This document shows positions 1 to 64,000 of a stretch of 64,000 nt of DNA, one piece after another. Every line of letters begins with the position of its first letter. Position 1 is the first letter of the stretch. A program made the position numbers and the translations under genes. The stretch comes from Magnetospirillum gryphiswaldense MSR-1 v2 (lineage in GTDB: Bacteria > Pseudomonadota > Alphaproteobacteria > Rhodospirillales > Magnetospirillaceae): positions 3,394,501 to 3,458,500 of the forward strand of contig NC_023065.1 of the NCBI RefSeq assembly GCF_000513295.1, written 5' to 3'. A model generated the notes under the pieces. That model saw only the letters and a list, made by a program, of their open reading frames with translations, had not been told where the DNA came from and searched no databases.

Positions 1-1857
1 CATCACCTCGTCGGTCCAACGGATGATCAGATTGGGCAAAGCGGCGTGGCGCACCACATCAATCATCTCGGCATTGTTGCGGGGCAGGGTGACCAGCACC
101 GGATCGACGGCCAAATCGAAGCCGGTCAACAGCGCCGACATATTGGCGAAATGGTCGTTGAACTGATCCATGAAGACAGTGACCACCGCCTGGGCACGGT
201 CGGCATAGGCGGGTTTGTCGGTGATCTGGGCCAGGATGGCCAGCACCTGGACCATGGTGCCGTTGGCCGAGGGCACCGCCGCATCCATCACTGTCTTGGT
301 CCTGACGATGACGTCGGAAGCACTGTGCGCCACCTGGAAGTAACCGCCCTTGGCCTTATCCCAATGATGGCGGTCGGCGGCGGCGACCCAGGTCTCGGCC
401 CAGGTCAGGTAATCGGCCTTGCCGGTGGCTTGATAGAGCGCCAGGGCCGCGCGGGCCATATGGGCGAGATCGTCGGCGAAACCCACGTGCGAGGCCTGCC
501 CCTGACACAGGGAATGGGCAAGGCGATCATCGGCCAAGGTCATTTTGTCGGTAATGACGGCAAAGGCCCGCTCGGCCATGTCCAGCCAGTCCGGGCGGAT
601 GAAGACGAAACCGGCGCGGGCCAGGCCTGCGATCATCATGCCGTTCCAATCGGCCAAGACCTTGTCGTCACGACCGGGGCGGATGCGGTTGGCCCGGGCG
701 GCCAGCAAGATGGTCCGCGAATGGGCCAGTTGCTCCTCGTGCTCGTGGCCTTGCGGCTTGGAGCGGTTGAGGATGTTCACCCCTTCCCAATTGCCTTGAA
801 TACTGACGTCATAGGCCTGGGCGAAAATACGGGCTGTTTCGGGGCCGAGAAGATCGATGATCTCTTGCGCTTTCCAGGTATAGAAGCGGCCTTCATGGCC
901 TTCCGAATCCGCGTCAAGGGCAGCGGCGAAGGCCGCGCCCTCGGCCAGCATTTCACGTGAAACCCACGTGATGCATTCCTCGATACGGGTCTGGAACAAT
1001 GGGTTTTGCGTATCCTGCCAAACCAAGGTCAGCAGATCGATCAATTGCCCATTATCGTAGAGCATCTTTTCGAAATGTGGCGCCAGCCAGACGTCGTCGG
1101 TGGAATAGCGCATGAAGCCGCCGCCCAGATGGTCGGTGATGCCGCCCTGGCAGATACGGTCCAGGGTCAGGGTGACCGCCTGGTGCAATCCGCTGTTCTT
1201 GCTCCGTTTGGCTGAACGCCAGAGGTAATCGAACAGGCCGGGCTGGGGGAATTTGGGTGCGCCGCCTAAGCCGCCATGCTCCATGTCCACATGGCTAAGG
1301 ATGGCCTTGGCGCCGCGGTCCAGCATTTCCAGGGTCAGGGGGGAAGCATCGCCGCCGCCATCGTGAGCTAGGGCATCGACCAGGGCGGCGACGTTATGGT
1401 CGACCCGCTCGCGGTCACGCTGCCACAGATCATGGATCGCCTGCAGCACCTCGGGGAAGCCGGGGCGGCCATAGCGCGGTGCGGGCGGAAAATAGGTGCC
1501 GCCCCAGAACGGCTGGCCATCGGGGGTGCAGAACATGGTCAGCGGCCAGCCGCCATGCTGGCCCATGTGCTGCAACGCCTGCTGATAGATGGCGTCCAGA
1601 TCGGGCCGTTCCTCGCGGTCGATCTTGACGTTGACGAACAGCCGGTTCATCAGCGCGGCGATCTCGGGGTTTTCAAAGCTTTCATGGGCCATGACGTGGC
1701 ACCAGTGACAGGCGGAATAGCCGATGGACAGCAATAAGGGCCGCCCGCTGGAGCGCGCCTCGGCCAAGGCGGCATCGCCCCACGGCCACCAATGGACCGG
1801 GTTGTCCTGGTGTTGGCGCAAATAAGGGCTGGTCTCACCGGCAAGGCGGTTGGTCAT
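1..1857 (-). CDS. DUF255 / YyaL-type thioredoxin-domain protein (3' end cut by window)
   Basis: The ATG is at 1857 and 619 codons are visible before the frame leaves the left edge, so the C-terminus is missing. The N-terminus (about residues 1-160) is the thioredoxin-like DUF255 domain: it has the NPVHWWPWG stretch and a CHWC pair (Cys50/Cys53) typical of the YyaL/SSP411 (spermatogenesis-associated protein 20) family. The rest resembles the alpha/alpha-barrel, glycosidase-like part of these proteins, including a [12 protein letters not shown] segment. The biochemical role of the family is poorly defined. A parS-like palindrome at 949-964 lies inside the gene. The gene is divergent from the DUF6489 gene, with 93 bp between the two starts. 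The family assignment is firm; the function is not. Confidence 0.85.
949..964. promoter_or_regulatory. parS: parS-like ParB-binding site 1 (degenerate flanks)
   Basis: The 12-bp core TTTCACGTGAAA (951-962) is perfect. The full 16-mer matches the consensus TGTTTCACGTGAAACA at 13 of 16 positions. The site lies inside the DUF255 gene, about 5-6 kb from parAB, where alphaproteobacterial ParB sites are expected. A perfect 12-bp palindrome is unlikely by chance, but ParB binding is inferred. Confidence 0.65.
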
Positions 1858-1950
1858 GAAACGGGCTTCCATCGACTGAAGATTGCGTGGGCGGGTTCAA
1901 AGGCTTAGTTTGGGATTTATGCAAGGTTTCACAAGGCCGGAATCGTCGCC

Positions 1951-2202
1951 ATGAAAATTACCGTCGATATCGATTGCACACCGGACGAGGCACGCACCTT
2001 TTTCGGCCTGCCCGACGTCAAGCCCATGCAAGAGGCGATGATGAGCCAGATTCAGGAACGCATGACCGCGTCCTTGTCGGCCATGGAACCCGAAACCATG
2101 TTGAAGACGTGGCTGCCCGCCGGGGTTCAGGGCATGGAGCAGCTGCAAAAGATGTTCTGGGCCCAATTCGCCGGCGCCGGTCGACGGGAGAACAAGGAAT
2201 GA
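1951..2202 (+). CDS. DUF6489 family small protein
   Basis: An 83-residue acidic protein starting MKITVDIDCTPDEAR and containing KTWLPAGVQGMEQLQKMFW near the C-terminus. This pattern matches the short alphaproteobacterial DUF6489 family, whose function is unknown. It shows no signal peptide or membrane segment. The stop codon overlaps the start of the downstream ferredoxin gene (ATGA at 2199-2202), so the two are probably translationally coupled and in one operon with mnmE. The start at 1951 is the first ATG of the frame and follows a 93-bp intergenic region that should hold the promoter. Confidence 0.75.
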   Translation: MKITVDIDCTPDEARTFFGLPDVKPMQEAMMSQIQERMTASLSAMEPETMLKTWLPAGVQGMEQLQKMFWAQFAGAGRRENKE

Positions 2203-2540
2203 GCGTCAGCACCGATCCCGAGCTGTTTTATCGTATCCACGCTTTCATCTGCACCAACCGCCGGGCCGACGATCATCCCCGTGGGTCGTGCGCCGCCCGT
2301 GGGTCCGAGCCCCTGCGCGATTACCTGAAGGCGGCGGCCAAGAAGAAGGGGGTGGGCGGCGTACGCGTCAATGCCGCCGGCTGTCTGGACCGCTGCGAGT
2401 TGGGGCCGGTGCTGGTGATCTATCCCGAGGGCATCTGGTACGGCTTCAACAGCCGCGAGGATATCGACGAGATCATCGACACCCATCTGTTGGGCGGTGG
2501 CCGCGTCACCCGGTTGATGTTGACCCCCGACCAGAAATGA
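2199..2540 (+). CDS. (2Fe-2S) ferredoxin domain protein, thioredoxin-like type
   Basis: A 113-residue protein with four cysteines spaced as in thioredoxin-fold 2Fe-2S ferredoxins: Cys18 and Cys31 near the N-terminus, then Cys62 and Cys66 in AAGCLDRCELG. It should be a soluble electron carrier related to the NuoE-like/Shethna ferredoxins; no partner can be named from the sequence. The start is taken at 2199 because it forms an ATGA overlap with the DUF6489 stop and gives the normal family length; longer upstream starts would run through the preceding gene. Its own stop overlaps the mnmE start in the same way (ATGA at 2537-2540), so the genes form a tight operon. Confidence 0.85.
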   Translation: MSVSTDPELFYRIHAFICTNRRADDHPRGSCAARGSEPLRDYLKAAAKKKGVGGVRVNAAGCLDRCELGPVLVIYPEGIWYGFNSREDIDEIIDTHLLGGGRVTRLMLTPDQK

Positions 2541-3844
2541 CGGTCGCCACCATCTTCGCTTTGGCCAGCGCCCCCGGACGTGGGGGCGTTGCCGTTTTCA
2601 GGCTGTCGGGTCCGGCCAGTGCCGATACCTTGCACAGCCTGACCGGCAAACGGCTCCAGCCCCGTCTGGCGACCCGGGTGCGGGTGCGCCATGGCGGCGA
2701 GGATATCGACGACGGTCTGGCGCTGTATTTCCCCGCTCCCCATAGCTTCACCGGTGAAGAGGTGGTGGAACTGCATCTGCATGGCGGTCGCGCCGTTGCC
2801 GCTGCCTTGTCCCAGTCCCTGCTGGAACTGGGTCTGCGTCCGGCGGAAGCGGGCGAGTTTTCCCGCCGGGCCTTCCTCAATGACAAACTCGATCTGACCC
2901 GGGCCGAGGCCATCGCCGATCTGGTCGATGCCGAAACCGCCGCTCAGCGCCGTCAGGCGTTGCAGCAATTGGATGGCGGTCTGGCCGCTTTGGTCGAGGG
3001 CTGGCGTCAGGATTTGATTCGTGCCCTGGCCCTGACCGAGGCGATCATCGATTTCTCCGACGAAGGCATCGGCGACGATCTGGCCGACGACGTGCTGCGT
3101 CAGGTCCGCGCCCTGATGGCCGACATGCGGGCAAAGACGCGGGAAGGCCAACGGCGCGAGCGTCTGCGCGACGGCATCCACATCGCCATCTTGGGCGCCC
3201 CCAATGCCGGCAAGTCCAGCCTGATGAACCGCATTGCCGGGCGCGAGGTGGCCATCGTCTCGGCCAAGGCCGGTACCACCCGCGACGTCATCGAGACCCA
3301 TCTTGACCTGCATGGCTGGCCGGTGGTGCTGGCCGATACCGCCGGCTTGCGCGAAGCGGCCGAGGACATCGAGGCCGAAGGCATCGCCCGCGCCCTGGCC
3401 CGGGCCGAAAGCGCCGATCTGAAAATGCTGGTGTTCGACGCCAGCTTGCTGCCCGAGAGGGATGCGCAGACCCGATCAATGATCGATGAAGCCAGCATCG
3501 TCGTCTTCAACAAGGCCGATGTGGCGAATCCTGTCGACTCGGACGCTGGGATCATGGTATCCGCCCGCACTGGCCTGGGGCTTGATGCGCTGCTGGCCCG
3601 GTTGGAAAGTGAAGTGGCCAACCGCTTCGCCGTCAGTGCCGAGCCGGCGCTGACCCGCGCCCGCCATCGGGCAGCGGTGGAGGAATGTCTGGCGGCTTTG
3701 TCCCGCTTCGATCCGGCCAAGCCGGTGGAACTGGCGGCCGAGGATTTGCGTCAGGCGGCCCAGGCCATCGGACGGATCACCGGGCGGGTGGATGTGGAAG
3801 AACTGCTCGATGTGGTCTTCGCTGAATTTTGTATCGGCAAATAG
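2537..3844 (+). CDS. mnmE: tRNA modification GTPase MnmE (TrmE)
   Basis: MnmE and MnmG together install the 5-carboxymethylaminomethyl (or 5-aminomethyl) group on U34 of certain tRNAs. The 435-residue protein has the N-terminal formyl-THF-binding domain, the helical domain split around the G domain, a G1 loop GAPNAGKSS at about 220-228, a G3 region DTAG, a G4 motif NKAD, and the diagnostic C-terminal CIGK at 432-435. The start at 2537 overlaps the ferredoxin stop and gives the family-typical MTVATIFALASAPGRGG beginning; longer starts would add over 80 unconserved residues. The TAG stop directly abuts the GTG start of mnmG, as expected for coupled partners. Confidence 0.97.
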   Translation: MTVATIFALASAPGRGGVAVFRLSGPASADTLHSLTGKRLQPRLATRVRVRHGGEDIDDGLALYFPAPHSFTGEEVVELHLHGGRAVAAALSQSLLELGLRPAEAGEFSRRAFLNDKLDLTRAEAIADLVDAETAAQRRQALQQLDGGLAALVEGWRQDLIRALALTEAIIDFSDEGIGDDLADDVLRQVRALMADMRAKTREGQRRERLRDGIHIAILGAPNAGKSSLMNRIAGREVAIVSAKAGTTRDVIETHLDLHGWPVVLADTAGLREAAEDIEAEGIARALARAESADLKMLVFDASLLPERDAQTRSMIDEASIVVFNKADVANPVDSDAGIMVSARTGLGLDALLARLESEVANRFAVSAEPALTRARHRAAVEECLAALSRFDPAKPVELAAEDLRQAAQAIGRITGRVDVEELLDVVFAEFCIGK

Positions 3845-5722
3845 GTGTTTCACGTGAAACCCGATGAAACTTTGATCTGCGATGTTCTGGTCATCGGCGG
3901 CGGTCATGCCGGGGCCGAGGCCGCCGCTGCTGCTGCCCGTTTCGGTGCGGCCACCATCTTGGCCACCCAGCGTCTGGAAACCATCGGCGAGATGAGCTGC
4001 AACCCGGCCATCGGCGGCTTGGCCAAGGGCCAGCTGGTGCGCGAGATCGATGCCCTTGACGGCGTGATGGGGCGGGCCATCGATCGGGGCGGCATCCAGT
4101 TCCGCATCTTGAACCGAAGCAAGGGGCCGGCGGTGCAGGGGCCACGGGCCCAGGCCGACCGCAAGCTCTATCGTCAGGCGGTACAGGCCCTGCTGGCCGA
4201 ACAGGACAATCTGACCCTGGTGCAAGGCTCGGTCGAGGACTTGATCTACAAGGATGGTCGGGTGGCTGGCGCCGTGTTGGCCGATGGCCGCACCATCACC
4301 TGTGGGGCGGTGGTGGTGACCACGGGTACATTTCTGCGCGGCCTGATCCATTGCGGTGAAAAGACCTGGCCCGCCGGTCGCTTCGGTGACGAGCCAGCCA
4401 ACAATCTGTCCACGGCCCTGGCCCGTGCCGGCCTGCCGCTGGACCGGTTGAAGACCGGCACGCCGGCCCGGCTGGATGGTCGCACTATCCATTGGGACCA
4501 ATTAGAGATGCAGGCCGGCGATGACCCGCCGGTACCGTTCTCGTATCTGACCGACAGGATCAGCACGCCGCAGATCGCCTGCGGCATCACCCACACCAAC
4601 GAGCGCACCCACGCCATCATCCGCGCCAATCTGCATCGCGCGCCCATGTATTCCGGCCAGATCCAAAGTGTCGGCCCGCGCTATTGCCCGTCCATCGAGG
4701 ACAAGGTGGTGCGCTTCGCCGGCAAGGACAGCCATCAAATTTTCCTCGAGCCCGAGGGGCTGGACGATCCCACCGTCTATCCCAACGGCATTTCCACCTC
4801 GCTGCCCGCCGATGTGCAAGAGGCGATGATCCGCACCATCCCCGGTCTGGAAGACGTCAGCATCATCCGTCCCGGCTATGCCATCGAATACGACTTCGTC
4901 GATCCCCGGCAGTTGAAGCGGTCGCTGGAAACAAAGGTGATGAACGGTCTGTTCCTGGCCGGTCAGATCAATGGCACCACCGGCTATGAAGAAGCCGGCG
5001 CCCAAGGTCTGTTGGCCGGTCTCAACGCCGCCCGCTTTGTCGCCGGCAACGAGGCCTTCGTCCTTGATCGTGCCGACGCCTATATGGGGGTGATGGTCGA
5101 CGATCTGGTCAGCTTGGGCACGCGTGAGCCCTATCGCATGTTCACCTCGCGGGCCGAGTACCGGCTGATCCTGCGTGCCGATAACGCCGACCTGCGCCTG
5201 ACCGCCAAGGGCATGGAGGCCGGCTGTGTCGGTTCTGTCCGCGCCGATGCCTTCACCGCCAAGGCCCAGGCGCTGGAAGAGGGCAGGGGGCTGCTGAACA
5301 CTTTGCGCGCCTCCCCCAACGTCCTGAAGAAGGCTGGGCTCGAGGTCAATCAGGACGGCGTCGTCCGCTCCGCCTGGGACCTGCTGGCCTATCCCAATAT
5401 AGACTTGCCCCGTCTCGCCCAGGTCTGGCCCGCGCTGGCCGCCTTGACCGGGGCGGTGGCCGAGCAATTGGAAATCGACGGCAAGTACCAGGGCTATCTG
5501 TCGCGGCAGGAAGCCGATATCCGCGCCTATCGGGCCGAGGAAAATCTGACCCTGCCGGCAGACATGGATTACGATGCCATCGGCTCGCTGTCGGCGGAAG
5601 TGCGGCAAAAGCTGAAGGCAGCTCAGCCCGAGACCCTGGCGGTGGCGGCGCGTATCTCCGGCATCACCCCGGCGGCGATCACCGCCCTGTTGGCCCATGT
5701 CAAACGGCGCAATGCCGCCTGA
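3845..5722 (+). CDS. mnmG: tRNA uridine-5-carboxymethylaminomethyl enzyme MnmG (GidA)
   Basis: The FAD-dependent partner of MnmE, 625 residues, the normal length. The N-terminal Rossmann motif GGGHAG (about 18-23) binds FAD. The conserved segments [29 protein letters not shown] and [13 protein letters not shown] are all present. The start is the GTG at 3845, which touches the mnmE stop; the first codons (MFHVKP) are specified by a parS site, so the N-terminal peptide is dictated by a ParB-binding sequence. The 3' end lies 7 bp before the rsmG start chosen here. This is a housekeeping gene in an origin-proximal cluster. Confidence 0.97.
3846..3861. promoter_or_regulatory. parS: parS ParB-binding site 2 (overlaps mnmG start)
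   Basis: TGTTTCACGTGAAACC matches the consensus parS 16-mer at 15 of 16 positions. It overlaps the GTG start codon of mnmG by two bases and encodes FHVK in that frame. Confidence 0.85.
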
Positions 5723-5729
5723 CCCATAT

Positions 5730-6365
5730 ATGGTGTTTCACGTGAAACAAGACCACAAGAGCGATGGGCCGGAAGTTCTGGCCCCCTTGTCCCTTTCAGC
5801 CGATGCCGTGACCAGGCTGGGGCTGTACGCTGACCTGCTGGTGAAGTGGCAGAAGACCATCAATCTGGTCGGTCCTGATACCATCCCCAGCCTGTGGTCC
5901 AGGCATTTCCTCGATTCCGCCCAGCTTTTCCCGCTTCTTCCCCAAAACATCCACAGAGTTATGGACATGGGCAGCGGCGCCGGTTTCCCCGGTCTGGTGC
6001 TGGCCATCCTGGGCGCCCCCGACGTCCATCTGGTGGAATCGGATGCGCGCAAATGCGCTTTCCTGCGCGAGGTCGCCCGCGTCACCGAAACCCCGGTGAC
6101 CATCCACAACGCCCGCATCGAGAAAGTGCCGCCCCTGGGCGCCGATCTGATCACGGCGCGGGCCCTGGCGCCGTTGGAAAAACTGCTGGCCTGGGCCGAA
6201 CCGCACCTGTTGCCCGGCGGCCACTGCCTGTTCCTAAAGGGCCGGGCTGCGGAAGACGAATTGACCCAGGCCGCCAAAGAATGGAATATCGCAACGCAAC
6301 GGATCCCGTCGCTGTCGGACCCGTCCGGCCTTGTCCTTCATTTAGAAGAGGTTCGCCGTGGCTGA
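5730..6365 (+). CDS. rsmG: 16S rRNA m7G527 methyltransferase RsmG (GidB)
   Basis: RsmG methylates N7 of G527 in 16S rRNA using S-adenosylmethionine. The protein is 211 residues from the ATG at 5730. The SAM-binding loop MGSGAGFPG is at about 80-88, preceded by the family segment SRHFLDSAQL. An earlier in-frame ATG at 5697 would overlap the end of mnmG and add 11 unconserved residues, so 5730 is preferred; GTG 5733 is also possible. The first codons coincide with parS, giving MVFHVKQ. The 3' end overlaps parA by 8 bp, the usual gidA-gidB-parA-parB arrangement near alphaproteobacterial origins. Confidence 0.95.
   Translation: MVFHVKQDHKSDGPEVLAPLSLSADAVTRLGLYADLLVKWQKTINLVGPDTIPSLWSRHFLDSAQLFPLLPQNIHRVMDMGSGAGFPGLVLAILGAPDVHLVESDARKCAFLREVARVTETPVTIHNARIEKVPPLGADLITARALAPLEKLLAWAEPHLLPGGHCLFLKGRAAEDELTQAAKEWNIATQRIPSLSDPSGLVLHLEEVRRG
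5734..5749. promoter_or_regulatory. parS: parS ParB-binding site 3 (perfect; at rsmG start)
   Basis: TGTTTCACGTGAAACA is a perfect match to the bacterial parS consensus. It lies immediately after the rsmG start codon and about 620 bp upstream of parA, and again encodes FHVK in the overlapping gene. ParB should load here and spread. Confidence 0.93.
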
Positions 6366-7161
6366 GAATGGCAAAAAGCCGACCCGTGTCATCGCCATCG
6401 CCAACCAGAAGGGTGGGGTGGGTAAGACCACCACGGCCATCAATCTGGCCACGGCCATGGCGGCGACCAAAAAGACCGTGCTGCTGATCGACCTGGACCC
6501 CCAGGGCAATGCCAGCACCGGCCTGGGCATCGCCCGTGATGCCCGCGACGTCAATTCCTATCACGTGCTGATCGGCGAGGCTGGACTGGCCGAAACCACC
6601 CACGACACCGAGATCCCCGGCCTTAGGGTGGTGCCCTCGGGCGTCGATCTGTCGGGCGCCGAGATCGAGTTGGTCGACATGGCGCGGCGTGAAGTCCGGC
6701 TGTCGGAAGCGCTGAAGCCGGCCATGGGCGTCTATGATTACGTGCTGATCGATTGCCCGCCGTCGCTGAACCTGCTGACGCTCAACGCCCTGGTTGCCGC
6801 CAATTCGGTGATGGTGCCGCTGCAATGCGAGTTCTTCGCCCTGGAAGGCATCAGCCATCTGGTCAAGACCATCGAGGCCATCCGCAAGGGTTTCAACCCG
6901 ACCCTGGAATTGCAGGGCATCGTGCTCACCATGTTCGACAAGCGCAATAATCTGACTGAACAGGTGGCCGCCGATGTGCGCGAGTTCTTCGGCGAAAAGG
7001 TCTACAAGACGGTGATTCCGCGCAATGTCCGCATCTCCGAGGCGCCGTCCTATGGCAAGCCGGTGTTGATCTATGACCACAAATGCGCCGGCTCCGAAGC
7101 CTATATCCATCTGGCGGCGGAAGTGTTGAAGCGCGAAATATCCTTGAGCAAGGGAGTGTAA
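6358..7161 (+). CDS. parA: Chromosome partitioning ATPase ParA
   Basis: ParA is a deviant-Walker ATPase that forms nucleoid-bound gradients and moves ParB-parS complexes to the cell poles. The 267-residue protein has the deviant Walker A motif KGGVGKTT at 18-25 with the signature lysine, a Walker A' region LLIDLDPQGNAS and a Walker B region YVLIDCPPS. It lacks the N-terminal DNA-binding extension of plasmid ParA proteins, so it is the short chromosomal type. The start is the GTG at 6358, which overlaps the rsmG end by 8 bp. parB follows 5 bp after the stop. Confidence 0.96.
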   Translation: MAENGKKPTRVIAIANQKGGVGKTTTAINLATAMAATKKTVLLIDLDPQGNASTGLGIARDARDVNSYHVLIGEAGLAETTHDTEIPGLRVVPSGVDLSGAEIELVDMARREVRLSEALKPAMGVYDYVLIDCPPSLNLLTLNALVAANSVMVPLQCEFFALEGISHLVKTIEAIRKGFNPTLELQGIVLTMFDKRNNLTEQVAADVREFFGEKVYKTVIPRNVRISEAPSYGKPVLIYDHKCAGSEAYIHLAAEVLKREISLSKGV

Positions 7162-7166
7162 GGACA

Positions 7167-8087
7167 GTGGCGGAAGACAAGCGTCGCAAGCTGGGCCGGG
7201 GCCTGTCGGCCCTGTTGGGGGATTCGGGCGTAGCCGCCGCTGCCGCCGTGGTCGAAGGCGCTGCCGTGTTGGCCGGGGAGACCGAGACGGCGCCCATGGG
7301 CCTGCGCAATCTGCCGGTGGCGCAGCTGAAGCCGGGCAAGTTCCAGCCGCGTCGGCAATTCGACGAAGCCGCCATCGCCGATCTGGTGGAATCGGTGCGG
7401 ACCAAGGGGGTGTTGCAGCCCATCCTGGTGCGCCCGCATGAAGGCATGTTCGAGATCATCGCCGGTGAACGGCGGTGGCGAGCGGCGCAGCGGGCGCAAT
7501 TGCACGAAGTGCCGGTCATCGTCCGCGACCTGTCCGACAAGGAAGCCCTGGAAGTCGCCCTGGTCGAGAACCTGCAACGCCAGGATCTGACTGCGCTGGA
7601 AGAGGCCGAGGGCTATCGCCGTCTGGTCGAGGAATTCAGCCATACCCAGGAAGAACTGGCCCGTGCCGTCGGTAAGTCGCGCAGCCACGTGGCCAATATG
7701 ATGCGATTGTTGGCCCTGCCGGGGCCGGTGAAGGATTTTCTCGACCAGGGCAAGCTGTCTGCGGGCCATGCCCGCGCCCTGTTGACCGCCACCGATCCCG
7801 TCGGTCTGGCCCAGCAGGTGGTGGACAAGCAGTTGAACGTGCGGCAGACGGAGAAGCTGGCCGGCGGCGAGGCGGGCGGTTCGGCCAAGGCGGTCAAGGG
7901 CAAAAGCCAGGGCAAGCTGTTCGACAAGGATGCCGATACCGCTGCCCTGGAGCGTGACCTGACCGAGCAATTGGGGTGCCGCGTCAGCTTGACCAGTTCG
8001 GGCAAGGGCGGCGAGCTGACCATCCATTACGGCAATCTGGAGCAGTTGGACGACATCTTGTCGCGCCTGTCGCGCTCGGGTATCTGA
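7167..8087 (+). CDS. parB: Chromosome partitioning protein ParB (CTP-dependent parS-binding clamp)
   Basis: ParB binds parS, hydrolyses CTP and slides as a clamp to form the partition complex. The 306-residue protein starts at GTG 7167, preceded by AAGGA at about 7159-7163. A longer frame would invade parA and lacks the conserved N-terminus. The ParA-stimulating motif KLGRGLSALLG is at 8-18, the CTP-binding box GERRWRAA at 100-107, a VENLQRQDLTALEEA segment at about 133-147, and the helix-turn-helix around 160-182. Its sites (949, 3846, 5734) are in the same window. A short stretch without a gene (8088-8159) follows, where I see no strong terminator. Confidence 0.96.
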   Translation: MAEDKRRKLGRGLSALLGDSGVAAAAAVVEGAAVLAGETETAPMGLRNLPVAQLKPGKFQPRRQFDEAAIADLVESVRTKGVLQPILVRPHEGMFEIIAGERRWRAAQRAQLHEVPVIVRDLSDKEALEVALVENLQRQDLTALEEAEGYRRLVEEFSHTQEELARAVGKSRSHVANMMRLLALPGPVKDFLDQGKLSAGHARALLTATDPVGLAQQVVDKQLNVRQTEKLAGGEAGGSAKAVKGKSQGKLFDKDADTAALERDLTEQLGCRVSLTSSGKGGELTIHYGNLEQLDDILSRLSRSGI

Positions 8088-8159
8088 TCGGGCCTCTCGA
8101 CAGGGGGACGAGCCTGTTGAATACTGACACTCGACAGAAGTCGATGAAGAGGTGGGGGG

Positions 8160-8516
8160 ATGAGCGAGGCAATCGAATCCGGCGGACTGGACATGCTGCT
8201 CGACCGTCTGCCGACGGAAGTGGTCGCCAGCTTCACCCCGGAACAGCGGGCGGCATTATGGAATGCGGTCAAACCCACGTCGTGGCGCCGTCATCCCATC
8301 CATATCCGTCTGTCCTTCCCCCTGGTCGGCGGCAATTATTTCCTGACCATCGTCGGCGGGTCGGAAAAACGTTCGGGCGAGCGGCGCACGCGGGAACGAC
8401 GCATGTTTCCCTTGCGCACCTTGGGTAACATCCTGTTTCTTCTCGGCCTGGGCGGCGCCTTTTATGCCGTCGCCATTGTTGGCATCTTCATGTTCTCCAA
8501 TCTGATCGAATTCTGA
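8160..8516 (+). CDS. Small membrane protein of unknown function
   Basis: A 118-residue protein not recognised with confidence. Residues 1-50 form a soluble segment with LPTEVVASFTPEQRAALW; a basic linker SEKRSGERRTRERR precedes a C-terminal hydrophobic hairpin or single long membrane segment (about 84-114, ILFLLGLGGAFYAVAIVGIFMF). A tail-anchored or inner-membrane protein is therefore likely. A GGGGG run lies just before the ATG at 8160. It sits downstream of parB in the same direction but is probably not part of partitioning. Composition is like the surrounding core chromosome. Confidence 0.7.
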   Translation: MSEAIESGGLDMLLDRLPTEVVASFTPEQRAALWNAVKPTSWRRHPIHIRLSFPLVGGNYFLTIVGGSEKRSGERRTRERRMFPLRTLGNILFLLGLGGAFYAVAIVGIFMFSNLIEF

Positions 8517-8538
8517 AAATCCGCGAAAGGCGTAATCG

Positions 8539-9012
8539 ATGACTTCCTGTCCCTGCGGTTCGGGCCAAAGCCTGGAACTGTGCTGCGCTCCCTTGCTGGC
8601 CGGCGCCGCCGCCGCTACCCCCGAAGCCCTGATGCGGTCGCGCTATACCGCCTTTACCCAGGCTAATGCCGTCTATCTGGAAGACACTTTGGCCCCCGAG
8701 GCCAAGGAAGATTACGATCGCGCCGAGACGGAAAAGTGGATCAAGGAAGCCAAGTGGAACGGGCTTGAGGTGCGCTCCAGCAGTGAAGACGGCGATAATG
8801 GCAGCGTCGAATTCGTCGCCCGCTATAGCCTTCGCGGCAAGCCCTTCGCCCATCACGAACTGGGCAGCTTCAAGAAACTGGATGGTCGCTGGGTCTATGT
8901 GGACGGAGTGATGAATCCGCGCGCCCAGCAGCGGGTGGTGGAAAAGGTCGGTCGCAACGACCCGTGCCCCTGCGGTTCCGGTAATAAATACAAGAAGTGC
9001 TGCGGCGCCTGA
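8539..9012 (+). CDS. YchJ-like protein with two SEC-C zinc motifs
   Basis: A 157-residue UPF0225/YchJ-family protein. It begins with a zinc-binding SEC-C motif ([13 protein letters not shown], residues 4-16), has the central YchJ domain (LMRSRYTAF, then the YFR-type beta core with GRWVYVDG), and ends with a second SEC-C motif [20 protein letters not shown] motifs bind zinc and often mediate contact with ribosome or SecB-type partners; the cellular role of YchJ is unknown. The start at 8539 follows the gene at 8160-8516 by 22 bp. Confidence 0.9.
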
Positions 9013-9020
9013 GCCCAGCC

Positions 9021-9965
9021 ATGCGCGTCGCCGTGATCATCCCCTGTTATCGGGCGGCGCGCCATATCGGGGCGGTTCTCGACAGCCTTCCCGGTGATCT
9101 GGATCATATTCTGGTGGTTGATGATGCCTGTCCCGATGGCTCGGGGCAGGTGGCGCGCGACCGTGCTGGCCGTGATCCCCGCATCGAGGTTCTGACCCAC
9201 GCGATCAATGGCGGTGTCGGCGCCGCCATGGTCACCGGTTTTCGCCGGGCCTTGGCCTTGGGGGCGGACATTATCGTCAAGATGGATGGCGACGGCCAGA
9301 TGGACCCGACTTTCCTGCCGGCTTTGCTGGAGCCGCTGCGAACAGGCCGGGCCGATATGGCCAAGGGCAACCGCTTCCGTGATTTCCGCGCCCTGCGCGC
9401 CATGCCGCCCTTGCGCTTGCTGGGCAACAGCGCCCTGTCCTTCCTGGTCAAGGCGGCATCGGGGCAGTGGGGGGTGATGGACCCCACCAACGGCTATCTG
9501 GCGCTGTCCCGGCGGGCGCTGGACAATATCGAGCTGGAGCGCCTGTCACCGCGCTATTTCTTTGAATGCGACCTGATGATCCGCCTGGGCACGGCACGGC
9601 TGGCGGTGGAAGACGTGGCCATGCCGGCGCGCTATGGCGACGAGGACTCGTCCTTGCGCATTTCCCGCGTGCTGCTGACCTTTCCGCCCTTGCTGGCCCG
9701 GGGTTTCCTGCGTCGGCTGCTGCTGTCGTATTTCGTCCACGACTTCAACATCGCCTCGCTTTACCTGCTCACCGGCTTGCCGCTTGCCCTGTTCGGCCTG
9801 GTCATGGGCCTGGGCGAATGGGCCATGTCCCTGGAAAGCGGCGTGCCGCGCACGGCGGGCACCGTCATGCTGGCCGGTTTGCCGCTGATTTTGGGCTTTC
9901 AGCTGCTGTTGCAGGCCATTGCCTTCGACGTGGCCAACGCGCCCCGGCCCAAATCAGATCGATAA
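9021..9965 (+). CDS. GT2-family glycosyltransferase with C-terminal membrane segments
   Basis: A 314-residue GT-A glycosyltransferase of the dolichyl-phosphate mannosyltransferase-like branch. The N-terminus MRVAVIIPCYRAARHI, the DDACPDGSG nucleotide-binding segment and KMDGDGQMDP (DxD-like) are all visible in the first 105 residues. Two hydrophobic stretches follow after about residue 240 (IASLYLLTGLPLALFGLVMG and the segment near LAGLPLILGFQLLLQAIAF), consistent with polyprenyl-phosphate sugar transfer at the inner membrane. The ATG at 9021 is 8 bp after the YchJ-like stop; an upstream TTG (8997) would overlap that gene. The substrate cannot be told. Confidence 0.88.
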   Translation: MRVAVIIPCYRAARHIGAVLDSLPGDLDHILVVDDACPDGSGQVARDRAGRDPRIEVLTHAINGGVGAAMVTGFRRALALGADIIVKMDGDGQMDPTFLPALLEPLRTGRADMAKGNRFRDFRALRAMPPLRLLGNSALSFLVKAASGQWGVMDPTNGYLALSRRALDNIELERLSPRYFFECDLMIRLGTARLAVEDVAMPARYGDEDSSLRISRVLLTFPPLLARGFLRRLLLSYFVHDFNIASLYLLTGLPLALFGLVMGLGEWAMSLESGVPRTAGTVMLAGLPLILGFQLLLQAIAFDVANAPRPKSDR

Positions 9966-9988
9966 CGGGACGCCGCCCCGGTTTCCCG

Positions 9989-10052
9989 CCAGGGACTCGG
10001 TCCCTGGACCCTCCTCGATCAAACCAAGGGGATCAAAGGGATTAATCCCTTT
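9989..10052. terminator. Two hairpins after the GT2 gene (likely terminator region)
   Basis: A stem-loop CCAGGGAC-TCG-GTCCCTGG spans 9989-10007, and an 18-bp perfect palindrome AAAGGGATTAATCCCTTT spans 10035-10052. They sit between the end of a + strand gene (9965) and the end of a - strand gene (10104), so bidirectional termination is the simplest reading. There is no clear T-run, so they could instead be dispersed intergenic repeats. Confidence 0.5.
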
Positions 10053-10103
10053 GCGGGCGCGGGCGGAGCCCGCTTTATCATTTGTGATAGCGAGCCCGTT
10101 TGA

Positions 10104-10433
10104 TCAGGCCCGATATTTCCGCGGTTCGGCGATGCCGCATTCTTCCGCTTCGGCGTCGAAGGCCTCGCGGTAGAGCGGATAGGATTTGGTCTTGCTCATG
10201 GCTTCGCCAGTGCGGTCATTGGTGTAGCTGACCCGTTCCAGCAGCGGATGGCCGGCTTTATTGGCGCAGGCATCGCCCTCGGCGATGATGGCGCGCAGCT
10301 GCGCTGCCAGACCGGCGGCATGGCAGGCGTCGAGTTCGGCCTCGAACCGCAATTCCTCGATTTCGGCCCGCAGGGCTTCGTTTTCCTGGCGCAATTCCTC
10401 GTTTTCCGCCTGCAGGCGTTCCATATCGCTCAT
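10104..10433 (-). CDS. Coiled-coil small protein of unknown function
   Basis: A 109-residue protein beginning MSDMERLQAENEELRQENEALRAEIEELRFEA: the first 35 residues are a clear leucine-zipper-like coiled coil rich in Glu. The C-terminal part contains YTNDRTGEAMSKTKSYPLYREAFDAEAEECGI. I do not recognise a family. It is convergent with the GT2 gene and divergent from the histidine kinase gene at 10573; the 139 bp between 10434 and 10572 should contain both promoters, but I cannot pick clear boxes. Confidence 0.65.
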   Translation of the reverse strand: MSDMERLQAENEELRQENEALRAEIEELRFEAELDACHAAGLAAQLRAIIAEGDACANKAGHPLLERVSYTNDRTGEAMSKTKSYPLYREAFDAEAEECGIAEPRKYRA

Positions 10434-10572
10434 GACGTGATCTTTCCAAGTAAGGCTGCCGCGCAGGCATAAGCGGCGGCGGCGGCGCTGTCAATCGCCC
10501 GGCGTTGCGGTTGTCTGTAAACCTGCGCCATCCTATAGTGCCAGCAATGGGCGGGCATGGGCAGGGGGGGCC

Positions 10573-12177
10573 ATGGCATTCACCCTTATACGGCGTGGGC
10601 ACTGGTTGCCATTGACCTTGGCCTTGGCGGTCAGCGTGGTCACGGGTGCGGTTCTGGTCCATGTGGATACGATCGAACGCCAGCGCCGCCATCAGGAGGC
10701 TCGCGCCACTTTGGCCGCGCAAGTCTCGGCGGTGCGGGCCAAGCTGGAATTTTCCCTGAGTGAGCCCTTGGCCCGCGCCCAGGGCGTCATCGCCCATATC
10801 ATCACCCATGACGGCATCACCGCCGAAGAATTTCATACCACCGGCGAAGTGTTGCTGAAGGACCAGCGCGGCGTCCGCAACATGGTGGTCAGCCACGACA
10901 TGGTCATCGCCATGAGCTATCCGCTGGCCGGTAACGAAAGCGTGATCGGCGTCGATTACCGTTCGATCCCGGTGCAGTATCAACAAGTCAGGAGAGCCAT
11001 CGAAAACCGGGCGCCGCTGTTGCAGGGACCGGTCCCGCTGATCCAGGGCGGCATTGGCCTGATCCTGCGCAATCCGGTGTTCCTACGCGACGGGCGCTTC
11101 TATGGCATGGCCAATATCGTTCTCGATATTCCGGCCATTTTCGCCGATGCCGGCCTGGGCAAGGCTGATTTGCCGTTTCAGGTCGCCATTCGTGGTGGCG
11201 ACGGACTGGGGGCGGCGGGGGCGATGATCCTGGGAGACCAGGCGGTGTTTGCCGCCCAGCCGGTGCTGACCGACGTGGTGCTGACGCAAGGGACGTGGCA
11301 ATTGGCGGCCCTGCCTAAGGGCGGTTGGGATCAGGCCGATGCCATCCCGGTGCGGGTACGGCTGATGGAGGTGCTGGCCTTCGTCGCCATGACCGCCATC
11401 GCCTTCGGTGCTGCCTTCCATATCATCGGTCAGGACCAGGGCAAGGAGATTTTGCGGCGTAAATCCGAGGAATTGGAACGGTCAAACGCTGATCTCGAGC
11501 GTTTCGCCTATATCGCCTCGCACGATTTGCAGACGCCGCTGCGCAATGTCATCAGCTATGCCCAGCTGCTGTCCCGGCGCTATGGCGGGCGATTGGACCA
11601 AGATGCCGACGATTTCATCGGCTTCATCGTCGAGGGCAGCGCCCGCATGTCGCAGCTGATCCAGGATCTGCTCAATTACGCCCGGCTTTCCAACAGCGTC
11701 GAGCCGTTGGCGGCGGTGGATGCCGGTCAGGCGGTGCAGCAGGCCTTGAGCAATCTGACCGATGTGATCGGTCACAGTCACGCCACCATCGAAGCCGCAA
11801 ACTTACCGATGGTCAGGGCCAACCCGGCACAATTGGTCAGCCTGTTCCAGAATCTGATCGACAATGCCATCAAATATGCTGACCCGGCGCGCCCGCCGGT
11901 CATCCGCATCCATGCCCAGCAGACCGAGCCCGGCTGGTGGACCTTCGCCGTGGCCGATAACGGTATCGGCATCGCAGCGGAATATTTCGAGCAGATTTTC
12001 GTGGTGTTCCAGCGTCTGCATACCCCGGGCGACCGATCGGGCACCGGCATCGGCTTGGCCATCTGCCAGCGTATCGTCCAGCATTGCGGCGGTCGCATTT
12101 GGGTGGAATCGTCGCCGGGGCAAGGGGCGACGTTTCTGTTCACACTGATGGCGGCGGAAACCGTACCCTTGATGTGA
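10573..12177 (+). CDS. Membrane sensor histidine kinase with CHASE-type input domain
   Basis: A 534-residue sensor kinase. A first membrane helix (about 13-31) is followed by a periplasmic CHASE-like domain (about 35-255; LVKDQRGVRN-like and SYPLAGNESVIGVDYR segments), then a second helix at about 256-280. The HisKA domain has the phosphorylated His317 in FAYIASHDLQTPLRN, a phytochrome-kinase-like version. The HATPase domain shows NLIDNAIKYA (N box), VADNGIGI (G1), FVVFQRLH (F box) and GTGIGLAI (G2). No response regulator gene lies next to it, so the output is unknown. The gene ends just before the terminator shared with the ancestral tRNA-Gly. Confidence 0.92.
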   Translation: MAFTLIRRGHWLPLTLALAVSVVTGAVLVHVDTIERQRRHQEARATLAAQVSAVRAKLEFSLSEPLARAQGVIAHIITHDGITAEEFHTTGEVLLKDQRGVRNMVVSHDMVIAMSYPLAGNESVIGVDYRSIPVQYQQVRRAIENRAPLLQGPVPLIQGGIGLILRNPVFLRDGRFYGMANIVLDIPAIFADAGLGKADLPFQVAIRGGDGLGAAGAMILGDQAVFAAQPVLTDVVLTQGTWQLAALPKGGWDQADAIPVRVRLMEVLAFVAMTAIAFGAAFHIIGQDQGKEILRRKSEELERSNADLERFAYIASHDLQTPLRNVISYAQLLSRRYGGRLDQDADDFIGFIVEGSARMSQLIQDLLNYARLSNSVEPLAAVDAGQAVQQALSNLTDVIGHSHATIEAANLPMVRANPAQLVSLFQNLIDNAIKYADPARPPVIRIHAQQTEPGWWTFAVADNGIGIAAEYFEQIFVVFQRLHTPGDRSGTGIGLAICQRIVQHCGGRIWVESSPGQGATFLFTLMAAETVPLM

Positions 12178-12185
12178 GGCAAACG

Positions 12186-12215
12186 AAAAGGCCGGGCTAT
12201 GAGGCCCGGCCTTTT
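12186..12215. terminator. Bidirectional rho-independent terminator (histidine kinase / ancestral tRNA-Gly)
   Basis: A perfect 12-bp stem, AAAAGGCCGGGC and GCCCGGCCTTTT, around a 6-nt TATGAG loop. It has A/T runs on both sides, so it works in either direction. It ends the kinase gene on the + strand. Before island integration it would also have followed the tRNA-Gly 3' end on the - strand, because the duplicated tRNA end starts 10 bp away. Confidence 0.88.
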
Positions 12216-12225
12216 ATCGTTTCGC

Positions 12226-12271
12226 TTGGAGCGGGCGAAGGGATTCGAACCCTCGACCCCAACCTTGGCAA
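12226..12271. repeat. attL: attL: 46-bp duplicate of the tRNA-Gly 3' end
   Basis: The 46 bp at 12226-12271 are identical to 29357-29402. They correspond to the - strand tRNA-Gly from the anticodon loop (TTGCC...) through CCA. The sequence diverges at the next base on each side. It lacks the 5' half of the tRNA, so it is not a functional tRNA gene but the far end of an integrated element. Confidence 0.96.
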
Positions 12272-12310
12272 TGGTCTGGCTGGGCGAATACGCTAATAAT
12301 ATCAATGACT

Positions 12311-12347
12311 TGTGCTCCATAATTCTGGCGTGTGCATGGTTTGTGCA
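12311..12347. promoter_or_regulatory. Candidate integrase arm-type sites, left end
   Basis: TGTGCT (12311), TGTGCA (12331) and TGTGCA (12342) lie 40-76 bp inside attL. The pair TGTGCATGGTTTGTGCA closely resembles the pair at the right end (29204-29221). Tyrosine integrases of tRNA islands bind such arm repeats; binding here is inferred only from position and similarity. Confidence 0.45.
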
Positions 12348-12434
12348 ATCTGGGGTGGTTGGTGATGTTGACTACTCTCGTGATGAAGCTCCACCCAGAT
12401 CAATGGTCGATGGCTACCGCTGCTTGTGGATCTG

Positions 12435-12452
12435 AAGATTCTCGGGAATCTT
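12435..12452. repeat. Island palindrome AAGATTCCCGGGAATCTT, copy 1
   Basis: AAGATTCTCGGGAATCTT, 17 of 18 positions identical to the perfect copy at 26071-26088. It lies just past the brnA stop in the non-coding left end of the island. Confidence 0.7.
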
Positions 12453-12459
12453 GGATGGT

Positions 12460-12786
12460 CTACAGCCCAACGCCTTTACGCAAAATCTCATTGGCACGGG
12501 TCTGCCAACCCTTTCCACCAGACCGCAGAGCCTCAACAACATCAGGATCAATGCGCAGCTTGATGTCCACCTTGCGGTCGGCTTTCAACGGACGACCACG
12601 ACGACGCAAAAGCGCCTCAGTCTCGGTGGCACCAAGATAATTTGCCAGAACCTCGGAAGCAGGACGGGCATTGGCAAAATTGGCATCGGTCAACTCTGGC
12701 GAATCTGGATCGGTGCTGATTGCAGCGGAAATTGCAGCATCTTCCTCGTCGGTCGGTATGATGGTCGATGGCTTAAGCTTCGGCAT
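12460..12786 (-). CDS. brnA: BrnA-family antitoxin
   Basis: A 108-residue antitoxin of the BrnT/BrnA type II system. The N-terminal half is acidic and flexible (PTDEEDAAISAAISTDPDSPEL). The C-terminal part holds the ribbon-helix-helix DNA-binding segment RGRPLKADRKVDIKLRIDPDVVEALRSGGKGWQTRANEILRKGV. BrnA binds BrnT and the complex represses the operon. The start at 12786 (MPKLKPSTII) overlaps the brnT end by 14 bp, as is usual for this pair; a longer frame would run deep into brnT. It is located at the left end of the island and probably stabilises it. Confidence 0.9.
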   Translation of the reverse strand: MPKLKPSTIIPTDEEDAAISAAISTDPDSPELTDANFANARPASEVLANYLGATETEALLRRRGRPLKADRKVDIKLRIDPDVVEALRSGGKGWQTRANEILRKGVGL

Positions 12787-13039
12787 AACGCCTAATCTCC
12801 CTGGAATTGGCTTTACGCAAAGAGATGGGACGAATGTTCCCGTCACGGATGGTAAAAGCCAGTACGTGCAAGCGGTCACCGATATACCCAAGGGCGATTA
12901 GACGTGTTTCGCCATATTCCCGGCGGGTATCTTCGACCACCACAGCTGTGTCCCATTCAAATGCGTCGACCACCTTAAAATCGACGCCATGCTTGGCGAC
13001 GTTGATGGCATTTTTAACGGCGTCGAATTCTATAGGCAT
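12773..13039 (-). CDS. brnT: BrnT-family ribonuclease toxin
   Basis: An 88-residue RelE-fold ribonuclease toxin. It starts MPIEFDAVKNAINVAKHGVDF, the BrnT signature in which a Lys/His pair follows the N-terminal strand, and continues with the DTRREYGETRLIALGYIGDRLHVLAFT strand region and a C-terminal ISLRKANSREIRRYAEA. The chosen start (13039) gives the normal family length. brnT lies upstream of brnA, in the order typical for this system. It is expected to cleave RNA and halt translation when BrnA is lost. An inverted repeat overlaps the predicted promoter directly upstream. Confidence 0.92.
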   Translation of the reverse strand: MPIEFDAVKNAINVAKHGVDFKVVDAFEWDTAVVVEDTRREYGETRLIALGYIGDRLHVLAFTIRDGNIRPISLRKANSREIRRYAEA

Positions 13040-13044
13040 GAAAT

Positions 13045-13091
13045 AACGTACCCCCAAAATACCCATTTGGTCAACAGATTATTGGGGGTAC
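13045..13091 (-). promoter_or_regulatory. Predicted brnTA promoter with inverted-repeat operator
   Basis: Reading the - strand, TTGACC (13069-13074) and TACGTT (13045-13050) are separated by 18 bp, a plausible sigma-70 promoter. A 10-bp inverted repeat GTACCCCCAA (13048-13057) / TTGGGGGTAC (13082-13091) brackets it. The BrnT-BrnA complex is known to autorepress, so this is the likely operator. The boxes are read by eye. Confidence 0.55.
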
Positions 13092-13179
13092 GGAAAATAC
13101 CCATCGCCCCCAATTCCATTGGAAAAATCAGCATATTTAGAGTAAAGACATATGCGATTTGTATATCTGATTGAACCCG

Positions 13180-13434
13180 ATGAAGCCGCCGATTTCCCAA
13201 CCGAATCAGACCGTTCAATCGCAGAAGCTGCAGCGTCCCGTATCAATCGGTGATCTGTTCGAAATGGTTGGGCGGCAGCGGACTGTATGGACAGTGCGCA
13301 AATTGACGAACATCCGAAACCTTCCGGCTCAGGCTGAGATGAATCAGGTTGATGGCTGCGGACGGGTGACAGTGAACATCGAAGACCTTTCCACAGAAAT
13401 CCTATTCAAACGGATTACTGAAGCAGTCATCTAA
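13180..13434 (+). CDS. Small protein of unknown function
   Basis: An 84-residue protein from ATG 13180 (MKPPISQPNQ). The central stretch VSIGDLFEMVGRQRTVWTVRKLTNIRNLP reads like a short beta-rich domain seen in alphaproteobacterial hypothetical proteins. No motif identifies a function. An alternative overlapping frame from ATG 13151 (MRFVYLIEPDEAADF) closes after about 33 codons and is less likely. It lies between the divergent brnTA operon and the broken bacteriohemerythrin gene. Confidence 0.45.
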   Translation: MKPPISQPNQTVQSQKLQRPVSIGDLFEMVGRQRTVWTVRKLTNIRNLPAQAEMNQVDGCGRVTVNIEDLSTEILFKRITEAVI

Positions 13435-13779
13435 AGACTACATGTAAGGAAATTAGCAATGATCAAACTGACCCCTGATTTGCTAATTGGCAACACCACA
13501 ATTGATAAAGACCATGAGAAACTTATAACAATAATAAATGACTTTCTTGAACATTCGAAATCACTCAATAATGCAAAATTAATGAGCGACACGCTAAAAG
13601 CGTTGCTAGACTATACAAAATTCCATTTTGAGCGCGAAGAAAGAATACAAAAAGAATGCATGTATCCATATCACGATATGCACCTTCATGAGCACAACGC
13701 TCTTGTTATGCAGATACAAGATATGGCACGCACATACTTCATAGAAAAGTCAAAGCCACTTGATCAACATTCAGTTAAC

Positions 13780-14939
13780 GCGACTTATGCCGCTGCCCCA
13801 TTAAGCGCCTTGAGATAGGCCGGACGTCAAGATATGTTCGCGGCCATGGCGAAGCAGTTGTCCCTTCTCGACTTCCAGGTATGGTTTCCCGACGAGGATA
13901 GCTGTTACCGGCTGTTGATGGATCGACGATGGCCGAGTGGCTTCGTTTTCCCGAAATGCGGTGCGCAGAACGCCGCCCGCCTGACCAGCCGCGCCTACAC
14001 TTTCGCGTGCAGAGACTGTGGGAAGCAGACGTCGGCGACCGCCGGAACCATCATGCATCGGACCCGCCATCCGCTTCGGGCGTGGTTCTGTGCCGCCCAC
14101 CTGATGGCGACGCATTCCAATGGGATGTCGGCGTGGCAAATGGCCGGGCAACTCGGCATCACCTATCGGGCAGCTTGGTTGCTGGAACAGAAGCTGCGGC
14201 GGGCGATGGTCGATCCGAATCGCGATCCTCTCGATGGCGTGATCGAGATCGACCAGACGGAAATGCCGTTCCACGATCTGGAAGAACCCGGCAAGCCGCT
14301 CAAGGAGGGCAAGATCATCGTGATCGGCGCCGTCGAGGTGCGCGACAAAACCACAGGAAAGCCGCAGAAACCCGAGGCTCTCGGCGCGAAATACCTCGAC
14401 ACCCTGTCGGGCCGCTGCCGGATGGAGGTGATCCCCAGCAACGAGAAGCCGAATATCCACGCCTTCATCAAGGCCAACATCGCCCCCGGCGCCACCCTGG
14501 TTTGCGATGGCCACGCCTCCTACACCGGGCTTGTCGGATACCGGCACGATCCCCGCATCGTCGGCAATATGGCTGCGCATATCCCCCTGCGCTGGATTCA
14601 TCGGGTCTTCGCCCTTCTGAAGCGCTGGGGGCTCGGCACCTATCATGGGTTCCGCCGCGAGCACATCGACACCTACCTCTATGAGTTCGTCTTCCGTTAC
14701 AACCGGCGCTATTACCGCCATGTCTCGTTCGAGACCATCCTCGGCCTGTCCGCTGACCATGCGCCGATGTCGTATTGGGAAATCATACAGCGCGACAATC
14801 CCCGGAAGGGCCGCCCTGTGAACCGAAAAAGCCCCCGCCAACGCAAGACCCAGGAAGGCGTTCAGATCGACGGGACCGGGCCGAAAAAACGGTGCCCGAA
14901 AGCGGATGATGGCCATAATGGGTCAGAGGCATAAGCCGC
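13780..14939 (+). mobile_element. IS1595-family insertion sequence, 1160 bp
   Basis: Imperfect terminal inverted repeats begin GCGACTTATGCC at the left and GCGGCTTATGCC at the right (reverse complement), matching at 21 of the first 24 positions. The direct repeat CAGTTAAC is present on both sides (13772-13779 and 14940-14947); 8-bp duplications are usual for IS1595. The element carries one transposase gene. Its GC content is far higher than that of the hemerythrin gene it interrupts, so it arrived later. Confidence 0.92.
13834..14934 (+). CDS. IS1595-family transposase (ISXO2-like)
   Basis: A 366-residue transposase. It has an N-terminal zinc-ribbon region with the second pair intact (ACRDCGKQT), while the first knuckle reads FVFPKCG, so one of its usual two cysteines is missing. 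The DDE-type catalytic domain has Asp140 (VIEIDQTEM) and Asp225 (VCDGHASY), followed by the HRVFALLKRWGLGTYHGF block and the YLYEFVFRYNRR block typical of the ISXO2 transposase family. The start could be 13834 or the ATG at 13846. The length is normal, so the element may still be active; the lost cysteine is a caution. Confidence 0.92.
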   Translation: MFAAMAKQLSLLDFQVWFPDEDSCYRLLMDRRWPSGFVFPKCGAQNAARLTSRAYTFACRDCGKQTSATAGTIMHRTRHPLRAWFCAAHLMATHSNGMSAWQMAGQLGITYRAAWLLEQKLRRAMVDPNRDPLDGVIEIDQTEMPFHDLEEPGKPLKEGKIIVIGAVEVRDKTTGKPQKPEALGAKYLDTLSGRCRMEVIPSNEKPNIHAFIKANIAPGATLVCDGHASYTGLVGYRHDPRIVGNMAAHIPLRWIHRVFALLKRWGLGTYHGFRREHIDTYLYEFVFRYNRRYYRHVSFETILGLSADHAPMSYWEIIQRDNPRKGRPVNRKSPRQRKTQEGVQIDGTGPKKRCPKADDGHNGSEA

Positions 14940-15060
14940 CAGTTAACATTCTGAATCAGTTTCTAAAGACATGGCTTATAGACCACATAAAGAAGTTCGA
15001 TACCAATATGAGGCAATGGGTTGATCCGGATTGGCAGCCCCCGCAGGCGTAGAGCCCCCT

Positions 15061-15078
15061 AAGATTCCCAGGAATCTT
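15061..15078. repeat. Island palindrome AAGATTCCCGGGAATCTT, copy 2
   Basis: AAGATTCCCAGGAATCTT, 17 of 18 positions identical to the perfect copy. It lies 8 bp past the restored bacteriohemerythrin stop codon. Confidence 0.7.
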
Positions 15079-15097
15079 GGTGACCATGACCAGGCAG

Positions 15098-15361
15098 CTA
15101 CGACGCAAAATCCAGCAGGTCGTCCATGGTCAATCGAAGCCAACCATCGACGCCAGGATCGATCTCCAGATCCTCCGGCACCATGGTCGCCTTCAACGCC
15201 AGGAAATATCCATCTGCCGATGGGGAGCCATATGCCTTCCAGCCTCGTTCTTGGATGATGGATGCGATGAAATCCGGTGTCCCGGCATACGCCACAGCGA
15301 CCCCATGGGAATCCTTGAAGGTGATGGTGCCATCATAAGCGGTATGGATCAGGTGGTTCAT
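15098..15361 (-). CDS. Small protein of unknown function
   Basis: An 87-residue acidic protein from ATG 15361 (MNHLIHTAYDGTITFKDSHGVAVAY); an upstream in-frame ATG at 15421 would give 107 residues but overlaps the next gene. The sequence looks like one compact alpha/beta domain with no membrane segment and no motif I can name. It is followed on the same strand order by the 15418-15867 gene, 57 bp upstream, so the two may be co-transcribed. Confidence 0.55.
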   Translation of the reverse strand: MNHLIHTAYDGTITFKDSHGVAVAYAGTPDFIASIIQERGWKAYGSPSADGYFLALKATMVPEDLEIDPGVDGWLRLTMDDLLDFAS

Positions 15362-15417
15362 GTGGGGAATCCTTGCCCCCACCGTTGAATTCCGGTGGGG
15401 GACAATGGTGGTTCTGG

Positions 15418-15867
15418 TCAAGCTGACTTCCTGCCAGCCTTCTTCCGGTTCGCCGCAGCACTGGCAAGCTGGGTGTCCAATTCACCCTTGGTAACGGCAT
15501 CAGCCAGAACATTCAGAACCCGTTCCACCCCATCGGCATCACCGGCAAGTATGGTGGACTGCTTGCCATTGATCAGAACCGGGTGACCGGCGAATAGCAT
15601 CTCGATCAGGTACTGCCCAGCCGGATTCTTCCAGAACCACTTGCGGGGATTCTTTGCAACGACCGAGGTAATAACCGAACCGTCCTCGCCCATCGTCTTC
15701 ACGGTCTTGGTCAGGTTTGGGGCGGTGCCGGTGCGTTCGGCTTCCAGCAGAACACGTTGGTTCTGGATGGCAGCCAGGACTGCGGCTCGCATTTTCTCGG
15801 TGGGCGAAGAACGCCAGTGGGGAACCGGTCGCTTCTCGGCACCAAACTTCAATTCTGAAAGGTTCAT
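15418..15867 (-). CDS. Island protein of unknown function
   Basis: A 149-residue protein from ATG 15867 (MNLSELKFGAEKRPVPHWR). A GGAG ribosome-binding site sits 6 nt upstream, so this start is preferred to ATG 15873. The C-terminal tail is basic (ANRKKAGRKSA), suggesting nucleic-acid contact. The middle contains KNPRKWFWKNPAGQYLIEMLFAG. I do not recognise a family. It is transcribed away from the small gene at 15985, with about 117 bp between the starts. Confidence 0.6.
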   Translation of the reverse strand: MNLSELKFGAEKRPVPHWRSSPTEKMRAAVLAAIQNQRVLLEAERTGTAPNLTKTVKTMGEDGSVITSVVAKNPRKWFWKNPAGQYLIEMLFAGHPVLINGKQSTILAGDADGVERVLNVLADAVTKGELDTQLASAAANRKKAGRKSA

Positions 15868-15984
15868 GGTCATCTCCAGTAATATTGTCCTGAAGCGACC
15901 AGTAGCGCGATCATGAATTTCAGTCCAGCTGGATTTTCTAGATAAAGTATAAATACAGCTGAAGATAATTATGGAGACAATCAG

Positions 15985-16203
15985 ATGAGATACCACGAAT
16001 TTATGAAGATTACAGAAGATCAACCAGCAAACACCCTATCTAGTAATTTGAAGAAACAGGCAGACACCAAAGCAGATCAGGCGAAACGCTTGAAACAGCA
16101 GGCTGCATTGGCGAAAAAGCGGGAGCAGATCAATGGGCAACGGACCAAGATGATCAAAACCCAGAGTGATCTTGCCGCCCTCATGTCCCAATCAGGGAGG
16201 TGA
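15985..16203 (+). CDS. Small Lys/Gln-rich helical protein
   Basis: A 72-residue protein from ATG 15985 with a GGAGA ribosome-binding site just upstream. After residue 20 it is almost entirely a charged helix rich in Lys, Gln and Ala (KQADTKADQAKRLKQQAALA and following), typical of a coiled coil. No function can be assigned. The composition is compatible with a nucleic-acid-associated or structural helper protein of the island. Confidence 0.5.
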   Translation: MRYHEFMKITEDQPANTLSSNLKKQADTKADQAKRLKQQAALAKKREQINGQRTKMIKTQSDLAALMSQSGR

Positions 16204-16348
16204 TGAATTTCCACTCGATGGCGAGGAACGCCATTTCCAAGCCCATACGGGGCTTCTCTGGTAGGAGTGCCCAAATCCCCCAGCCAGATCGAACGAGCCA
16301 TTGGTGGGCTTCCCTGGTGGGTTTCTGTGCCATGACCATGCAAGCCAT
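16181..16348 (-). CDS. Possible short hydrophobic protein (weak call)
   Basis: A 55-codon frame from ATG 16348 (MACMVMAQKPTREAHQWL) with a hydrophobic, Trp-rich middle (WGIWALLPEKPRMGLEMAFLAIEWKF). It is convergent with, and overlaps by 23 bp, the 15985-16203 gene. It lies 26 bp downstream of the DUF6626-like gene on the same strand. There is no clear ribosome-binding site, so it may be spurious. Confidence 0.25.
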   Translation of the reverse strand: MACMVMAQKPTREAHQWLVRSGWGIWALLPEKPRMGLEMAFLAIEWKFITSLIGT

Positions 16349-16374
16349 CTGGTACTGAGGACATTTCCGCCGGT

Positions 16375-16746
16375 TCAGTCCTTGATCCAAGAGGTCATCC
16401 GCTTCAATTCGGGATGGCGGTCGAATACCTCGGGACGGTCCCGTTGCACCGTTTCCCTGATGACGGCGAACACCTCGTTCTGGAGTTCCCACAGGATGCT
16501 GGCGGATTCCCATTCTTCCACCGATGCCAATCCCTCACGGGCTTCATCCTGAAATTCTTGGATGTCCTGCTCGAGGTTGAAAGCCAAATGGGTCAACGCA
16601 TCAAGTGATGGCGGTCGATTCTTGGACTTTCTTGATGAAACATAGGACGGACCCTTCCCTAGAAGGTTCCCCATATCGGCTTCAGATTTAATTTTGCCAG
16701 CAGCCTTCAATCTATTGATAACATTGTTAAAATTGATATTCGTCAT
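16375..16746 (-). CDS. DUF6626-like small HTH-type protein
   Basis: A 123-residue protein from ATG 16746 (MTNINFNNVINRLKAAGKI). The first 60 residues contain SEADMGNLLGKGPSYVSSRKSKNRPPSLDALTHLAFNL, resembling the short helix-turn-helix-like DUF6626 family. The C-terminal half is acidic and helical. It could regulate island genes, but no target is shown. A strong AGGAGGAG ribosome-binding site lies upstream on the - strand. The 120 bp to the helicase-primase gene upstream hold the palindrome at 16834-16850. Confidence 0.6.
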   Translation of the reverse strand: MTNINFNNVINRLKAAGKIKSEADMGNLLGKGPSYVSSRKSKNRPPSLDALTHLAFNLEQDIQEFQDEAREGLASVEEWESASILWELQNEVFAVIRETVQRDRPEVFDRHPELKRMTSWIKD

Positions 16747-16833
16747 AGCACTCCTCCTTCTCAAATAGGTTTGTGATCTATTTATCAAGGAGTGCGAATT
16801 CCGGTTCATGTTTATCAACCAACCCCCGACAAA

Positions 16834-16850
16834 AGTTGAGACTCTCAACT
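16834..16850. repeat. Island palindrome AGTTGAG-ACT-CTCAACT, copy 1
   Basis: A 7-bp perfect inverted repeat around ACT, starting 17 bp past the stop of the helicase-primase gene (its 3' end is at 16867). On the - strand it is followed by TTTTG, so it may act as a weak terminator. Related copies are at 19769, 21593 and 27665. Confidence 0.6.
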
Positions 16851-16866
16851 CTGCCGGTGATGGCGA

Positions 16867-19368
16867 TCATCCCTTCCGACGTAGCCCCTGGTCATCACCA
16901 TGGTCGTTGGATGCATTCGGGTGATGACCGTCTTTGATGACCGAGGCGACAATCCTCGATATTTGCTTGCGTCGTTCGTCTGGGTGGCGGGCATAGGCGG
17001 CTTCCTCGTTGAGCTTCTGGCGGATCGAGGATTCGTCGAGTCCAAGGTCACGGAGGCGGCAACCGAGGAGGAAGAATTCCTTCGATCCCTCGCCCTTGGG
17101 GGCATTGCGCCATTGGCTGATCACCATGCTGACCTGGCGGGCTTTGGCGACCTCGTTGTCATTGCTGGTTCGTGCAATTGCCTCTCGCAACCTCTTCATT
17201 CCATCTGACACTGGATTGGCGAAGGCGGTGGAGGCAACATATTCTGTTGGGTCTGGCAGCAGGTAGTTTTCAATGAAGAACAATGGGTCGATGTCCACTC
17301 CAGGGAATTCCACCCAGAATGATTTCGATGGGTCTTTGGCTTGACAGGGCACATAGAACATGGAGCAGGCGGGTCGCTTGGATTTATCAATTCCATGGAA
17401 ATTTGAGGCAGCCTTGTCCTTCGAGTAGCCGTATGTCTCGATGGCAGTGACCATGATGTCCCAGATGGCATGGTATGCCTCGAGGGTCATGGGGATGGTG
17501 GTGGGGAAGAAGTATCGTTTGTTTCCCGAATAACTGTTCATGGCGACGAATCTGATATCGGGGAAAATGCGGTTCATCTCGTCTGGGGTCAGGGTTCCAT
17601 CGTCCTGATCGAGCCAGATGCCATGGACGGAGATCACATTCTCCAGACCCCGTTTGGTATCGATCCCCTCCTTCTCAACGAATCGAGCAGGCGAGATCAA
17701 AATATTGTCGTGTTTCGAATTGGCTTTAAATTCCCAGCAGACCTTAAGTTGGGAAATCAATTCGTCATTGTTTAGCACCTCAAAATCGATTGGTGCGGAA
17801 TGAATATCTTTGATCAATGAGACTTCTAAACAGGGGTAGACGGAACTACTATCTAGAGGAGTTTCGTCTACCCCTCTTAGACCAAGGCTAATCGCCATTA
17901 TTCCATTTCGAATCTGCCGTTTCTTCTTCCTGTGTTTCGATTCGCGTTTGGCATTGGTCATTGCGACCACGTTCACAGGTGGGCGACCACCCATGCGGCT
18001 GGTGCTTCCCGACTTGGTTTCCAGAAGAGGAATGTCGGTTTGAACACGGTTCAATTTGATCCTGCCGTTGTCATTGAACTGGCGAACCAGCCATTCGCCC
18101 AATGACCTGTCGGGAACGATGATGGTCACTGGGTCGGTCGCCGCTGGATCTCGCAGGCTGCATCTCATGAGGGCTTGGTAAATGGTCTCATGGCTGATGG
18201 CTTTCTGGACCTCGGTGTGATCGATCATGAACCTCTGCTCGAGGAATTTGAAATGGTCGGTGGTCAGGTTCAATGCGCTCAATACCAGCACCTGATGGAC
18301 GCCTTGGTGTTGGTTGATGCCATGGGACACATTGGAGATGCGAGTGGCTGAACCACGGAAATGGGGATCGACCGCCTGGTTGAGCAGGTCATTGTTGGCG
18401 CACCAGATGAATGGGCAGGTTCCCAAGATCGCTTGGATCGATGGCAGGATGCATCCGATGCTGGAATGGCTGATGCCGACCTTCCTCTTCAACGCCTTCG
18501 ACCAGCTAAGTTCCGAGAGGTAATTGACGGTGAGCTGTCTGGCTCCAATGTCATGGTCGGTGTGGCGGAGTTGGATGCCCTTGTTCTCGACGAACCTGAC
18601 GCCCTCCTTGTTCCAGATCATCGCTAACAAGCTATCGGGGAAGTGGGCACCCATGATGGTGACCTTGCTGTAGCCCTTGACCAGCGAGGAACCGACCACG
18701 CCGAAGAAGTCGATGGAATCATTGCCCTTGGTGGACAGTCTGTCCCATTGACCCTTGAGGCAGTAGATGTCGGCATGGGGGTTGATCAGGTTCTTGGCGA
18801 GGTCACGAAACACGCCAAACACATCGTTGTTGAGCAGAATTGCCTTCTCGACCAATTCCCTGTCATTAACGACCACCTTATTGTAGGCGGGGCTGCCGCG
18901 GTCCGGTTCGATCCGTGCCAGATTCTTCAAGAGATCGCTGTTCTCCTCCAGTTCATAGCGATGGAAGGGGGCGATGTTGGGCACCTCGTCGATGATAATT
19001 TCCCAAGAATCTTTGCGATGCCAATGGGGCAGGGACAGAAAGGCAGCGTGGGTGATGATGAGGATCTGCCCCGTTGGAATTTCTGCTGCCTTCTTGAGGT
19101 GGTCCTGAATCCGTGTGCTGACCGAGACGTAATCGCCCTGGGTGATATCGTCGTCCGAGTAGATGGTGGTCAAGGGTACTTCCACCCCCATTGACCTGAT
19201 CTGCTTGGTCATCGCCACCTCGGTCTGCAGGATCAATTCCCTGGACGGTTGGATGATGGCGATCTTGGCATCTTGGTTCGCCGCCTGATCAATGGCATAT
19301 AAAATTGCCCCATGGGTCTTGCCTGCCCCACAGATGGCATCAACATAATTAATTGTATTTCCGCTCAT
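16867..19368 (-). CDS. Helicase / primase-like replication protein of the island
   Basis: An 833-residue protein. The N-terminal half is a superfamily-2-type helicase: Walker A AICGAGKT (11-18), Walker B IIIDEVPN (Asp127-Glu128) and a motif-VI-like block YQALMRCSLR near residue 400. The C-terminal half has a stretch with WLDQDDG (Asp587/Asp589) followed about 25 residues later by SYSGNKRYFFP, the DxD...S..N.R pattern of archaeo-eukaryotic-type primases (PrimPol) in plasmid and phage replication proteins. This suggests a combined helicase-primase that replicates the element. The start at 19368 is supported by GAGGAG 7-10 nt upstream. A CTATCTAGAGG hairpin (copy A) lies inside the gene. Helicase part firm; primase part inferred. 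Confidence 0.75.
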   Translation of the reverse strand: MSGNTINYVDAICGAGKTHGAILYAIDQAANQDAKIAIIQPSRELILQTEVAMTKQIRSMGVEVPLTTIYSDDDITQGDYVSVSTRIQDHLKKAAEIPTGQILIITHAAFLSLPHWHRKDSWEIIIDEVPNIAPFHRYELEENSDLLKNLARIEPDRGSPAYNKVVVNDRELVEKAILLNNDVFGVFRDLAKNLINPHADIYCLKGQWDRLSTKGNDSIDFFGVVGSSLVKGYSKVTIMGAHFPDSLLAMIWNKEGVRFVENKGIQLRHTDHDIGARQLTVNYLSELSWSKALKRKVGISHSSIGCILPSIQAILGTCPFIWCANNDLLNQAVDPHFRGSATRISNVSHGINQHQGVHQVLVLSALNLTTDHFKFLEQRFMIDHTEVQKAISHETIYQALMRCSLRDPAATDPVTIIVPDRSLGEWLVRQFNDNGRIKLNRVQTDIPLLETKSGSTSRMGGRPPVNVVAMTNAKRESKHRKKKRQIRNGIMAISLGLRGVDETPLDSSSVYPCLEVSLIKDIHSAPIDFEVLNNDELISQLKVCWEFKANSKHDNILISPARFVEKEGIDTKRGLENVISVHGIWLDQDDGTLTPDEMNRIFPDIRFVAMNSYSGNKRYFFPTTIPMTLEAYHAIWDIMVTAIETYGYSKDKAASNFHGIDKSKRPACSMFYVPCQAKDPSKSFWVEFPGVDIDPLFFIENYLLPDPTEYVASTAFANPVSDGMKRLREAIARTSNDNEVAKARQVSMVISQWRNAPKGEGSKEFFLLGCRLRDLGLDESSIRQKLNEEAAYARHPDERRKQISRIVASVIKDGHHPNASNDHGDDQGLRRKG
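17833..17874. repeat. CTATCTAGAGG hairpin family, copy A (inside helicase gene)
   Basis: Arms GGGGTAGACGGAACT and AGTTTCGTCTACCCC surround a loop containing CTATCTAGAGG; one base in the 15-bp stem is not Watson-Crick. It falls in the coding sequence of the helicase-primase gene (about residues 499-512), so it is tolerated as protein (GVDETPLDSSSVYP). Other copies are at 21644, 27486 and 27712. Confidence 0.8.
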
Positions 19369-19388
19369 AATACACTCCTCATAAAAAT

Positions 19389-19424
19389 AGCCCCAGAAGG
19401 GGCTTGCTGGAACCTTCTGGGGCT
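19389..19424. promoter_or_regulatory. 12-bp-stem hairpin in the helicase-primase leader
   Basis: AGCCCCAGAAGG (19389-19400) and CCTTCTGGGGCT (19413-19424) are perfectly complementary around a 12-nt loop. In the transcript of the - strand gene starting at 19368 this hairpin ends about 20 nt before the start codon, so it could control translation or attenuation. Confidence 0.5.
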
Positions 19425-19627
19425 GGGTTTCCTGTGGATTGAGCGGAACAGGAAAGTCGGTATGATTCTGTAACGTTTCGCTCTATCCAAGACCATTAAG
19501 CAGCAAGCCTTGGTCACATATTTATTTATCAAATTCGGCAACATCATATTTAATATAGTAACAATACCGTAGGTGATGGCGTTAAGTCTAAATAAACAAA
19601 CAACAATTCATTTATTTATTCTCTCCG

Positions 19628-19668
19628 CCAGAGATTGGAATGGTCCAATTGACCATTCCAATCTCTGG
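19628..19668. repeat. Perfect 18-bp inverted repeat with 5-nt loop
   Basis: CCAGAGATTGGAATGGTC (19628-19645) and its exact reverse complement (19651-19668) flank CAATT. It is the longest perfect hairpin I see in the window. It has no T-run and sits in the middle of the non-coding region, so a protein-binding or origin role is as likely as termination. Confidence 0.75.
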
Positions 19669-19768
19669 GTGGATATTTGTACTAGGCGGCGATTTTGTCT
19701 TTGACGACTTCCCAATTGGTATTGGCAATCATGGTATTGAAGAGCGGTGACCCGGACTTCCGCCGAAG

Positions 19769-19787
19769 AAGTTGAGACTCTCAACTT
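19769..19787. repeat. Island palindrome AAGTTGAG-ACT-CTCAACTT, copy 2
   Basis: An 8-bp perfect inverted repeat around ACT followed by TTTC, 119 bp upstream of the methylase start. Related to 16834, 21593 and 27665. Confidence 0.65.
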
Positions 19788-19905
19788 TTCAACGACTGCA
19801 GACTGACAGTGATGCCGACCAAAATTTGGTGGTGAAGTGTTCTGGCTGGATTTTAGGGTGTTCCCCAGTCAGAATTATTTCCAATTCGGAACCAAGGGGG
19901 ATGCA

Positions 19906-21582
19906 ATGACTGATTCGCCAAATTTGCAGCATAACCAGGGCTTCATGGAACTCCTTCAGGGTGCACAGTCAGTCGTTGCTGAAATCCATTCCAACGCCAC
20001 TCGTAGCAAGCAATCCCTCTACCAGCTATTGGAACGAACCTACCAAATCGCCAAACAAGCTGAAAAAGCCCCAGATGACTTCATGAAATTCACCCAGACA
20101 ACCTATGACGCCAATGGATGGGGCAAGGTCGGGGCTAAACCATTATCCAAAGTGTACGCAATCATCCTGAAAATGGCGTTTGGGAAGGATGCCGACAAAA
20201 CTGCGATCAGCCGATATTCCACCGCATTGAAGCGCCTCGAGATTCAGAATACATCCATCACCACGGATCAGGATTCGGTCTCAACTGCGATTGAAGAATC
20301 TGGCGGGGTCGAATCTCTCATTGCTGCTGCTCGAGATGCCAAGAAGGTTTCTACCGGCAAACCGAAACGGACCATGGAAGATGATGAAAAGGCAGTACTT
20401 CGCAATCAGCCGACACACACGTTTGAATTTTCAGGTCAGTCAGGATTCAAACTCGCCCTCATCCATGTTGATGATAAGGGTGTTGCCAAGATCCTGAGCG
20501 AACGACCAGACAAGGACGTCAAAGCGGCAATTCTGGCTGCTTCAAAAGAGCGGTATCCAAGGCTATCACCCACCCCATACGTCGGTGGAAAGTACAGCCA
20601 GCTCCGTCTTCTGGATCAATGGTTCCCTGATGAGATTTCCGAGTACCGTGAGCCCTTCATTGGTGGTGGGGCTACATTCCTGTTCATCAAGAATTCCCGT
20701 CCTGGGCAGAACATCAAATACTGGATCAATGACAAGGCTGGGGACGTTTTTCGGTTCTGGTCACAGATTCAATCTGATCCAGTGGCGCTGGTTAAAGCCA
20801 TCCAAAGCCATATTGATAAGGCAGACGGGGATGCAAATGTAGCTAAACAAATAATGAATAGGATTTCTCCGGATAGAGTCGGAGATGATCAGCTCCTGGC
20901 TGCAACAGCATTCCTTCTGTCTAAGCTTTGGAGCTTCAGAAATATGGATAACGGGGGTGTCTCTCCGTTGATGGTGAAGAAGGATCCCTCCGCTCTATTC
21001 AACAAGATCTTAAATGTTGTTCATCCGCTGCTAAAGGGTGTGAAAATCACCAATAAGGACGTCTTGGACCTGTTGAAGGACTCTCCGAAAAAGGCTGGGG
21101 TGTTCATTTTTCTTGATCCACCCTATGACGATCAAGAATCACTCTATCAGACATTTCTGGGCAACCGGACAGCAGGGGCTTCTGCAGAATTGAGGAAGCA
21201 GGAGCTTGTGAGATCCCATTGGGAATACAGCATGGCTGTGGCGAAATGCCCCCATCGATGGCTAATGACCCATAGCGACACCGAACTGTTCAAAACACGT
21301 TCGGTCTTCACCGCTCTCAGCCAACGCGATGAATTTCAGTTCCAATTCCATAAGCACAAGATCATGAGCGGTATCACTAACAAGGTGCAGACCGAGGTTT
21401 TGACCTCAAACTACAAGCCAGGTGAGCCAGATACCCGATTGGACACCATTCGGAAACTGGATCAGTTTCTCGCTGAGCAGGGGGAAATTGGAGCCCCGAT
21501 TGATTGGGCTGACATCAATCAGCAACTGGGTGTGACCCAGGCACAAGTGGATGCTGCCGGATCAAATATCTTCGGTGTCTGA
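19906..21582 (+). CDS. D12-class (Dam-like) N6-adenine DNA methyltransferase with N-terminal extension
   Basis: A 558-residue protein. The C-terminal 340 residues are a D12-class adenine methylase: SAM-binding region TPYVGGKYSQL (VGGK at 226-229), REPFIGGGATFLF (EPF at 249-251) and the catalytic DPPY at 404-407. The first 220 residues are not part of the usual Dam fold; they are largely helical and may recognise DNA or a partner. The start at 19906 is preceded by AGGGGG. No matching restriction nuclease lies next to it, so it could be an orphan methylase protecting the element or controlling it. The recognition sequence cannot be read from the protein. Confidence 0.85.
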   Translation: MTDSPNLQHNQGFMELLQGAQSVVAEIHSNATRSKQSLYQLLERTYQIAKQAEKAPDDFMKFTQTTYDANGWGKVGAKPLSKVYAIILKMAFGKDADKTAISRYSTALKRLEIQNTSITTDQDSVSTAIEESGGVESLIAAARDAKKVSTGKPKRTMEDDEKAVLRNQPTHTFEFSGQSGFKLALIHVDDKGVAKILSERPDKDVKAAILAASKERYPRLSPTPYVGGKYSQLRLLDQWFPDEISEYREPFIGGGATFLFIKNSRPGQNIKYWINDKAGDVFRFWSQIQSDPVALVKAIQSHIDKADGDANVAKQIMNRISPDRVGDDQLLAATAFLLSKLWSFRNMDNGGVSPLMVKKDPSALFNKILNVVHPLLKGVKITNKDVLDLLKDSPKKAGVFIFLDPPYDDQESLYQTFLGNRTAGASAELRKQELVRSHWEYSMAVAKCPHRWLMTHSDTELFKTRSVFTALSQRDEFQFQFHKHKIMSGITNKVQTEVLTSNYKPGEPDTRLDTIRKLDQFLAEQGEIGAPIDWADINQQLGVTQAQVDAAGSNIFGV

Positions 21583-21592
21583 CAAGGTCTGG

Positions 21593-21613
21593 AAAGTTGG
21601 GAGTCTCAACTTT
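21593..21613. terminator. Island palindrome copy 3, likely methylase terminator
   Basis: AAAGTTG and CAACTTT arms surround GGAGTCT, directly followed by more T, starting 11 bp after the methylase stop. The stem plus T-run fits a rho-independent terminator. It is the reverse orientation of the copies at 16834, 19769 and 27665, with one base changed. Confidence 0.6.
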
Positions 21614-21643
21614 TTCATCAACAGCCTGGTCTTCTAGAAAATT

Positions 21644-21685
21644 GGGGTAGACGAAACTTCTATCTAGAGGAGTTTCGTCTACCCC
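21644..21685. repeat. CTATCTAGAGG hairpin family, copy B
   Basis: GGGGTAGACGAAACT and AGTTTCGTCTACCCC form a perfect 15-bp stem around a 12-nt loop TCTATCTAGAGG. It lies between the methylase gene and the 3' end of the SpoVG-like pseudogene. The sequence after it (CACATCCAAA) is shared with copy C. Confidence 0.85.
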
Positions 21686-21830
21686 TGGTCACATCCAAAA
21701 ATTTGATAGATCGGTAATCCCCAATGGAATCGATCAGCAAATTTCCCCGGAAGTTTTCGAATCAAGATTCACAGAAATCATCACCTTCTCCGTATCCATC
21801 CGGTGAAGGACGCAGGGGGGGGGGGCGGCG

Positions 21831-23438
21831 TCAGGCGGCGACGGCGGAGGCCGGGTTGGCGTTCCGCCAGTTCCAGGGCAGGAGTTCGTCGATGCGGCTG
21901 GCGGGGTGACCCGCGATCCGTGCAAGGACATCGGCCAGCCAGGCTTGCGGATCGATGTCGTTCATCTTGGCTGTGACGATGAGGCTGTACATGGAGGCGG
22001 CACGCTGTCCACCGCGGTCGGACCCGGCGAAGAGCCAGGACTTCCGGCCGAGCGCGATGCCACGAAGGGCGCGTTCGGCGGAATTGTTGGTCATGCAGAC
22101 GCGGCCGTCGTCGAGGAAGCGGGTGAAGGCGGGCCAGCGTTTCAGCATGTAGTCCATGGCCTTGGCAAGATCGTTGCCTCGCGACAGACCGGCGCGCTTC
22201 TCCGTCAGCCATCGTTCCAGGTCGGCGACCAGGGGGGCGCTGAGCTCCTGGCGGATCGCCCGCCGCCGGTCGGCGTCCTGGCCGCTGATGGCGCGCTCGA
22301 TCTCGAACAGGGCGTCGATGCGCCGGACCGCCTCCAGCGCCAGGGGCGAGATCACCGAGGCAGCCCGGCCCTCGGCCTTGCGGCGGGCATTGGCCGCCAG
22401 GTCGGCTAGGGCGAAGAACGGACGCCTCGCATGCGCCCAGCAGGCGGCCTCCAGGATTGGCCCGGGTTTTCGGTCGGGCAGGTAGAGTGCGCCATAGCCC
22501 CCATAGGCGTCCGCCTGGAGCAGCCCGGCATACCCAGCGAGATGGGCCTGGGGGTGTTCACCTCTCCGGTCGCGCGAATAGTAGAACATGGCCGCCGGTG
22601 GTGCCGGTCCGCCGAAGGGGCGGTCGTCGCGGACATAGACCCAACATCGGCCGGTGTCGGTCTTGCCCTTCGCCAGGACGGGCACCGTGGTGTCGTCGCC
22701 ATGCAGACGCGCGGCGGCAAACACATGGGCCTCGATGCGCCGGATCAACGGCTCCAGGGCGGCGCAGCCGGCGCCCACCTGGTCGGCCAGCGTGGACAGG
22801 CTGAGCGGCACACCCTCCTTGGCATAGCGCTCGGCCTGGCGGTTCAGCGGCTGGTGCTGCCCGAACTTCTCGAACAGGATCATGGCCAGCAGGCTGGGGC
22901 CGGCCCAGCCGCGCGGGGTCACATGGAAGGGCGCCGGCGCCTGGCTGATCTTCTCGCAGTCCCGGCAGCTGAACTTCTCGCGGACCCGCTGGATGACCTT
23001 CCACTGGCGCGGGATCACCTCCAGGGTCTCGGTGACGTCCTCGCCGATCTTGCGCAGACGGTCACCGCCGCAGCAGGAGCAGGCCGACGGAGCCGGCTCG
23101 ACCACCCGCTCGCGCGGCAAATGCTCGGGAAACGGCTTGCGGGCAGGCCGGTTGCGGGTGAAGGCCGCCACGTTGGTGGTGCGCGCCGCGGCCTTCTCGG
23201 CGGTGATCTCGTCCTCGGTGGCCGCCGCCGCCAGTTCCTCGAACGCCAGCTCCATCTGGTCGATCAGGCGGGCCGAGCGTTCCGCCTGGGGGCCGTAGAG
23301 TTCGCGCTTCAGTTTCTCGATCTGCAGCTTCTGGTGCGCGATCAGCGCCTGGTCCTCGGCGGCCCTGGCGCGCGCGACCGCCAGCTCCGCCCTCAGGGCG
23401 TCGATGTCGTCTGTCGGGGTCTCGCGGCCGATTTCCAT
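21831..23438 (-). CDS. tnpC: IS66 transposase TnpC
   Basis: The 535-residue DDE transposase of IS66. The N-terminus is a long coiled coil (DIDALRAELAVARARAAEDQ), followed by a zinc-finger region with CSCCGGDRLRKIGEDVTE and a CRDC pair, then the catalytic core with LHGDDTTVPVL, QADAYGGYGALY, CWAHARRPFF and a CMTNNSAERALRGIALGRKSW block. The C-terminal IS66 tail DVLARIAGHPASRIDELLPWNW is intact. No frameshift is seen, so it may be functional. Confidence 0.96.
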   Translation of the reverse strand: MEIGRETPTDDIDALRAELAVARARAAEDQALIAHQKLQIEKLKRELYGPQAERSARLIDQMELAFEELAAAATEDEITAEKAAARTTNVAAFTRNRPARKPFPEHLPRERVVEPAPSACSCCGGDRLRKIGEDVTETLEVIPRQWKVIQRVREKFSCRDCEKISQAPAPFHVTPRGWAGPSLLAMILFEKFGQHQPLNRQAERYAKEGVPLSLSTLADQVGAGCAALEPLIRRIEAHVFAAARLHGDDTTVPVLAKGKTDTGRCWVYVRDDRPFGGPAPPAAMFYYSRDRRGEHPQAHLAGYAGLLQADAYGGYGALYLPDRKPGPILEAACWAHARRPFFALADLAANARRKAEGRAASVISPLALEAVRRIDALFEIERAISGQDADRRRAIRQELSAPLVADLERWLTEKRAGLSRGNDLAKAMDYMLKRWPAFTRFLDDGRVCMTNNSAERALRGIALGRKSWLFAGSDRGGQRAASMYSLIVTAKMNDIDPQAWLADVLARIAGHPASRIDELLPWNWRNANPASAVAA

Positions 23439-23495
23439 GCCCCAATGGAATCATAAAACCCGGCCGCTGACTCGCTAAAAATGTGGGTTTCCGCC

Positions 23496-23843
23496 CTATC
23501 CGGCACTTCGCGGGCGGAAGGTGTGGCGCGGGTTGCGCCAGTCGATCCCGTCGAGCATGTAGGCCAGTTGGGCCGACGAGATCGCCACCACGCCGTCAGC
23601 CGGAGAGGGCCAGATGAACCGCCCCTTCTCCAGGCGCTTGGCGTACAGCGACATGCCCAGGCCGTCGTGCCAAAGGACCTTGATCAGATCCCCCCGAGCA
23701 CCCCGGAAAACGAACAGGTCACCGGCGTGGGGATCGCGGCCGAGCGCCTCCTGCACCTGCAGCGCCAAGCCGTTCATGCCGCGCCGCATGTCCGTCCGCC
23801 CGACCGCCAGCCAGACCCGGACGCCCGTCGGAACCGGGATCAT
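23496..23843 (-). CDS. tnpB: IS66 Orf2 protein TnpB
   Basis: A 115-residue accessory protein of IS66, starting MIPVPTGVRVWLAVGRTDMRRG and including the family hallmark GDLFVFRGARGDLIKVLWHDGLGMSLYAKRLEKGRFIWP. The start at 23843 overlaps the tnpA stop (ATGA), the normal coupling in this family. It is required together with TnpA and TnpC for transposition in studied IS66 members, but its biochemical role is unclear. Confidence 0.96.
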   Translation of the reverse strand: MIPVPTGVRVWLAVGRTDMRRGMNGLALQVQEALGRDPHAGDLFVFRGARGDLIKVLWHDGLGMSLYAKRLEKGRFIWPSPADGVVAISSAQLAYMLDGIDWRNPRHTFRPRSAG

Positions 23844-24205
23844 CGCCGCTCCAGCACGTCCAAGACCCGGCACAGCAGCTGGGCACCGACACCATCGCCG
23901 ACACGGACACGGTAGCCACCAGCCAGATCGATCTCCACCACGCCGGCAGAAGAAGAGGCTTCCTTCCGCCCGGAGGCCGCCATGTCCTCGGCCACCACCA
24001 CCGGCACCATATGGGCCGGCACCGTCTCGCCCTGTTGTCCCCCGAAACGCTTGCGCCAAGTGAAAACCTGATTGTCGTTGACCCCGTACCGCCGCGCCAC
24101 CCCGGCCACAGAGGCCCCGGGCTCGTAGGTCGCCGCGACGATCTCCCGCTTCAGATCCTCAGGCCAAGAACGGTTCCGCCGCCGCCCGGTCGAGTTTCTG
24201 TCCAT
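23840..24205 (-). CDS. tnpA: IS66 Orf1 protein TnpA
   Basis: A 121-residue protein from ATG 24205 (MDRNSTGRRRNRSWPEDLKREIVAAT); an earlier ATG at 24244 would give 134 residues. It has the IS3/IS66-type helix-turn-helix PGASVAGVARRYGVNDNQVFTWRKRF in its first half and probably binds the element's ends. It lies first in the IS66 operon and its stop overlaps tnpB. Confidence 0.93.
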   Translation of the reverse strand: MDRNSTGRRRNRSWPEDLKREIVAATYEPGASVAGVARRYGVNDNQVFTWRKRFGGQQGETVPAHMVPVVVAEDMAASGRKEASSSAGVVEIDLAGGYRVRVGDGVGAQLLCRVLDVLERR

Positions 24206-24736
24206 AAATGAATCCGTGGACACTTCCGCCAACTTCAACGCCAATCAGGCGATCAGCTTCGCCGAAGCTCACCCGGCCGGGAAGGCGGTCCACGCCGGAG
24301 GGATACCCTTCTCCCGCAAGACCCCAGCTTCAATGCCAGTGGCTATCACGGCATCACCCATTGGACCCTTCACCTCGTCCGGTAAGGTGATCGCCGCCAT
24401 CCATGTCCCATCAGGGGCACGATACTTGGGCAATCGGACCTCGGTGCGTTCCGACGTGGCACACACTTGGACACCATGAAGGATGATGGAGACGCCATCG
24501 ATCAGCACCTCGACGTCAGCCAACGCCAGAAGGTTTCCCCTACCTTGCGTGGGAACAAGGTGCAGGACGGTGATCTGGACCGTGGTTGTCGATGGTTGGG
24601 CTTCACTACCTGAGTTCACCAGCTGAAGCCCCTTGGATTTCCATAATCGCTAAATTGCCAGTGTAGCTATAAGCGGGCAGAATTGGCAGATAGATCAATC
24701 AGAGCGATTGTTCGATTTTGGCGCTGGAGACTGCCA

Positions 24737-25027
24737 ATGGATGGAAATGACGTGACCTTAATCGCTGCCATTGTTGGATTTTTTGCCAGTCTGATTGGCG
24801 GGTGGCTAAGCGGACATTTCACGATTAAAGCCGCTGATAAATCCCACAAACACGCATTGGAACTGGCAGAGCAGGAGCAGCGGCAAGATGTGAAGAATTT
24901 CCTGCAATCTATCTACGATGAAATGGACAACCGAGTCTTGCCGCAACCGGTCGCCATGCTGACCAGCATCTTTCGCCGCCCAAGCGTAATTTCCTCAGAA
25001 AGTTTGTTGATGCACGCCTTCTGGTAA
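24737..25027 (+). pseudogene. Truncated small membrane protein
   Basis: The ATG at 24737 has a GGAG upstream and starts MDGNDVTLIAAIVGFFASLIGGWLSGHF: an N-terminal membrane helix, followed by a charged helix (KHALELAEQEQRQDVKNFL) up to about residue 65 (EMDNR). From about 24930 onward the frame reads the antisense of the type I restriction gene, so the native C-terminus has been lost at a deletion junction. The 96-codon frame ends at 25027. Function unknown. Confidence 0.6.
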
Positions 25028-25449
25028 TCACGCCCAGCGATCTTGTCATCGATGGGCACGGTGAGCGGATCAACTCGAAGCGTTCGCAGGGCAGTCGCCC
25101 GTTCAAGGTCTTCCTGGGACGAGAATGTCGCCACCAGCCGGGGATGGGCTTCCTTCTCCCATTCCCAGAACCACACCTCGTCGCCATTGGCGAGGAAGAT
25201 GAAGGGCACATCCACCTGCTTGGCGTAATCAAGTGCCTGCTTCTCGGCTTCAACTGGATTGATGGATGCCCGCTTGGCTTCCACCACCGCCAGGGCGTGA
25301 CCGTGTCGATTGCACAGGACATAATCAGCCTTGGTCTTGTCCGGCAGGTGATACTCGTATCTGACGCTATGCCCGTCGGTCAGACTCCACCCCACATCCT
25401 TCAATTGGGCGTCAATCTTGATGCGGCTGAAGGCTTCATTGGTGGGCAT
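24913..25449 (-). pseudogene. Type I restriction R-subunit (HsdR-like), 5' fragment only
   Basis: The frame from ATG 25449 (MPTNEAFSRIKIDAQLKD) encodes 178 residues. It holds the HsdR-type nuclease domain with DYVLCNRHGHALAVVEAKR (PD-(D/E)XK core, Asp..Glu-x-Lys) and the start of the helicase domain, RKMLVSMATGCGKTR (Walker A), then stops a few codons later at 24913. Normal R subunits are about 800-1100 residues, so most of the motor domain is gone. The break coincides with the truncated membrane-protein gene on the other strand, indicating a deletion that joined two genes tail to tail. No hsdM or hsdS remains. Confidence 0.88.
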
Positions 25450-25734
25450 CAGCAGTTGCCTGATCATGGGGGAATCCGAGAACAACGGCAGTATGCCTGC
25501 AACGATGCCGTTCGTCAGCCCCACACCTTTACAAATCACACGATGGCATTTCACCAATTGATCCGCTGATTTCTGGGGTTCCGCATCCGCGCCCCCCGAT
25601 CACAACCAAAGGAGCAACCTCCGCTCATTTGCCATCCAATTCCCAAAACCTCACAGAATTATCATTCTATGAGATTATCCCCGTAACCCGCAGAAATGCT
25701 TGGTTTTTTGGTCGGGTTCGACTGGACTGCTTTT

Positions 25735-25770
25735 CATAATGAGTTAAAATACTCGCATAACGAGATTATG
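25735..25770 (+). promoter_or_regulatory. Palindromic promoter region of the small recombinase gene
   Basis: TAAAAT (25745-25750) is a fair -10 box with TGGACT 16 bp upstream. Nested inverted repeats surround it: CATAAT (25735) with ATTATG (25765), GAGT/ACTC around TAAAAT, and CTCG (25752) with CGAG (25761). Such symmetry over a promoter suggests an operator. Read by eye, so tentative. Confidence 0.4.
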
Positions 25771-25784
25771 TGAGGTTTCCGGTT

Positions 25785-26357
25785 ATGAAACAGGCGAAGG
25801 TTCTTTCCCCAGACGAGACCAAGCGGGTTCTGTCCATCATTGCCCAAGATCGTCATGCAGACAGGAATCGCATGGCATTCCAGTTCAGCCTACTCGCAGG
25901 ATTGCGGGCTTGTGAGATTGCCAGCCTCACCATCGGCGATGTGATGGATTCCACCGGCAAGCCCAAATCGGAAATCTACCTCGCCCAGTCCATGACCAAG
26001 GGCAAGAAGGGTCGCACCATCATGGTGGGCGACAAACTCCAGAAGGAGGTGGCTCGATTCATTGCCCTCCAAGATTCCCGGGAATCTTCCCGCCCCCTGA
26101 TTGCCAGCCAGAAATCTAACAAGCCATTTTCGGCAAACACGTTGGTCCAGCTATTCAGGAAGATTTATGCCGATGCGGGGATCGATGGAGCCAGCAGCCA
26201 TAGTGGACGACGCTCCTTTATAACAACGCTTGCCGAGAAGGGCGTCGGGGCAAGGGTTCTGCAGCACCTTGCTGGGCATTCCAGCCTCGCAACCACCCAG
26301 AGGTACATCGACGTCAACGATGCCATGCTGAAGAAGGCGGTCAATTTGATGGGGTGA
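25785..26357 (+). CDS. Small tyrosine recombinase (XerC/D-like catalytic domain)
   Basis: A 190-residue tyrosine recombinase that starts at ATG 25785 (MKQAKVLSPDETKRVL). It consists almost only of the catalytic domain: the first Arg (Arg41 in LAGLRACEI), a Lys-containing beta region (KGKKGRTIMV), HSGRR (His-x-x-Arg), LQHLAGHSS and the nucleophile Tyr in TTQRYID. The usual N-terminal core-binding domain is absent or reduced, so it may need a partner or act on simple sites. It is the second recombinase of the island. The palindrome at 26071-26088 lies inside the gene (residues around QDSRESSRP). Confidence 0.88.
   Translation: MKQAKVLSPDETKRVLSIIAQDRHADRNRMAFQFSLLAGLRACEIASLTIGDVMDSTGKPKSEIYLAQSMTKGKKGRTIMVGDKLQKEVARFIALQDSRESSRPLIASQKSNKPFSANTLVQLFRKIYADAGIDGASSHSGRRSFITTLAEKGVGARVLQHLAGHSSLATTQRYIDVNDAMLKKAVNLMG
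26071..26088. repeat. Island palindrome AAGATTCCCGGGAATCTT, perfect copy 3
   Basis: A perfect 18-bp palindrome inside the small recombinase gene. Close copies are at 12435, 15061, 27593 and 28513, with a weaker one at 27782. Confidence 0.8.
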
Positions 26358-26366
26358 TGCCCTTCG

Positions 26367-27017
26367 TCACTTTTTGTTTGGCTCCTGTGCAGAATCCAAT
26401 GGCATCAGCTGTTGGTACATCTCTGGAGCAACAATGGGGGCATTGATAATCGCAGTGCTTTCCTGACCTTGATGAAAATATTCACGAGGCTGGAAGCCAG
26501 CAATAATAGCTAGGTATTTCCAAGGCATTTTTCGAATCTCAGCATTAAATTTCGCAGCAGATTCATTATATAAAACTCTATTGTTAGCTATTCTTTCTTC
26601 CATCTCAACCAGAGATGACATCATTAATTTATATGATTTAACGGATTTAATGTCTGGATAACGTTCAGAGTAAGCAATAATTTTTCCGAATGCAGCGCCG
26701 AATCCATCACGGGAAAATATCTGATCAATTTTCAATACTTCATTTTTGGCAGTGCTACCAGAAACACCTTCAGTGCGCTTATCTGAACCATGATTAAATA
26801 CAGTACTCTCTAAAGAAGCATGATTAACTGTTAGGTTAATGAGGTTGCCGAACAAATTATTTCGTCTTTGAATCTCAACCTCAAAATTAGATCTCTTTGA
26901 TTGGGCGTCTTCCCGCATTGTAAGAAATTCATTGTAGCGCAGGAGCCCAAACGCAAACACAACCAGGACCGTGATTGCGGACACTGCTCGGATAAAATAT
27001 CTGAATTGAAGAGTCAT
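26367..27017 (-). CDS. mamQ-like: MamQ-like (LemA-family) membrane protein
   Basis: A 216-residue protein with an N-terminal membrane helix (about 9-27) followed by LRYNEFLTMREDAQSKRSN and the LemA-type core QRRNNLFGNLINLTVNH. As I recall it, magnetosome protein MamQ reads almost the same here, including SDKRTEG, YPDIKSVKSYKLMMSSLVEM and a terminal LMPLDSAQ-type ending; ordinary LemA proteins do not have the SDKRTEG segment. MamQ is needed for magnetosome membrane formation in Magnetospirillum. This copy lacks the Gly-rich insert before GFG and the long cytoplasmic N-terminus. ATG 27017 is preferred; a TTG at 27191 would add 58 unmatched residues. The gene is AT-rich. Its stop is 9 bp from the recombinase stop, convergent. 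Confidence 0.85.
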   Translation of the reverse strand: MTLQFRYFIRAVSAITVLVVFAFGLLRYNEFLTMREDAQSKRSNFEVEIQRRNNLFGNLINLTVNHASLESTVFNHGSDKRTEGVSGSTAKNEVLKIDQIFSRDGFGAAFGKIIAYSERYPDIKSVKSYKLMMSSLVEMEERIANNRVLYNESAAKFNAEIRKMPWKYLAIIAGFQPREYFHQGQESTAIINAPIVAPEMYQQLMPLDSAQEPNKK

Positions 27018-27230
27018 GAAGCCCCTCTGGGTCAGGCAGATGATAATCCCGAGTTCGTGACCTTGAACAGGGAGGACTGAGGTGGTGGCTATCTTGGTGG
27101 GGGTGAAGGGTTCGCCAGATGGAAAGATTCGGTAGCCAATCACCAAAATTAGGTCATGATCGATGACTATATGGTAGGTTTGGTCATTCAAAGATCCAAG
27201 CCATTTGACGAAAAAACATTAGGTTAATCA

Positions 27231-27446
27231 ATGGTTTTCCATTCCAATTTATCGGTGCGGGACCGTAGTCGCCGGAATACCCGTAAGTTCGACCCCGACG
27301 CCCCGAAACTGAAATTCCGAGCACAGGGCTTCATCGGGGGGCGGTGGACGATCAAGGTGTTCTGGGCAAGAGCGGCAGAGGCGACTGGCATAGCCCGCCG
27401 GATGTTCGATGCCAGCAGTGAGATCGAATTGATCCCAGAAACCTGA
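27231..27446 (+). CDS. Small basic protein of unknown function
   Basis: A 71-residue, Arg-rich protein from ATG 27231 (MVFHSNLSVRDRSRRNTRKFDPDAPKLKF) with a C-terminal half FWARAAEATGIARRMFDASSEIELI. It contains no motif I recognise. The 213 bp between it and the divergent MamQ-like ATG hold no clear gene. Its GC content is higher than that of its neighbour. It may be spurious or a remnant. Confidence 0.4.
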   Translation: MVFHSNLSVRDRSRRNTRKFDPDAPKLKFRAQGFIGGRWTIKVFWARAAEATGIARRMFDASSEIELIPET

Positions 27447-27485
27447 CCCAGAATTCAATCCTGTGGCGGATCGACGGAATCATAA

Positions 27486-27526
27486 GGGTAGACGATACAG
27501 CTATCTAGAGGAGTTTCGTCTACCCC
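27486..27526. repeat. CTATCTAGAGG hairpin family, copy C (degenerate)
   Basis: The loop CTATCTAGAGG and right arm AGTTTCGTCTACCCC are conserved, but the left arm near the loop is changed (ATACAG), so only the outer stem pairs. The following CACATCCAAA is shared with copy B. Confidence 0.75.
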
Positions 27527-27592
27527 TGATCACATCCAAAGATTTAGGGTTGATCCGTGTCCATGGTTGGAGTCAAGTGTCTGGTCCTCGCC

Positions 27593-27609
27593 AAGATTCC
27601 CGGAATCTT
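27593..27609. repeat. Island palindrome AAGATTCCCGGGAATCTT, copy 4 (17 bp)
   Basis: AAGATTCCCGGAATCTT: identical to the perfect copy except for one missing G. Non-coding. Confidence 0.7.
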
Positions 27610-27664
27610 TGATCTGGGTGAATCTGCGCCAACCACCTGACTCCTATGAAGGTGCAGGAGCAGA

Positions 27665-27685
27665 AAAGTTGAGACTCCCAACTTT
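27665..27685. repeat. Island palindrome AAAGTTGAGA..., copy 4
   Basis: AAAGTTG and CAACTTT arms enclose AGACTCC; the same orientation as copies 1 and 2, with one base changed. Hairpin copy D begins 26 bp later, repeating the arrangement at 21593-21685. Confidence 0.65.
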
Positions 27686-27711
27686 CCAGCCTTCAGGTCT
27701 GCCACAAAAAA

Positions 27712-27750
27712 TCCCTAACGAAACTACTATCTAGAGGAGTTTCGTCAGGG
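27712..27750. repeat. CTATCTAGAGG hairpin family, copy D (different outer stem)
   Basis: The inner stem ACGAAACT/AGTTTCGT and loop CTATCTAGAGG are as in copy B, but the outer stem is TCCCT/AGGGA instead of GGGGTAG/CTACCCC. Pairing is kept although the bases changed, which points to selection on structure. Confidence 0.8.
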
Positions 27751-27798
27751 ATATTGATCTCCTGAAATATGACCGACCAGCAAATTTCCCGAGAATCT

Positions 27799-29094
27799 TC
27801 ATCCCAGGACCAACAGCCCATCACTACCCATCTGAAGCAGCGGACCAGAACCGGCGACCACCTGAACCACACCTGCATTCCCAGACGGACCCCGCCGATT
27901 ATCGAACCATTCCAGCACGGCACTGGCATTGGAATGGTCATAATGGGCATCCATCATGCGCCTGCTGGTGCCCATGATCTGAACCGACAACCCATCTGGA
28001 AGCCCCACGCCGGTAAGGTAGGTCGCCAAGTGATGCCGGAAGCTATAGAAGGAATAGCCCTTGGGATCATCGGATTTGAACCCACAGGCTTGTACCAACG
28101 TCTCGAAGGACGTCTTGAACGACCCCACACGTTTACCATTGGGATTGGTGAAGAGGAATCCAGTAGGGGAAACCCCATCGACGGTTTGATCCACCAGCAT
28201 CTGCCTGAACATGGCAATCAATTCCGGGAATGCCATGGGAACAACCCGCTTGCCGGTCTTACCCTTCTTGATGTCGAACCTGCTGCGATCCAGATCGATA
28301 TCAGCCCATTGTAGGTTCAAGCCTTCATGGGGACGTAGACCTGTGTAGCGAAGCAGGACCACGAAATTGTATAGCGACTTGCGTTGGGCTTGGATGTGTT
28401 TGCCGCGATCCTCCCCCATCCGATCCATCGCCATCTTGATCAATGTGTCGCACTGCTGGCTGGTGAAAGCCGGTCGTACATCGCCATCGCTATCCAGCTT
28501 ATCAATGTGGGCAAGATTCCTGGAATCTATCAACCCCTCCTTCTTGGCGAAGGCGATGATCTGGTTCAGGTTCTGGTTTTCACGATTGAGCGTGTCGTTC
28601 TTGGGAACCCCATAGGATTGGGCATTTGCCTGAACCCTTTTGCCATCCCGCTTATAGCCCTTCTTGAGATTTTGGCTGCCAGGACCAGTGGTGTGATAAG
28701 CCCGACGCCACTCTATATAATCCGTCAGATGGCTTTGGCGGATCTTCCCGATATCAGCCAGCTTCAGCACATCGTGGAAATATGGAATGAAGAACTTCTC
28801 CACCGCCTTGCGTTTGTTGGCTATGTCCCGATTGGTTCCGTTGACCTTCAGCCACCGTTCAGCCACATCCTTGAATGATGTCCGGGTGGTCTGAACCAAA
28901 ACCTCTCCATCACGCACAGCCTTGTATCGGCTGATTGCAGCGACCGTGGCATCACCGACATCTCTATGACCGGTTGATCCACGAAACTGATCGCCATTAT
29001 GAGTAAAATAGTAGTGCCAGATTAGTAATTTAGCATTATCACGAATAAATATATAAACCTTGTTGTCCAATACACACTTACGCTTTGTCTTCAT
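27799..29094 (-). CDS. int: Island integrase (tyrosine recombinase)
   Basis: A 431-residue integrase from ATG 29094 (MKTKRKCVLDNKVYIF). The middle contains the SAM-like core-binding domain (about 95-210). The catalytic domain has RYTGLRPHEGLNLQW (first Arg), a Lys in the KGKTGKRVVPM strand, YSFRHHLATYL in place of the usual HxxRH, and MGTSRRMMDAHYDH with the nucleophile Tyr. The Tyr/Thr replacements in the second and third boxes are common in tRNA-island integrases. It sits 263 bp from tRNA-Gly and points away from it, as expected for the enzyme that inserted the island. Paired TGTGCA motifs lie just upstream. Confidence 0.93.
   Translation of the reverse strand: MKTKRKCVLDNKVYIFIRDNAKLLIWHYYFTHNGDQFRGSTGHRDVGDATVAAISRYKAVRDGEVLVQTTRTSFKDVAERWLKVNGTNRDIANKRKAVEKFFIPYFHDVLKLADIGKIRQSHLTDYIEWRRAYHTTGPGSQNLKKGYKRDGKRVQANAQSYGVPKNDTLNRENQNLNQIIAFAKKEGLIDSRNLAHIDKLDSDGDVRPAFTSQQCDTLIKMAMDRMGEDRGKHIQAQRKSLYNFVVLLRYTGLRPHEGLNLQWADIDLDRSRFDIKKGKTGKRVVPMAFPELIAMFRQMLVDQTVDGVSPTGFLFTNPNGKRVGSFKTSFETLVQACGFKSDDPKGYSFYSFRHHLATYLTGVGLPDGLSVQIMGTSRRMMDAHYDHSNASAVLEWFDNRRGPSGNAGVVQVVAGSGPLLQMGSDGLLVLG
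28513..28529. repeat. Island palindrome AAGATTCC-type, copy 5 (inside integrase)
   Basis: AAGATTCCTGGAATCTA within the integrase gene (encodes the IDSRNL segment). Both in-gene copies encode Asp-Ser-Arg, so the repeat, not the protein, may be what is shared. Confidence 0.6.
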
Positions 29095-29203
29095 TTCATC
29101 AATTCTCCTCCATTTATGATTATGTAGTATAGACAATATACCTCTATCTGCGGTTGAAGTCAAATTTACAGGTAGTGTTCTTTTGCAGAATTCACCAATA
29201 TTT

Positions 29204-29221
29204 TGTGCATAAATTTGTGCA
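29204..29221. promoter_or_regulatory. Candidate integrase arm-type sites, right end
   Basis: TGTGCA at 29204 and 29216 form TGTGCATAAATTTGTGCA, closely resembling TGTGCATGGTTTGTGCA at 12331-12347. The pair lies between the integrase start and attR, about 135-150 bp from the repeat, where arm sites and integrase autoregulation are expected. Confidence 0.45.
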
Positions 29222-29307
29222 TTCTCACAGACGATTCCACGCCTGTAAGCCACTGTAATCATTGATTTTTATGAATTTGGATGATTCGGGGAAAAGCCAG
29301 AAAAGCA

Positions 29308-29339
29308 AAAGGCTCACAGTCAAGTGACCGTAAGCCTTT
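29308..29339 (-). terminator. Terminator of tRNA-Gly supplied by the island
   Basis: AAAGGCTCACAGTCA and TGACCGTAAGCCTTT pair over 13 of 15 positions. On the - strand the hairpin starts about 19 nt past the tRNA CCA end and is followed by TTTTGCTTTTC. It replaces the original terminator now stranded at 12186-12215. Confidence 0.75.
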
Positions 29340-29356
29340 GATATTGCTTAGATAAA

Positions 29357-29402
29357 TTGGAGCGGGCGAAGGGATTCGAACCCTCGACCCCAACCTTGGC
29401 AA
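29357..29402. repeat. attR: attR: 46-bp repeat inside tRNA-Gly
   Basis: Identical to 12226-12271. It begins at base 29402 within the anticodon loop of the tRNA and runs through the encoded CCA. Integration at the anticodon loop with restoration of the tRNA 3' half is the classic tyrosine-integrase mode. Confidence 0.96.
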
Positions 29403-29432
29403 GGTTGTGCTCTACCCCTGAGCTACGCCCGC
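29358..29432 (-). tRNA. glyT(GCC): tRNA-Gly (anticodon GCC)
   Basis: A 75-nt tRNA including an encoded CCA. Reading the - strand: acceptor GCGGGCG pairs with CGCCCGC; the D arm contains GCTCAGGGGTAGAGC; the anticodon stem CAACC/GGTTG encloses loop TTGCCAA with anticodon GCC (29400-29398); the T arm is GAGGGTTCGAATCCCTT. All arms pair. The 3' half is supplied by the island and is identical to the duplicate at 12226, so the tRNA stays functional. Confidence 0.97.
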
Positions 29433-29605
29433 TTCCTGGCGTGTTCCGCGGCTCGTCGCTGCGGAGGCCCGGAAAATAGCAAAATCCCGGACGGGGTCAA
29501 GAGCTTTTTTTCAAAAAAATTCATCGCTGCCTTTGGCCTTGCGCGTTTGCCCCCGACAGCCCATCTTTTGCGAGTCTTCTTATATATTTGGGATCTGTCG
29601 CCACC

Positions 29606-30532
29606 ATGGATTTCATCATTGGTTCAGGATCAAAGCCCGCCGCCGGCGGGGCCACCCCCAGCGATCTCATCAAGGATGGCAGTGCCGCGACCTTTACCGC
29701 CGACGTCATCGAAGCCTCCATGAAGGCGCCGGTGATCGTCGATTTCTGGGCAACGTGGTGCGGCCCGTGCAAACAATTGGGGCCGGCCCTGGAAAAAGTG
29801 GTGCGCGAGGCTCGCGGTGCCGTGCGCATGGTCAAGATCGACGTCGACAAGAACCAGGAACTGGCGGCGCAATTGCGCATTCAGTCAGTGCCCACCGTCT
29901 ACGCCTTCGCCAATGGCCGTCCCGTGGATGGCTTTACCGGCGCCCAGTCGGAAAGCCAGTTGCGCGCTTTCGTCCAACGCTTGACCAAGAGCGCGGCCCA
30001 GCCCAGCCTGGCCGAGGTGATGGACGAGGCCAAGGCCTTGCTGGCCCAAGGCGATGCCGAGACCGCCGCGCAGATTTTCCAGCAGGTGCTGGGCGAAGAC
30101 CCCAATAACGGCCCGGCCATGGCCGGGCTGCTGCGCTGCCTGATGGCGGTGGGCGATGTGGACAGCGTGGTCCAGATGTTGGGGCAATTGCCGCCGGAGC
30201 TGGCCAAGCATGCCGAGGTGGCGGCGGTCAGGACAGCGCTGGAACTGCAACAGGCCGCCGCGGCCGGGGCTGGGCAGGCGGCTGAATTGCGCCGCCGGCT
30301 GGCGGCCAATGCCGATGATCATCAGGCCCGTTTCGATCTGGCCCTGGCCTATTATGGTGCCGGCGAAACCGAAGCGGCGCTCGAGGAATTGCTGGAATTG
30401 TTCCGCCGTGACCGCACCTGGAACGACGATGGCGCGCGCAAGCAATTGCTGAAGATGTTCGAGGCCTTGGGCGGTGCCCATCCGCTGACCCTGCAGGGCC
30501 GGCGTCGGTTGTCGGCGCTGTTGTTCGCATGA
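29606..30532 (+). CDS. cnoX: CnoX-type chaperedoxin (thioredoxin plus TPR, YbbN family)
   Basis: A 308-residue protein from ATG 29606 (MDFIIGSGSK). The thioredoxin domain (about 25-135) has WCGPC at Cys52/Cys55 and the cis-proline segment SVPTVYAF. The C-terminal half (about 145-300) is the helical TPR-like repeat region with LLAQGDAETAAQIFQQVL and FDLALAYYGAGETEAALEEL. CnoX proteins hold unfolding proteins under oxidative stress and hand them to GroEL. The alphaproteobacterial form keeps both cysteines, unlike E. coli CnoX, so it may also reduce disulfides. It overlaps the LON-domain gene by ATGA. Confidence 0.93.
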   Translation: MDFIIGSGSKPAAGGATPSDLIKDGSAATFTADVIEASMKAPVIVDFWATWCGPCKQLGPALEKVVREARGAVRMVKIDVDKNQELAAQLRIQSVPTVYAFANGRPVDGFTGAQSESQLRAFVQRLTKSAAQPSLAEVMDEAKALLAQGDAETAAQIFQQVLGEDPNNGPAMAGLLRCLMAVGDVDSVVQMLGQLPPELAKHAEVAAVRTALELQQAAAAGAGQAAELRRRLAANADDHQARFDLALAYYGAGETEAALEELLELFRRDRTWNDDGARKQLLKMFEALGGAHPLTLQGRRRLSALLFA

Positions 30533-31158
30533 GCCCGCTGCCGGCCATCGTTCCGGTGTTCGCCGTACCCGGTGCCCTGTTGCTGCCGGGCGGGCGTCTG
30601 CCGTTGACGGTGTTTGAGCCGCGTTATCTGGCCATGACCGATCATTGCCTGGGGGCCGGTCGCCTGCTGGCCCTGGTGCAGCCGACGGCATCGGGCGAGG
30701 GACCGGCGCCGGGGCTTTATTCCGTTGGCTGTCTGGCCCGTATCGTCGCCTTTGGTGAAACCGGCGATGGCCGTTATCTGATCACGTGTCAGGGCATCAG
30801 CCGTTTCCGTATCGTCGGCGAGGCCGAGGGCCGCTCCGGCTATCGTCGGGTGATGGCCGATTATACCCCCTTCGCTGCCGATTTGGCCGGTGAGTCCGAT
30901 CCCGTATTCGACCGCCGCCGGCTGATCGGGGCGGTCACCGCCTGTCTGGCCCAGAATGGTTTGGCCTCGGATCTGGCCAAGTTGGATGCTGCCGCCGACC
31001 GCGAGTTGATCACCACCCTGGCCATGGCGGCGCCCTTGTCGCCCGAGGAAAAACAGGCCTTGCTGGAAGCCCCCGATGCCAGCCAGCGGGCCAAGATGAT
31101 GATTGCCATTTTCGAGATGGCGGTGCTGGCCGAGGCCGGTGAAACCATCCGTCATTAG
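30529..31158 (+). CDS. LON peptidase N-terminal (substrate-binding) domain protein
   Basis: A 209-residue protein carrying only the PUA-like N-terminal domain of Lon: PVFAVPGALLLPGGRLPLTVFEPRYLAM at the start, and a GRYLITCQGISRFRI strand region. The ATPase and protease parts are absent, so it is a stand-alone LON-domain protein whose partner is unknown. It is translationally coupled to cnoX, suggesting a protein-quality role, and is followed 9 bp later by a Trm112-like gene. Confidence 0.9.
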   Translation: MSPLPAIVPVFAVPGALLLPGGRLPLTVFEPRYLAMTDHCLGAGRLLALVQPTASGEGPAPGLYSVGCLARIVAFGETGDGRYLITCQGISRFRIVGEAEGRSGYRRVMADYTPFAADLAGESDPVFDRRRLIGAVTACLAQNGLASDLAKLDAAADRELITTLAMAAPLSPEEKQALLEAPDASQRAKMMIAIFEMAVLAEAGETIRH

Positions 31159-31167
31159 GAGTCCCCC

Positions 31168-31371
31168 ATGTCCGAACGTGTCGCCGCCATTGACCCGAAA
31201 TTGCTGGAAATTCTGGTTTGCCCGGTGTCCAAGGGGCCGCTGCGCTATGACGCCGCCGCCAACGAGCTGATCAGCGACAAGGCCGCGCTGGCCTTTCCCA
31301 TCCGCGACGGCATTCCCATCATGCTGCCGGACGAAGCCCGCAGCCTGGACAACAGCGGAGCCCGGTCATGA
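31168..31371 (+). CDS. Trm112-family small protein (YcaR-like)
   Basis: A 67-residue protein with [17 protein letters not shown] and the [17 protein letters not shown] ending typical of the bacterial Trm112/UPF0434 family. Members act as small partners or stabilisers of methyltransferases in eukaryotes and archaea; the bacterial role is unclear. Only one of the usual four zinc cysteines is present, as in many bacterial homologues. The stop overlaps the DUF971 start (ATGA). Confidence 0.92.
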
Positions 31372-31814
31372 GCCAAACCTATGGCAGCCGCCACACGCCC
31401 ACCGACATCACGGTGAAGAAGGCGGAAAAGTGCGTCGAAATCGCCTTCGATGATGGTGCTAGCTTTACCCTGTCAGCGGAATTACTGCGGGTGGAAAGCC
31501 CGTCGGCGGAAGTGCAGGGCCATGGCCCGGATGAAAAGAAGCTGGTGGCCGGGCGCAGCCATGTGGGCATCATCGGCGTCGAGGCGGTGGGCAATTACGC
31601 CATCAAGATCGTCTTCGACGATCTGCACGATTCCGGCATCTACACCTGGGATTACCTGTATACCCTGGGGGCGGAGCAGGACCGCATCTGGGGCGAGTAT
31701 CTGGCGGCCATGGAGGCTGCCGGGCTGTCGCGGCATCCCAACGCCACCAATGCGGCTCCAGCCCCCCAAGGTGGCTGTGGCGGCGGCAAGGCGGGCGGCT
31801 GTGGCTGTTCCTAA
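31368..31814 (+). CDS. DUF971 (GBBH-like N-terminal) protein with Cys-rich tail
   Basis: A 148-residue protein with the DUF971 fold ([19 protein letters not shown] near the start; [34 protein letters not shown] in the middle), the same domain as the N-terminus of gamma-butyrobetaine hydroxylase. In some proteins it is linked to Fe-S cluster biogenesis. The C-terminal tail [17 protein letters not shown] is Gly/Cys-rich and could bind a metal. The stop codon overlaps that of pseG on the other strand. Confidence 0.9.
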
Positions 31815-32773
31815 TTCAACAGGTTTTTAAGGACGGCGGCGATGCGGTTGGCGCCGTCACCGTCGATCAAGGCATGAGCCTTGATCGCCAGGGCGGTGCG
31901 GGATTCTTCGTCGTCCAGCATCCGTCTTAAGGCAGCCTTCAAGCTGTCGGCCAAACCGTTATCACCGGCCCAGCCGGCGAAGACCAAGGCGCCGGCTTGT
32001 TCGAGACTGCGCAAATTCGGTCCCTGATCGGTGCCGATGCCGATGGCGATGGTCGGCAGGGCCGAGGCCGCCAACTCGTATAAGGTCTGGCCGCCGGCGG
32101 AAATGGCTAGATCGGCCCCATCCATCAATTCCGGCATGTTCTGCGGCGCCTTGTGCAAGGTAGCCCAGCCCGGCAGATTGACCGGCACCGGGGCAAAGGG
32201 GCCGACGACGAAATCGCAGGCCAGTCCTGGGGGCAGCACCGAGGCTAGTACCGGTCCGATCTGACGTGGGTCGGCCCCGCCATAGGTCACCAGCAATCGC
32301 CTGACCGCGCCGCAGCGTTGCCGGAACTTCATCCCCGGCCTGACCACCTGATAGTCCGGCCCCAGCAGGCCGATGGTGCCCGGCGGCAAGTCATAGGGCA
32401 GGTCGAGGGCGGCGGGGGCGCCATTGATGATGATATCGGCGGCCATGGTTCGTTCAGCAGTATCGTCGAACCAGGCCAGCTTCATCCCCTGGGCCTGTAG
32501 CGCCAGGTCCGGACGATCCAGGCGGTAGGAATCGGCCACCAGCAAGCGGGCGCCGCTTTGGTGGGCGGCGGCGGCCACCGAAACCGGGCTGGGGCCGCAT
32601 TCACGCTCTTGCAGGCCGTATTGCCGCAACAGCGGGCGCAGATGATTGCCGGCGGCGTTCAAAATGATCGGTGTCATCCCCTGTTGGTCCAAGGCCAGGG
32701 CCAGGGAACAGCAGCGAATGGCGTGGCCCAATCCGATCCCGGGGCCGGCATCGGCGTGCAGGGCGACGATCAT
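31811..32773 (-). CDS. pseG: PseG-like UDP-sugar hydrolase (pseudaminic acid pathway)
   Basis: A 320-residue GT-B-fold hydrolase that removes UDP from UDP-2,4-diacetamido-2,4,6-trideoxy-altrose, the fourth step towards pseudaminic acid. The N-terminal HADAGPGIGLGHAIRC places the catalytic His at position 17, as in characterised PseG. The C-terminal half has the LAISAGGQTLYELAASALPTIAIGIG nucleotide site. It overlaps pseC by 4 bp. The substrate is by analogy; the gene neighbour supports it. Confidence 0.9.
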   Translation of the reverse strand: MIVALHADAGPGIGLGHAIRCCSLALALDQQGMTPIILNAAGNHLRPLLRQYGLQERECGPSPVSVAAAAHQSGARLLVADSYRLDRPDLALQAQGMKLAWFDDTAERTMAADIIINGAPAALDLPYDLPPGTIGLLGPDYQVVRPGMKFRQRCGAVRRLLVTYGGADPRQIGPVLASVLPPGLACDFVVGPFAPVPVNLPGWATLHKAPQNMPELMDGADLAISAGGQTLYELAASALPTIAIGIGTDQGPNLRSLEQAGALVFAGWAGDNGLADSLKAALRRMLDDEESRTALAIKAHALIDGDGANRIAAVLKNLLN

Positions 32774-33975
32774 GACTTTTCCACCAAGGCGCGGATGGCG
32801 GCGATGACCCGGTCTTGGCTGTCATCGTCGAGACCGGGATAAAGCGGCAGCGACAGGCATTGGCTGAAATAGCGGCTGGCGCCGGGCAGTTCGGGCCGAC
32901 CATAGCGTTCGGCGTAATAGGGCTGTTCCGGCACCGGGATGTAATGGACCTGGCTGCCGATACCGGCCCGGCGCAATATCTCCATCACTTCGGCGCGGCT
33001 GTGGCCCAGGCCGGGGAAATCCATCAGCACCACATAAAGGTGCCAACCCGGTTGGCATTGGGACACGCGCGCCGTGGGGCGAATCAGCGGCGCCAGATCG
33101 GCGAAAGCCTGGTCGTAACGCTGGACCAAGGCCTGACGGCGGGCGACGAAACGATCCAGCTTGGCCAGTTGCGACAGGCCCAGGGCGCAGGCGATATCGG
33201 ACAGGCGGTAATTGAAGCCCAGTTCGATCATCTCGTAATGCCAGGGATTGACGCTGCCATCGCTGGCCAAAGCCAGATCGGGACGGCGAAACAGGCTGGC
33301 ATCGCGGGTGATGCCGTGGCTGCGCAGCAGTCGCAGGCGGGCGGCCAGGGCATCGTCGTTGGTAGTGATGGCGCCGCCTTCGCCCATGGCCACGGTCTTC
33401 ACCGGGTGAAAGGAAAACACCGCCATGGCCGAATGGGCGCAATCGCCCACCTTATGGCCATGATGGTGACCGCCGATGGCGTGACAGGCATCCTCGACCA
33501 CGCTCAGTCCATGGTGGGCGGCAATTTCCGCCATCTCGGCCATGGCACAGACCTGACCGGCCACATGCACGGGGAACACGGCGCGCGGGCGCCAGCCCTT
33601 GGCACGGGCGCGGGCGATGGCGGCCTCGGCATCAGCGGGCCGCATCAGCCCGGTGTCGGGATCGACATCGGCGAATTCCACTTCCGCGCCAACGAAGCGG
33701 GCGGCATTGGCGGTGGCGGTGAAGGTAATGGCCGGCACGATGGTGCAGTCGCCGGGACCAAGATCAAGGGCCAGGGCGGCCATGTGCAAGGCGGCGGTGC
33801 CGTTGGCGCAGCCGATGGCGTGCTTGGCCCCGGTGGTTTGGGCCAGAATATGGTCGAAGCGCTGCGATACCGGGCCGGTGGTCAGGTAGTCGCTGTTCAG
33901 AACCTCGGCGACGGCGCGGATGTCGTCTTCGTCGATGCTTTGACGGCCATAGGGCAGAAAGGGCTGGTCAGTCAT
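32770..33975 (-). CDS. pseC: PseC-like UDP-4-keto-sugar aminotransferase
   Basis: A 401-residue DegT/DnrJ/EryC1-family PLP aminotransferase. It starts PFLPYGRQSIDEDDIRAVAEVL, has GCANGTAALHMA, VEDACHAIGG (PLP ring stacking) and the Schiff-base Lys193 in SFHPVKTVAMGEGG. The C-terminal QVHYIPVPEQPYY segment is typical of PseC. It makes the 4-amino sugar in pseudaminic acid synthesis. pseB, pseH and pseI are not in this window, so they would lie elsewhere. It overlaps the cupin gene by 8 bp. Confidence 0.92.
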   Translation of the reverse strand: MTDQPFLPYGRQSIDEDDIRAVAEVLNSDYLTTGPVSQRFDHILAQTTGAKHAIGCANGTAALHMAALALDLGPGDCTIVPAITFTATANAARFVGAEVEFADVDPDTGLMRPADAEAAIARARAKGWRPRAVFPVHVAGQVCAMAEMAEIAAHHGLSVVEDACHAIGGHHHGHKVGDCAHSAMAVFSFHPVKTVAMGEGGAITTNDDALAARLRLLRSHGITRDASLFRRPDLALASDGSVNPWHYEMIELGFNYRLSDIACALGLSQLAKLDRFVARRQALVQRYDQAFADLAPLIRPTARVSQCQPGWHLYVVLMDFPGLGHSRAEVMEILRRAGIGSQVHYIPVPEQPYYAERYGRPELPGASRYFSQCLSLPLYPGLDDDSQDRVIAAIRALVEKS

Positions 33976-34441
33976 GGCCGAAGCTTTCCCCCACCTGCGC
34001 CCGTTGCAGCCAATCCAGGCAGGTGGCGGCGCCGTCGCTGCCTTCTTCCGGTGCCCAGGCGGCGAAACTGCCGGGGACGTAGGGGCCGGGCTTGACCTCG
34101 ATAACCACCGTTCCGGGTCGGCGCGCTACCACGCCGTGCCAGGCGCCCGCGGGGATTTCCGCCGCCAGGGTGCCGTCTTGGGCCAAATCCACCCGCTGGG
34201 TCACCACCCCTTGCGCGTCGAACACCAGAATGGAACAGGCGCCCGACAACAGGGTGAACAATTCCCATACGCCATCGGGGTGGCGGTGCGGGCGGATATA
34301 GGTACCCGGTTCCAGCGCGTTCAACAGTCGCTGGATGGGATCATCCAGATGCTCATGCAGGTTCCGGTTCTTGCGCCGCCTCGGTGCGGCGGCGGCCTCG
34401 GCGGCAAGATCGGCAAGGGTAGCGTGGGTGACGGTTTTCAT
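33968..34441 (-). CDS. WbuC-family cupin protein
   Basis: A 157-residue cupin from ATG 34441 ([16 protein letters not shown]). PRRRKNRNLHEHLDDPIQRLLNALEPGTYIRPHRHPDG is the WbuC signature; the HRH pair and later His (AGAWHGV) can bind a metal. WbuC-like genes sit in polysaccharide clusters, function unknown. The start overlaps the AbrB-family stop (ATGA) and the stop overlaps pseC, so it belongs to the nadK-pse operon. Confidence 0.85.
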   Translation of the reverse strand: MKTVTHATLADLAAEAAAAPRRRKNRNLHEHLDDPIQRLLNALEPGTYIRPHRHPDGVWELFTLLSGACSILVFDAQGVVTQRVDLAQDGTLAAEIPAGAWHGVVARRPGTVVIEVKPGPYVPGSFAAWAPEEGSDGAATCLDWLQRAQVGESFGHD

Positions 34442-35478
34442 GGGCGGAACCATGGCTTGAACAGACGAAAGGCCAGCGGCGCGCAGGCGATGACCAGGAT
34501 GACGCGCAACACGTGGTGTGTCGAGACAAAGGCCACGTCTTGGCCCAGGGCCAGGGCGATCAGGCACATCTCGGCGATACCGCCGGGAACGAAGGCCAGC
34601 AGCAGCATGGAAAACGGCAAGTCGGCCAACCAAGCCAGAATCGCCGCCAAACCAGCACTGATGGTGATCAAAATCATGGTCGAGCCGCTGGCGATGCGGG
34701 CCGCAGTAGCCAGATCGCGCCATTTCAGCCCGACCATGCGGCAGCCCAGCCCGGCACCGGTAACCACCTGGGCGAGGATGACCAGTTCCGCCGGCGGGTG
34801 TGACGCGGTCAGGCCCAGCACGTGAAGGATGGCGCTGGCCGCCATGGGGCCGGTCAGGCTGGCGGCGGGAAAGCGCAGCAATCGCCCGGCCATTGCGCCG
34901 CCGGCAGCGCAGGCCAGCAGCACGGCGCCATCAAGCCAGGATAAATCCAGTAGCGATCCCATGGATTGGCTGATGGGGGCGCCATGGATACCGGTGACCA
35001 GGCGGAAGCCGATGGGGATGGTGAAGACGATCAGCAGGATACGGAGAAAATGGATCAGGGCAATGGTGCGTTCGTCGCCACCCAGGGCGCCGCCGGTCAT
35101 CACCATTTCGTTGACGCCGCCGGGGGCGGCGGCGAAATAGGCGGTGGGCAGGTCCATGTGGCCAGCGCGGCGGAAATAGGCCATCACCAGCAAGGTTGCC
35201 AGGATCATACCGGCGAACAGCACCGACAGGCTGAGGCTCCAGCGGCTGAGCTGATCCAGCAGATCGGGGGAAAAGGCACTGCCCAGCATCACCCCCAGAA
35301 TCGCCAGCATGACGGCGCGCAAGGGGGTGGGCATGGCCAGACGCAGCCCCGACAGGGCGGCAATGATACAGGCGGACATGGCGCCCAGCATCCATGGCAG
35401 CGGCAGATCAGCCATAAAGAACAGCGCACCGCCGGTCCCGCCCAGGGCCAGGGCCAGGATCACCGGGCGGATGCTCAC
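34438..35478 (-). CDS. AbrB-family membrane transporter
   Basis: A 346-residue polytopic membrane protein made of a duplicated unit, each starting with a segment like [15 protein letters not shown], with [32 protein letters not shown] in the middle and [33 protein letters not shown] near the C-terminus. These are the hallmarks of the AbrB (ammonia-monooxygenase-regulator-like) membrane family; no transported substrate is known. About ten membrane segments can be seen. It overlaps nadK at its start and the cupin gene at its stop. Confidence 0.88.
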
Positions 35479-36242
35479 GACTGGAACTGTTCGGCGAGGA
35501 TACGTTCTTCCAGATTGTGTTCGGGGTCGAACAGCAAGGTCAGGCTGACGCTGCGGTCCTCGCGCACTTCCACCTCGATGACGTCGCGGGCCTCGGTGTA
35601 ATCGGCCACCGCCGAAACCGGGCGTTTGCCCGCTTCCAGCACCTCGAACGACACGCGGGCGTGCTGGGGCAGCAGCGCCCCGCGCCAGCGCCTTGGGCGA
35701 AAGGCGGAAATGGGGGTCAAGGCCAGGATGTCGGCCCCCAGCGGAATGATCGGGCCGTGCGCCGACAGATTATAGGCGGTGGAGCCGGCGGCGGTGGCGA
35801 CCATGACGCCGTCGCAGATCAATTCGTCCAGGCGTTCCTTGCCGTCGATGCGGATACGGATCTTGGCCGCTTGGCGGGTTTGGCGGAACAGCGACACCTC
35901 GTTGATGGCCAGGGCCTCGACTTCGCTGCCATCGGCCAGACGCGCTTTCATGCGCAAAGGGTGCAGAACCACGCCCTGGGCCCGGTGCAGACGCTCCATC
36001 AGCCCGTGTTCGCGGAACGAATTCATCAGAAAGCCGACGGTGCCGCGGTTCATGCCATAGATGGGCACCTTGCGGTCGATCCAGCAATGCAGTGTTTCCA
36101 GCACGAAACCGTCACCGCCCAAGGCGACGATGACGTCGGCCTGATCGGGCGGCACATGGGGATAACGGTCCATCAGGCGGGCCAGCGCCGCCTGACCGGC
36201 TTGGGTGTCGGAAGCGACAAAGGCGATCTTGGCAAAGGGCAT
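35475..36242 (-). CDS. nadK: NAD kinase
   Basis: A 255-residue ATP-NAD kinase that makes NADP. The GGDG motif is at 42-45, the NE/D motif region follows in [11 protein letters not shown], and the conserved [27 protein letters not shown] block is complete. The start is taken at ATG 36242 (MPFAKIAF); an upstream ATG at 36272 adds a Pro-rich stretch not expected in the family. The stop overlaps the AbrB-family gene (ATGA). It appears to lead the operon that ends with pseG. Confidence 0.95.
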
Positions 36243-36288
36243 GGCGGCAACTGGCGGCGGCGATGGGGACAACCAGTATAGGAAGGGA

Positions 36289-37275
36289 TCAGCCCCCCGT
36301 CACGCTCATATGCCGCGACACGGCGGGGCCGGTCTGGCGGTCGATGATGAAATCGTGGCCCTTGGGCTTGCGGGCGATTGCCTGGTCGATGGCCTGATCG
36401 AGATTGATATCGGCCTCGCTGGAACGTAACGGCGCGCGCAGGTCGACGGCGTCGTCCTGGCCCAGGCACATGAACAAGGTACCGGTGCAGGTAATGCGCA
36501 CACGGTTGCAGGATTCGCAGAAATTATGGGTCATCGGGGTGATGAAGCCCACCCGCCGCCCGGTTTCCGCCACCTGCATATAGCGGGCGGGACCACCGGT
36601 GCGGTAGTCGGTGTCGGTCAGGGTCCAGTGCCGGGCCAGACCGGCACGCACATCCGACAGCGGTAGGTATTGTTCCATGCGGTCGGCATGGATCTCGCCC
36701 ATGGGCATGGTCTCGATCAGGCACAGGTCGAAGCCATGCTGGCCGCACCATTCCATCAGCCGGTCGTATTCGGTGTCGTTGACGCCCCTGAGCGCCACGG
36801 TGTTGATCTTGATGGCCAGCCCGGCCCGTTTGGCCGCCATGATGCCCTCCAGCACCTGATCCAGCCGACCCCAGCGGGTGACGGCCGCGAATTTGTCGGC
36901 ATCCAGGGTATCGAGCGAGATGTTGATGCGGCGGACGCCGGCCTTGGCCAGTCCGTCGGCATATTTGGCCAATTGGGTGCCGTTGCTGGTCAGGGTCAGT
37001 TCGTCCAATTGGCCGGTCTGGAGCAGCCGGCCCAGCCCATCGACCAAAGTCATGATGTTACGGCGGACCAAGGGCTCGCCGCCGGTCAGGCGGATACGGC
37101 GCACTCCCTTGCGGACGAAGGCGGTGCACAGGCGTTCCAGTTCTTCCAGCGACAATATGTCGGCCTTGGGCAGGAAGCTCATGTCCTCGGCCATGCAATA
37201 GACGCACCGAAGATCGCAGCGGTCGGTCACCGACACGCGCAAATAACTGACGGAACGTCCGAACGGATCAATCAT
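36289..37275 (-). CDS. moaA: GTP 3',8-cyclase MoaA (molybdenum cofactor)
   Basis: A 328-residue radical-SAM enzyme catalysing the first step of molybdenum cofactor synthesis. The radical-SAM cluster CDLRCVYC gives Cys20/24/27. The second, GTP-binding 4Fe-4S site is in [18 protein letters not shown]. The C-terminal double-Gly tail has a variant form, SVTGG, so the essential GG is present at the end. It stands alone, with 61 bp to the gene upstream; I see no Moco riboswitch in that gap. Confidence 0.96.
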
Positions 37276-37336
37276 GGCCTACCTCAGGGACCGTGCTGGA
37301 ACGATCCTAATATAGGGTGCGCCGCACCAGCCAGAC

Positions 37337-38575
37337 TTAAGCTTGGTCAAGCGGCTCCAGGATATTGATCAGCCACACGCACAGGATCAGACCGGCCAGC
37401 CACCAGCTTTGCCAAGCACCGAAACTGAGCAAGGAGACGACGCAAGCCTGGCCGAAAATGGCGGCACTGACCAGCCGCCGTGGTCGGTCGGGCAGGCGGC
37501 AGAGGGCGCGAATGGCGGAAACGGCCACGCAGCCGGCCAAAACGGCGCCGATGGCGCCCAGTTCCAGCCACCATTGCAAGATGGCGTTATGCGGATGCAG
37601 GGGGAGCGGGCGCCATTGGGTGCTGCGATTTTCCGGGCCGACGATGACGTCCTGATTGCCGCCGGGAATATATTTGGCGCTGTTCATGCCCCAGCCCGAA
37701 AACGGTCGGTCGGCGATGGTGTCGGTGGTGAATTTCCAGATGAACAGGCGGTGCTGCAACGATTGCGGCCAGCCTTGCCACTGCTCCCATATCTGCTGCG
37801 GTCCGGGCAGCGGGCGCACGGCCAGCGGCCACAGCAGCACCATGATCGCCATGCCGCTGCCCAGCAGCCGCCAGGGCCAACGTCCGGGCAGTAAGGCCAG
37901 CACAGCGGCGGCAGTACCGGCGACCACCGCCAGGACCACCGCATCCTTGCCCCAGAACAAGGCACAAGCCAAGCTGGCGGCGGCTACTCCCCGCCCCGCC
38001 CAGCGGTGCGAGGGGGAGCGTAACCGCCATGCCGCCAGGACCACCAAGACCGAGAACATGGCCAGCAAGGTGACGCCGCGATTGAGCGAGCGCAAGGCCA
38101 GTTCCTGTTGCAGGACGTGGCTGACGTCATAGCCGCGGAACCATCCGGCCAGGTGGCCGCCACTGAGTATGTCGGTCAACAGCATGGCGGTGGCCAAAGC
38201 ACAGCCGGCAAAAAAGCCGGCGATGGCCCGACGCCGTCCTTTCCGGTCAAGAGCAGCGGCAGCATCAAGGCTGAACAGCAGCAGAAGGGCGCATCCAAAC
38301 AGGCTGGCGGCCCCTTCCAGCGCGGCCCTGGCATTGATGGCCCACAAGGCCGAGCCGGCGGCCCATAGGGCCAGGGCCAAAATCAGCAGAAAGGGTGTTT
38401 GTCGCCAGTGGGGTACGGCGCCATGGCGGATGCATTCGGCCAGCCTGACCACGGCGCAAACGGCCAAGGTGATGACCAGGGCGTTGGGCAGATAGAGGCC
38501 AAAACCCGGAACCAGGAACAACGCCAGGGCGGTGGTCCAGGCTGACCAGGATGCAGGTGCCCGTTGCGCGACCAT
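37337..38575 (-). CDS. O-antigen ligase / polymerase-like membrane protein
   Basis: A 412-residue polytopic protein with about 10-12 membrane segments and a large periplasmic loop (about 265-320) holding TTDTIADRPFSGWGMNSAKY and PLHPHNAILQWWLELGAIG, the H-x-x-N motif of the WaaL/Wzy O-antigen ligase family. It should join or polymerise glycan chains on the periplasmic side. It starts inside the rsmB stop (ATGA at 38574-38577 on the - strand), so it is co-translated with it. The nearby polysaccharide locus (from 40.9 kb) is the likely source of its substrate. Confidence 0.88.
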   Translation of the reverse strand: MVAQRAPASWSAWTTALALFLVPGFGLYLPNALVITLAVCAVVRLAECIRHGAVPHWRQTPFLLILALALWAAGSALWAINARAALEGAASLFGCALLLLFSLDAAAALDRKGRRRAIAGFFAGCALATAMLLTDILSGGHLAGWFRGYDVSHVLQQELALRSLNRGVTLLAMFSVLVVLAAWRLRSPSHRWAGRGVAAASLACALFWGKDAVVLAVVAGTAAAVLALLPGRWPWRLLGSGMAIMVLLWPLAVRPLPGPQQIWEQWQGWPQSLQHRLFIWKFTTDTIADRPFSGWGMNSAKYIPGGNQDVIVGPENRSTQWRPLPLHPHNAILQWWLELGAIGAVLAGCVAVSAIRALCRLPDRPRRLVSAAIFGQACVVSLLSFGAWQSWWLAGLILCVWLINILEPLDQA

Positions 38576-39888
38576 CAGTCCATTCGCTTCAGCCGGGCGA
38601 TGAAAAAGGCGTCCATGCCGCCCTTTTCCGCCAGATAATGGGGCAGGGTACGGATTTCGCCCTGTTTGGTCAGGACAAAGTCCAGGCCGGGAATTTCCGA
38701 CGGCTCGATGGGGTCGCGCACCAAGGGCGCACCGCTTTCCAGCAGGCGGATGATCTGGGCTTCACCTTCTTGGGGTTCGAGCGAACAGACGCAATAGACC
38801 AGGATTCCGCCGGGCTTGACCATGGCGGCGGCGGCCTTCAGCAAAGCGTGCTGCTGGTCGGCCAGATAGGCGACGTCGCCCGGTCCCTTCAGATGGACGC
38901 CGTCGGGATGGCGGCGAAGCGTGCCGGTGGCGGTACACGGCGCATCCAGCAGCACGGCATCGAAGGGGGCGGGGGGCTGCCAGCCGGCCACGTCGGTTTC
39001 GACGATGGTGGCGGCCAGCTTCAGCCGCTCCAGATTGCGGCGGAAGCGGACCATGCGCTTGGCCGAACGGTCCACTGCCGTGACCTCGGCCCCGGCCACC
39101 GCCAATTGCAGGGCCTTACCGCCGGGGGCGGCGCACAGATCAGCGACGCGCTTGCCCTTGACCGCCCCCATCAGCTTGGCCGGCAGCGATGCCGCCAGAT
39201 CCTGCACCCACCACGCGCCTTCGGCGAAACCGGGCAATTGGGTGACATCGCCGCCGGCCTGACGGCGCAAGGTGCCGGTGGGCATGATGTCCGCTTCCAG
39301 CCGTTCCGCCCACAAGGCGGGATCGCCGGCGACGCTGATATCCACCGGCGCCTCGGTCTGGTGCGCCTGGGCGATCAGGCGGGCGGTATCGGGGCCATAG
39401 GTGTCCAGCCAGGATTGCCACATCCAGGCCGGCGTGTTCAGCGGCCCGGCATCCTGTTCCGCCACCCAGGCCCGGCCTTCACGGTCGAGACGGCGCAGCA
39501 CGGCATTGATCAGTTTGGCGAAACCGGCCAGCGGCGAATTCTTGGCCAGATCCACGGTGGTGGAGATGGCCGCATGGGGCGGCGTATCCAAAAACAGCAA
39601 TTGCGCCGCACCCAGGCGCAGCATGTTGCGGACACGCCCGGCCTTGGCCGGTAACGGACGGTCGATGCAACGGGCGATCACCGCGTCGATCTGCCCCAGC
39701 CGGCGTAAGGTGGTGGCCACCAGCATGCGGGTGAAGGCGCGGTCGCGTTCGGCCAGCTTGGTCAGACGCGGTTCGCTGTCCAGGGTTTCGTCCAGCAGGC
39801 GCTTTTGCGCCAGGACGCACTCCAGCAGGTCAAGGACGATGGACCGGGGGTCAGCGGTCCGCGAGGGGGGGGAGGATGCTTTAGCCAT
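38575..39888 (-). CDS. rsmB: 16S rRNA m5C967 methyltransferase RsmB
   Basis: A 437-residue protein. The first 140 residues are the NusB-like RNA-binding domain, and the rest is the NOL1/NOP2-type SAM methylase with CAAPGGKALQLA (SAM loop), DAPCTATGTLRRHPD (motif IV Pro-Cys) and CVCSLEPQEGE (catalytic Cys, motif VI). The start is set at 39888 (MAKASSPPSRTADPR); an ATG 18 bp upstream is less likely. It is followed by the O-antigen-ligase-like gene. Confidence 0.93.
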   Translation of the reverse strand: MAKASSPPSRTADPRSIVLDLLECVLAQKRLLDETLDSEPRLTKLAERDRAFTRMLVATTLRRLGQIDAVIARCIDRPLPAKAGRVRNMLRLGAAQLLFLDTPPHAAISTTVDLAKNSPLAGFAKLINAVLRRLDREGRAWVAEQDAGPLNTPAWMWQSWLDTYGPDTARLIAQAHQTEAPVDISVAGDPALWAERLEADIMPTGTLRRQAGGDVTQLPGFAEGAWWVQDLAASLPAKLMGAVKGKRVADLCAAPGGKALQLAVAGAEVTAVDRSAKRMVRFRRNLERLKLAATIVETDVAGWQPPAPFDAVLLDAPCTATGTLRRHPDGVHLKGPGDVAYLADQQHALLKAAAAMVKPGGILVYCVCSLEPQEGEAQIIRLLESGAPLVRDPIEPSEIPGLDFVLTKQGEIRTLPHYLAEKGGMDAFFIARLKRMD

Positions 39889-39923
39889 GCCCCTCCCATA
39901 CACCAAGCCCGCTCAAGAATCCA

Positions 39924-40874
39924 TTACCCCCACGGCCCCTTGGCCGGGGGCGGCTTGCCCCAAGGGCCGGAAGCCGGGTTTTGACGCTGGGCGCGAGCGT
40001 CCCAGGTCATGCCGGCCTGGGCGGCCATGGCGCGCAAGGCGGCGACCCGATTGGCCATGTTGGGATGGGTGGAGAACAAATTGTCCATGCCGCGCCCGGA
40101 CAGCGGATTGACGATGAACAGATGGGCGGTGGCCGGGCTGTTCTCGGCCTGACGGTTGGGGATGACATGGGCGGCCTGTTCCAGCCGTTCCAGCGCGTTG
40201 GCCAGCCACAAAGGGTTGCCGCAGATGCGCGCGCCTTCGGCATCGGCAGCGTATTCACGGGTGCGCGAGATGGCCATCTGCACCACCATAGCGGCCATGG
40301 GGGCGATGATGGCGATGAGGATGCCGCCGATCAGCCCCAGACCATTGCCGCCATTGCCTTCCTCGTCGCTGCGCTGGCCGCCGCCGAAGAACATGCCGAA
40401 ATTGGCGATCATGCCGATGGCCCCGGCGATGGTGGCGGTGATGGTCATGATCAGGGTGTCGCGGTTCTTCACATGGGCCAGTTCATGGGCCATGACGCCC
40501 TCCACCTCTTCCGGGCTCAGACGGTCCAAGAGGCCGGTGGTGGCGGCGACCGAGGCATGCTCGGGGTCGCGCCCGGTAGCGAAGGCGTTGGGCTGGTCGG
40601 AATTGATGATGAAGACCTTGGGCATAGGCATGCCGGCACGGGTGACCAGACGCTCGACGATGGTCACCAGACCGGGGGCGGAATGGCGATCGACCTGCTG
40701 GGCGCCGTACATGGACAGCACCATCTTGTCGGAATTCCAATAGGCGAAGGCGTTCATGGCCAAAGCCATGACCAAAGCGATCATCATGCCGCCTTGACCG
40801 CCGATCAAAGCGCCGATGGCCAGGAACAGGGCGGTCATGGCGGCAAGCAGAAGCGCGGTGCGGGCAATTGACAT
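39924..40874 (-). CDS. htpX: Zinc metalloprotease HtpX
   Basis: A 316-residue inner-membrane protease of the M48 family that removes misfolded membrane proteins. Two N-terminal membrane helices (about 5-45) precede the HELAH zinc site (His130, Glu131, His134); two more hydrophobic segments follow around 146-205. The glutamate ligand is in the [13 protein letters not shown] block. The C-terminal tail is long and Pro/Gly-rich ([18 protein letters not shown]). It stands alone, 35 bp downstream of rsmB's start. Confidence 0.95.
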
Positions 40875-40940
40875 GGCTCAACCTCGGGCAGGCGTGTCAA
40901 ACATTCAGCGTATAAGGAATAAGCGGGGAATGACCCTTGT

Positions 40941-42059
40941 TCAAGGCAGGAGGCTGCGGAGAAAATTCGCCAGGGCTTGTCCGGCCAGCTTTTGCCCATG
41001 GGAGTTGAAGTGAATGTCGCGCTCCAGATAGGCCGGCTGGTCACTGGCGCGCAACACCGGCAACAGGTCGAGTACGGCAACGCCATCGCCCTGGGCCATG
41101 GCCATGATCTCGCCGGTAATGAGAGGGGCACCAGCGGCCAGCCCCAGGCGGCCATAACCCAGGCGTTGGAAATAATCGTGATAACGACTGTCGACCCAGG
41201 GACTAGGGGGAATCAGCACCAATACGGGCGTGGCCCCCAGGGATCGGACATAGCCATAAAGGACCCGCAGATCAACCAGGGCAGCGCGGGCGGCCTCGCC
41301 TTCGGCGGTAGCCGTGTCGGCCTTGGCCAGATTGTCGTAGTAATCGGGCCGGAAGATGGCGGCGGCCAGATCCCAGCCATTGATGGCGTCGCTATTGGCG
41401 TCTCGCAGCAATTGCGGATCGACTCGGGCCAAGCGCTCGGTGACGAAGGCTTGGTCCTTGCCGGCGCTTGAGCGGGAATAGTCCAATACATGGGCGGTGA
41501 ATCCGGATTGTATCCATGGGATATGCAGCTTGGCCTGACGATAAACCAAGTTCAGCAACACCGACTGTTTCAACAGGTCCCGCCAGCCACGCGGAACATT
41601 CGGCTGTGGCAACCGGGTATGCAGCTGGTCGGGGGCGGGTAATCCACCGGGGAACGGAGAAAGATCATTGCCGAGATAGACGGCGATGACAACGGTGCCG
41701 GGTTTGATATCTGGGCCATAGGTGACCAGATTGCGGTAATAATCGGCCAGACCGCTGCCGGCTTCCCCCATGTTGAGCATCGCGACGTCACGGCCTTGCC
41801 GGCGCAGGCTGGATTCGGCGATGCGGGCGAAATTGCCGCCTGATTGCTCCATCCATTCGGCAAAGGAATCACCGGCAACGATGATGCGATGACTTTGCCC
41901 CTTGGCGGCAAATTGTTCCACCCGTTGGGCCACTGGCTGCACCAGATTCCAGCCCAGCCGCTCGGCTGCCGGCAGACGGCGCACCAGCCATTCCATGGCG
42001 GCGAAACCAGCGATCAGAACACTGAACAGCAGGGCAAGGTTAAGCAGGCGGGTTTTCAT
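40941..42059 (-). CDS. SGNH/GDSL-type hydrolase, membrane-anchored
   Basis: A 372-residue protein with an N-terminal signal-anchor (LLNLALLFSVLIAGFAAMEWL, about 5-25). The SGNH blocks are visible: IIVAGDSFAEWM (Ser nucleophile), YLGNDLSPF (block III Asn) and a C-terminal DIHFNSHGQKLAGQALANFL (catalytic Asp-x-x-His-like region). Such enzymes add or remove acyl groups on surface glycans. It lies 3 bp from a second, different SGNH gene, at the end of the long - strand polysaccharide operon. Confidence 0.82.
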   Translation of the reverse strand: MKTRLLNLALLFSVLIAGFAAMEWLVRRLPAAERLGWNLVQPVAQRVEQFAAKGQSHRIIVAGDSFAEWMEQSGGNFARIAESSLRRQGRDVAMLNMGEAGSGLADYYRNLVTYGPDIKPGTVVIAVYLGNDLSPFPGGLPAPDQLHTRLPQPNVPRGWRDLLKQSVLLNLVYRQAKLHIPWIQSGFTAHVLDYSRSSAGKDQAFVTERLARVDPQLLRDANSDAINGWDLAAAIFRPDYYDNLAKADTATAEGEAARAALVDLRVLYGYVRSLGATPVLVLIPPSPWVDSRYHDYFQRLGYGRLGLAAGAPLITGEIMAMAQGDGVAVLDLLPVLRASDQPAYLERDIHFNSHGQKLAGQALANFLRSLLP

Positions 42060-42062
42060 GAT

Positions 42063-43196
42063 CTAACGGCTCTGAAAAAGCGGCTGCGTCGCTAGCCAAG
42101 CGGCGATCACCCTTGCTCCTTGCGGATTATAATGGCCGTCTTGACCATAAGCCACGGGATCGAATTGGTGCCGGTGCAGGACATCAAAAACGTCCAGGCA
42201 GGCGATATTGTTCTGCTGGCACAGCGGCTGGATCAGATAACCCGGATAGTTTTGCTGAGGAAAATCGCGACCATTGACGGAATAGACGGCATAGGCCTGA
42301 TCTTCAAAGAAAATCTTGTCGGGTAGCGACAGCACGGTAAAGGAAGCGCCTCGGTCGCGGGCCAGCGCGGCCATTTCCGATAATAGATAGAAATTGGCCT
42401 CGGGCACCTTGCCGTCCATGATGGCATCCAAGGGGCGGACCGAACGGTAGCGATAATAGATGGCTTTGGCCCGTGGATAGAGGAAATGCATCAGGGCCGA
42501 TATATTGGACAGGGATTCGGCGAAGGATTTCAAATCCTGGAACGGCGGCAGGGCGATCCCGGTGGCGTCGAAAAGAACGACGCGGGCTTTGAGCGCGGCT
42601 TGCGACATATTGGGCGCGGCACTGACCAGATAGCCATCGACCACCTGGATATTTTCCCGTTCCACCTGCTGCGGGGTGATGATGTCGTTCCAACTCAGTC
42701 CAACCAGAATGTGGTCGCCGGGCTGAATTTCGCCGATGGTGTGGCGCAGGCGAGTTATGTACTGGTCCACGTTGATGGCCGGCACGCCCAGGTTGATCAC
42801 CTTGATGGCGCGGCCTTGGTCGTTGAACTCTTCCTGAAGACGGTTGGCCCAGGTTTCCTCGTCCGCCAATCCATGACCGAAGGTCTGGCTGTCGCCGAAC
42901 AACCACAGCCGCTTGGGGCCCTCGGCAGGGGCGGCGGGGACGATGCGGCGGCCCAAGGCATCGGCGGTGACGCGCTTGCCGCTGAAATCAGCCCGGTTGT
43001 CGGTGATACCGGTAAAGCCTGGGGTCAGCCGCCAGCCACTGGGAACCCATTCGAACATGCCCTTGGGAAAGGGGGATTTGGGTGGCGGGGCCACGGCCCA
43101 CAACACAGCTTCGCTTATGGCCAGGAACAAGATCACCGAGGCCAAAAGGGTCAGCAGATTGCTCAGCATGTGGCGCTTCAACATTCGGCTTCGCAT
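42063..43196 (-). CDS. SGNH-type hydrolase, membrane-anchored (second)
   Basis: A 377-residue protein with an N-terminal anchor (LLTLLASVILFLAISEAVLWAV) and SGNH blocks LWLFGDSQTFGHGL (Ser), NLGVPAINVDQY (Gly) and GLSWNDIITPQ (Asn), with the C-terminal DGHYNPQGARVIAAWLATQ holding the Asp-x-His pair. The fold places it with periplasmic glycan O-acetyl-modifying enzymes. The start could be 43196 or 43184; both overlap the GT9 gene. It is not a recent duplicate of its neighbour, since the two share only the motif pattern. Confidence 0.82.
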   Translation of the reverse strand: MRSRMLKRHMLSNLLTLLASVILFLAISEAVLWAVAPPPKSPFPKGMFEWVPSGWRLTPGFTGITDNRADFSGKRVTADALGRRIVPAAPAEGPKRLWLFGDSQTFGHGLADEETWANRLQEEFNDQGRAIKVINLGVPAINVDQYITRLRHTIGEIQPGDHILVGLSWNDIITPQQVERENIQVVDGYLVSAAPNMSQAALKARVVLFDATGIALPPFQDLKSFAESLSNISALMHFLYPRAKAIYYRYRSVRPLDAIMDGKVPEANFYLLSEMAALARDRGASFTVLSLPDKIFFEDQAYAVYSVNGRDFPQQNYPGYLIQPLCQQNNIACLDVFDVLHRHQFDPVAYGQDGHYNPQGARVIAAWLATQPLFQSR

Positions 43197-44125
43197 TCAT
43201 CTCGAAGTGTTCGGGCGGCGGCGATGACCGTGTCTACTTCCAGGTCCAGCATCATGCATTCTTGACTGCGGTAATCGTAGTCAGGGGCGTGGCAAATATC
43301 CTCGAAGCTGCGCGGACCGCGCACATGGGCGCAATGGGGGCCGAAGGGGCCGTAGAATATTTCCGATGATGGGCCGAACAGGCCCAAGGTGGGAATGCCG
43401 GCGGCGGCGGCCATGTGCATCAGCCCGGAATCGTTGCCCACATACAGGCTGGCCCGCTTCAGACAGGCATGCACCGTGGCCAGATCGACCTTGCCGATCA
43501 GGTCGATGGTGCGCTGGGTGGGTATGGCGGCCAGCAGGGCTTGCACCGATGCGCGTTCGTTTTCGGCGCCGAAAACGGCGATACGACCATCATTGTCGGC
43601 GGTCAAAGCCAGGGCCACCTGGGCGAAGCGTTCCGCCGGCCATTGCTTGGCCCCCCAATTGGCGGTGGGGCCCAGGGCCAGAATGGGAGAACCGGCGGGC
43701 AGCAGGCATTCCGCCCGGGCTATCTGTTCTGGGGTATTCCACAAAACCGGAGCAAAGGCCTGATCCAGTCCCAGGGCCGAGGACAGGTGATACAGCCGGT
43801 GTTTCGGTTCCCACGATGATTTCAGCACGGCACGCCGGGCCGTGGGCACCACATAGGCCAGGGCCGAGCCGCGCAGATCCACCACCAGTGACCACCAGGT
43901 CCCCACACTCTGCTTCCACAGATCGCGCCAATGGCCGGCACGCTTGCGCTTGACCATGGGGATGACTTTTTCGACGAAGGGGGCGGCGGCGAACAGGGAG
44001 GCCGCCGGCGCACCGCAGGCCACGGTGAACCGGGCCTGCGGATAGGTTGCCGCCAGATGGGCGAGCAGTCCGGTGGACAGAACCGCGTCACCGATACGAC
44101 TGGCGGTGACGAACAGGATGCGCAA
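43178..44125 (-). CDS. GT9-family glycosyltransferase (heptosyltransferase-like)
   Basis: A 315-residue GT-B enzyme with the start MRILFVTASRIGDAVLSTGLL, the middle LALGPTANWGAKQWPAERFAQVA and the C-terminal YVGNDSGLMHMAAAAGIPTLGLFGPSSE block of ADP-heptose:LPS heptosyltransferases. It should add a heptose or related sugar to the lipid A core. It lies 3 bp after the UDP-sugar dehydrogenase gene and overlaps the SGNH gene. A GmhA-type isomerase at 62.9 kb suggests that ADP-heptose is made. Confidence 0.9.
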   Translation of the reverse strand: MRILFVTASRIGDAVLSTGLLAHLAATYPQARFTVACGAPAASLFAAAPFVEKVIPMVKRKRAGHWRDLWKQSVGTWWSLVVDLRGSALAYVVPTARRAVLKSSWEPKHRLYHLSSALGLDQAFAPVLWNTPEQIARAECLLPAGSPILALGPTANWGAKQWPAERFAQVALALTADNDGRIAVFGAENERASVQALLAAIPTQRTIDLIGKVDLATVHACLKRASLYVGNDSGLMHMAAAAGIPTLGLFGPSSEIFYGPFGPHCAHVRGPRSFEDICHAPDYDYRSQECMMLDLEVDTVIAAARTLRDECEAEC

Positions 44126-44128
44126 GGG

Positions 44129-45397
44129 TTACAGCCTCCACAGCCGCATGGCGGCGGGCAGGGTCTTGCCGCGCCACAGCGCCTTGACATCGGCGATCAG
44201 GCCGCCTTGCTTCAGCAAAACGTCGAAATTCTCGTCGGTGAAGGCGCAATAGGGATCGTGGGGGACGGCACCGACGATGCAGTCGTATCCGGTCAGGCCA
44301 TCCAGGGACGGAATCAGCGTTTCGCCGTATTCGTGCTTGGCTTCCGCCGGATCGGCGAAGGGGTCGTGCACATCCACCTGATGGCCCTTGTCGCGTAGGC
44401 CCCGGATGACGTCGATGACCTTGGAATTGCGCAAATCCGGCACGTTTTCCTTGAAGGTCAGGCCCAGCACCAGCACCCGCGACGGACCGGTCAGCAAATC
44501 CGAAATCTTTTCGGCGATCCACGGTCCCATGCCGTCGTTGATGCGGCGTCCGGCCAGAATGACCTCGGGGTGGTGGCCGTTGTCCAGGGCGCATTGCGCC
44601 AGATAGAACGGATCCACGCCGATGCAATGGCCGCCGACCAGACCGGGCTTGAAGTTGAGGAAGTTCCACTTGGTCGCCGACGCATCGAGCACGTCGTAGA
44701 CGGAAATCCCCAGCTTCTGGAAAATCTGGGTGATTTCGTTGATGAAGGCGATGTTGATGTCGCGCTGGGCGTTCTCGATCACCTTGGCCGCCTCGGCGAC
44801 GCGGATCGAGGTAGCGCGGAAGACGCCGCCGCTGGTCACCGCGCCGTAGATGCGGGCGAGCAATTCGGTGATCTCGGCGTTTTGGCCGGCGATGACTTTG
44901 GTGATGCGATCGACCGTGTGCTCGCGGTCGCCGGGATTGATGCGCTCGGGGCTGTAGCCTAAAAAGAAATCGGTGCCGCATTTCAGCCCCGACACCCGTT
45001 CCAGCTCGGGGCCGCAGATGTCTTCGGTGACGCCGGGATAGACGGTGCTCTCGAACACCACCACAGCGCCCTTGGCCATGATGGCGCCCACCGTGCGGCA
45101 GGCGCTCATCACCGGGCCGAGATCGGGGGTGTTGGCTGCGGTCACCGGGGTCGGCACGGTGACGATGAAGACGTCGCAGCCGCGAATGTCCTCGGCCTTG
45201 GCGCTCAGCTTGATGGTGCTGGCGCGCAACTTGGCCTGATCCACCTCGCCGGTGCGGTCGAAGCCCTGGTGCAATTCAGCCACGCGGGGCGCGGAAATGT
45301 CGAAACCCACCGTCGGAAAATGACGGGCGATCCCCACCGCCAGGGGCAGGCCCACATACCCAAGACCGATGACGGCGATTTTCGGAGTCTTGATCAT
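44129..45397 (-). CDS. UDP-sugar 6-dehydrogenase (WecC/TviB type)
   Basis: A 422-residue NAD-dependent nucleotide-sugar dehydrogenase that oxidises C6 to the uronic acid. The N-terminal GLGYVG (11-16) binds NAD; the catalytic Cys is in GGHCIGVDPFYL; KEN and the C-terminal GLTFKENVPDLRNSKVIDVI complete the family pattern. The start is taken at 45397 (MIKTPKIAVIG), not the ATG 27 bp upstream. The close sequence style is of UDP-GlcNAc/ManNAc-acid enzymes (TviB, WbpA). Its product would be a substrate for amidation by the AsnB-type proteins nearby. Confidence 0.92.
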   Translation of the reverse strand: MIKTPKIAVIGLGYVGLPLAVGIARHFPTVGFDISAPRVAELHQGFDRTGEVDQAKLRASTIKLSAKAEDIRGCDVFIVTVPTPVTAANTPDLGPVMSACRTVGAIMAKGAVVVFESTVYPGVTEDICGPELERVSGLKCGTDFFLGYSPERINPGDREHTVDRITKVIAGQNAEITELLARIYGAVTSGGVFRATSIRVAEAAKVIENAQRDINIAFINEITQIFQKLGISVYDVLDASATKWNFLNFKPGLVGGHCIGVDPFYLAQCALDNGHHPEVILAGRRINDGMGPWIAEKISDLLTGPSRVLVLGLTFKENVPDLRNSKVIDVIRGLRDKGHQVDVHDPFADPAEAKHEYGETLIPSLDGLTGYDCIVGAVPHDPYCAFTDENFDVLLKQGGLIADVKALWRGKTLPAAMRLWRL

Positions 45398-45436
45398 GGC
45401 TGAAATGCTTCTTTCATCAGGCAATGGCGGGCAGTT

Positions 45437-46567
45437 TCAACATACTGGCTTCGGGTTCGTCAACATCTGGTACAGGGCGACGGCCCTTTGGCCGTAATCA
45501 TTCCAGCAAAAACCATCGGCGACACGGGCTCTGGCCGCTTCGCCCAGGCTTTGGCGCAACGCGGGCTCATGCACCAGACGGTTCAGGGCCAGGGCCAGGG
45601 CAGGGGTATCGGCGGGGGGAACCAGCAGCAAATCCCGCCCGTCGGTGCCGGCATCGGGACCGCCGGTGGCGGTGGAGGCGATGACGGCGCAGCCCGAGGC
45701 CATGGCTTGCAGAATGACCATGCCGAAGCCTTCTTCGATGGAGGGCAGACAAAATATGGCGGCTTGGCGGTATTCCTGCGCCAGGACATCGCGGCCGAGC
45801 GGGCCGCGCAGGATGATCCTGGTCAGGTCATGGCGACGCAGTACTGCGTCGAACCCGGGTTCCAACGGTCCGGCCAGATGCAGTTCCCAATGGGGTGGCA
45901 GGCTACGGAAGGCCTCGATCAGCCAGGGAATGCCCTTGCGCAATCCCACTTGGCCGGCGAACAGGACACGGTTGCGCCGTTCTCCGCTGCCGGGGGAAAA
46001 GTGCGACAGGTCGACGCCATAAGCATTGACCGCCACCTTGGCCGGATCGATGCCGCGGTCGATGAAGGTTTGGCGGGCGTGGGAACAGCCGGTACAGATC
46101 AGATCGGCCTGTTGGTATTCTGCCAGTTCGCGTTCGATCAGGCGCGGGTCGGTGGCGCGCCAGTCCAGGCCGAAGCGGGCATGGGCATCGCGTAAGGTTT
46201 CGGTCTGGTGGGCCATGTGGGTGGAGCCGCGCTCCAACACCACCTTGATGCCTTGGGCTTGGGCCGGGGCAATGGCCTCGAGGCTGGCGCCGCTCCAGCC
46301 GACCAGGATATCGGCCTGGGGCAGATGGTCGGCCAGCGAACGGGCGAAGCTTTGGGCGATGTACAGATCGGGATTGCCCGGCAGGCGCAGCCGCGGCCAG
46401 GCCCGGCGGATCAGTTCCAGCCAGGGCAGGGTACGCAGCGGCAAGTCCTTGGGGGCGGCGAAGGCCGGATAGGTGGTGTCCAGCCGCGCCAGCATGCCTT
46501 GTGCGCTCAGATGCCGGGCCAGCTCGAAGGCGTGAAAGCGGCCATGGACGGCGACGGCGACCTTCAT
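45437..46567 (-). CDS. GT4-family glycosyltransferase
   Basis: A 376-residue GT-B glycosyltransferase from ATG 46567 (MKVAVAVHGRFHAFELARHL). The C-terminal donor site IEEGFGMVILQAMASGCAVIASTATGGPDAG is the GT4 E-x7-E element. Acceptor and donor are unknown. It is coupled (ATGA) to the upstream glycosyltransferase gene. A 39-bp gap separates its stop from the dehydrogenase start. Confidence 0.9.
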   Translation of the reverse strand: MKVAVAVHGRFHAFELARHLSAQGMLARLDTTYPAFAAPKDLPLRTLPWLELIRRAWPRLRLPGNPDLYIAQSFARSLADHLPQADILVGWSGASLEAIAPAQAQGIKVVLERGSTHMAHQTETLRDAHARFGLDWRATDPRLIERELAEYQQADLICTGCSHARQTFIDRGIDPAKVAVNAYGVDLSHFSPGSGERRNRVLFAGQVGLRKGIPWLIEAFRSLPPHWELHLAGPLEPGFDAVLRRHDLTRIILRGPLGRDVLAQEYRQAAIFCLPSIEEGFGMVILQAMASGCAVIASTATGGPDAGTDGRDLLLVPPADTPALALALNRLVHEPALRQSLGEAARARVADGFCWNDYGQRAVALYQMLTNPKPVC

Positions 46568-47724
46568 GCCAGCACCTCCAGCAGCCGCTTGGCCTGGGCA
46601 TCCCAGGTGTATGCGGCCAGCATGGTGCGATCCACCGGGGTGACCCGGCCCAGCATTTCGGTCAGTCCCCGCGCCAAAGCGTCGGCATCGGCGCAGGAGC
46701 GGAACTCCGCCCCCAGGTCGTCGGCGATGGTCATGGCCTCGGGCGCTTCCTCGGGCAGGCACAGGGTGGGGCGGTCAAGCGCCAGCAATTCCACCAGCTT
46801 GTGCTGGTAAAGCGCGCGCGGGTTGCGCACATAGAGGCTGGCGTGACAGCCCGCCGCCAAGTGCCGCAACTGCGCCAGATCCACATAACCGGGGGTTTCC
46901 AGCGGCCAGTCGGGCAAAGCCGCGCGCAGCTTGGCGATTTCCGATCCGGCATAGACCAAGGTGGCCTTGCCGCCCCATTGCCGCAGGCCGTCGGCCAATT
47001 GGCCCAGATGCTTGGGGTCGTACAGCCCGCCCAGCAGCAGCAGCCGGATATCGCCCCCCGGCGGGGCCGGCGGCACCGCCAGAAAGGCATCGTCGATGCC
47101 GGAATAGACGGTCACCGCGTCGCGTCCGAACCAGTGCCGCACCTCGGCGCCGTGCTGATCGGACAAGGCGGTGAAGGCGGTCGCGTCGGTGAAGCGCGCC
47201 GCCAGGATACGGCGCAGCGGCGCCGGGATGAAGATGCTCCAGGGATCCTTGATGTCGGCCACCCATTTGCCGCCGGCTTGACGGGCCAAGCTGCGGGCGA
47301 TCAGCCACGCATCGGTGTTGCCGAAGGTGGCCCAGCAGGACTGGGGGCGAAAATACTTGGCCAGCACCGGCAGATAAGCACCGGCACCATTGCGCCAGTC
47401 GGTGAACAGGCCCAAGCGGAACAGATAGAGGACCGCCAGCAGCGGACGGCGCAACAGGCGCGGCCCCCGGCCTTCCCGCAAGGCTGCCGCCAGATGGCCG
47501 CCTTGGGGTGGGCAATCGAGAAGAAACGGCGTGGTCCAATCATGGCGGTCCAGGGCGGTGCGCACATCCCCGGGTGCCAACCGGGGCGGCTGGCCGTCCA
47601 GGGTTGCGGTCAGCAGCACCACCTGATGACCGGCGCGGGCACAGGCTTCGGCCATGCGGGCGACACGGGTGGCGCAGACATGCGGGGTTTGCGGGTGGCA
47701 GTGGTTGACGAAGACCAGACGCAT
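46564..47724 (-). CDS. GT4-like glycosyltransferase
   Basis: A 386-residue protein from ATG 47724 (MRLVFVNHCHPQTPHVCATRVARMAEACARAGHQVVLLTA), which fits a GT-B N-terminal domain; the C-terminal half has LRLLLLGGLYDPKHLGQLADGL and a KLVELLALDRPTLCLPEEAPEAMTIADDLG donor region. The E-x7-E motif is less clear than in its neighbour. It lies 2 bp from the asparagine-synthase-like gene, within one operon. Confidence 0.82.
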   Translation of the reverse strand: MRLVFVNHCHPQTPHVCATRVARMAEACARAGHQVVLLTATLDGQPPRLAPGDVRTALDRHDWTTPFLLDCPPQGGHLAAALREGRGPRLLRRPLLAVLYLFRLGLFTDWRNGAGAYLPVLAKYFRPQSCWATFGNTDAWLIARSLARQAGGKWVADIKDPWSIFIPAPLRRILAARFTDATAFTALSDQHGAEVRHWFGRDAVTVYSGIDDAFLAVPPAPPGGDIRLLLLGGLYDPKHLGQLADGLRQWGGKATLVYAGSEIAKLRAALPDWPLETPGYVDLAQLRHLAAGCHASLYVRNPRALYQHKLVELLALDRPTLCLPEEAPEAMTIADDLGAEFRSCADADALARGLTEMLGRVTPVDRTMLAAYTWDAQAKRLLEVLA

Positions 47725-47726
47725 GG

Positions 47727-49574
47727 TCACAGCAACGGCTGGAATTTGTGGCGGGACGCCATGGCCGCCAGGAAATGCACCCGCCATGATTCGCAGGCCA
47801 GCAGCTTCCACAACCCCGCCGCCTGGCTGGTGTCGCCGGCGCGGAAGCGGCGAATGGCGGAGCGCCACCAGGCGCGGTCCCACAGGGGCGACAGGCTGGA
47901 CTCTTCCACCGCCTGCTCCACCGCCGGCAGCAATGTTTGATGCAGCCAGGCGACCTGTGGCGGCACGAAACCATGCTTGCGCCAGCGCAACCGCACCATG
48001 TCGGGCAGGATGCCGTCCATAGCGGTGCGCAGCAGCCGTTTGGTTTCGCCGTCGCCCATCAGATATTCGACCGGCAGGCCCTGGACGAATTCCAAAATGC
48101 GGTGATCGGTGAAGGGCAGGCGCACCTCGACCGAATGGGCCATGGAATTGCGGTCGCCATAGCGCAGCAAGGTGCCGAGAAAGCCGTCAAGCGAATCGCG
48201 GCAGAGCGCTTCGTGCAGATTAGCCGGCGGCGGGCGGCGTTCGATCCGCACATCGCCGGTAAGGCCGAAGCTGATGTCGCTGCCCTTGTGCACAGTGCGC
48301 GCCAGCAGCCGGCGCAAACCGGGGGGCAGACGGGTATGCCAAGGTTGGACCTGGGTCAAGGCATCGCCATAGCGGCTGTGGATTAGGGGCGAATCGGTGC
48401 CGCCGCCCCTTAGATAAGCGGAGAAATATTGCTCGTAGCCGCCCATGATCTCGTCGGCGCCCTGGCCGTCCAGCAGCACCTTGACACCATTCTGGCGGGC
48501 CAGCCGGAACACGCAATACTGTGCGTATTGACTGGCCGAATCCACCGGCAGCTCGTTGGCCCAGGAAAATTGGGCCAGTTCCGCCAGCAAATTCTCCGGC
48601 TTGGGCTCGACCTCGTGGCGGACAGGGTGGGTGGCGGCGGCCACCGCATCCATATAAGGGCCTTCATCGGCGCTGGTGCCGGGGAAACGACCGGAAAAGG
48701 TGTGGTAGGGCGTGGACTCGCCCAACTCGCGCCGGGCCAGACAGACGATGGCGCTGGAATCAAGTCCGCCCGACAGACATGATCCTACCGGCACATCGCT
48801 GCGCAGCCGCAGGCGGACGGCATCGGCCAGCAGATCGCGAAAGGCGAAGGCGGCCTCGGGCAGCGACGGGCGGCGGCCCTTTCTGGCGGGCCGGCCGGTC
48901 CAGTAACAGGCGCTGCGCCGTTCCAGGGTGCGGCCATCGACGATCATCACCTGGGCGGGCGGTACTTGGCGGATGGCGGGGAAAAGCGTCCGTTCATCGC
49001 GGTCCAGACCGTCGGCGGGGGCGACGAAGAAGCGGGCCAGCCGACCATCTTCCACCGCCGCCGACACGCCGTCCAAGGTGAGCAGCGCCTTGTATTCCGA
49101 GGCGAAGGCGAAGAAGCCGTCGCCCTCCACATACAAGAACGGCTTTTCGCCGAAACGGTCGCGGGCACAGAACAGCAGGTTCCTGTCTTCATCCCACAGG
49201 GCGAAGGCGAACATGCCGTTGAAGAACTCGACGCAGGCCTCGCCCCATTGCCGCCAGGCGGCGACGATGATTTCGGCATCGCCTTCGGTGGCGAAGACAT
49301 GGCCGCGGGTGATCAGTTCGGCTCGGATTTCGCGGTAATTATAGATCTCGCCGTTGAAGGTCAGGACGATGGAGCCGGCGACGAAAGGCTGGGCGCTGGC
49401 CGGGCTGGGGTCGATGATGGCCAGCCGGCGATGTCCCAGGACCAACCGGCCATTGGGGTTTTCCCACAATCCGGCGCCATCGGGGCCGCGATGGGCCATC
49501 AGGCCGGTCATGGCCTGGACCGCGCCCGCATTGACCGTTCGGGCGGCGGAAAGAATGCCTGCGATACCGCACAA
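47727..49574 (-). CDS. asnB: Asparagine-synthase-type glutamine amidotransferase (1), TTG start
   Basis: A 615-residue protein with the N-terminal glutaminase domain and the C-terminal ATP-pyrophosphatase synthetase domain (SCLSGGLDSSAIVCL). The glutaminase nucleophile must be Cys at position 2 (CGIAGIL); the only codon in place before it is a TTG at 49572-49574, so this is the start, although a longer ATG frame exists. The family makes asparagine from aspartate, but members in glycan loci amidate uronic acids. It heads the long - strand polysaccharide operon and is divergent from the GT2 gene at 49738. Confidence 0.9.
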   Translation of the reverse strand: MCGIAGILSAARTVNAGAVQAMTGLMAHRGPDGAGLWENPNGRLVLGHRRLAIIDPSPASAQPFVAGSIVLTFNGEIYNYREIRAELITRGHVFATEGDAEIIVAAWRQWGEACVEFFNGMFAFALWDEDRNLLFCARDRFGEKPFLYVEGDGFFAFASEYKALLTLDGVSAAVEDGRLARFFVAPADGLDRDERTLFPAIRQVPPAQVMIVDGRTLERRSACYWTGRPARKGRRPSLPEAAFAFRDLLADAVRLRLRSDVPVGSCLSGGLDSSAIVCLARRELGESTPYHTFSGRFPGTSADEGPYMDAVAAATHPVRHEVEPKPENLLAELAQFSWANELPVDSASQYAQYCVFRLARQNGVKVLLDGQGADEIMGGYEQYFSAYLRGGGTDSPLIHSRYGDALTQVQPWHTRLPPGLRRLLARTVHKGSDISFGLTGDVRIERRPPPANLHEALCRDSLDGFLGTLLRYGDRNSMAHSVEVRLPFTDHRILEFVQGLPVEYLMGDGETKRLLRTAMDGILPDMVRLRWRKHGFVPPQVAWLHQTLLPAVEQAVEESSLSPLWDRAWWRSAIRRFRAGDTSQAAGLWKLLACESWRVHFLAAMASRHKFQPLL

Positions 49575-49737
49575 GGTCCGGGAATCCCCATGTTGGGAAG
49601 CTTTTCCCCTTGGGTGTACCCGATGGCCGCACCGACAACAAGGCCGCACCGCGCATCAATGAGTTGCGCCAGGGCCTTGAGCCGGTTAGAACCTTGCGCC
49701 ATGGGGCATAGCGCCTGGGTAAAGTGGGATTCAAGCC

Positions 49738-50433
49738 ATGGTTTCGGTCAGCGTCGTCGTCCCCGTCTATAACGAGGAACGGACCATTGTTTCCATCCTT
49801 GAACGGGTCAAGGCGGTTTCGGTCCCCGGCGTGACCTTCGAAGTCATCGTCGTCGACGACGGTTCCAAGGACCGCACCCGTGAGATCCTCGATTCCCGCC
49901 CCGATCTGTACAGCCAGTTCATCAAGCATGCCCAGAATCGCGGCAAGGGCGGCGCGGTCAAGACCGCGCTGGGCGCCGCCACCGGCGATTTCGTTCTGTT
50001 CCAGGACGCCGATCTGGAATACGACCCGGCCGAATATCCCAAACTGCTGAAGCCGGTGCTGGAATTCGGCGCCGATGTGGTCATGGGTTCGCGCTTCATC
50101 GCGCCCGAATACACCAGGGTGTTCTATTTCTGGCACAAGGTCGGCAACGGGCTGATCTCGCTCATCTTCAACATCCTCAACAACACCACCTTCACCGATA
50201 CCTACAGCTGCTATCTGATGTACCGCCGCGATCTGGTGGCGGTCGGGGATCTGCATTCGGAAGGCTGGGAACAGCACGCCGAGATCCTGTCCCTGGCGGT
50301 GAAGAAGGCGAAAAGCCTGTACGAGGTGCCGATCAGCTATCACGGTCGGTCCTATGACGAAGGCAAGAAGATCAAGGCCTATCACGCCATTGCCGTCATC
50401 CTGATGATGGCTCGCTGCGCCTTGTTCCGTTAA
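49738..50433 (+). CDS. GT2-family glycosyltransferase (DPM1/ArnC-like catalytic domain)
   Basis: A 231-residue protein with MVSVSVVVPVYNEERTI, EVIVVDDGSKDRT and FQDADLEYDPAEYPKLL (the DxD region), then MGSRF and the RRDLV/EGWEQHAEILSLAVKKAKSLYEVPISYHGRSYDEGKKI block of polyprenyl-phosphate sugar transferases. It has no membrane segments. It is the first gene of the + strand sugar-modification operon; the 163 bp to the divergent asnB should carry two promoters. Confidence 0.92.
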   Translation: MVSVSVVVPVYNEERTIVSILERVKAVSVPGVTFEVIVVDDGSKDRTREILDSRPDLYSQFIKHAQNRGKGGAVKTALGAATGDFVLFQDADLEYDPAEYPKLLKPVLEFGADVVMGSRFIAPEYTRVFYFWHKVGNGLISLIFNILNNTTFTDTYSCYLMYRRDLVAVGDLHSEGWEQHAEILSLAVKKAKSLYEVPISYHGRSYDEGKKIKAYHAIAVILMMARCALFR

Positions 50434-50444
50434 CGGAGTCGATC

Positions 50445-50924
50445 ATGCCCCACGATCATTATCACGACATCGAACCGGTCACCGAGGAAGAGAAGGCCAG
50501 CTGGCCGCCCTTCGACAAGGTGGTCAAGCTGGAGAAAGCCTTCACCGACGCCCGCGGCGAAATCCAGCCGCTGGTCGACCGGCTGATGAAAAGCGCGGTG
50601 CTGATCGAATCGGTCAAGGGCTCGCTGCGCGCCAACCACTATCACAAGACCGACTGGCATTATTGCTATGTCATCTCGGGCAGCATCGAATATTGGCACC
50701 GCCCCACCGGCAGCGATGCGCCGCCGACCCAGATGCTGATCAAGGCGGGCGAGATGGTGTTCACGCCGCCCATGGTCGATCACGGCATGGTCTTCCCCGA
50801 GGACACCACCTTCCTGACCCTGTCGCGCAATTCCCGCGATCAGGCGGCCTATGAAGCCGATGTGGTGCGCATCGACCTGCTGGCCACCGAAGGCCTGACC
50901 TCGTGGAAACCGGGCGACAAATGA
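50445..50924 (+). CDS. Cupin-fold protein, sugar-isomerase-like
   Basis: A 159-residue cupin starting MPHDHYHDIEPVTEEEKASWPPFDKVVKLEKAFTDARGEIQPLVD. The two cupin motifs are GSLRANHYHKTDWHYCYVISG (metal His residues) and MVFTPPMVDHGMVF. This type sits in polysaccharide loci as a dTDP-keto-sugar isomerase-like or unknown protein. It lies 11 bp after the GT2 gene and overlaps the methyltransferase start (ATGA). Confidence 0.85.
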   Translation: MPHDHYHDIEPVTEEEKASWPPFDKVVKLEKAFTDARGEIQPLVDRLMKSAVLIESVKGSLRANHYHKTDWHYCYVISGSIEYWHRPTGSDAPPTQMLIKAGEMVFTPPMVDHGMVFPEDTTFLTLSRNSRDQAAYEADVVRIDLLATEGLTSWKPGDK

Positions 50925-52165
50925 GCCGCCATCATCATCGGCGGTCCACCTGCCGCCTGTGCGGCGGCACCCATCTGACCATGGTGCTGGGTCTGGCGCC
51001 GACGCCGCCGGCCAACGCCTTCGTGCCCGCCGCCGATCTGGACAAGCCGCAGGAGCGTTTTCCCCTGGATTTGTTCTTTTGCCATGATTGCGCCCATGTC
51101 CAGTTGCTGGACGTGGTCGATCCGCGGGTGTTGTTCGAGAATTACGTCTATGTCTCCGGCACCTCGCCGGTCTTCGTCCGCCATTTCCAGGCCTATGCCG
51201 ACGACGTCATCGCCCGCTTCCGGGTGCCCGCCGGCTCCCTGGTGGTGGATGTGGGCTCCAACGACGGTACGTTGTTGTCGTGCTTCGCCAAGGCGGGGAT
51301 GCGGGTGCAGGGCATCGACCCCGCCCGTGATATCGCCGCCGATGCCACGGCGCGCGGCATTCCCACCATCGCCGATTTCTTCACTCCGGCCCTGGCCGCC
51401 CAAATCCGCACGGCCAAGGGCGCGGCCAAGGTGGTGACCGCCAACAACGTCTTCGCCCATGTGGATGATCTGACCGGCGTCGTCGATGGCATCCGCGCCG
51501 TGCTGGATGATGACGGGGTGTTCGTCTTCGAGGTGTCCTATCTGGTGGACGTGTTCGAGAAGACTTTGTTCGACACCATCTATCACGAACATCTGGCCTA
51601 TCACTCGGTGCAGCCGCTGATCCGCTTCCTCGCCGCCAACGGCATGGAGCTGATCGAGGCCTTGCGTGTCGACAGCCATGGCGGCTCCTTGCGCGGTGTC
51701 GCCCAATTGCAAGGTGGCCCGCATCCGGTGGGGCAGTCGGTGGCCGATGCGGTGGCGCTGGAGCGCCGCCTGGGTCTGGACAAGGCGGAAACCTTCCTGG
51801 ATTTCGCCCGCGACATCGACGAGCGCAAGCGCCAGTTGGGCGATCTGCTGCGCGGCCTCAAGGCCTGCGGCAAACGCATCGCCGGTTTCGGCGCCCCGGC
51901 CAAGGCGACGACGCTGCTTTACCATTTCGATCTCGGCCCCGACATCATCGATTTCATCATCGACGACAGCCCGCTGAAGCAGGGTCTGTTCACGCCGGGC
52001 ATGCATATTCCGGTTCTGCCCGGATCGGCCATCGCCGAGAAGAAACCCGATTATCTGGTCGTGCTGGCGTGGAATTTCGCCCAGCCGATCATGGAAAAGA
52101 ACGCTGGCTTCCGTGAAGCCGGCGGCAAATTCATCGTTCCGCTCCCCCAGGTCGAGGTGGTGTAA
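50921..52165 (+). CDS. Sugar C-methyltransferase-like protein (TylC3/NovU type)
   Basis: A 414-residue three-domain methyltransferase: N-terminal zinc-binding domain with CRLCGG (Cys11/14) and FFCHDC (Cys54/57), central SAM domain with VVDVGSNDGTLLS (about 109-120), the catalytic YHEHLAYHS segment, and a C-terminal domain with GFGAPAKATTLLYH. It matches enzymes that C-methylate NDP-4-keto-deoxysugars. The start is at 50921 (MSRHHHRRST), overlapping the cupin stop. The locus should therefore contain a branched-chain sugar; the substrate is not known. Confidence 0.9.
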   Translation: MSRHHHRRSTCRLCGGTHLTMVLGLAPTPPANAFVPAADLDKPQERFPLDLFFCHDCAHVQLLDVVDPRVLFENYVYVSGTSPVFVRHFQAYADDVIARFRVPAGSLVVDVGSNDGTLLSCFAKAGMRVQGIDPARDIAADATARGIPTIADFFTPALAAQIRTAKGAAKVVTANNVFAHVDDLTGVVDGIRAVLDDDGVFVFEVSYLVDVFEKTLFDTIYHEHLAYHSVQPLIRFLAANGMELIEALRVDSHGGSLRGVAQLQGGPHPVGQSVADAVALERRLGLDKAETFLDFARDIDERKRQLGDLLRGLKACGKRIAGFGAPAKATTLLYHFDLGPDIIDFIIDDSPLKQGLFTPGMHIPVLPGSAIAEKKPDYLVVLAWNFAQPIMEKNAGFREAGGKFIVPLPQVEVV

Positions 52166-52168
52166 GTC

Positions 52169-53230
52169 ATGACCGAATTTCTGCTGCAATCCGACATCGC
52201 CGAGATCTGCCAACGCCTGGGCAAGCCCGCCCACGATTTCACCGGCAAGACCGTGCTGCTGACCGGCGGCCGTGGCTTCCTGGGCCGCTATTTCATGGAA
52301 ATGTTCGCCCATCTGAACGAACACATCCTGGAAAAGCCGTGCCGCCTGATCGCCATGGATAATCTGATCACCGCCGGCAAGGAAGGATCGGAAATCCCCG
52401 ATTTCCCCAACGTCACCTTCATCCAGCACGATGTCATCGAGCCGGTGAAGCTGGACGAGAAGGTGGATTACGTCATCCATGCCGCCGGCATCGCCAGCCC
52501 GTTCTATTACCGCGCCTATCCGCTGGAAACCCTGGAAGTGGCGGTGCGCGGCACCCGCAACATGCTGGAGTTGGCCACCGAGCATAACGCCCGGCTGGTG
52601 TTCTTTTCTTCGTCGGAAATCTATGGCGATCCCGACCCCAAGCACGTGCCGACGCCGGAAAGCTATCGCGGCAACGTGTCCTGCCAGGGGCCCCGCGCTT
52701 GCTATGACGAATCGAAGCGGGTGGGTGAAACCCTGTGTCACATCTTCCATGAGAAGCACGGGACCAAGACCAACACCATCCGTCCGTTCAACGTCTTCGG
52801 CCCCGGCATGCAGGAAACCGATTACCGCGTGCTGCCCAATTTCGCCAACCGCATCAAGGCGGGCCGTCCGCTCAACGTCTATGGCTCGGGCAACCAGACC
52901 CGCACCTTCTGCTACATCACCGACGCCATGGTCGGCTTTACCCTGGTGGTGCTGAAGGGCGTACCGGGCGAGCCCTACAATATCGGCAATCCCAAGCCGG
53001 AAATCTCCATGGTCGAGCTGGTCAAGAGCATCGAGAAGGCGCAGGGCAAGAAGGTCGAGTACAACGTCATCGAATACCCGGATTCCTACCCGGCCGATGA
53101 ACCCAACCGCCGTTGCCCCGACATCAAGAAGGCCCGTCTGCAACTGGGCTTCGAACCCAATGTGGATCTGGCCGACGGTCTCAAGCGGTTCCTGAATTGG
53201 GCCGAAAAGGTCTATACCGGTCAGGAATAA
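52169..53230 (+). CDS. NAD-dependent sugar epimerase/dehydratase
   Basis: A 353-residue extended SDR. The NAD motif GGRGFLG is at 33-39, the SSS and catalytic YDESK (Tyr179/Lys183) are present, and RPFNVFGPGMQETDYRVLPNF is typical of UDP-glucuronate decarboxylase-like or GDP-mannose-type enzymes. A 30-residue N-terminal extension precedes the Rossmann fold. It lies 3 bp after the methyltransferase gene and 4 bp before the oxidoreductase gene, so it is one operon. Confidence 0.9.
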   Translation: MTEFLLQSDIAEICQRLGKPAHDFTGKTVLLTGGRGFLGRYFMEMFAHLNEHILEKPCRLIAMDNLITAGKEGSEIPDFPNVTFIQHDVIEPVKLDEKVDYVIHAAGIASPFYYRAYPLETLEVAVRGTRNMLELATEHNARLVFFSSSEIYGDPDPKHVPTPESYRGNVSCQGPRACYDESKRVGETLCHIFHEKHGTKTNTIRPFNVFGPGMQETDYRVLPNFANRIKAGRPLNVYGSGNQTRTFCYITDAMVGFTLVVLKGVPGEPYNIGNPKPEISMVELVKSIEKAQGKKVEYNVIEYPDSYPADEPNRRCPDIKKARLQLGFEPNVDLADGLKRFLNWAEKVYTGQE

Positions 53231-53234
53231 ACCG

Positions 53235-54164
53235 ATGACGCCCCCGGTCCGGCTGGGTCTGATCGGCGCCGGTCGCTGGGGGCGGGTTTATCTGCACAGC
53301 ATGGCCAGCCGTGCGAACGTAAACACCATGGCTGACCATGCGGGCGTGCATTTGGCGGCGGTGGCCAGCGCCAAGGCGGAAACCGCCGCCCTGCTGCCGC
53401 CCGCCTGTGTTTTGTACGACGATTGGCGCCGGATGCTGGCCCATCCCGGTCTTGACGGCATCGTCATCGCCACACCGCCGCACACGCATGTGCCCATGGC
53501 CTTGGCGGTCGTGGCGCAAGGCTTGGCCGCCTTGGTGGAAAAGCCGCTGTGTCTGGACCCGCATGAGGCCCGCCGCCTGCGCGATCAGGCCGGGCGCCTG
53601 GGGGCGGTGGTCGCCGTCGACCATATCCATCTCTTTGCTCCGGCATTTCAGCGCCTTAAGCAATTGCTGCCGCGGATCGGTCCCATCCGGTCGGTGGAAG
53701 GCCGGGCCGGCAATCATGGCCCCTATCGCCGGGATGCTTCTGTGTTATGGGATTGGGGACCGCATGACGTGGCCATGGCGGTGGACCTGTTGGGATCGCC
53801 GCCCGACCGGGTGACGGCGCGGCTGATGGATCAACGCCCGGAGGCCGATGGCATCGGCCAGAACGTGGCCTTGGATCTGCGTTTCGGCACGGTGCGGGCC
53901 GATTTCGTCATCGGTACGCTGATGGACAAGACCCGCCGTTTCCAGGTCGTTGGTGACAATGGCGTGCTGGTCTATGACGATCTCGTCACAACCAAGCTGA
54001 CTTTGGACGGTAAAGGCGTGGATATCGACCCGGCCAAGCCGCTGGATTGCGTCATCGACGATTTCGTCCGCCGTATCCGGGCGCGGGACCGGGATTTGGC
54101 CCCGCTGGAGCTGGCGGTGACGGTCACCGACATCCTGTCCGCGTGTGCCGCCCAGTTGGGTTGA
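53235..54164 (+). CDS. Gfo/Idh/MocA-family oxidoreductase
   Basis: A 309-residue NAD(P)-dependent sugar oxidoreductase. [17 protein letters not shown] is the N-terminal nucleotide fold, with [11 protein letters not shown] (the EKP catalytic Lys) at about 98-108 and [16 protein letters not shown] in the substrate domain. It probably reduces or oxidises a ring keto group of the modified sugar. It is the last gene of the operon before purH. Confidence 0.9.
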
Positions 54165-54235
54165 GCACTTTGATCTTTCTTCGCCGCCCCGGCGGCGTTA
54201 TACCCCCTGCAATTCGTTTTCCGGAGCCACCAGCC

Positions 54236-55816
54236 ATGTCCGACCTTCGCCCCATCCGCCGCGCCCTGCTGTCGGTATCCGACAAGACCGGTCTGATCGA
54301 GTTCGCCCGTTTCCTGGCCGAACGCAATGTGGAATTGCTGTCCACCGGCGGCACCTGCAAGGCGATCCGCGATGCCGGCATCCCGGTGGTGGAAGTGGCC
54401 GATCACACCGGTTTCCCGGAAATGCTGGATGGCCGGGTCAAGACCCTGCACCCCAAGGTGCATGGCGGTCTGCTGGGCATTCGCGGCAATGCCGAACATG
54501 AAGCCGCCATGGCCGAACACGGCATCGCGCCCATCGATTTGCTGGTGGTGAACCTGTATCCGTTCGAAGCCACCGTGGCCGAGGGCGCCGGCTATGACGA
54601 ATGTGTGGAAAACATCGACATCGGCGGCCCGGCGATGATCCGCGCCGCCTCCAAGAACCACGACGCCGTCACCGTGGTGGTGGACGTGGAAGATTATGCC
54701 CGCGTCATGGATGAGATGAGCGCCCATGGCGGCGCCACCACGCTTTCCCTGCGCAAGCATCTGGCCGCCACCGCCTATGCCCGCACCGGTGCCTATGACG
54801 CGGCCATTTCCCAGTGGTTCGCCCGTGAACTGGGCGACACCTTCCCCCGCCGCGTGGTGGTGGCCGGCGAATTGAAGCAGAACTTGCGTTATGGCGAGAA
54901 CCCGCACCAGCAGGCGGCGTTCTACGTCAACGGCGTCCAGCGTCCGGGCATCGCCACCGCCAAGCAGTTGCAGGGCAAGGAACTGTCCTACAACAATTTG
55001 AACGACACCGATGCCGCTTTCGAGCTGGCGGCCGAGTTCGACGAACCCACCGTGGCCATCATCAAGCACGCCAATCCCTGCGGCGTGGCCAGCGGCGCCG
55101 ATATCGTCAGCGCCTACAAGGCGGCTTTGGCCTGTGATCCGGTGTCGGCCTTCGGCGGCATCATCGCCATCAACCGCAAGCTCGACGGCGCCACCGCCGA
55201 GGAAATCTGCAAGCTGTTCACCGAGGTGGTGATCGCCCCCGAAGCCGACGAAGCCGCTATCGCCGCCTTCGCCGCCAAGAAGAATCTGCGCCTCTTGGTC
55301 ACCGGCGGCATGCCCGACCCGGCCTCGGCGGCGATGACGCTGCGCAACGTCTCGGGCGGCTATCTGCTGCAATCCAAGGATAATGGCCGCGTCACTCTGG
55401 ACGGGTTGAAGGTGGTGACCAAGCGGGCGCCGACCGAGCAGGAGCTGAAGGACATGCTGTTCGCCTTCCGCGTCTGCAAGCACGTCAAGTCCAACGCCAT
55501 CATCTATGTGAAGGACGGCTGCACCGTCGGTATCGGTGCGGGCCAGATGAGCCGCGTCGATTCGTCGCGCATCGCCGCCTGGAAGTCGAAGGAAGCCGCC
55601 GATGCCGCCGGTCTGGCTCAGGCCGGCACCGTCGGTTCGGTGGTGGCGTCCGACGCCTTCTTCCCCTTCGCCGACGGCCTGCTGGCGGCGGCGGCGGCGG
55701 GCGCCACCGCCATCATCCAGCCGGGTGGTTCCATGCGCGATCAGGAAGTGATCGATGCCGCCAATGAAAAGGGCCTAGCCATGGTGTTCACCGGCATGCG
55801 GCACTTTCGTCACTAA
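54236..55816 (+). CDS. purH: Bifunctional AICAR formyltransferase / IMP cyclohydrolase PurH
   Basis: The last two steps of purine synthesis. The 526-residue protein starts at ATG 54236 ([20 protein letters not shown]). The IMP cyclohydrolase domain has [15 protein letters not shown] and [16 protein letters not shown]. The AICAR transformylase domain has [23 protein letters not shown] (catalytic Lys-His) and the terminal [31 protein letters not shown] longer frame upstream overlaps the oxidoreductase gene. It is a housekeeping gene inside the glycan locus. Confidence 0.97.
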
Positions 55817-55827
55817 AAAGAAAGCGG

Positions 55828-55858
55828 GCGTATCGCCGGTCACCAACCGGCGATACGC
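55828..55858 (-). terminator. Terminator overlapping the end of the GT4 gene
   Basis: A perfect 13-bp stem, GCGTATCGCCGGT and ACCGGCGATACGC, around a 5-nt loop. On the - strand it is followed by CTTTCTTTTT. The stop codon of the GT4 gene (55840) lies in the stem-loop. It probably also ends purH transcription from the other side. Confidence 0.88.
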
Positions 55859-56880
55859 TCGAATCCGCGGGCGGCGTCGTCCCAGCGCCAACGACGCTGA
55901 TGGTCGAGGCAGGCTTGATGCTGGGCCGTCCACAAGCAATCGTCGGTCAGCAACTGCACTGAACGCGCGGCGAAATCCTCGGCCCCTTGGGTGACGAAGC
56001 CGGTCTGGCCGTGGATCAGCCGTTCCTTCATGCAGGCGATGTCTTCCAGTACCACCGGCACGCCCATGGCCTGGGCCTCGGCTACCGCCGAACAGAACGT
56101 CTCGCCCATGTCGCCACGATACATCAGCAGGCGGGCCTGGGTCAGTTCCTCCACCAATTGCGCCTTGGGCACTGGTCCACGCAGCACCACGCCCTTGTCG
56201 GCCAATCCGGCGGCGCGTTCCAGCACCGGCCCCATCTTGCCGGCCTTGGCCTGACCGGCGGCGCCATAGGTGGCCATGCCGGCGAAGATGTGCAACTGGG
56301 CGGCGGGGATCGCCGGGTGGACCGCGTTTTCCCAGATATCGAGCAGCCAATCCAGGGATCGCAGTGGGTTCGAGGTGAAAACCGCGCGCGGCGGCGGCGG
56401 GGCGGGGCGTTGGCTGGCGTGGCAGAACAGATCGGTCAGCCCGTACAGCACGATTTCACGCCCACCGGCAAAACCCCAGGCCGGATAGGTGCCGGCATGG
56501 CTGGCGCCGGAAAAGACGATGGTCGGGCGGCGCAATGCCAGTTTCCACTGATAACGCCATTTCAGCAGATAGCCGGCGGGATTGTGAATCCAGAAGATGG
56601 TCTTCTTCGCCCCCGGCACCTGACGGATCAGCTTGTCGCCGCGATTGGCGATGTAAAGGTCGGCGGTTTCCGGCAGGCCTTCGGCGATGGGGTGCCAATG
56701 GACCCGGCGATGGGTCACCGCCTGGGTACACTTGTTATAGACGTGGACGTCGTGGCCCCGCGCCGCCAGGGCGTTGGCCATCTCGATGAACGAGGTTTCG
56801 GCCCCGCCCAAGGGGCGTTCGTCCAAGGTGCGGCCATCGAAGACGATGCCGTCGTCGGCCATGACGATATGGGCCATCAT
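55840..56880 (-). CDS. GT4-family glycosyltransferase
   Basis: A 346-residue GT-B enzyme starting MMAHIVMADDGIVFDGRTLDERPLGGAETSFIEMANALAARGH, with the GGAET-type N-terminal acceptor region and the C-terminal MGETFCSAVAEAQAMGVPVVLEDIACMKERL donor motif. The start overlaps the upstream GT2 stop (ATGATG). The sugar and acceptor are unknown. It is the last gene of a four-gene - strand operon (deacetylase, GT4, GT2, GT4). Confidence 0.88.
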   Translation of the reverse strand: MMAHIVMADDGIVFDGRTLDERPLGGAETSFIEMANALAARGHDVHVYNKCTQAVTHRRVHWHPIAEGLPETADLYIANRGDKLIRQVPGAKKTIFWIHNPAGYLLKWRYQWKLALRRPTIVFSGASHAGTYPAWGFAGGREIVLYGLTDLFCHASQRPAPPPPRAVFTSNPLRSLDWLLDIWENAVHPAIPAAQLHIFAGMATYGAAGQAKAGKMGPVLERAAGLADKGVVLRGPVPKAQLVEELTQARLLMYRGDMGETFCSAVAEAQAMGVPVVLEDIACMKERLIHGQTGFVTQGAEDFAARSVQLLTDDCLWTAQHQACLDHQRRWRWDDAARGFERIAGW

Positions 56881-57644
56881 TCTTTCTCCAGCCGGGCTTT
56901 CAGGTGCGACAACATGGGATAAAGCGCGGCGCAGACGGCGATGATGAAGCCATAGCCGCCCTCGCGGTATCCCTTGCGCGAGACATAGCATTTCCAGAAC
57001 CGCGACACCATGCGCCGCACATTGCTGGCGGTCGAGCCCCAGGTTTCGCCGCGGTCGCGCAGGTCGCGGGCCTTGGCGGTGGAATAGCTGTCCAGGCGGC
57101 GGATCATGTCCGAGATATTGCGATCGACGTAATGGTTGATCCGGTGTTTCAGCATCGGCCCCTTGCGCCCGCGCCAGATCAGACTGGGATGAACGCGGTC
57201 ATTGCCCCAGGTCTTGGCGTTTTTGCGGAACAGGCCGGGATAGGCCGCCTTGCCGAAGGATCCGCCCCAGCCATGGCGCACCAGACGCTCGCCGATGTAA
57301 TTGTCCACCGGGATTTCGTGCCAGTCGAAAGCGGTGGCGTTGATGGTGGCGCGGATTTCCACCGCCAGCTCTGGGGTGACGTGTTCGTCGGCATCCACTT
57401 CCAGCACCCAGTCGCCGGTGCAAAAGGCGATGCCGGTGTTGCGGCGCTCGCCTTCCATATCCCAGCGGCCTTCCAGCAGGCGGTCGGTGAAGCGGGCGGC
57501 GATGGCCTTGCTGCCGTCGGTACATTTGTCCAACAGCACGACGATCTCGTCGGCGAAGGTCAGCCGCTCGAGACAGGCTTGCAGCCGCTTTTCCTCATTG
57601 TGGGCAACCACCAGGGCCGACAGGCGGGGGGGCGGATTGGTCAT
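56877..57644 (-). CDS. GT2-family glycosyltransferase (WaaE-like)
   Basis: A 255-residue GT-A enzyme with LSALVVAHNEEKRLQACLERLTFADEIVVLLDKCTDGSKAIA, EVDADEHVTPEL (DxD) and a C-terminal RDRGETWGSTASNVRRMVSRFWKCYVSRKGYREGGYGFIIAV segment seen in LPS core beta-1,4-glucosyltransferases of the WaaE/KdtX family. It is coupled to both neighbours by ATGA-type overlaps. Confidence 0.9.
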   Translation of the reverse strand: MTNPPPRLSALVVAHNEEKRLQACLERLTFADEIVVLLDKCTDGSKAIAARFTDRLLEGRWDMEGERRNTGIAFCTGDWVLEVDADEHVTPELAVEIRATINATAFDWHEIPVDNYIGERLVRHGWGGSFGKAAYPGLFRKNAKTWGNDRVHPSLIWRGRKGPMLKHRINHYVDRNISDMIRRLDSYSTAKARDLRDRGETWGSTASNVRRMVSRFWKCYVSRKGYREGGYGFIIAVCAALYPMLSHLKARLEKE

Positions 57645-58789
57645 GCCAGACCCCGGAATGGCGGTATCAGCCGAGCCTTGGCCCGGCTAATGGCGGTCTG
57701 GTAGGTCGCCAGGGTTTCGGCCATGCGATGATCGAAGCGCATGGAGTTCTCGGCCAAAGCGCGGGCACCGGTAGCCATGGCGGCGGCGCCGGCGGGATCG
57801 TTCATCACCTTGGTGATGGCGGCGGCCAGGGCCGGGCGGTCGGCGGGGGGCACCAGCCAGCCGGTCTTGCCGTCGACCACGATCTCCGGCACGCCGCCCA
57901 CGGCGCTGGCCACCACCGGGCGGGTGGTGGCGAAGGCCTGGACGGCGACGCGGGGCTGCGCCTCGGTCAAGGATGGAATGACCATCAGATCGCCGGCGAT
58001 CATCATGCGGGCGACGTCGTCGCGATAGCCGGTGAAGCTGATCTGACCATCCACCCCCAGGTCGCGGGCTTGGGCGGTCAGGCCGCGTTCATAGTCCAGC
58101 GCCTCGGCGGTGGCGCTGCCGACGATGACCAATCGGGGGGTCAGTCCCTGTTGTTTCATCAGGCCCAAGGCACCGATCAGATGGTCCTGGCCCTTGTCGG
58201 GGCGGATCATGCCGACGCAGACGATGACGTAATCGTCGGCGCTCACCCCCCATTCGTCGCGCACCTGGGCGCGGGTGGCCGCCGGGTCGGGCAGTTGGAA
58301 GAATTTTTCGTCGGCCCAGCCGCCGATGGCGGTGCTGCGGGCCGGATCGGCCAGACCGATGTCGCGTAGATGATCGCGGGTGCATTGGGCCACGGTGATG
58401 ATGTGATCAGCCCCCATGCGCCATTGCAGCCGGCGCACCAGCGACGGTTTCAGCGGTTGGTTGACGTGGCGCGAGCGCACCACCGCGCACAGATCCATGC
58501 AGCCCATGGCCGCCTTGGCGTCACGGGTGACATGGGTGTCGATGATGTCGATGCGGTGCTGTCTGACGATGGCGCGCAGGGCGGTCATGGTCGGCAGCCG
58601 CCAGGGCCGGTCGAAATTGAAGGCGATGACCGGCAGGCCCAGGGCCTGGGCGCGGGCGAAGGGCTCGCCGTCGGCGGGGGCGGCCAGCCAGACCGGGTGG
58701 TCGTGGGCGACCAGCCAACGCACCTGTTCGATGGTCCGGTGTTCCATGCCGCCCCAATTGCGACCGGGAATGGTGTGCAGGATGCGCAT
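57641..58789 (-). CDS. GT4-family glycosyltransferase
   Basis: A 382-residue enzyme from ATG 58789 (MRILHTIPGRNWGGMEHRTIEQVRWLVAHDH). The C-terminal half has GMIRPDKGQDHLIGAL, the IVGSATAE strand and a TEAQPRVAVQAFATTRPVVASAVGGVPEIV donor site, the GT4 pattern. The frame extends far upstream without a plausible start, so the ATG is chosen from the family N-terminus. It lies 2 bp after the deacetylase gene. Confidence 0.9.
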   Translation of the reverse strand: MRILHTIPGRNWGGMEHRTIEQVRWLVAHDHPVWLAAPADGEPFARAQALGLPVIAFNFDRPWRLPTMTALRAIVRQHRIDIIDTHVTRDAKAAMGCMDLCAVVRSRHVNQPLKPSLVRRLQWRMGADHIITVAQCTRDHLRDIGLADPARSTAIGGWADEKFFQLPDPAATRAQVRDEWGVSADDYVIVCVGMIRPDKGQDHLIGALGLMKQQGLTPRLVIVGSATAEALDYERGLTAQARDLGVDGQISFTGYRDDVARMMIAGDLMVIPSLTEAQPRVAVQAFATTRPVVASAVGGVPEIVVDGKTGWLVPPADRPALAAAITKVMNDPAGAAAMATGARALAENSMRFDHRMAETLATYQTAISRAKARLIPPFRGLA

Positions 58790-58791
58790 GT

Positions 58792-59523
58792 CTAGACCAG
58801 GGCGTAGCGCGACCACCAGGGGGCGGAAGGCGCGGGGGAAATGGTGACGCAGGCATAGCCGGCGCCGCTCAGGCCTTCCAGCAACTGGCGCATCAACTCG
58901 ATGGTGACCGCCGCCTTGAACTGGGCGCCGGGGCGTTCGTTGATGGGTTGGTCGTGCATCAGGATGATGGCGCCGGGCAAGCGGGGGTCGGCCAGGATGC
59001 GAGCCACCTCGGCGGCGCATTGTGGCCCCACATCGCCATCGGTATCGCAACGGGTGGAAATCAGGTGGTCCTCGGTACTAGGGCCCCAATGGGCGATCTG
59101 GCACCCGGGCTGCCAGCGTTGCAGCGCCCGATGCACCTTGGCGTTGCGATAGCCGCCGTTATAGGGCAGGCGCACCAGATAGGGCTTTGGGGTCGGGCGG
59201 TGCCGGGCCAGCAATGCCTCGCAACGTTCCATATCGGCGACCAGACGTTGGGTGCCGGCGCGGTCCAGGCGGATATGCTCCCAGCCATGGGCATAGACGG
59301 CATGGCCGCGGGCGATGGTGTCGGCGACCAGGGCGTCGTGCTCCACCGCCCGGCAGCCGGACATGAAAAACGTGGCCTTGGCCCGGTGATGGTCCAACAG
59401 GTCGAGCATGGCCGGCATGGTTTCGGGGGTGGGGGCGTCGTCGATGGTGATGGCCACCGCGCGCCCGTCGGCAACGTGCCGCAACACCGGGCGCCAAGCG
59501 CCCAAAGACCAGGAAATACCCAA
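58792..59523 (-). CDS. Polysaccharide deacetylase (NodB-type), TTG start
   Basis: A 243-residue NodB-fold deacetylase. VAITIDDAPTPETM holds the Asp-Asp metal site (Asp28/Asp29), HAVYAHGWEHIRL the His-x3-His metal pair, and RLPYNGGYRN and the terminal IILMHDQP the remaining motifs. The chosen start is TTG 59523, with AAGGA 7 nt upstream; no ATG gives a sensible N-terminus. It probably removes an acetyl group from a glycan or lipid-linked sugar. It heads a four-gene operon and is divergent from asnB-like 2. Confidence 0.82.
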   Translation of the reverse strand: MGISWSLGAWRPVLRHVADGRAVAITIDDAPTPETMPAMLDLLDHHRAKATFFMSGCRAVEHDALVADTIARGHAVYAHGWEHIRLDRAGTQRLVADMERCEALLARHRPTPKPYLVRLPYNGGYRNAKVHRALQRWQPGCQIAHWGPSTEDHLISTRCDTDGDVGPQCAAEVARILADPRLPGAIILMHDQPINERPGAQFKAAVTIELMRQLLEGLSGAGYACVTISPAPSAPWWSRYALV

Positions 59524-59683
59524 GGAAATGTCCTTAACCCATCCTGAGGATCGGCCCGGATGGTGGCAGGTCCGCCCAGGTGTTGCAAGACCTTGGGCAA
59601 GCCCCCCGGCGCCGCGGCTGGCGCCAGGGGTGAAAATCGGGTATGTCTCGCCGCCACAGCCAATCCCCGAGGGGGCCAGTACC

Positions 59684-61453
59684 ATGTGCGGTCTTGCCGC
59701 CATTTTCGCCCATCACGCCGATGCCAAGCCGGTCGATGCCGCCGAATTGCAGCGCATTCGCGACCACATGACCGCACGCGGCCCCGATGGCGCCGGACAA
59801 TGGCTGGCGCCGTCGGGGCGGGTCGGGCTGGCCCATCGTCGTCTGTCCATTCTGGATTTGTCCGAGGCCGGCGCTCAGCCCATGACCAGTGCCGATGGCC
59901 GTCTGACCATCGTCTTCAACGGTGAAATCTATAATTTCCAGGCATTGCGCCATCAGTTGGAGCTGGCGGGGGCGGTGTTCCGCTCTCACGGCGACACCGA
60001 GGTGGTGCTGGAGCTTTATGCCCGCCATGGGGTCGAGGGATTGTCGCGGCTGCGCGGCATGTTCGCCATCGCCCTGTGGGATCACGCCCGCCACGGATTG
60101 CTGTTGGCCCGCGACGGCTATGGCATCAAGCCGCTTTATTACGCCGACCAGGGCGGCTGCGTCCGCGCCGCCTCGCAGGTCAAGGCATTGCTGGCCGGTG
60201 GCGCCATCGATACCACCGCCGATCCCGCCGGCCATGTGGGCTTTCTGCTGTGGGGCCATGTCCCTGAACCGCATACCCTGTACCGCCATATCCGCGCGGT
60301 CGCTCCCGGCGGCTGGATGTGGTGGGGGGAAGACGGCAACCACACCCAGGGCCGGTTCTTCGACGTGGCCCGGACCATCGCTTCCGCCCCCGCCGATGCC
60401 GGCATCGATCTGGGGGCCGCCTTGGCCGATTCGGTGCGCCATCATCTGATCGCCGACGTGCCGGTGGGAGTGTTTCTGTCGGCGGGGCTGGATTCCACCA
60501 CCATTGCTGCCCTGGCGGCCCAGGCCATGCCGTCGGAACGGCTGAAGACCATCACCCTGGCTTTCGACGAACTGGCCGGGACCGATGGCGACGAAGCGCC
60601 GCTGGCCGAACAGGTCGCCGCCCATTACGGAGCCGACCACGCCACCTGCCGCATTCCCGCCGGTGATTTCGCCGCCGCGCGCGGGCAAATCCTGGCCGAC
60701 ATGGACCAGCCGTCCATTGATGGCGTCAATGTCTGGTTCGTCGCCCGCGCCGCCCACCAGCGCGGGCTGAAGGTGGCCCTGTCGGGCTTGGGCGGTGATG
60801 AAATCTTCGCCGGCTACGATTCCTTCCGCCAATTACCGCGTCTGGTCGAGCGATTGCGGGTCTTCGGTTGGGCGCCGGTCCTGGGACGAGGCTTCCGCGC
60901 GGTCAGTGCGCCGTGGCTGTCCCGTTTCACCTCGCCCAAATGGGCGGGATTGCTGGAATACGGTACCAATCTCTCCGACGCCTATCTGTTGCGGCGCGGT
61001 CTGTTCATGCCATGGGAACTGCCCCGGGTGATGGACCCCGAGATGGCGCGGACCGGCTGGCGCGATTTGCAGCCGCGTCTGGCCTTGGCCGAGACCATCC
61101 AGGGTATTCATGATCCGCGTCTGGCGATCAGCGCCTTGGAAAGCGCGTTCTATATGCGCAATCAGCTTCTGCGTGACGCCGATTGGGCGGGCATGGCCCA
61201 TTCGTTGGAAATCCGGGTGCCGCTGGTCGATACCGTGTTGCTGTCGCAGGTGGTAGGGCTGGTCAAAGCCGGCAAGCCAGCGTCAAAACTGGATATGGCC
61301 ACCTGTGCCCGCCCGGCCTTACCCGACGCGGTACTAGCCCGGCGTAAGACTGGCTTTTTCGTCCCCATCGCCCAATGGATGGGCCAGCCGCATTTGCGCG
61401 GCTGGGCCAGGCGGATACAGCATGATGTCAGCGGAAAATGGACACCAGAATGA
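59684..61453 (+). CDS. asnB: Asparagine-synthase-type glutamine amidotransferase (2)
   Basis: A 589-residue paralogue of the 47.7 kb protein. MCGLAAIF places the glutaminase Cys at 2; GDTEVVLELYARHG, GMFAIALWD and the synthetase loop VFLSAGLDSTTIAAL complete the family. A SGLGGDEIFAGYDSF block is present. A longer frame starts upstream but only the ATG at 59684 gives Cys2. Its operon partner is a membrane SGNH protein (ATGA overlap), so it also appears to modify a surface glycan. Confidence 0.92.
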   Translation: MCGLAAIFAHHADAKPVDAAELQRIRDHMTARGPDGAGQWLAPSGRVGLAHRRLSILDLSEAGAQPMTSADGRLTIVFNGEIYNFQALRHQLELAGAVFRSHGDTEVVLELYARHGVEGLSRLRGMFAIALWDHARHGLLLARDGYGIKPLYYADQGGCVRAASQVKALLAGGAIDTTADPAGHVGFLLWGHVPEPHTLYRHIRAVAPGGWMWWGEDGNHTQGRFFDVARTIASAPADAGIDLGAALADSVRHHLIADVPVGVFLSAGLDSTTIAALAAQAMPSERLKTITLAFDELAGTDGDEAPLAEQVAAHYGADHATCRIPAGDFAAARGQILADMDQPSIDGVNVWFVARAAHQRGLKVALSGLGGDEIFAGYDSFRQLPRLVERLRVFGWAPVLGRGFRAVSAPWLSRFTSPKWAGLLEYGTNLSDAYLLRRGLFMPWELPRVMDPEMARTGWRDLQPRLALAETIQGIHDPRLAISALESAFYMRNQLLRDADWAGMAHSLEIRVPLVDTVLLSQVVGLVKAGKPASKLDMATCARPALPDAVLARRKTGFFVPIAQWMGQPHLRGWARRIQHDVSGKWTPE

Positions 61454-62862
61454 CAACACGTTTGATTCGCTTTTCGGCCATTACTTTGGCATCCGCCGCT
61501 TTGGCCGCCGCCGCCGCAGTGCTGATCATATGGAAGGGATTGCCGCCTTCTCCCAGTGCCATCGTGGTCACGGTGGTCGTGCCGGTGACGATGGCGGTGG
61601 CAGGATTTGTCGCCCTGCGGGCGGGCAGGGACTGGCAGCTGGCTTATGCCTTGTCCATGATTGCCACGGCTGTTGCCGTGGTGGCAGCGGAGGCGTTCCT
61701 CGATTTCATGTTCCTGCCACGGCAGCAAGCCGAACTACGCGAGCTGGTGAACCAACGCTCCACTCTTCTCGCTCAACAGGGAATGGCATATCGAAGTCAG
61801 GGTGAGGAGTGGCCCTATACCGCAGGCTGTTCCTTTGCCCATCCGCGATGTAATTACGTGGAGCCGGGTCCATCCGACCATCCAGCGCTGCTTCCGGTCC
61901 GGTCTGGCCGTGTCGTTCCACTGGGGGGGATTTCGGGTGTCCGCACGGTCTTTTGCAATGAAGGATCGGGCCTGATCGTTTACGACGCTGACGAGCATGG
62001 TTTCAACAATCCGCAGGGTTTGTGGTCGCAAGCCCCGTTGGATGTGTTGTTGGTGGGTGATTCGTACACCCACGGCGCTTGTGTCGAACGCGAAGACACT
62101 TTTGCCGCCACCATCCGGCAAGTTTATCCAAAAACGATCAGCATCGGTATTGGAGGTAACGGCCCGATCCTGGAATTGGCAGGATTGCGCGAATACGGGC
62201 CGACGCTCCGGCCCAAGGTGGTGGTCTGGGTTTTCACCATCGACAACGATTTCAGCGATTTCGAGCGGGAAAGCCAGAATTCGGTCCTGCGTGCTTATCT
62301 CGATGGAGAATTCAGCCAGAAATTGCTGTCTCGCCAAGCAGAGATCGACGATGGTCTGAAGAGCTATTTCCGTAAGGTTATGGTAGAGCGCCTGATTTCT
62401 CAAGCTCAACCTGTATCTCCGGCCAAGGCAGTACATATAGATACTCAAATAGGCAGCATACGAGACTTCTTTTCACTGGCATCTCTGCGGAGATTACTCG
62501 GTGTATACTTTTCATGGCCGGTACGCGACTATCAAGGCGTTGGCGACGTCTTATCCAAGGCCAAGGTGCTGACTGAATCTTGGGGCGGGCGAATGATCGT
62601 GGTTTTCCAGCCCTCGTCCTACTCCTTTATCGGCTTCAATCGCTTCGATGGCATCAGCGACATGTTGCAAAAGGACTTTGCCCGGACGGTGGCCCAACTC
62701 GACCTGCCCTATGTGGATGGTTTAGCCATCCTGCGCTCGGCCGAAGCCCGTCAACCGGTGTTTTGGGGCTTGGGTTCACACACTACGCCTTGGGGTTACC
62801 AGGCCTTGGGAGCGGCTATCCGCGATAAGGTCGGCCAGATCGTCGCGGGCCAGGATGGCTAG
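61450..62862 (+). CDS. Membrane SGNH-type hydrolase-like protein
   Basis: A 470-residue protein from ATG 61450 (MTTRLIRFSAITLA), overlapping the amidotransferase stop; an ATG at 61438 is also possible. Three or so N-terminal membrane segments (about 8-100) are followed by a periplasmic SGNH domain: VLLVGDSYTHGACV (Ser), GIGGNGPILELAGL (Gly/Asn) and a C-terminal GLGSHTTPWGYQALGAAIRD with the catalytic His. The second catalytic acid is not obvious. Likely an acyl-modifying enzyme for the glycan. It is convergent with the isomerase gene, overlapping by 4 bp. Confidence 0.78.
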   Translation: MTTRLIRFSAITLASAALAAAAAVLIIWKGLPPSPSAIVVTVVVPVTMAVAGFVALRAGRDWQLAYALSMIATAVAVVAAEAFLDFMFLPRQQAELRELVNQRSTLLAQQGMAYRSQGEEWPYTAGCSFAHPRCNYVEPGPSDHPALLPVRSGRVVPLGGISGVRTVFCNEGSGLIVYDADEHGFNNPQGLWSQAPLDVLLVGDSYTHGACVEREDTFAATIRQVYPKTISIGIGGNGPILELAGLREYGPTLRPKVVVWVFTIDNDFSDFERESQNSVLRAYLDGEFSQKLLSRQAEIDDGLKSYFRKVMVERLISQAQPVSPAKAVHIDTQIGSIRDFFSLASLRRLLGVYFSWPVRDYQGVGDVLSKAKVLTESWGGRMIVVFQPSSYSFIGFNRFDGISDMLQKDFARTVAQLDLPYVDGLAILRSAEARQPVFWGLGSHTTPWGYQALGAAIRDKVGQIVAGQDG

Positions 62863-63479
62863 AACTTGCGGGCCGCCACCAGTGCCGGGTCCATGCGGGC
62901 CTGGCGCAGATATTGGGCCAACACATGCATCAGGCTTTGGTGCACGTCCTCGATGACACCGTAATTGTCGCCCCGCACATGCAGGTTGATGTCGGCCAGG
63001 GCAGCGGACCGCCCGCCGGCGAAGCCGGTGATGGCGATGCTGGCGATGCCGTTTTCCTTGGCGTGCGCGATGGCGTGTACCACGTTTTCCGAATCGCCCG
63101 ACGACGAAATGGTGATCAGCAAGTCGCCGGGGCGACCAGCCAGAGCCAGTTGGTGGGCGAACACCTCGGCGTAGTTCACGTCGTTGGCGATGGCGGTCAT
63201 GATCTCGACATTGCAGGACAGGCTGTGGATACGCGGACGCAGGCCGGTGTCGGCGGATACGCCGCGGGCATGGTCGCACACCAGATGGTTGGCGATGGCC
63301 GCCGATCCGCCGTTGCCGCAGGAATAGACGACGCCATCGGCAGCCACCGTGCGGGTGATCAAGGCGCCGGCGGCGGCCAATGCCGCTTCATCGACCGAGG
63401 CCATGGCCTCGGCGATCTGCTGGCGGTAGTCACGGTAGAAAGCGGCGATGTCGTCGTATTTGTGAAACGGAAAAGTCAT
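62859..63479 (-). CDS. gmhA: GmhA-like sedoheptulose-7-phosphate isomerase (SIS domain)
   Basis: A 206-residue SIS-domain protein from ATG 63479 (MTFPFHKYDDIAAFYRDYR). YSCGNGGSAAIANHLVCDHARG is the phosphosugar-binding SIS signature, with LLITISSSGDSENVVHA and a C-terminal EDVHQSLMHVLAQYL. It resembles phosphoheptose isomerases, which start ADP-heptose synthesis for the LPS core; that fits the GT9 heptosyltransferase-like gene at 43 kb. A close homologue acting on another sugar phosphate cannot be excluded. Confidence 0.85.
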   Translation of the reverse strand: MTFPFHKYDDIAAFYRDYRQQIAEAMASVDEAALAAAGALITRTVAADGVVYSCGNGGSAAIANHLVCDHARGVSADTGLRPRIHSLSCNVEIMTAIANDVNYAEVFAHQLALAGRPGDLLITISSSGDSENVVHAIAHAKENGIASIAITGFAGGRSAALADINLHVRGDNYGVIEDVHQSLMHVLAQYLRQARMDPALVAARKF

Positions 63480-63578
63480 CGGCCCAGCCCATGCAATCGG
63501 ATGCGGCAGCAATAGCCGAAGCGGGTCCGGGATACAACATCCGTGCGTCGCTGTCGGTGCTTGTGCTATGGAAAGGCC

Positions 63579-64000
63579 ATGTCCGACCTTCGCTCCCTGA
63601 TCGCTCCCGTCTGGTTGGCCGCATGGCGCGGCGTGTGCGCCGTGGTTCCGCCCAGGGGCTATCGCACGCTTTTGTTTCATGACGTGCCGTCGCCGCAGCG
63701 TCCGGTCTTCGCCGCGCTGGTGCGGCGCCTGCTTGCCGATGGCCGGCTGATCACCCCGGCCCAGGCCGCCGCCTCGCCTCGACCCGGTGGCATCCTTCTC
63801 AGCTTCGATGACGGCTTTCAGTCCAATCTGGAGGTGGCCGAGACCATCCTTGCCCCTTTGGGTATCCAGGCGCTGTTCTTCATCTGCCCCGGTCTGACCC
63901 AATTGTCGGGCGCGGCCCAAAGCGCCGCCATCGCCGCCAATGTCTTCGACGGCAAGCGGGCGGCGGGGGATTTGCGCATCCTGGACTGGGATGGGGTCGA
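63579..64000 (+). CDS. Polysaccharide deacetylase family protein (3' end cut by window)
   Basis: The first 140 codons from ATG 63579 (MSDLRSLIAPVWLAAWRGVCAVV). GYRTLLFHDVP and GGILLSFDDGFQSN (Asp77-Asp78) are the NodB metal-site motifs, followed by LFFICPG. The frame is open at the right edge. It is divergent from gmhA; the 99 bp between them should hold both promoters. Confidence 0.85.
   Translation, partial: MSDLRSLIAPVWLAAWRGVCAVVPPRGYRTLLFHDVPSPQRPVFAALVRRLLADGRLITPAQAAASPRPGGILLSFDDGFQSNLEVAETILAPLGIQALFFICPGLTQLSGAAQSAAIAANVFDGKRAAGDLRILDWDGV

Follow-up and report, generated by a model that had tools for sequence, protein, structure and literature searches.

A short MamQ paralogue on an integrative islet in a tRNA-Gly gene of Magnetospirillum gryphiswaldense MSR-1

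In addition to the canonical mamQ gene, the chromosome of Magnetospirillum gryphiswaldense MSR-1 carries a second, shorter mamQ gene on a 17.1-kb island integrated in a tRNA-Gly gene. The paralogue, for which the name mamQ2 (protein, MamQ2) is adopted here, was analysed together with the surrounding 64,000 nucleotides of chromosomal DNA, hereafter called the window. The reading that we favour, with modest confidence, is that of an accessory MamQ on a mobile islet, which acts as a helper or modulator beside MamQ and not as its replacement. MSR-1 is a main model for bacterial organelle formation, and its mamQ deletion strain is easily read as MamQ-free; a second MamQ, encoded on an island separate from the magnetosome island and apparently under purifying selection, may give rise to the residual vesicles of that strain.

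The gene itself was already reported in 2010: the similarity of an MSR-1 protein, MGR_0326, to MamQ was first described in PMC2818848. Because the genome holds only two MamQ, mamQ2 is most likely MGR_0326. In that report, the MamQ-like protein of strain AMB-1 is 63.5% identical to MGR_0326, and the position of the AMB-1 short mamQ agrees with that of the MamQ-like entry in its Table 3. Our comparison gives 80.6% over 216 aa, or 174 identities, and 174/274 equals 63.5%, which would fit a 274-aa annotation as a matter of arithmetic and not of record. According to that report, other Mam-like proteins are missing from the surroundings of MGR_0326, which was placed near mreBCD; such a neighbourhood was rejected for the window, since the single MreB to score over its cut-off is at C1:474828, far from it. 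The account of MGR_0326, in the parts of PMC2818848 that concern it, makes no mention of a tRNA-Gly island, att repeats or a hemerythrin. Among the openly licensed papers searched, MGR_0326 is named only in that one, and neither a description of the tRNA-Gly island nor expression or mutant data on mamQ2 were found. Potentially duplicated magnetosome genes scattered outside the cluster have been noted for MSR-1 (PMC6819731), and a second mamQ is not mentioned in the relevant sections of the MSR-1 genome-reduction and transcription papers. What is added here is the tRNA-Gly island, its limits and its contents.

The tRNA-Gly island

Counted from one repeat to the other, the island spans 17,131 bp (Table 1). 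A first-pass annotation of the sequence had proposed a tRNA-Gly genomic island without giving its limits or the strand of the mamQ-like gene; the limits are now supplied by two perfect 46-bp direct repeats of the tRNA 3′-end. The integrase gene adjoins the tRNA gene, and in a related genome, G022, both flanks are joined at the tRNA with no island between them, the left flank being 70% identical over 1545 bp. The att repeats and this unoccupied site show that the 17.1-kb island is an integrative islet in tRNA-Gly, in whose integration the tyrosine integrase probably acts. Right-flank loci of relatives were inspected in 19 cases: G022 is the unoccupied one, G027 has the left flank in pieces, and in the other 17 the left flank was not found beyond the tRNA end. 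The GC content is 0.63–0.64 in the flanks, 0.50 in the island excluding its two insertion sequences, and 0.392 in mamQ2.

Table 1. Features of the tRNA-Gly island (positions in the window)
Feature	Position	Strand	Remarks
Left att-like repeat, 46 bp, perfect	12226..12271	.	
BrnT/BrnA toxin-antitoxin pair	12460..13066	(-)	just inside left (far) island end
Bacteriohemerythrin gene, 5′ part	13459..13779	(+)	interrupted by IS
IS1595-type insertion sequence within hemerythrin gene	13780..14939	(+)	transposase 13834-14934
Bacteriohemerythrin gene, 3′ part	14940..15052	(+)	14943-15052 matches SP-1 DNA at 83%
Large protein with DEAD-box helicase match	16867..19368	(-)	
D12-class adenine methyltransferase	19837..21582	(+)	
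IS66-type element	21831..24244	(-)	three transposition genes
Small protein, 116 aa	24269..24619	(-)	relatives near short mamQ in SP-1 and G039
Type I restriction R subunit	24913..25557	(-)	N-terminal piece only in this frame
Xer-like tyrosine recombinase, 195 aa	25770..26357	(+)	convergent with mamQ2
7-bp direct repeat GGGGTGA, 3′ edge of mamQ cassette	26351..26357	.	contains recombinase gene stop
mamQ2, short MamQ paralogue, 216 aa	26367..27017	(-)	NCBIfam MamQ, two trees, five needed residues kept
66-bp leader before mamQ2 ATG	27018..27083	(-)	partly common to other short-mamQ loci
Second GGGGTGA copy	27100..27106	.	one copy left in G043
Tyrosine integrase, 487 aa	27799..29262	(-)	adjoins tRNA; 92% identical integrase beside same tRNA in G037
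Right att-like repeat, 46 bp, perfect	29357..29402	.	overlaps 3′ part of tRNA-Gly
tRNA-Gly(GCC)	29358..29432	(-)	integration site

The neighbours of mamQ2 are island genes only, and the gene thus lies among recombinases and IS elements and outside the mamAB operon, as the first-pass annotation had stated. A mam-like gene outside the main island, a low GC content and mobile genes around it are traits of an islet of the magnetotaxis-islet (MIS) type, and all of them are present here. A DNA search with the mam cluster of strain SP-1 (see below) found no mam-like genes beside mamQ2, so that the window island carries one such gene where an islet of this type has several; the AMB-1 MIS has seven (PMC2818848). 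The MamQ-like gene of the AMB-1 magnetotaxis islet (G038:C1:446468-447070) is of the same short type, its product being 80.6% identical to MamQ2; a search of the surrounding 55 kb for the 46-bp repeat gave none. The 116-aa neighbour was considered as a specific partner of mamQ2 and dropped, as it is widespread (20/55 genomes).

Relationship of MamQ2 to MamQ and LemA

MamQ2 is a protein of 216 aa, whose C-terminal end reads ...QQLMPLDSAQEPNKK in the ORF translation; every protein segment quoted in the first-pass annotation is found in this translation. Directly 5′ of the ATG at 27017 stands a purine-rich AGAGGGG. An alternative TTG-started frame is also open from 27191 and would give 274 aa, 58 residues more than the ATG; the AMB-1 short mamQ has no in-frame start 5′ of its ATG. 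As we read the sequence, the protein would have one hydrophobic N-terminal helix and a helical domain.

A single NCBIfam family matches MamQ2, namely the MamQ equivalog, with 311 bits vs a cut-off of 250, and in Pfam the protein matches LemA with 83.5 bits vs a cut-off of 26.2. The Pfam match could suggest an ordinary LemA protein that merely resembles MamQ, but the equivalog score and a tree of 37 rows, in which MamQ including the window protein is split from 13 LemA rows with a support of 100/99, rule this out; we regard the idea as refuted, with next to no probability left to it. Judged by family model and tree, mamQ2 is a MamQ and not an ordinary LemA. The first-pass annotation had held the same opinion and had named such a tree as the check, and both the opinion and the check came out in its favour. 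A predicted structure of MamQ2 was a poor model (pLDDT 58.8), and a fold search with it gave nothing at E ≤ 0.001, the top match being LemA 2etd with 1.3e-3. The same protein of Thermotoga maritima (PDB 2etd), an organism not known as magnetic, is also a relative of MamQ2 by sequence with a solved structure (E 2.8e-16).

The genome contains two MamQ only, the window copy and the canonical one. Canonical mamQ is located at C1:2490049-2490702, with mamA (282 bits, cut-off 200) on one side and mamB (452 bits, cut-off 350) on the other, so the mamAB operon whose presence elsewhere in the genome was to be checked is found at C1:2.49 Mb. Its product has 272 aa, the length given for MSR-1 in PMC10470508, and belongs to the same family as MamQ2, being 46.9% identical over 211 columns. 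While the standard mamAB form of MamQ has an N-terminal part of about 50 aa and a Gly-rich insert, alignment to the canonical protein shows that MamQ2 is without both, confirming its earlier description as a shorter copy; it is a short variant and not the standard form. The GC content of the canonical gene is 0.565 vs 0.392 for mamQ2; eight short mamQ genes have 0.356–0.435 and three long copies 0.565–0.602.

The eight short MamQ, with the window copy among them, form one group in the 37-row tree (92/86) and also in a second tree (100/100), which consists of 35 MamQ rows without LemA and whose midpoint root falls between the window's family and other families. In that tree the eight sit on a long branch (1.23) nested within the MamQ of the family. 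The 12 MamQ rows that represent other families of the order each have 48–56 residues ahead of the model start, counted from the chosen ATG. The short form therefore looks derived, by loss of the extension and the Gly-rich insert, since it is nested in the family's MamQ and the leading residues are present in the other-family rows. Both trees leave out G002 (a split match) and exact duplicate rows; of 15 order-level matches outside the family, the 12 with loci entered the 35-row tree, and G304, G245 and the second G315 copy are out. The placement of row L034 (G054), whose branch is very long, is unsure.

Conservation and selection

Replacement of E111, E179, Y181, Y241 or F242 inactivates MamQ according to PMC4902198, whose residue numbers fall on these very residues of canonical MamQ. 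The five residues are kept in 8/8 short copies, MamQ2 included. Of them, E111, E179 and Y181 are also present in 13/13 LemA rows and F242 in 12/13, and Y241 is found in 4/13; because four of the five are thus general LemA residues, their retention is weaker evidence for MamQ function. The eight short proteins also have four extra residues near the C-terminus in common.

Comparison of the window copy with the 7 other short copies by the Nei-Gojobori method gave dN/dS values of 0.076–0.103, a rough estimate as dS is 1.34–2.25 and near saturation. mamQ2 thus appears to be under purifying selection. The first-pass annotation had also suggested decay of the gene, and this part did not hold: the frame is intact, the needed residues are kept and dN/dS is, roughly, 0.08–0.10, so a decaying gene is not supported.

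Distribution of short mamQ genes

A MamQ match (E ≤ 1e-40) is present in 19/55 genomes of the family, and 17 of the 19 have a long copy. Short MamQ were found at eight loci in 7/55 genomes; they occur in 5/17 genomes with long MamQ and in 2/38 others (G036 and G040, the latter being SP-1). Long mamQ was not found in the fragmented assemblies of G036 and G040, and gaps at repeated mamQ-mamB stretches are a likely explanation. All 7 short-copy genomes hold other mamAB-type DNA, as found by a DNA search of those 7 with the SP-1 mini-cluster. On a side note, the G036:C37 contig with the short mamQ ends in a mamB-like sequence.

In SP-1, one short copy stands at the end of a mini-cluster (L005), mamE-mamJ-mamM-mamO′(288 aa)-mamB-mamQ. 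The product of this copy is 76.9% identical to MamQ2, and several mam genes are present there vs one in the window. An open frame of 610 aa after this mini-cluster, which we read as recombinase-like, matched no NCBIfam family. The DNA from the end of mamM to mamQ is 95% identical between SP-1 and BB-1 (3155 bp) and 98% between SP-1 and a contig titled Terasakiella PR1 (2774 bp). Beside tRNA-Gly, the flanks of BB-1 and SP-1 are 71% identical, those of BB-1 and G037 69%, and those of SP-1 and G037 73%. A cluster identity of 95–98% vs 69–73% in the chromosomal flank suggests that the mini-cluster was transferred recently. The contig titled Terasakiella sp. PR1 (L003) matches G037, a genome in the window's family, and its title may be wrong.

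Furthermore, SP-1 has an island of about 14.1 kb (G040:C55) at this tRNA, which is flanked by the thioredoxin gene there as well, extending from tRNA-Gly at 226518-226592 to a repeat at 240654. It contains a short mamQ, a hemerythrin gene and an integrase different from that of the window. A response-regulator protein and a histidine kinase are also encoded there (L085:8860-9303 and L114:1027-2430). This island, a homologous island in G043 (see below) and the DNA identity of the mini-clusters fit the lateral movement that had been suggested from the window sequence.

LemA-like relatives are found on plasmids (68 records, all <60% identity, 10 of the 68 being among the matches listed), and viral contigs searched for relatives gave none.

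Hemerythrin gene, leader and mamQ cassette

The bacteriohemerythrin gene of the island had been recognized as split, and the cause is an IS1595-type element flanked by an 8-bp duplication (13772-13779 and 14940-14947). Among the 55 family genomes, self excluded, the closest relative of the encoded protein is that of the SP-1 tRNA-Gly island (79%); the next ones, at 63%, are in G043, G033, G038 and G042. The 63% hemerythrin sits between two long mamQ copies in G043, G038 and G042, and G033 has this relative but no MamQ match. In G036:C37 (L086:2640-5983), a hemerythrin-receiver fusion and another hemerythrin protein are encoded after the short mamQ. Hemerythrins are common in MSR-1, with 26 copies (PMC9549626), and deletion of two main-island hemerythrins is reported to give no phenotype (PMC3197154), so the pairing of mamQ2 with a hemerythrin is a lead and not proof of a joint function.

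The DNA similarity of the window to SP-1 C55 and G039 covers most of the mamQ2 gene and 55–68 bp upstream. Within the 66-bp leader, identity to the window is 45/66 in SP-1 C55, 45/66 in G039, 39/62 in AMB-1 and weak in G036, and the leaders of the three mini-cluster copies are not alike to it. The next 66 bp 5′ of the leader align poorly between the window and SP-1 C55 or G039. Other parts in common are a further upstream segment in G039 (82% over 320 bp) and the hemerythrin region in SP-1. A promoter scan gave no excess (3 found vs 2.2 expected).

G043, which is assembled in a single contig and has two long mamQ, carries a homologous tRNA-Gly island with a truncated integrase part that is 91% identical. 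There, DNA matching window positions 26294-26359 is joined to that matching 27100-27453, and the 749 bp with mamQ2 are missing; the left-side alignment at the junction is 66 bp only. One GGGGTGA is retained at the junction vs the two flanking the cassette in the window. The simpler account is that G043 lost the mamQ2 cassette by way of the short repeats, because in G039 mamQ2 is kept close to that same upstream segment; the alternative, insertion of the cassette in the window genome, is possible.

Possible roles of MamQ2

A hub function in the cytoplasmic membrane has been proposed for canonical MamQ. When mamQ is deleted, MSR-1 makes no magnetite and retains dense and some wild-type-like vesicles, and in AMB-1 the deletion is reported to eliminate vesicles (PMC4902198). 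The MSR-1 mutant is restored by mamQ of AMB-1, very weakly by that of MV-1, and not by those of MC-1 or RS-1 (PMC10470508). Because the MSR-1 deletion makes no magnetite, MamQ2 at its native level is no replacement for MamQ, and any help from it would be limited or conditional.

In the reading that we favour, mamQ2 descends from the MamQ of the Magnetospirillaceae by loss of both the N-terminal extension and the Gly-rich insert, as alignment and tree show, and travels on integrative islets. MamQ2 would sit in the cytoplasmic membrane and, by analogy with the role proposed for canonical MamQ, may help to gather magnetosome proteins; expressed from a leader of its own, it would help or modulate MamQ. 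Conservation and the company of mamAB-type genes suggest such a helper or conditional role. The leader that is not common to the mini-cluster copies and the missing promoter excess speak against it; the "MTB-specific stretch" of a published supplementary figure may correspond to the Gly-rich part that was lost, which would then also count against it.

A second explanation, possible although clearly less probable, is that mamQ2 is a relic of a laterally acquired magnetosome cluster, intact but idle in MSR-1. The gene stands alone: outside the main magnetosome island of this genome, the search with the SP-1 mini-cluster gave only mamQ2 itself and short protease-domain matches. The hemerythrin neighbour is broken, the homologous island of G043 exists without the cassette, and mamQ2 does not rescue the mamQ deletion. 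An idle gene is, however, at odds with the purifying signal against all 7 short relatives and with the intact frame behind a ribosome-binding-like leader.

A function for the islet or the cell envelope that has nothing to do with magnetosomes, of the kind that general LemA proteins may have, appears quite unlikely. Recombinases, a restriction piece and a methyltransferase keep the gene company, LemA-like proteins are carried by plasmids too, and most of the needed residues are general to LemA. However, mamAB-type DNA accompanies the short copy in 7/7 genomes, the SP-1 copy ends a mam cluster, and the stretch from the mamM end to mamQ recurs in BB-1 and the PR1-titled contig at very high identity.

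A bolder extension of the favoured reading, to which we give at best a slim chance, would take the mobile second MamQ form as an exchangeable cassette of leader and gene, carried with an oxygen-binding hemerythrin of magnetosome-island type and tuning membrane formation to low oxygen, which could account for the residual vesicles of the MSR-1 ΔmamQ strain.

Whatever the role, the islets are examples of magnetosome genes that pass from genus to genus and are lost at a single tRNA site, and such events may be part of the way in which magnetotaxis is spread and given up. As for AMB-1, deletion of its islet affects the chain and the crystal shape, effects which have been traced to other genes (PMC9512821).
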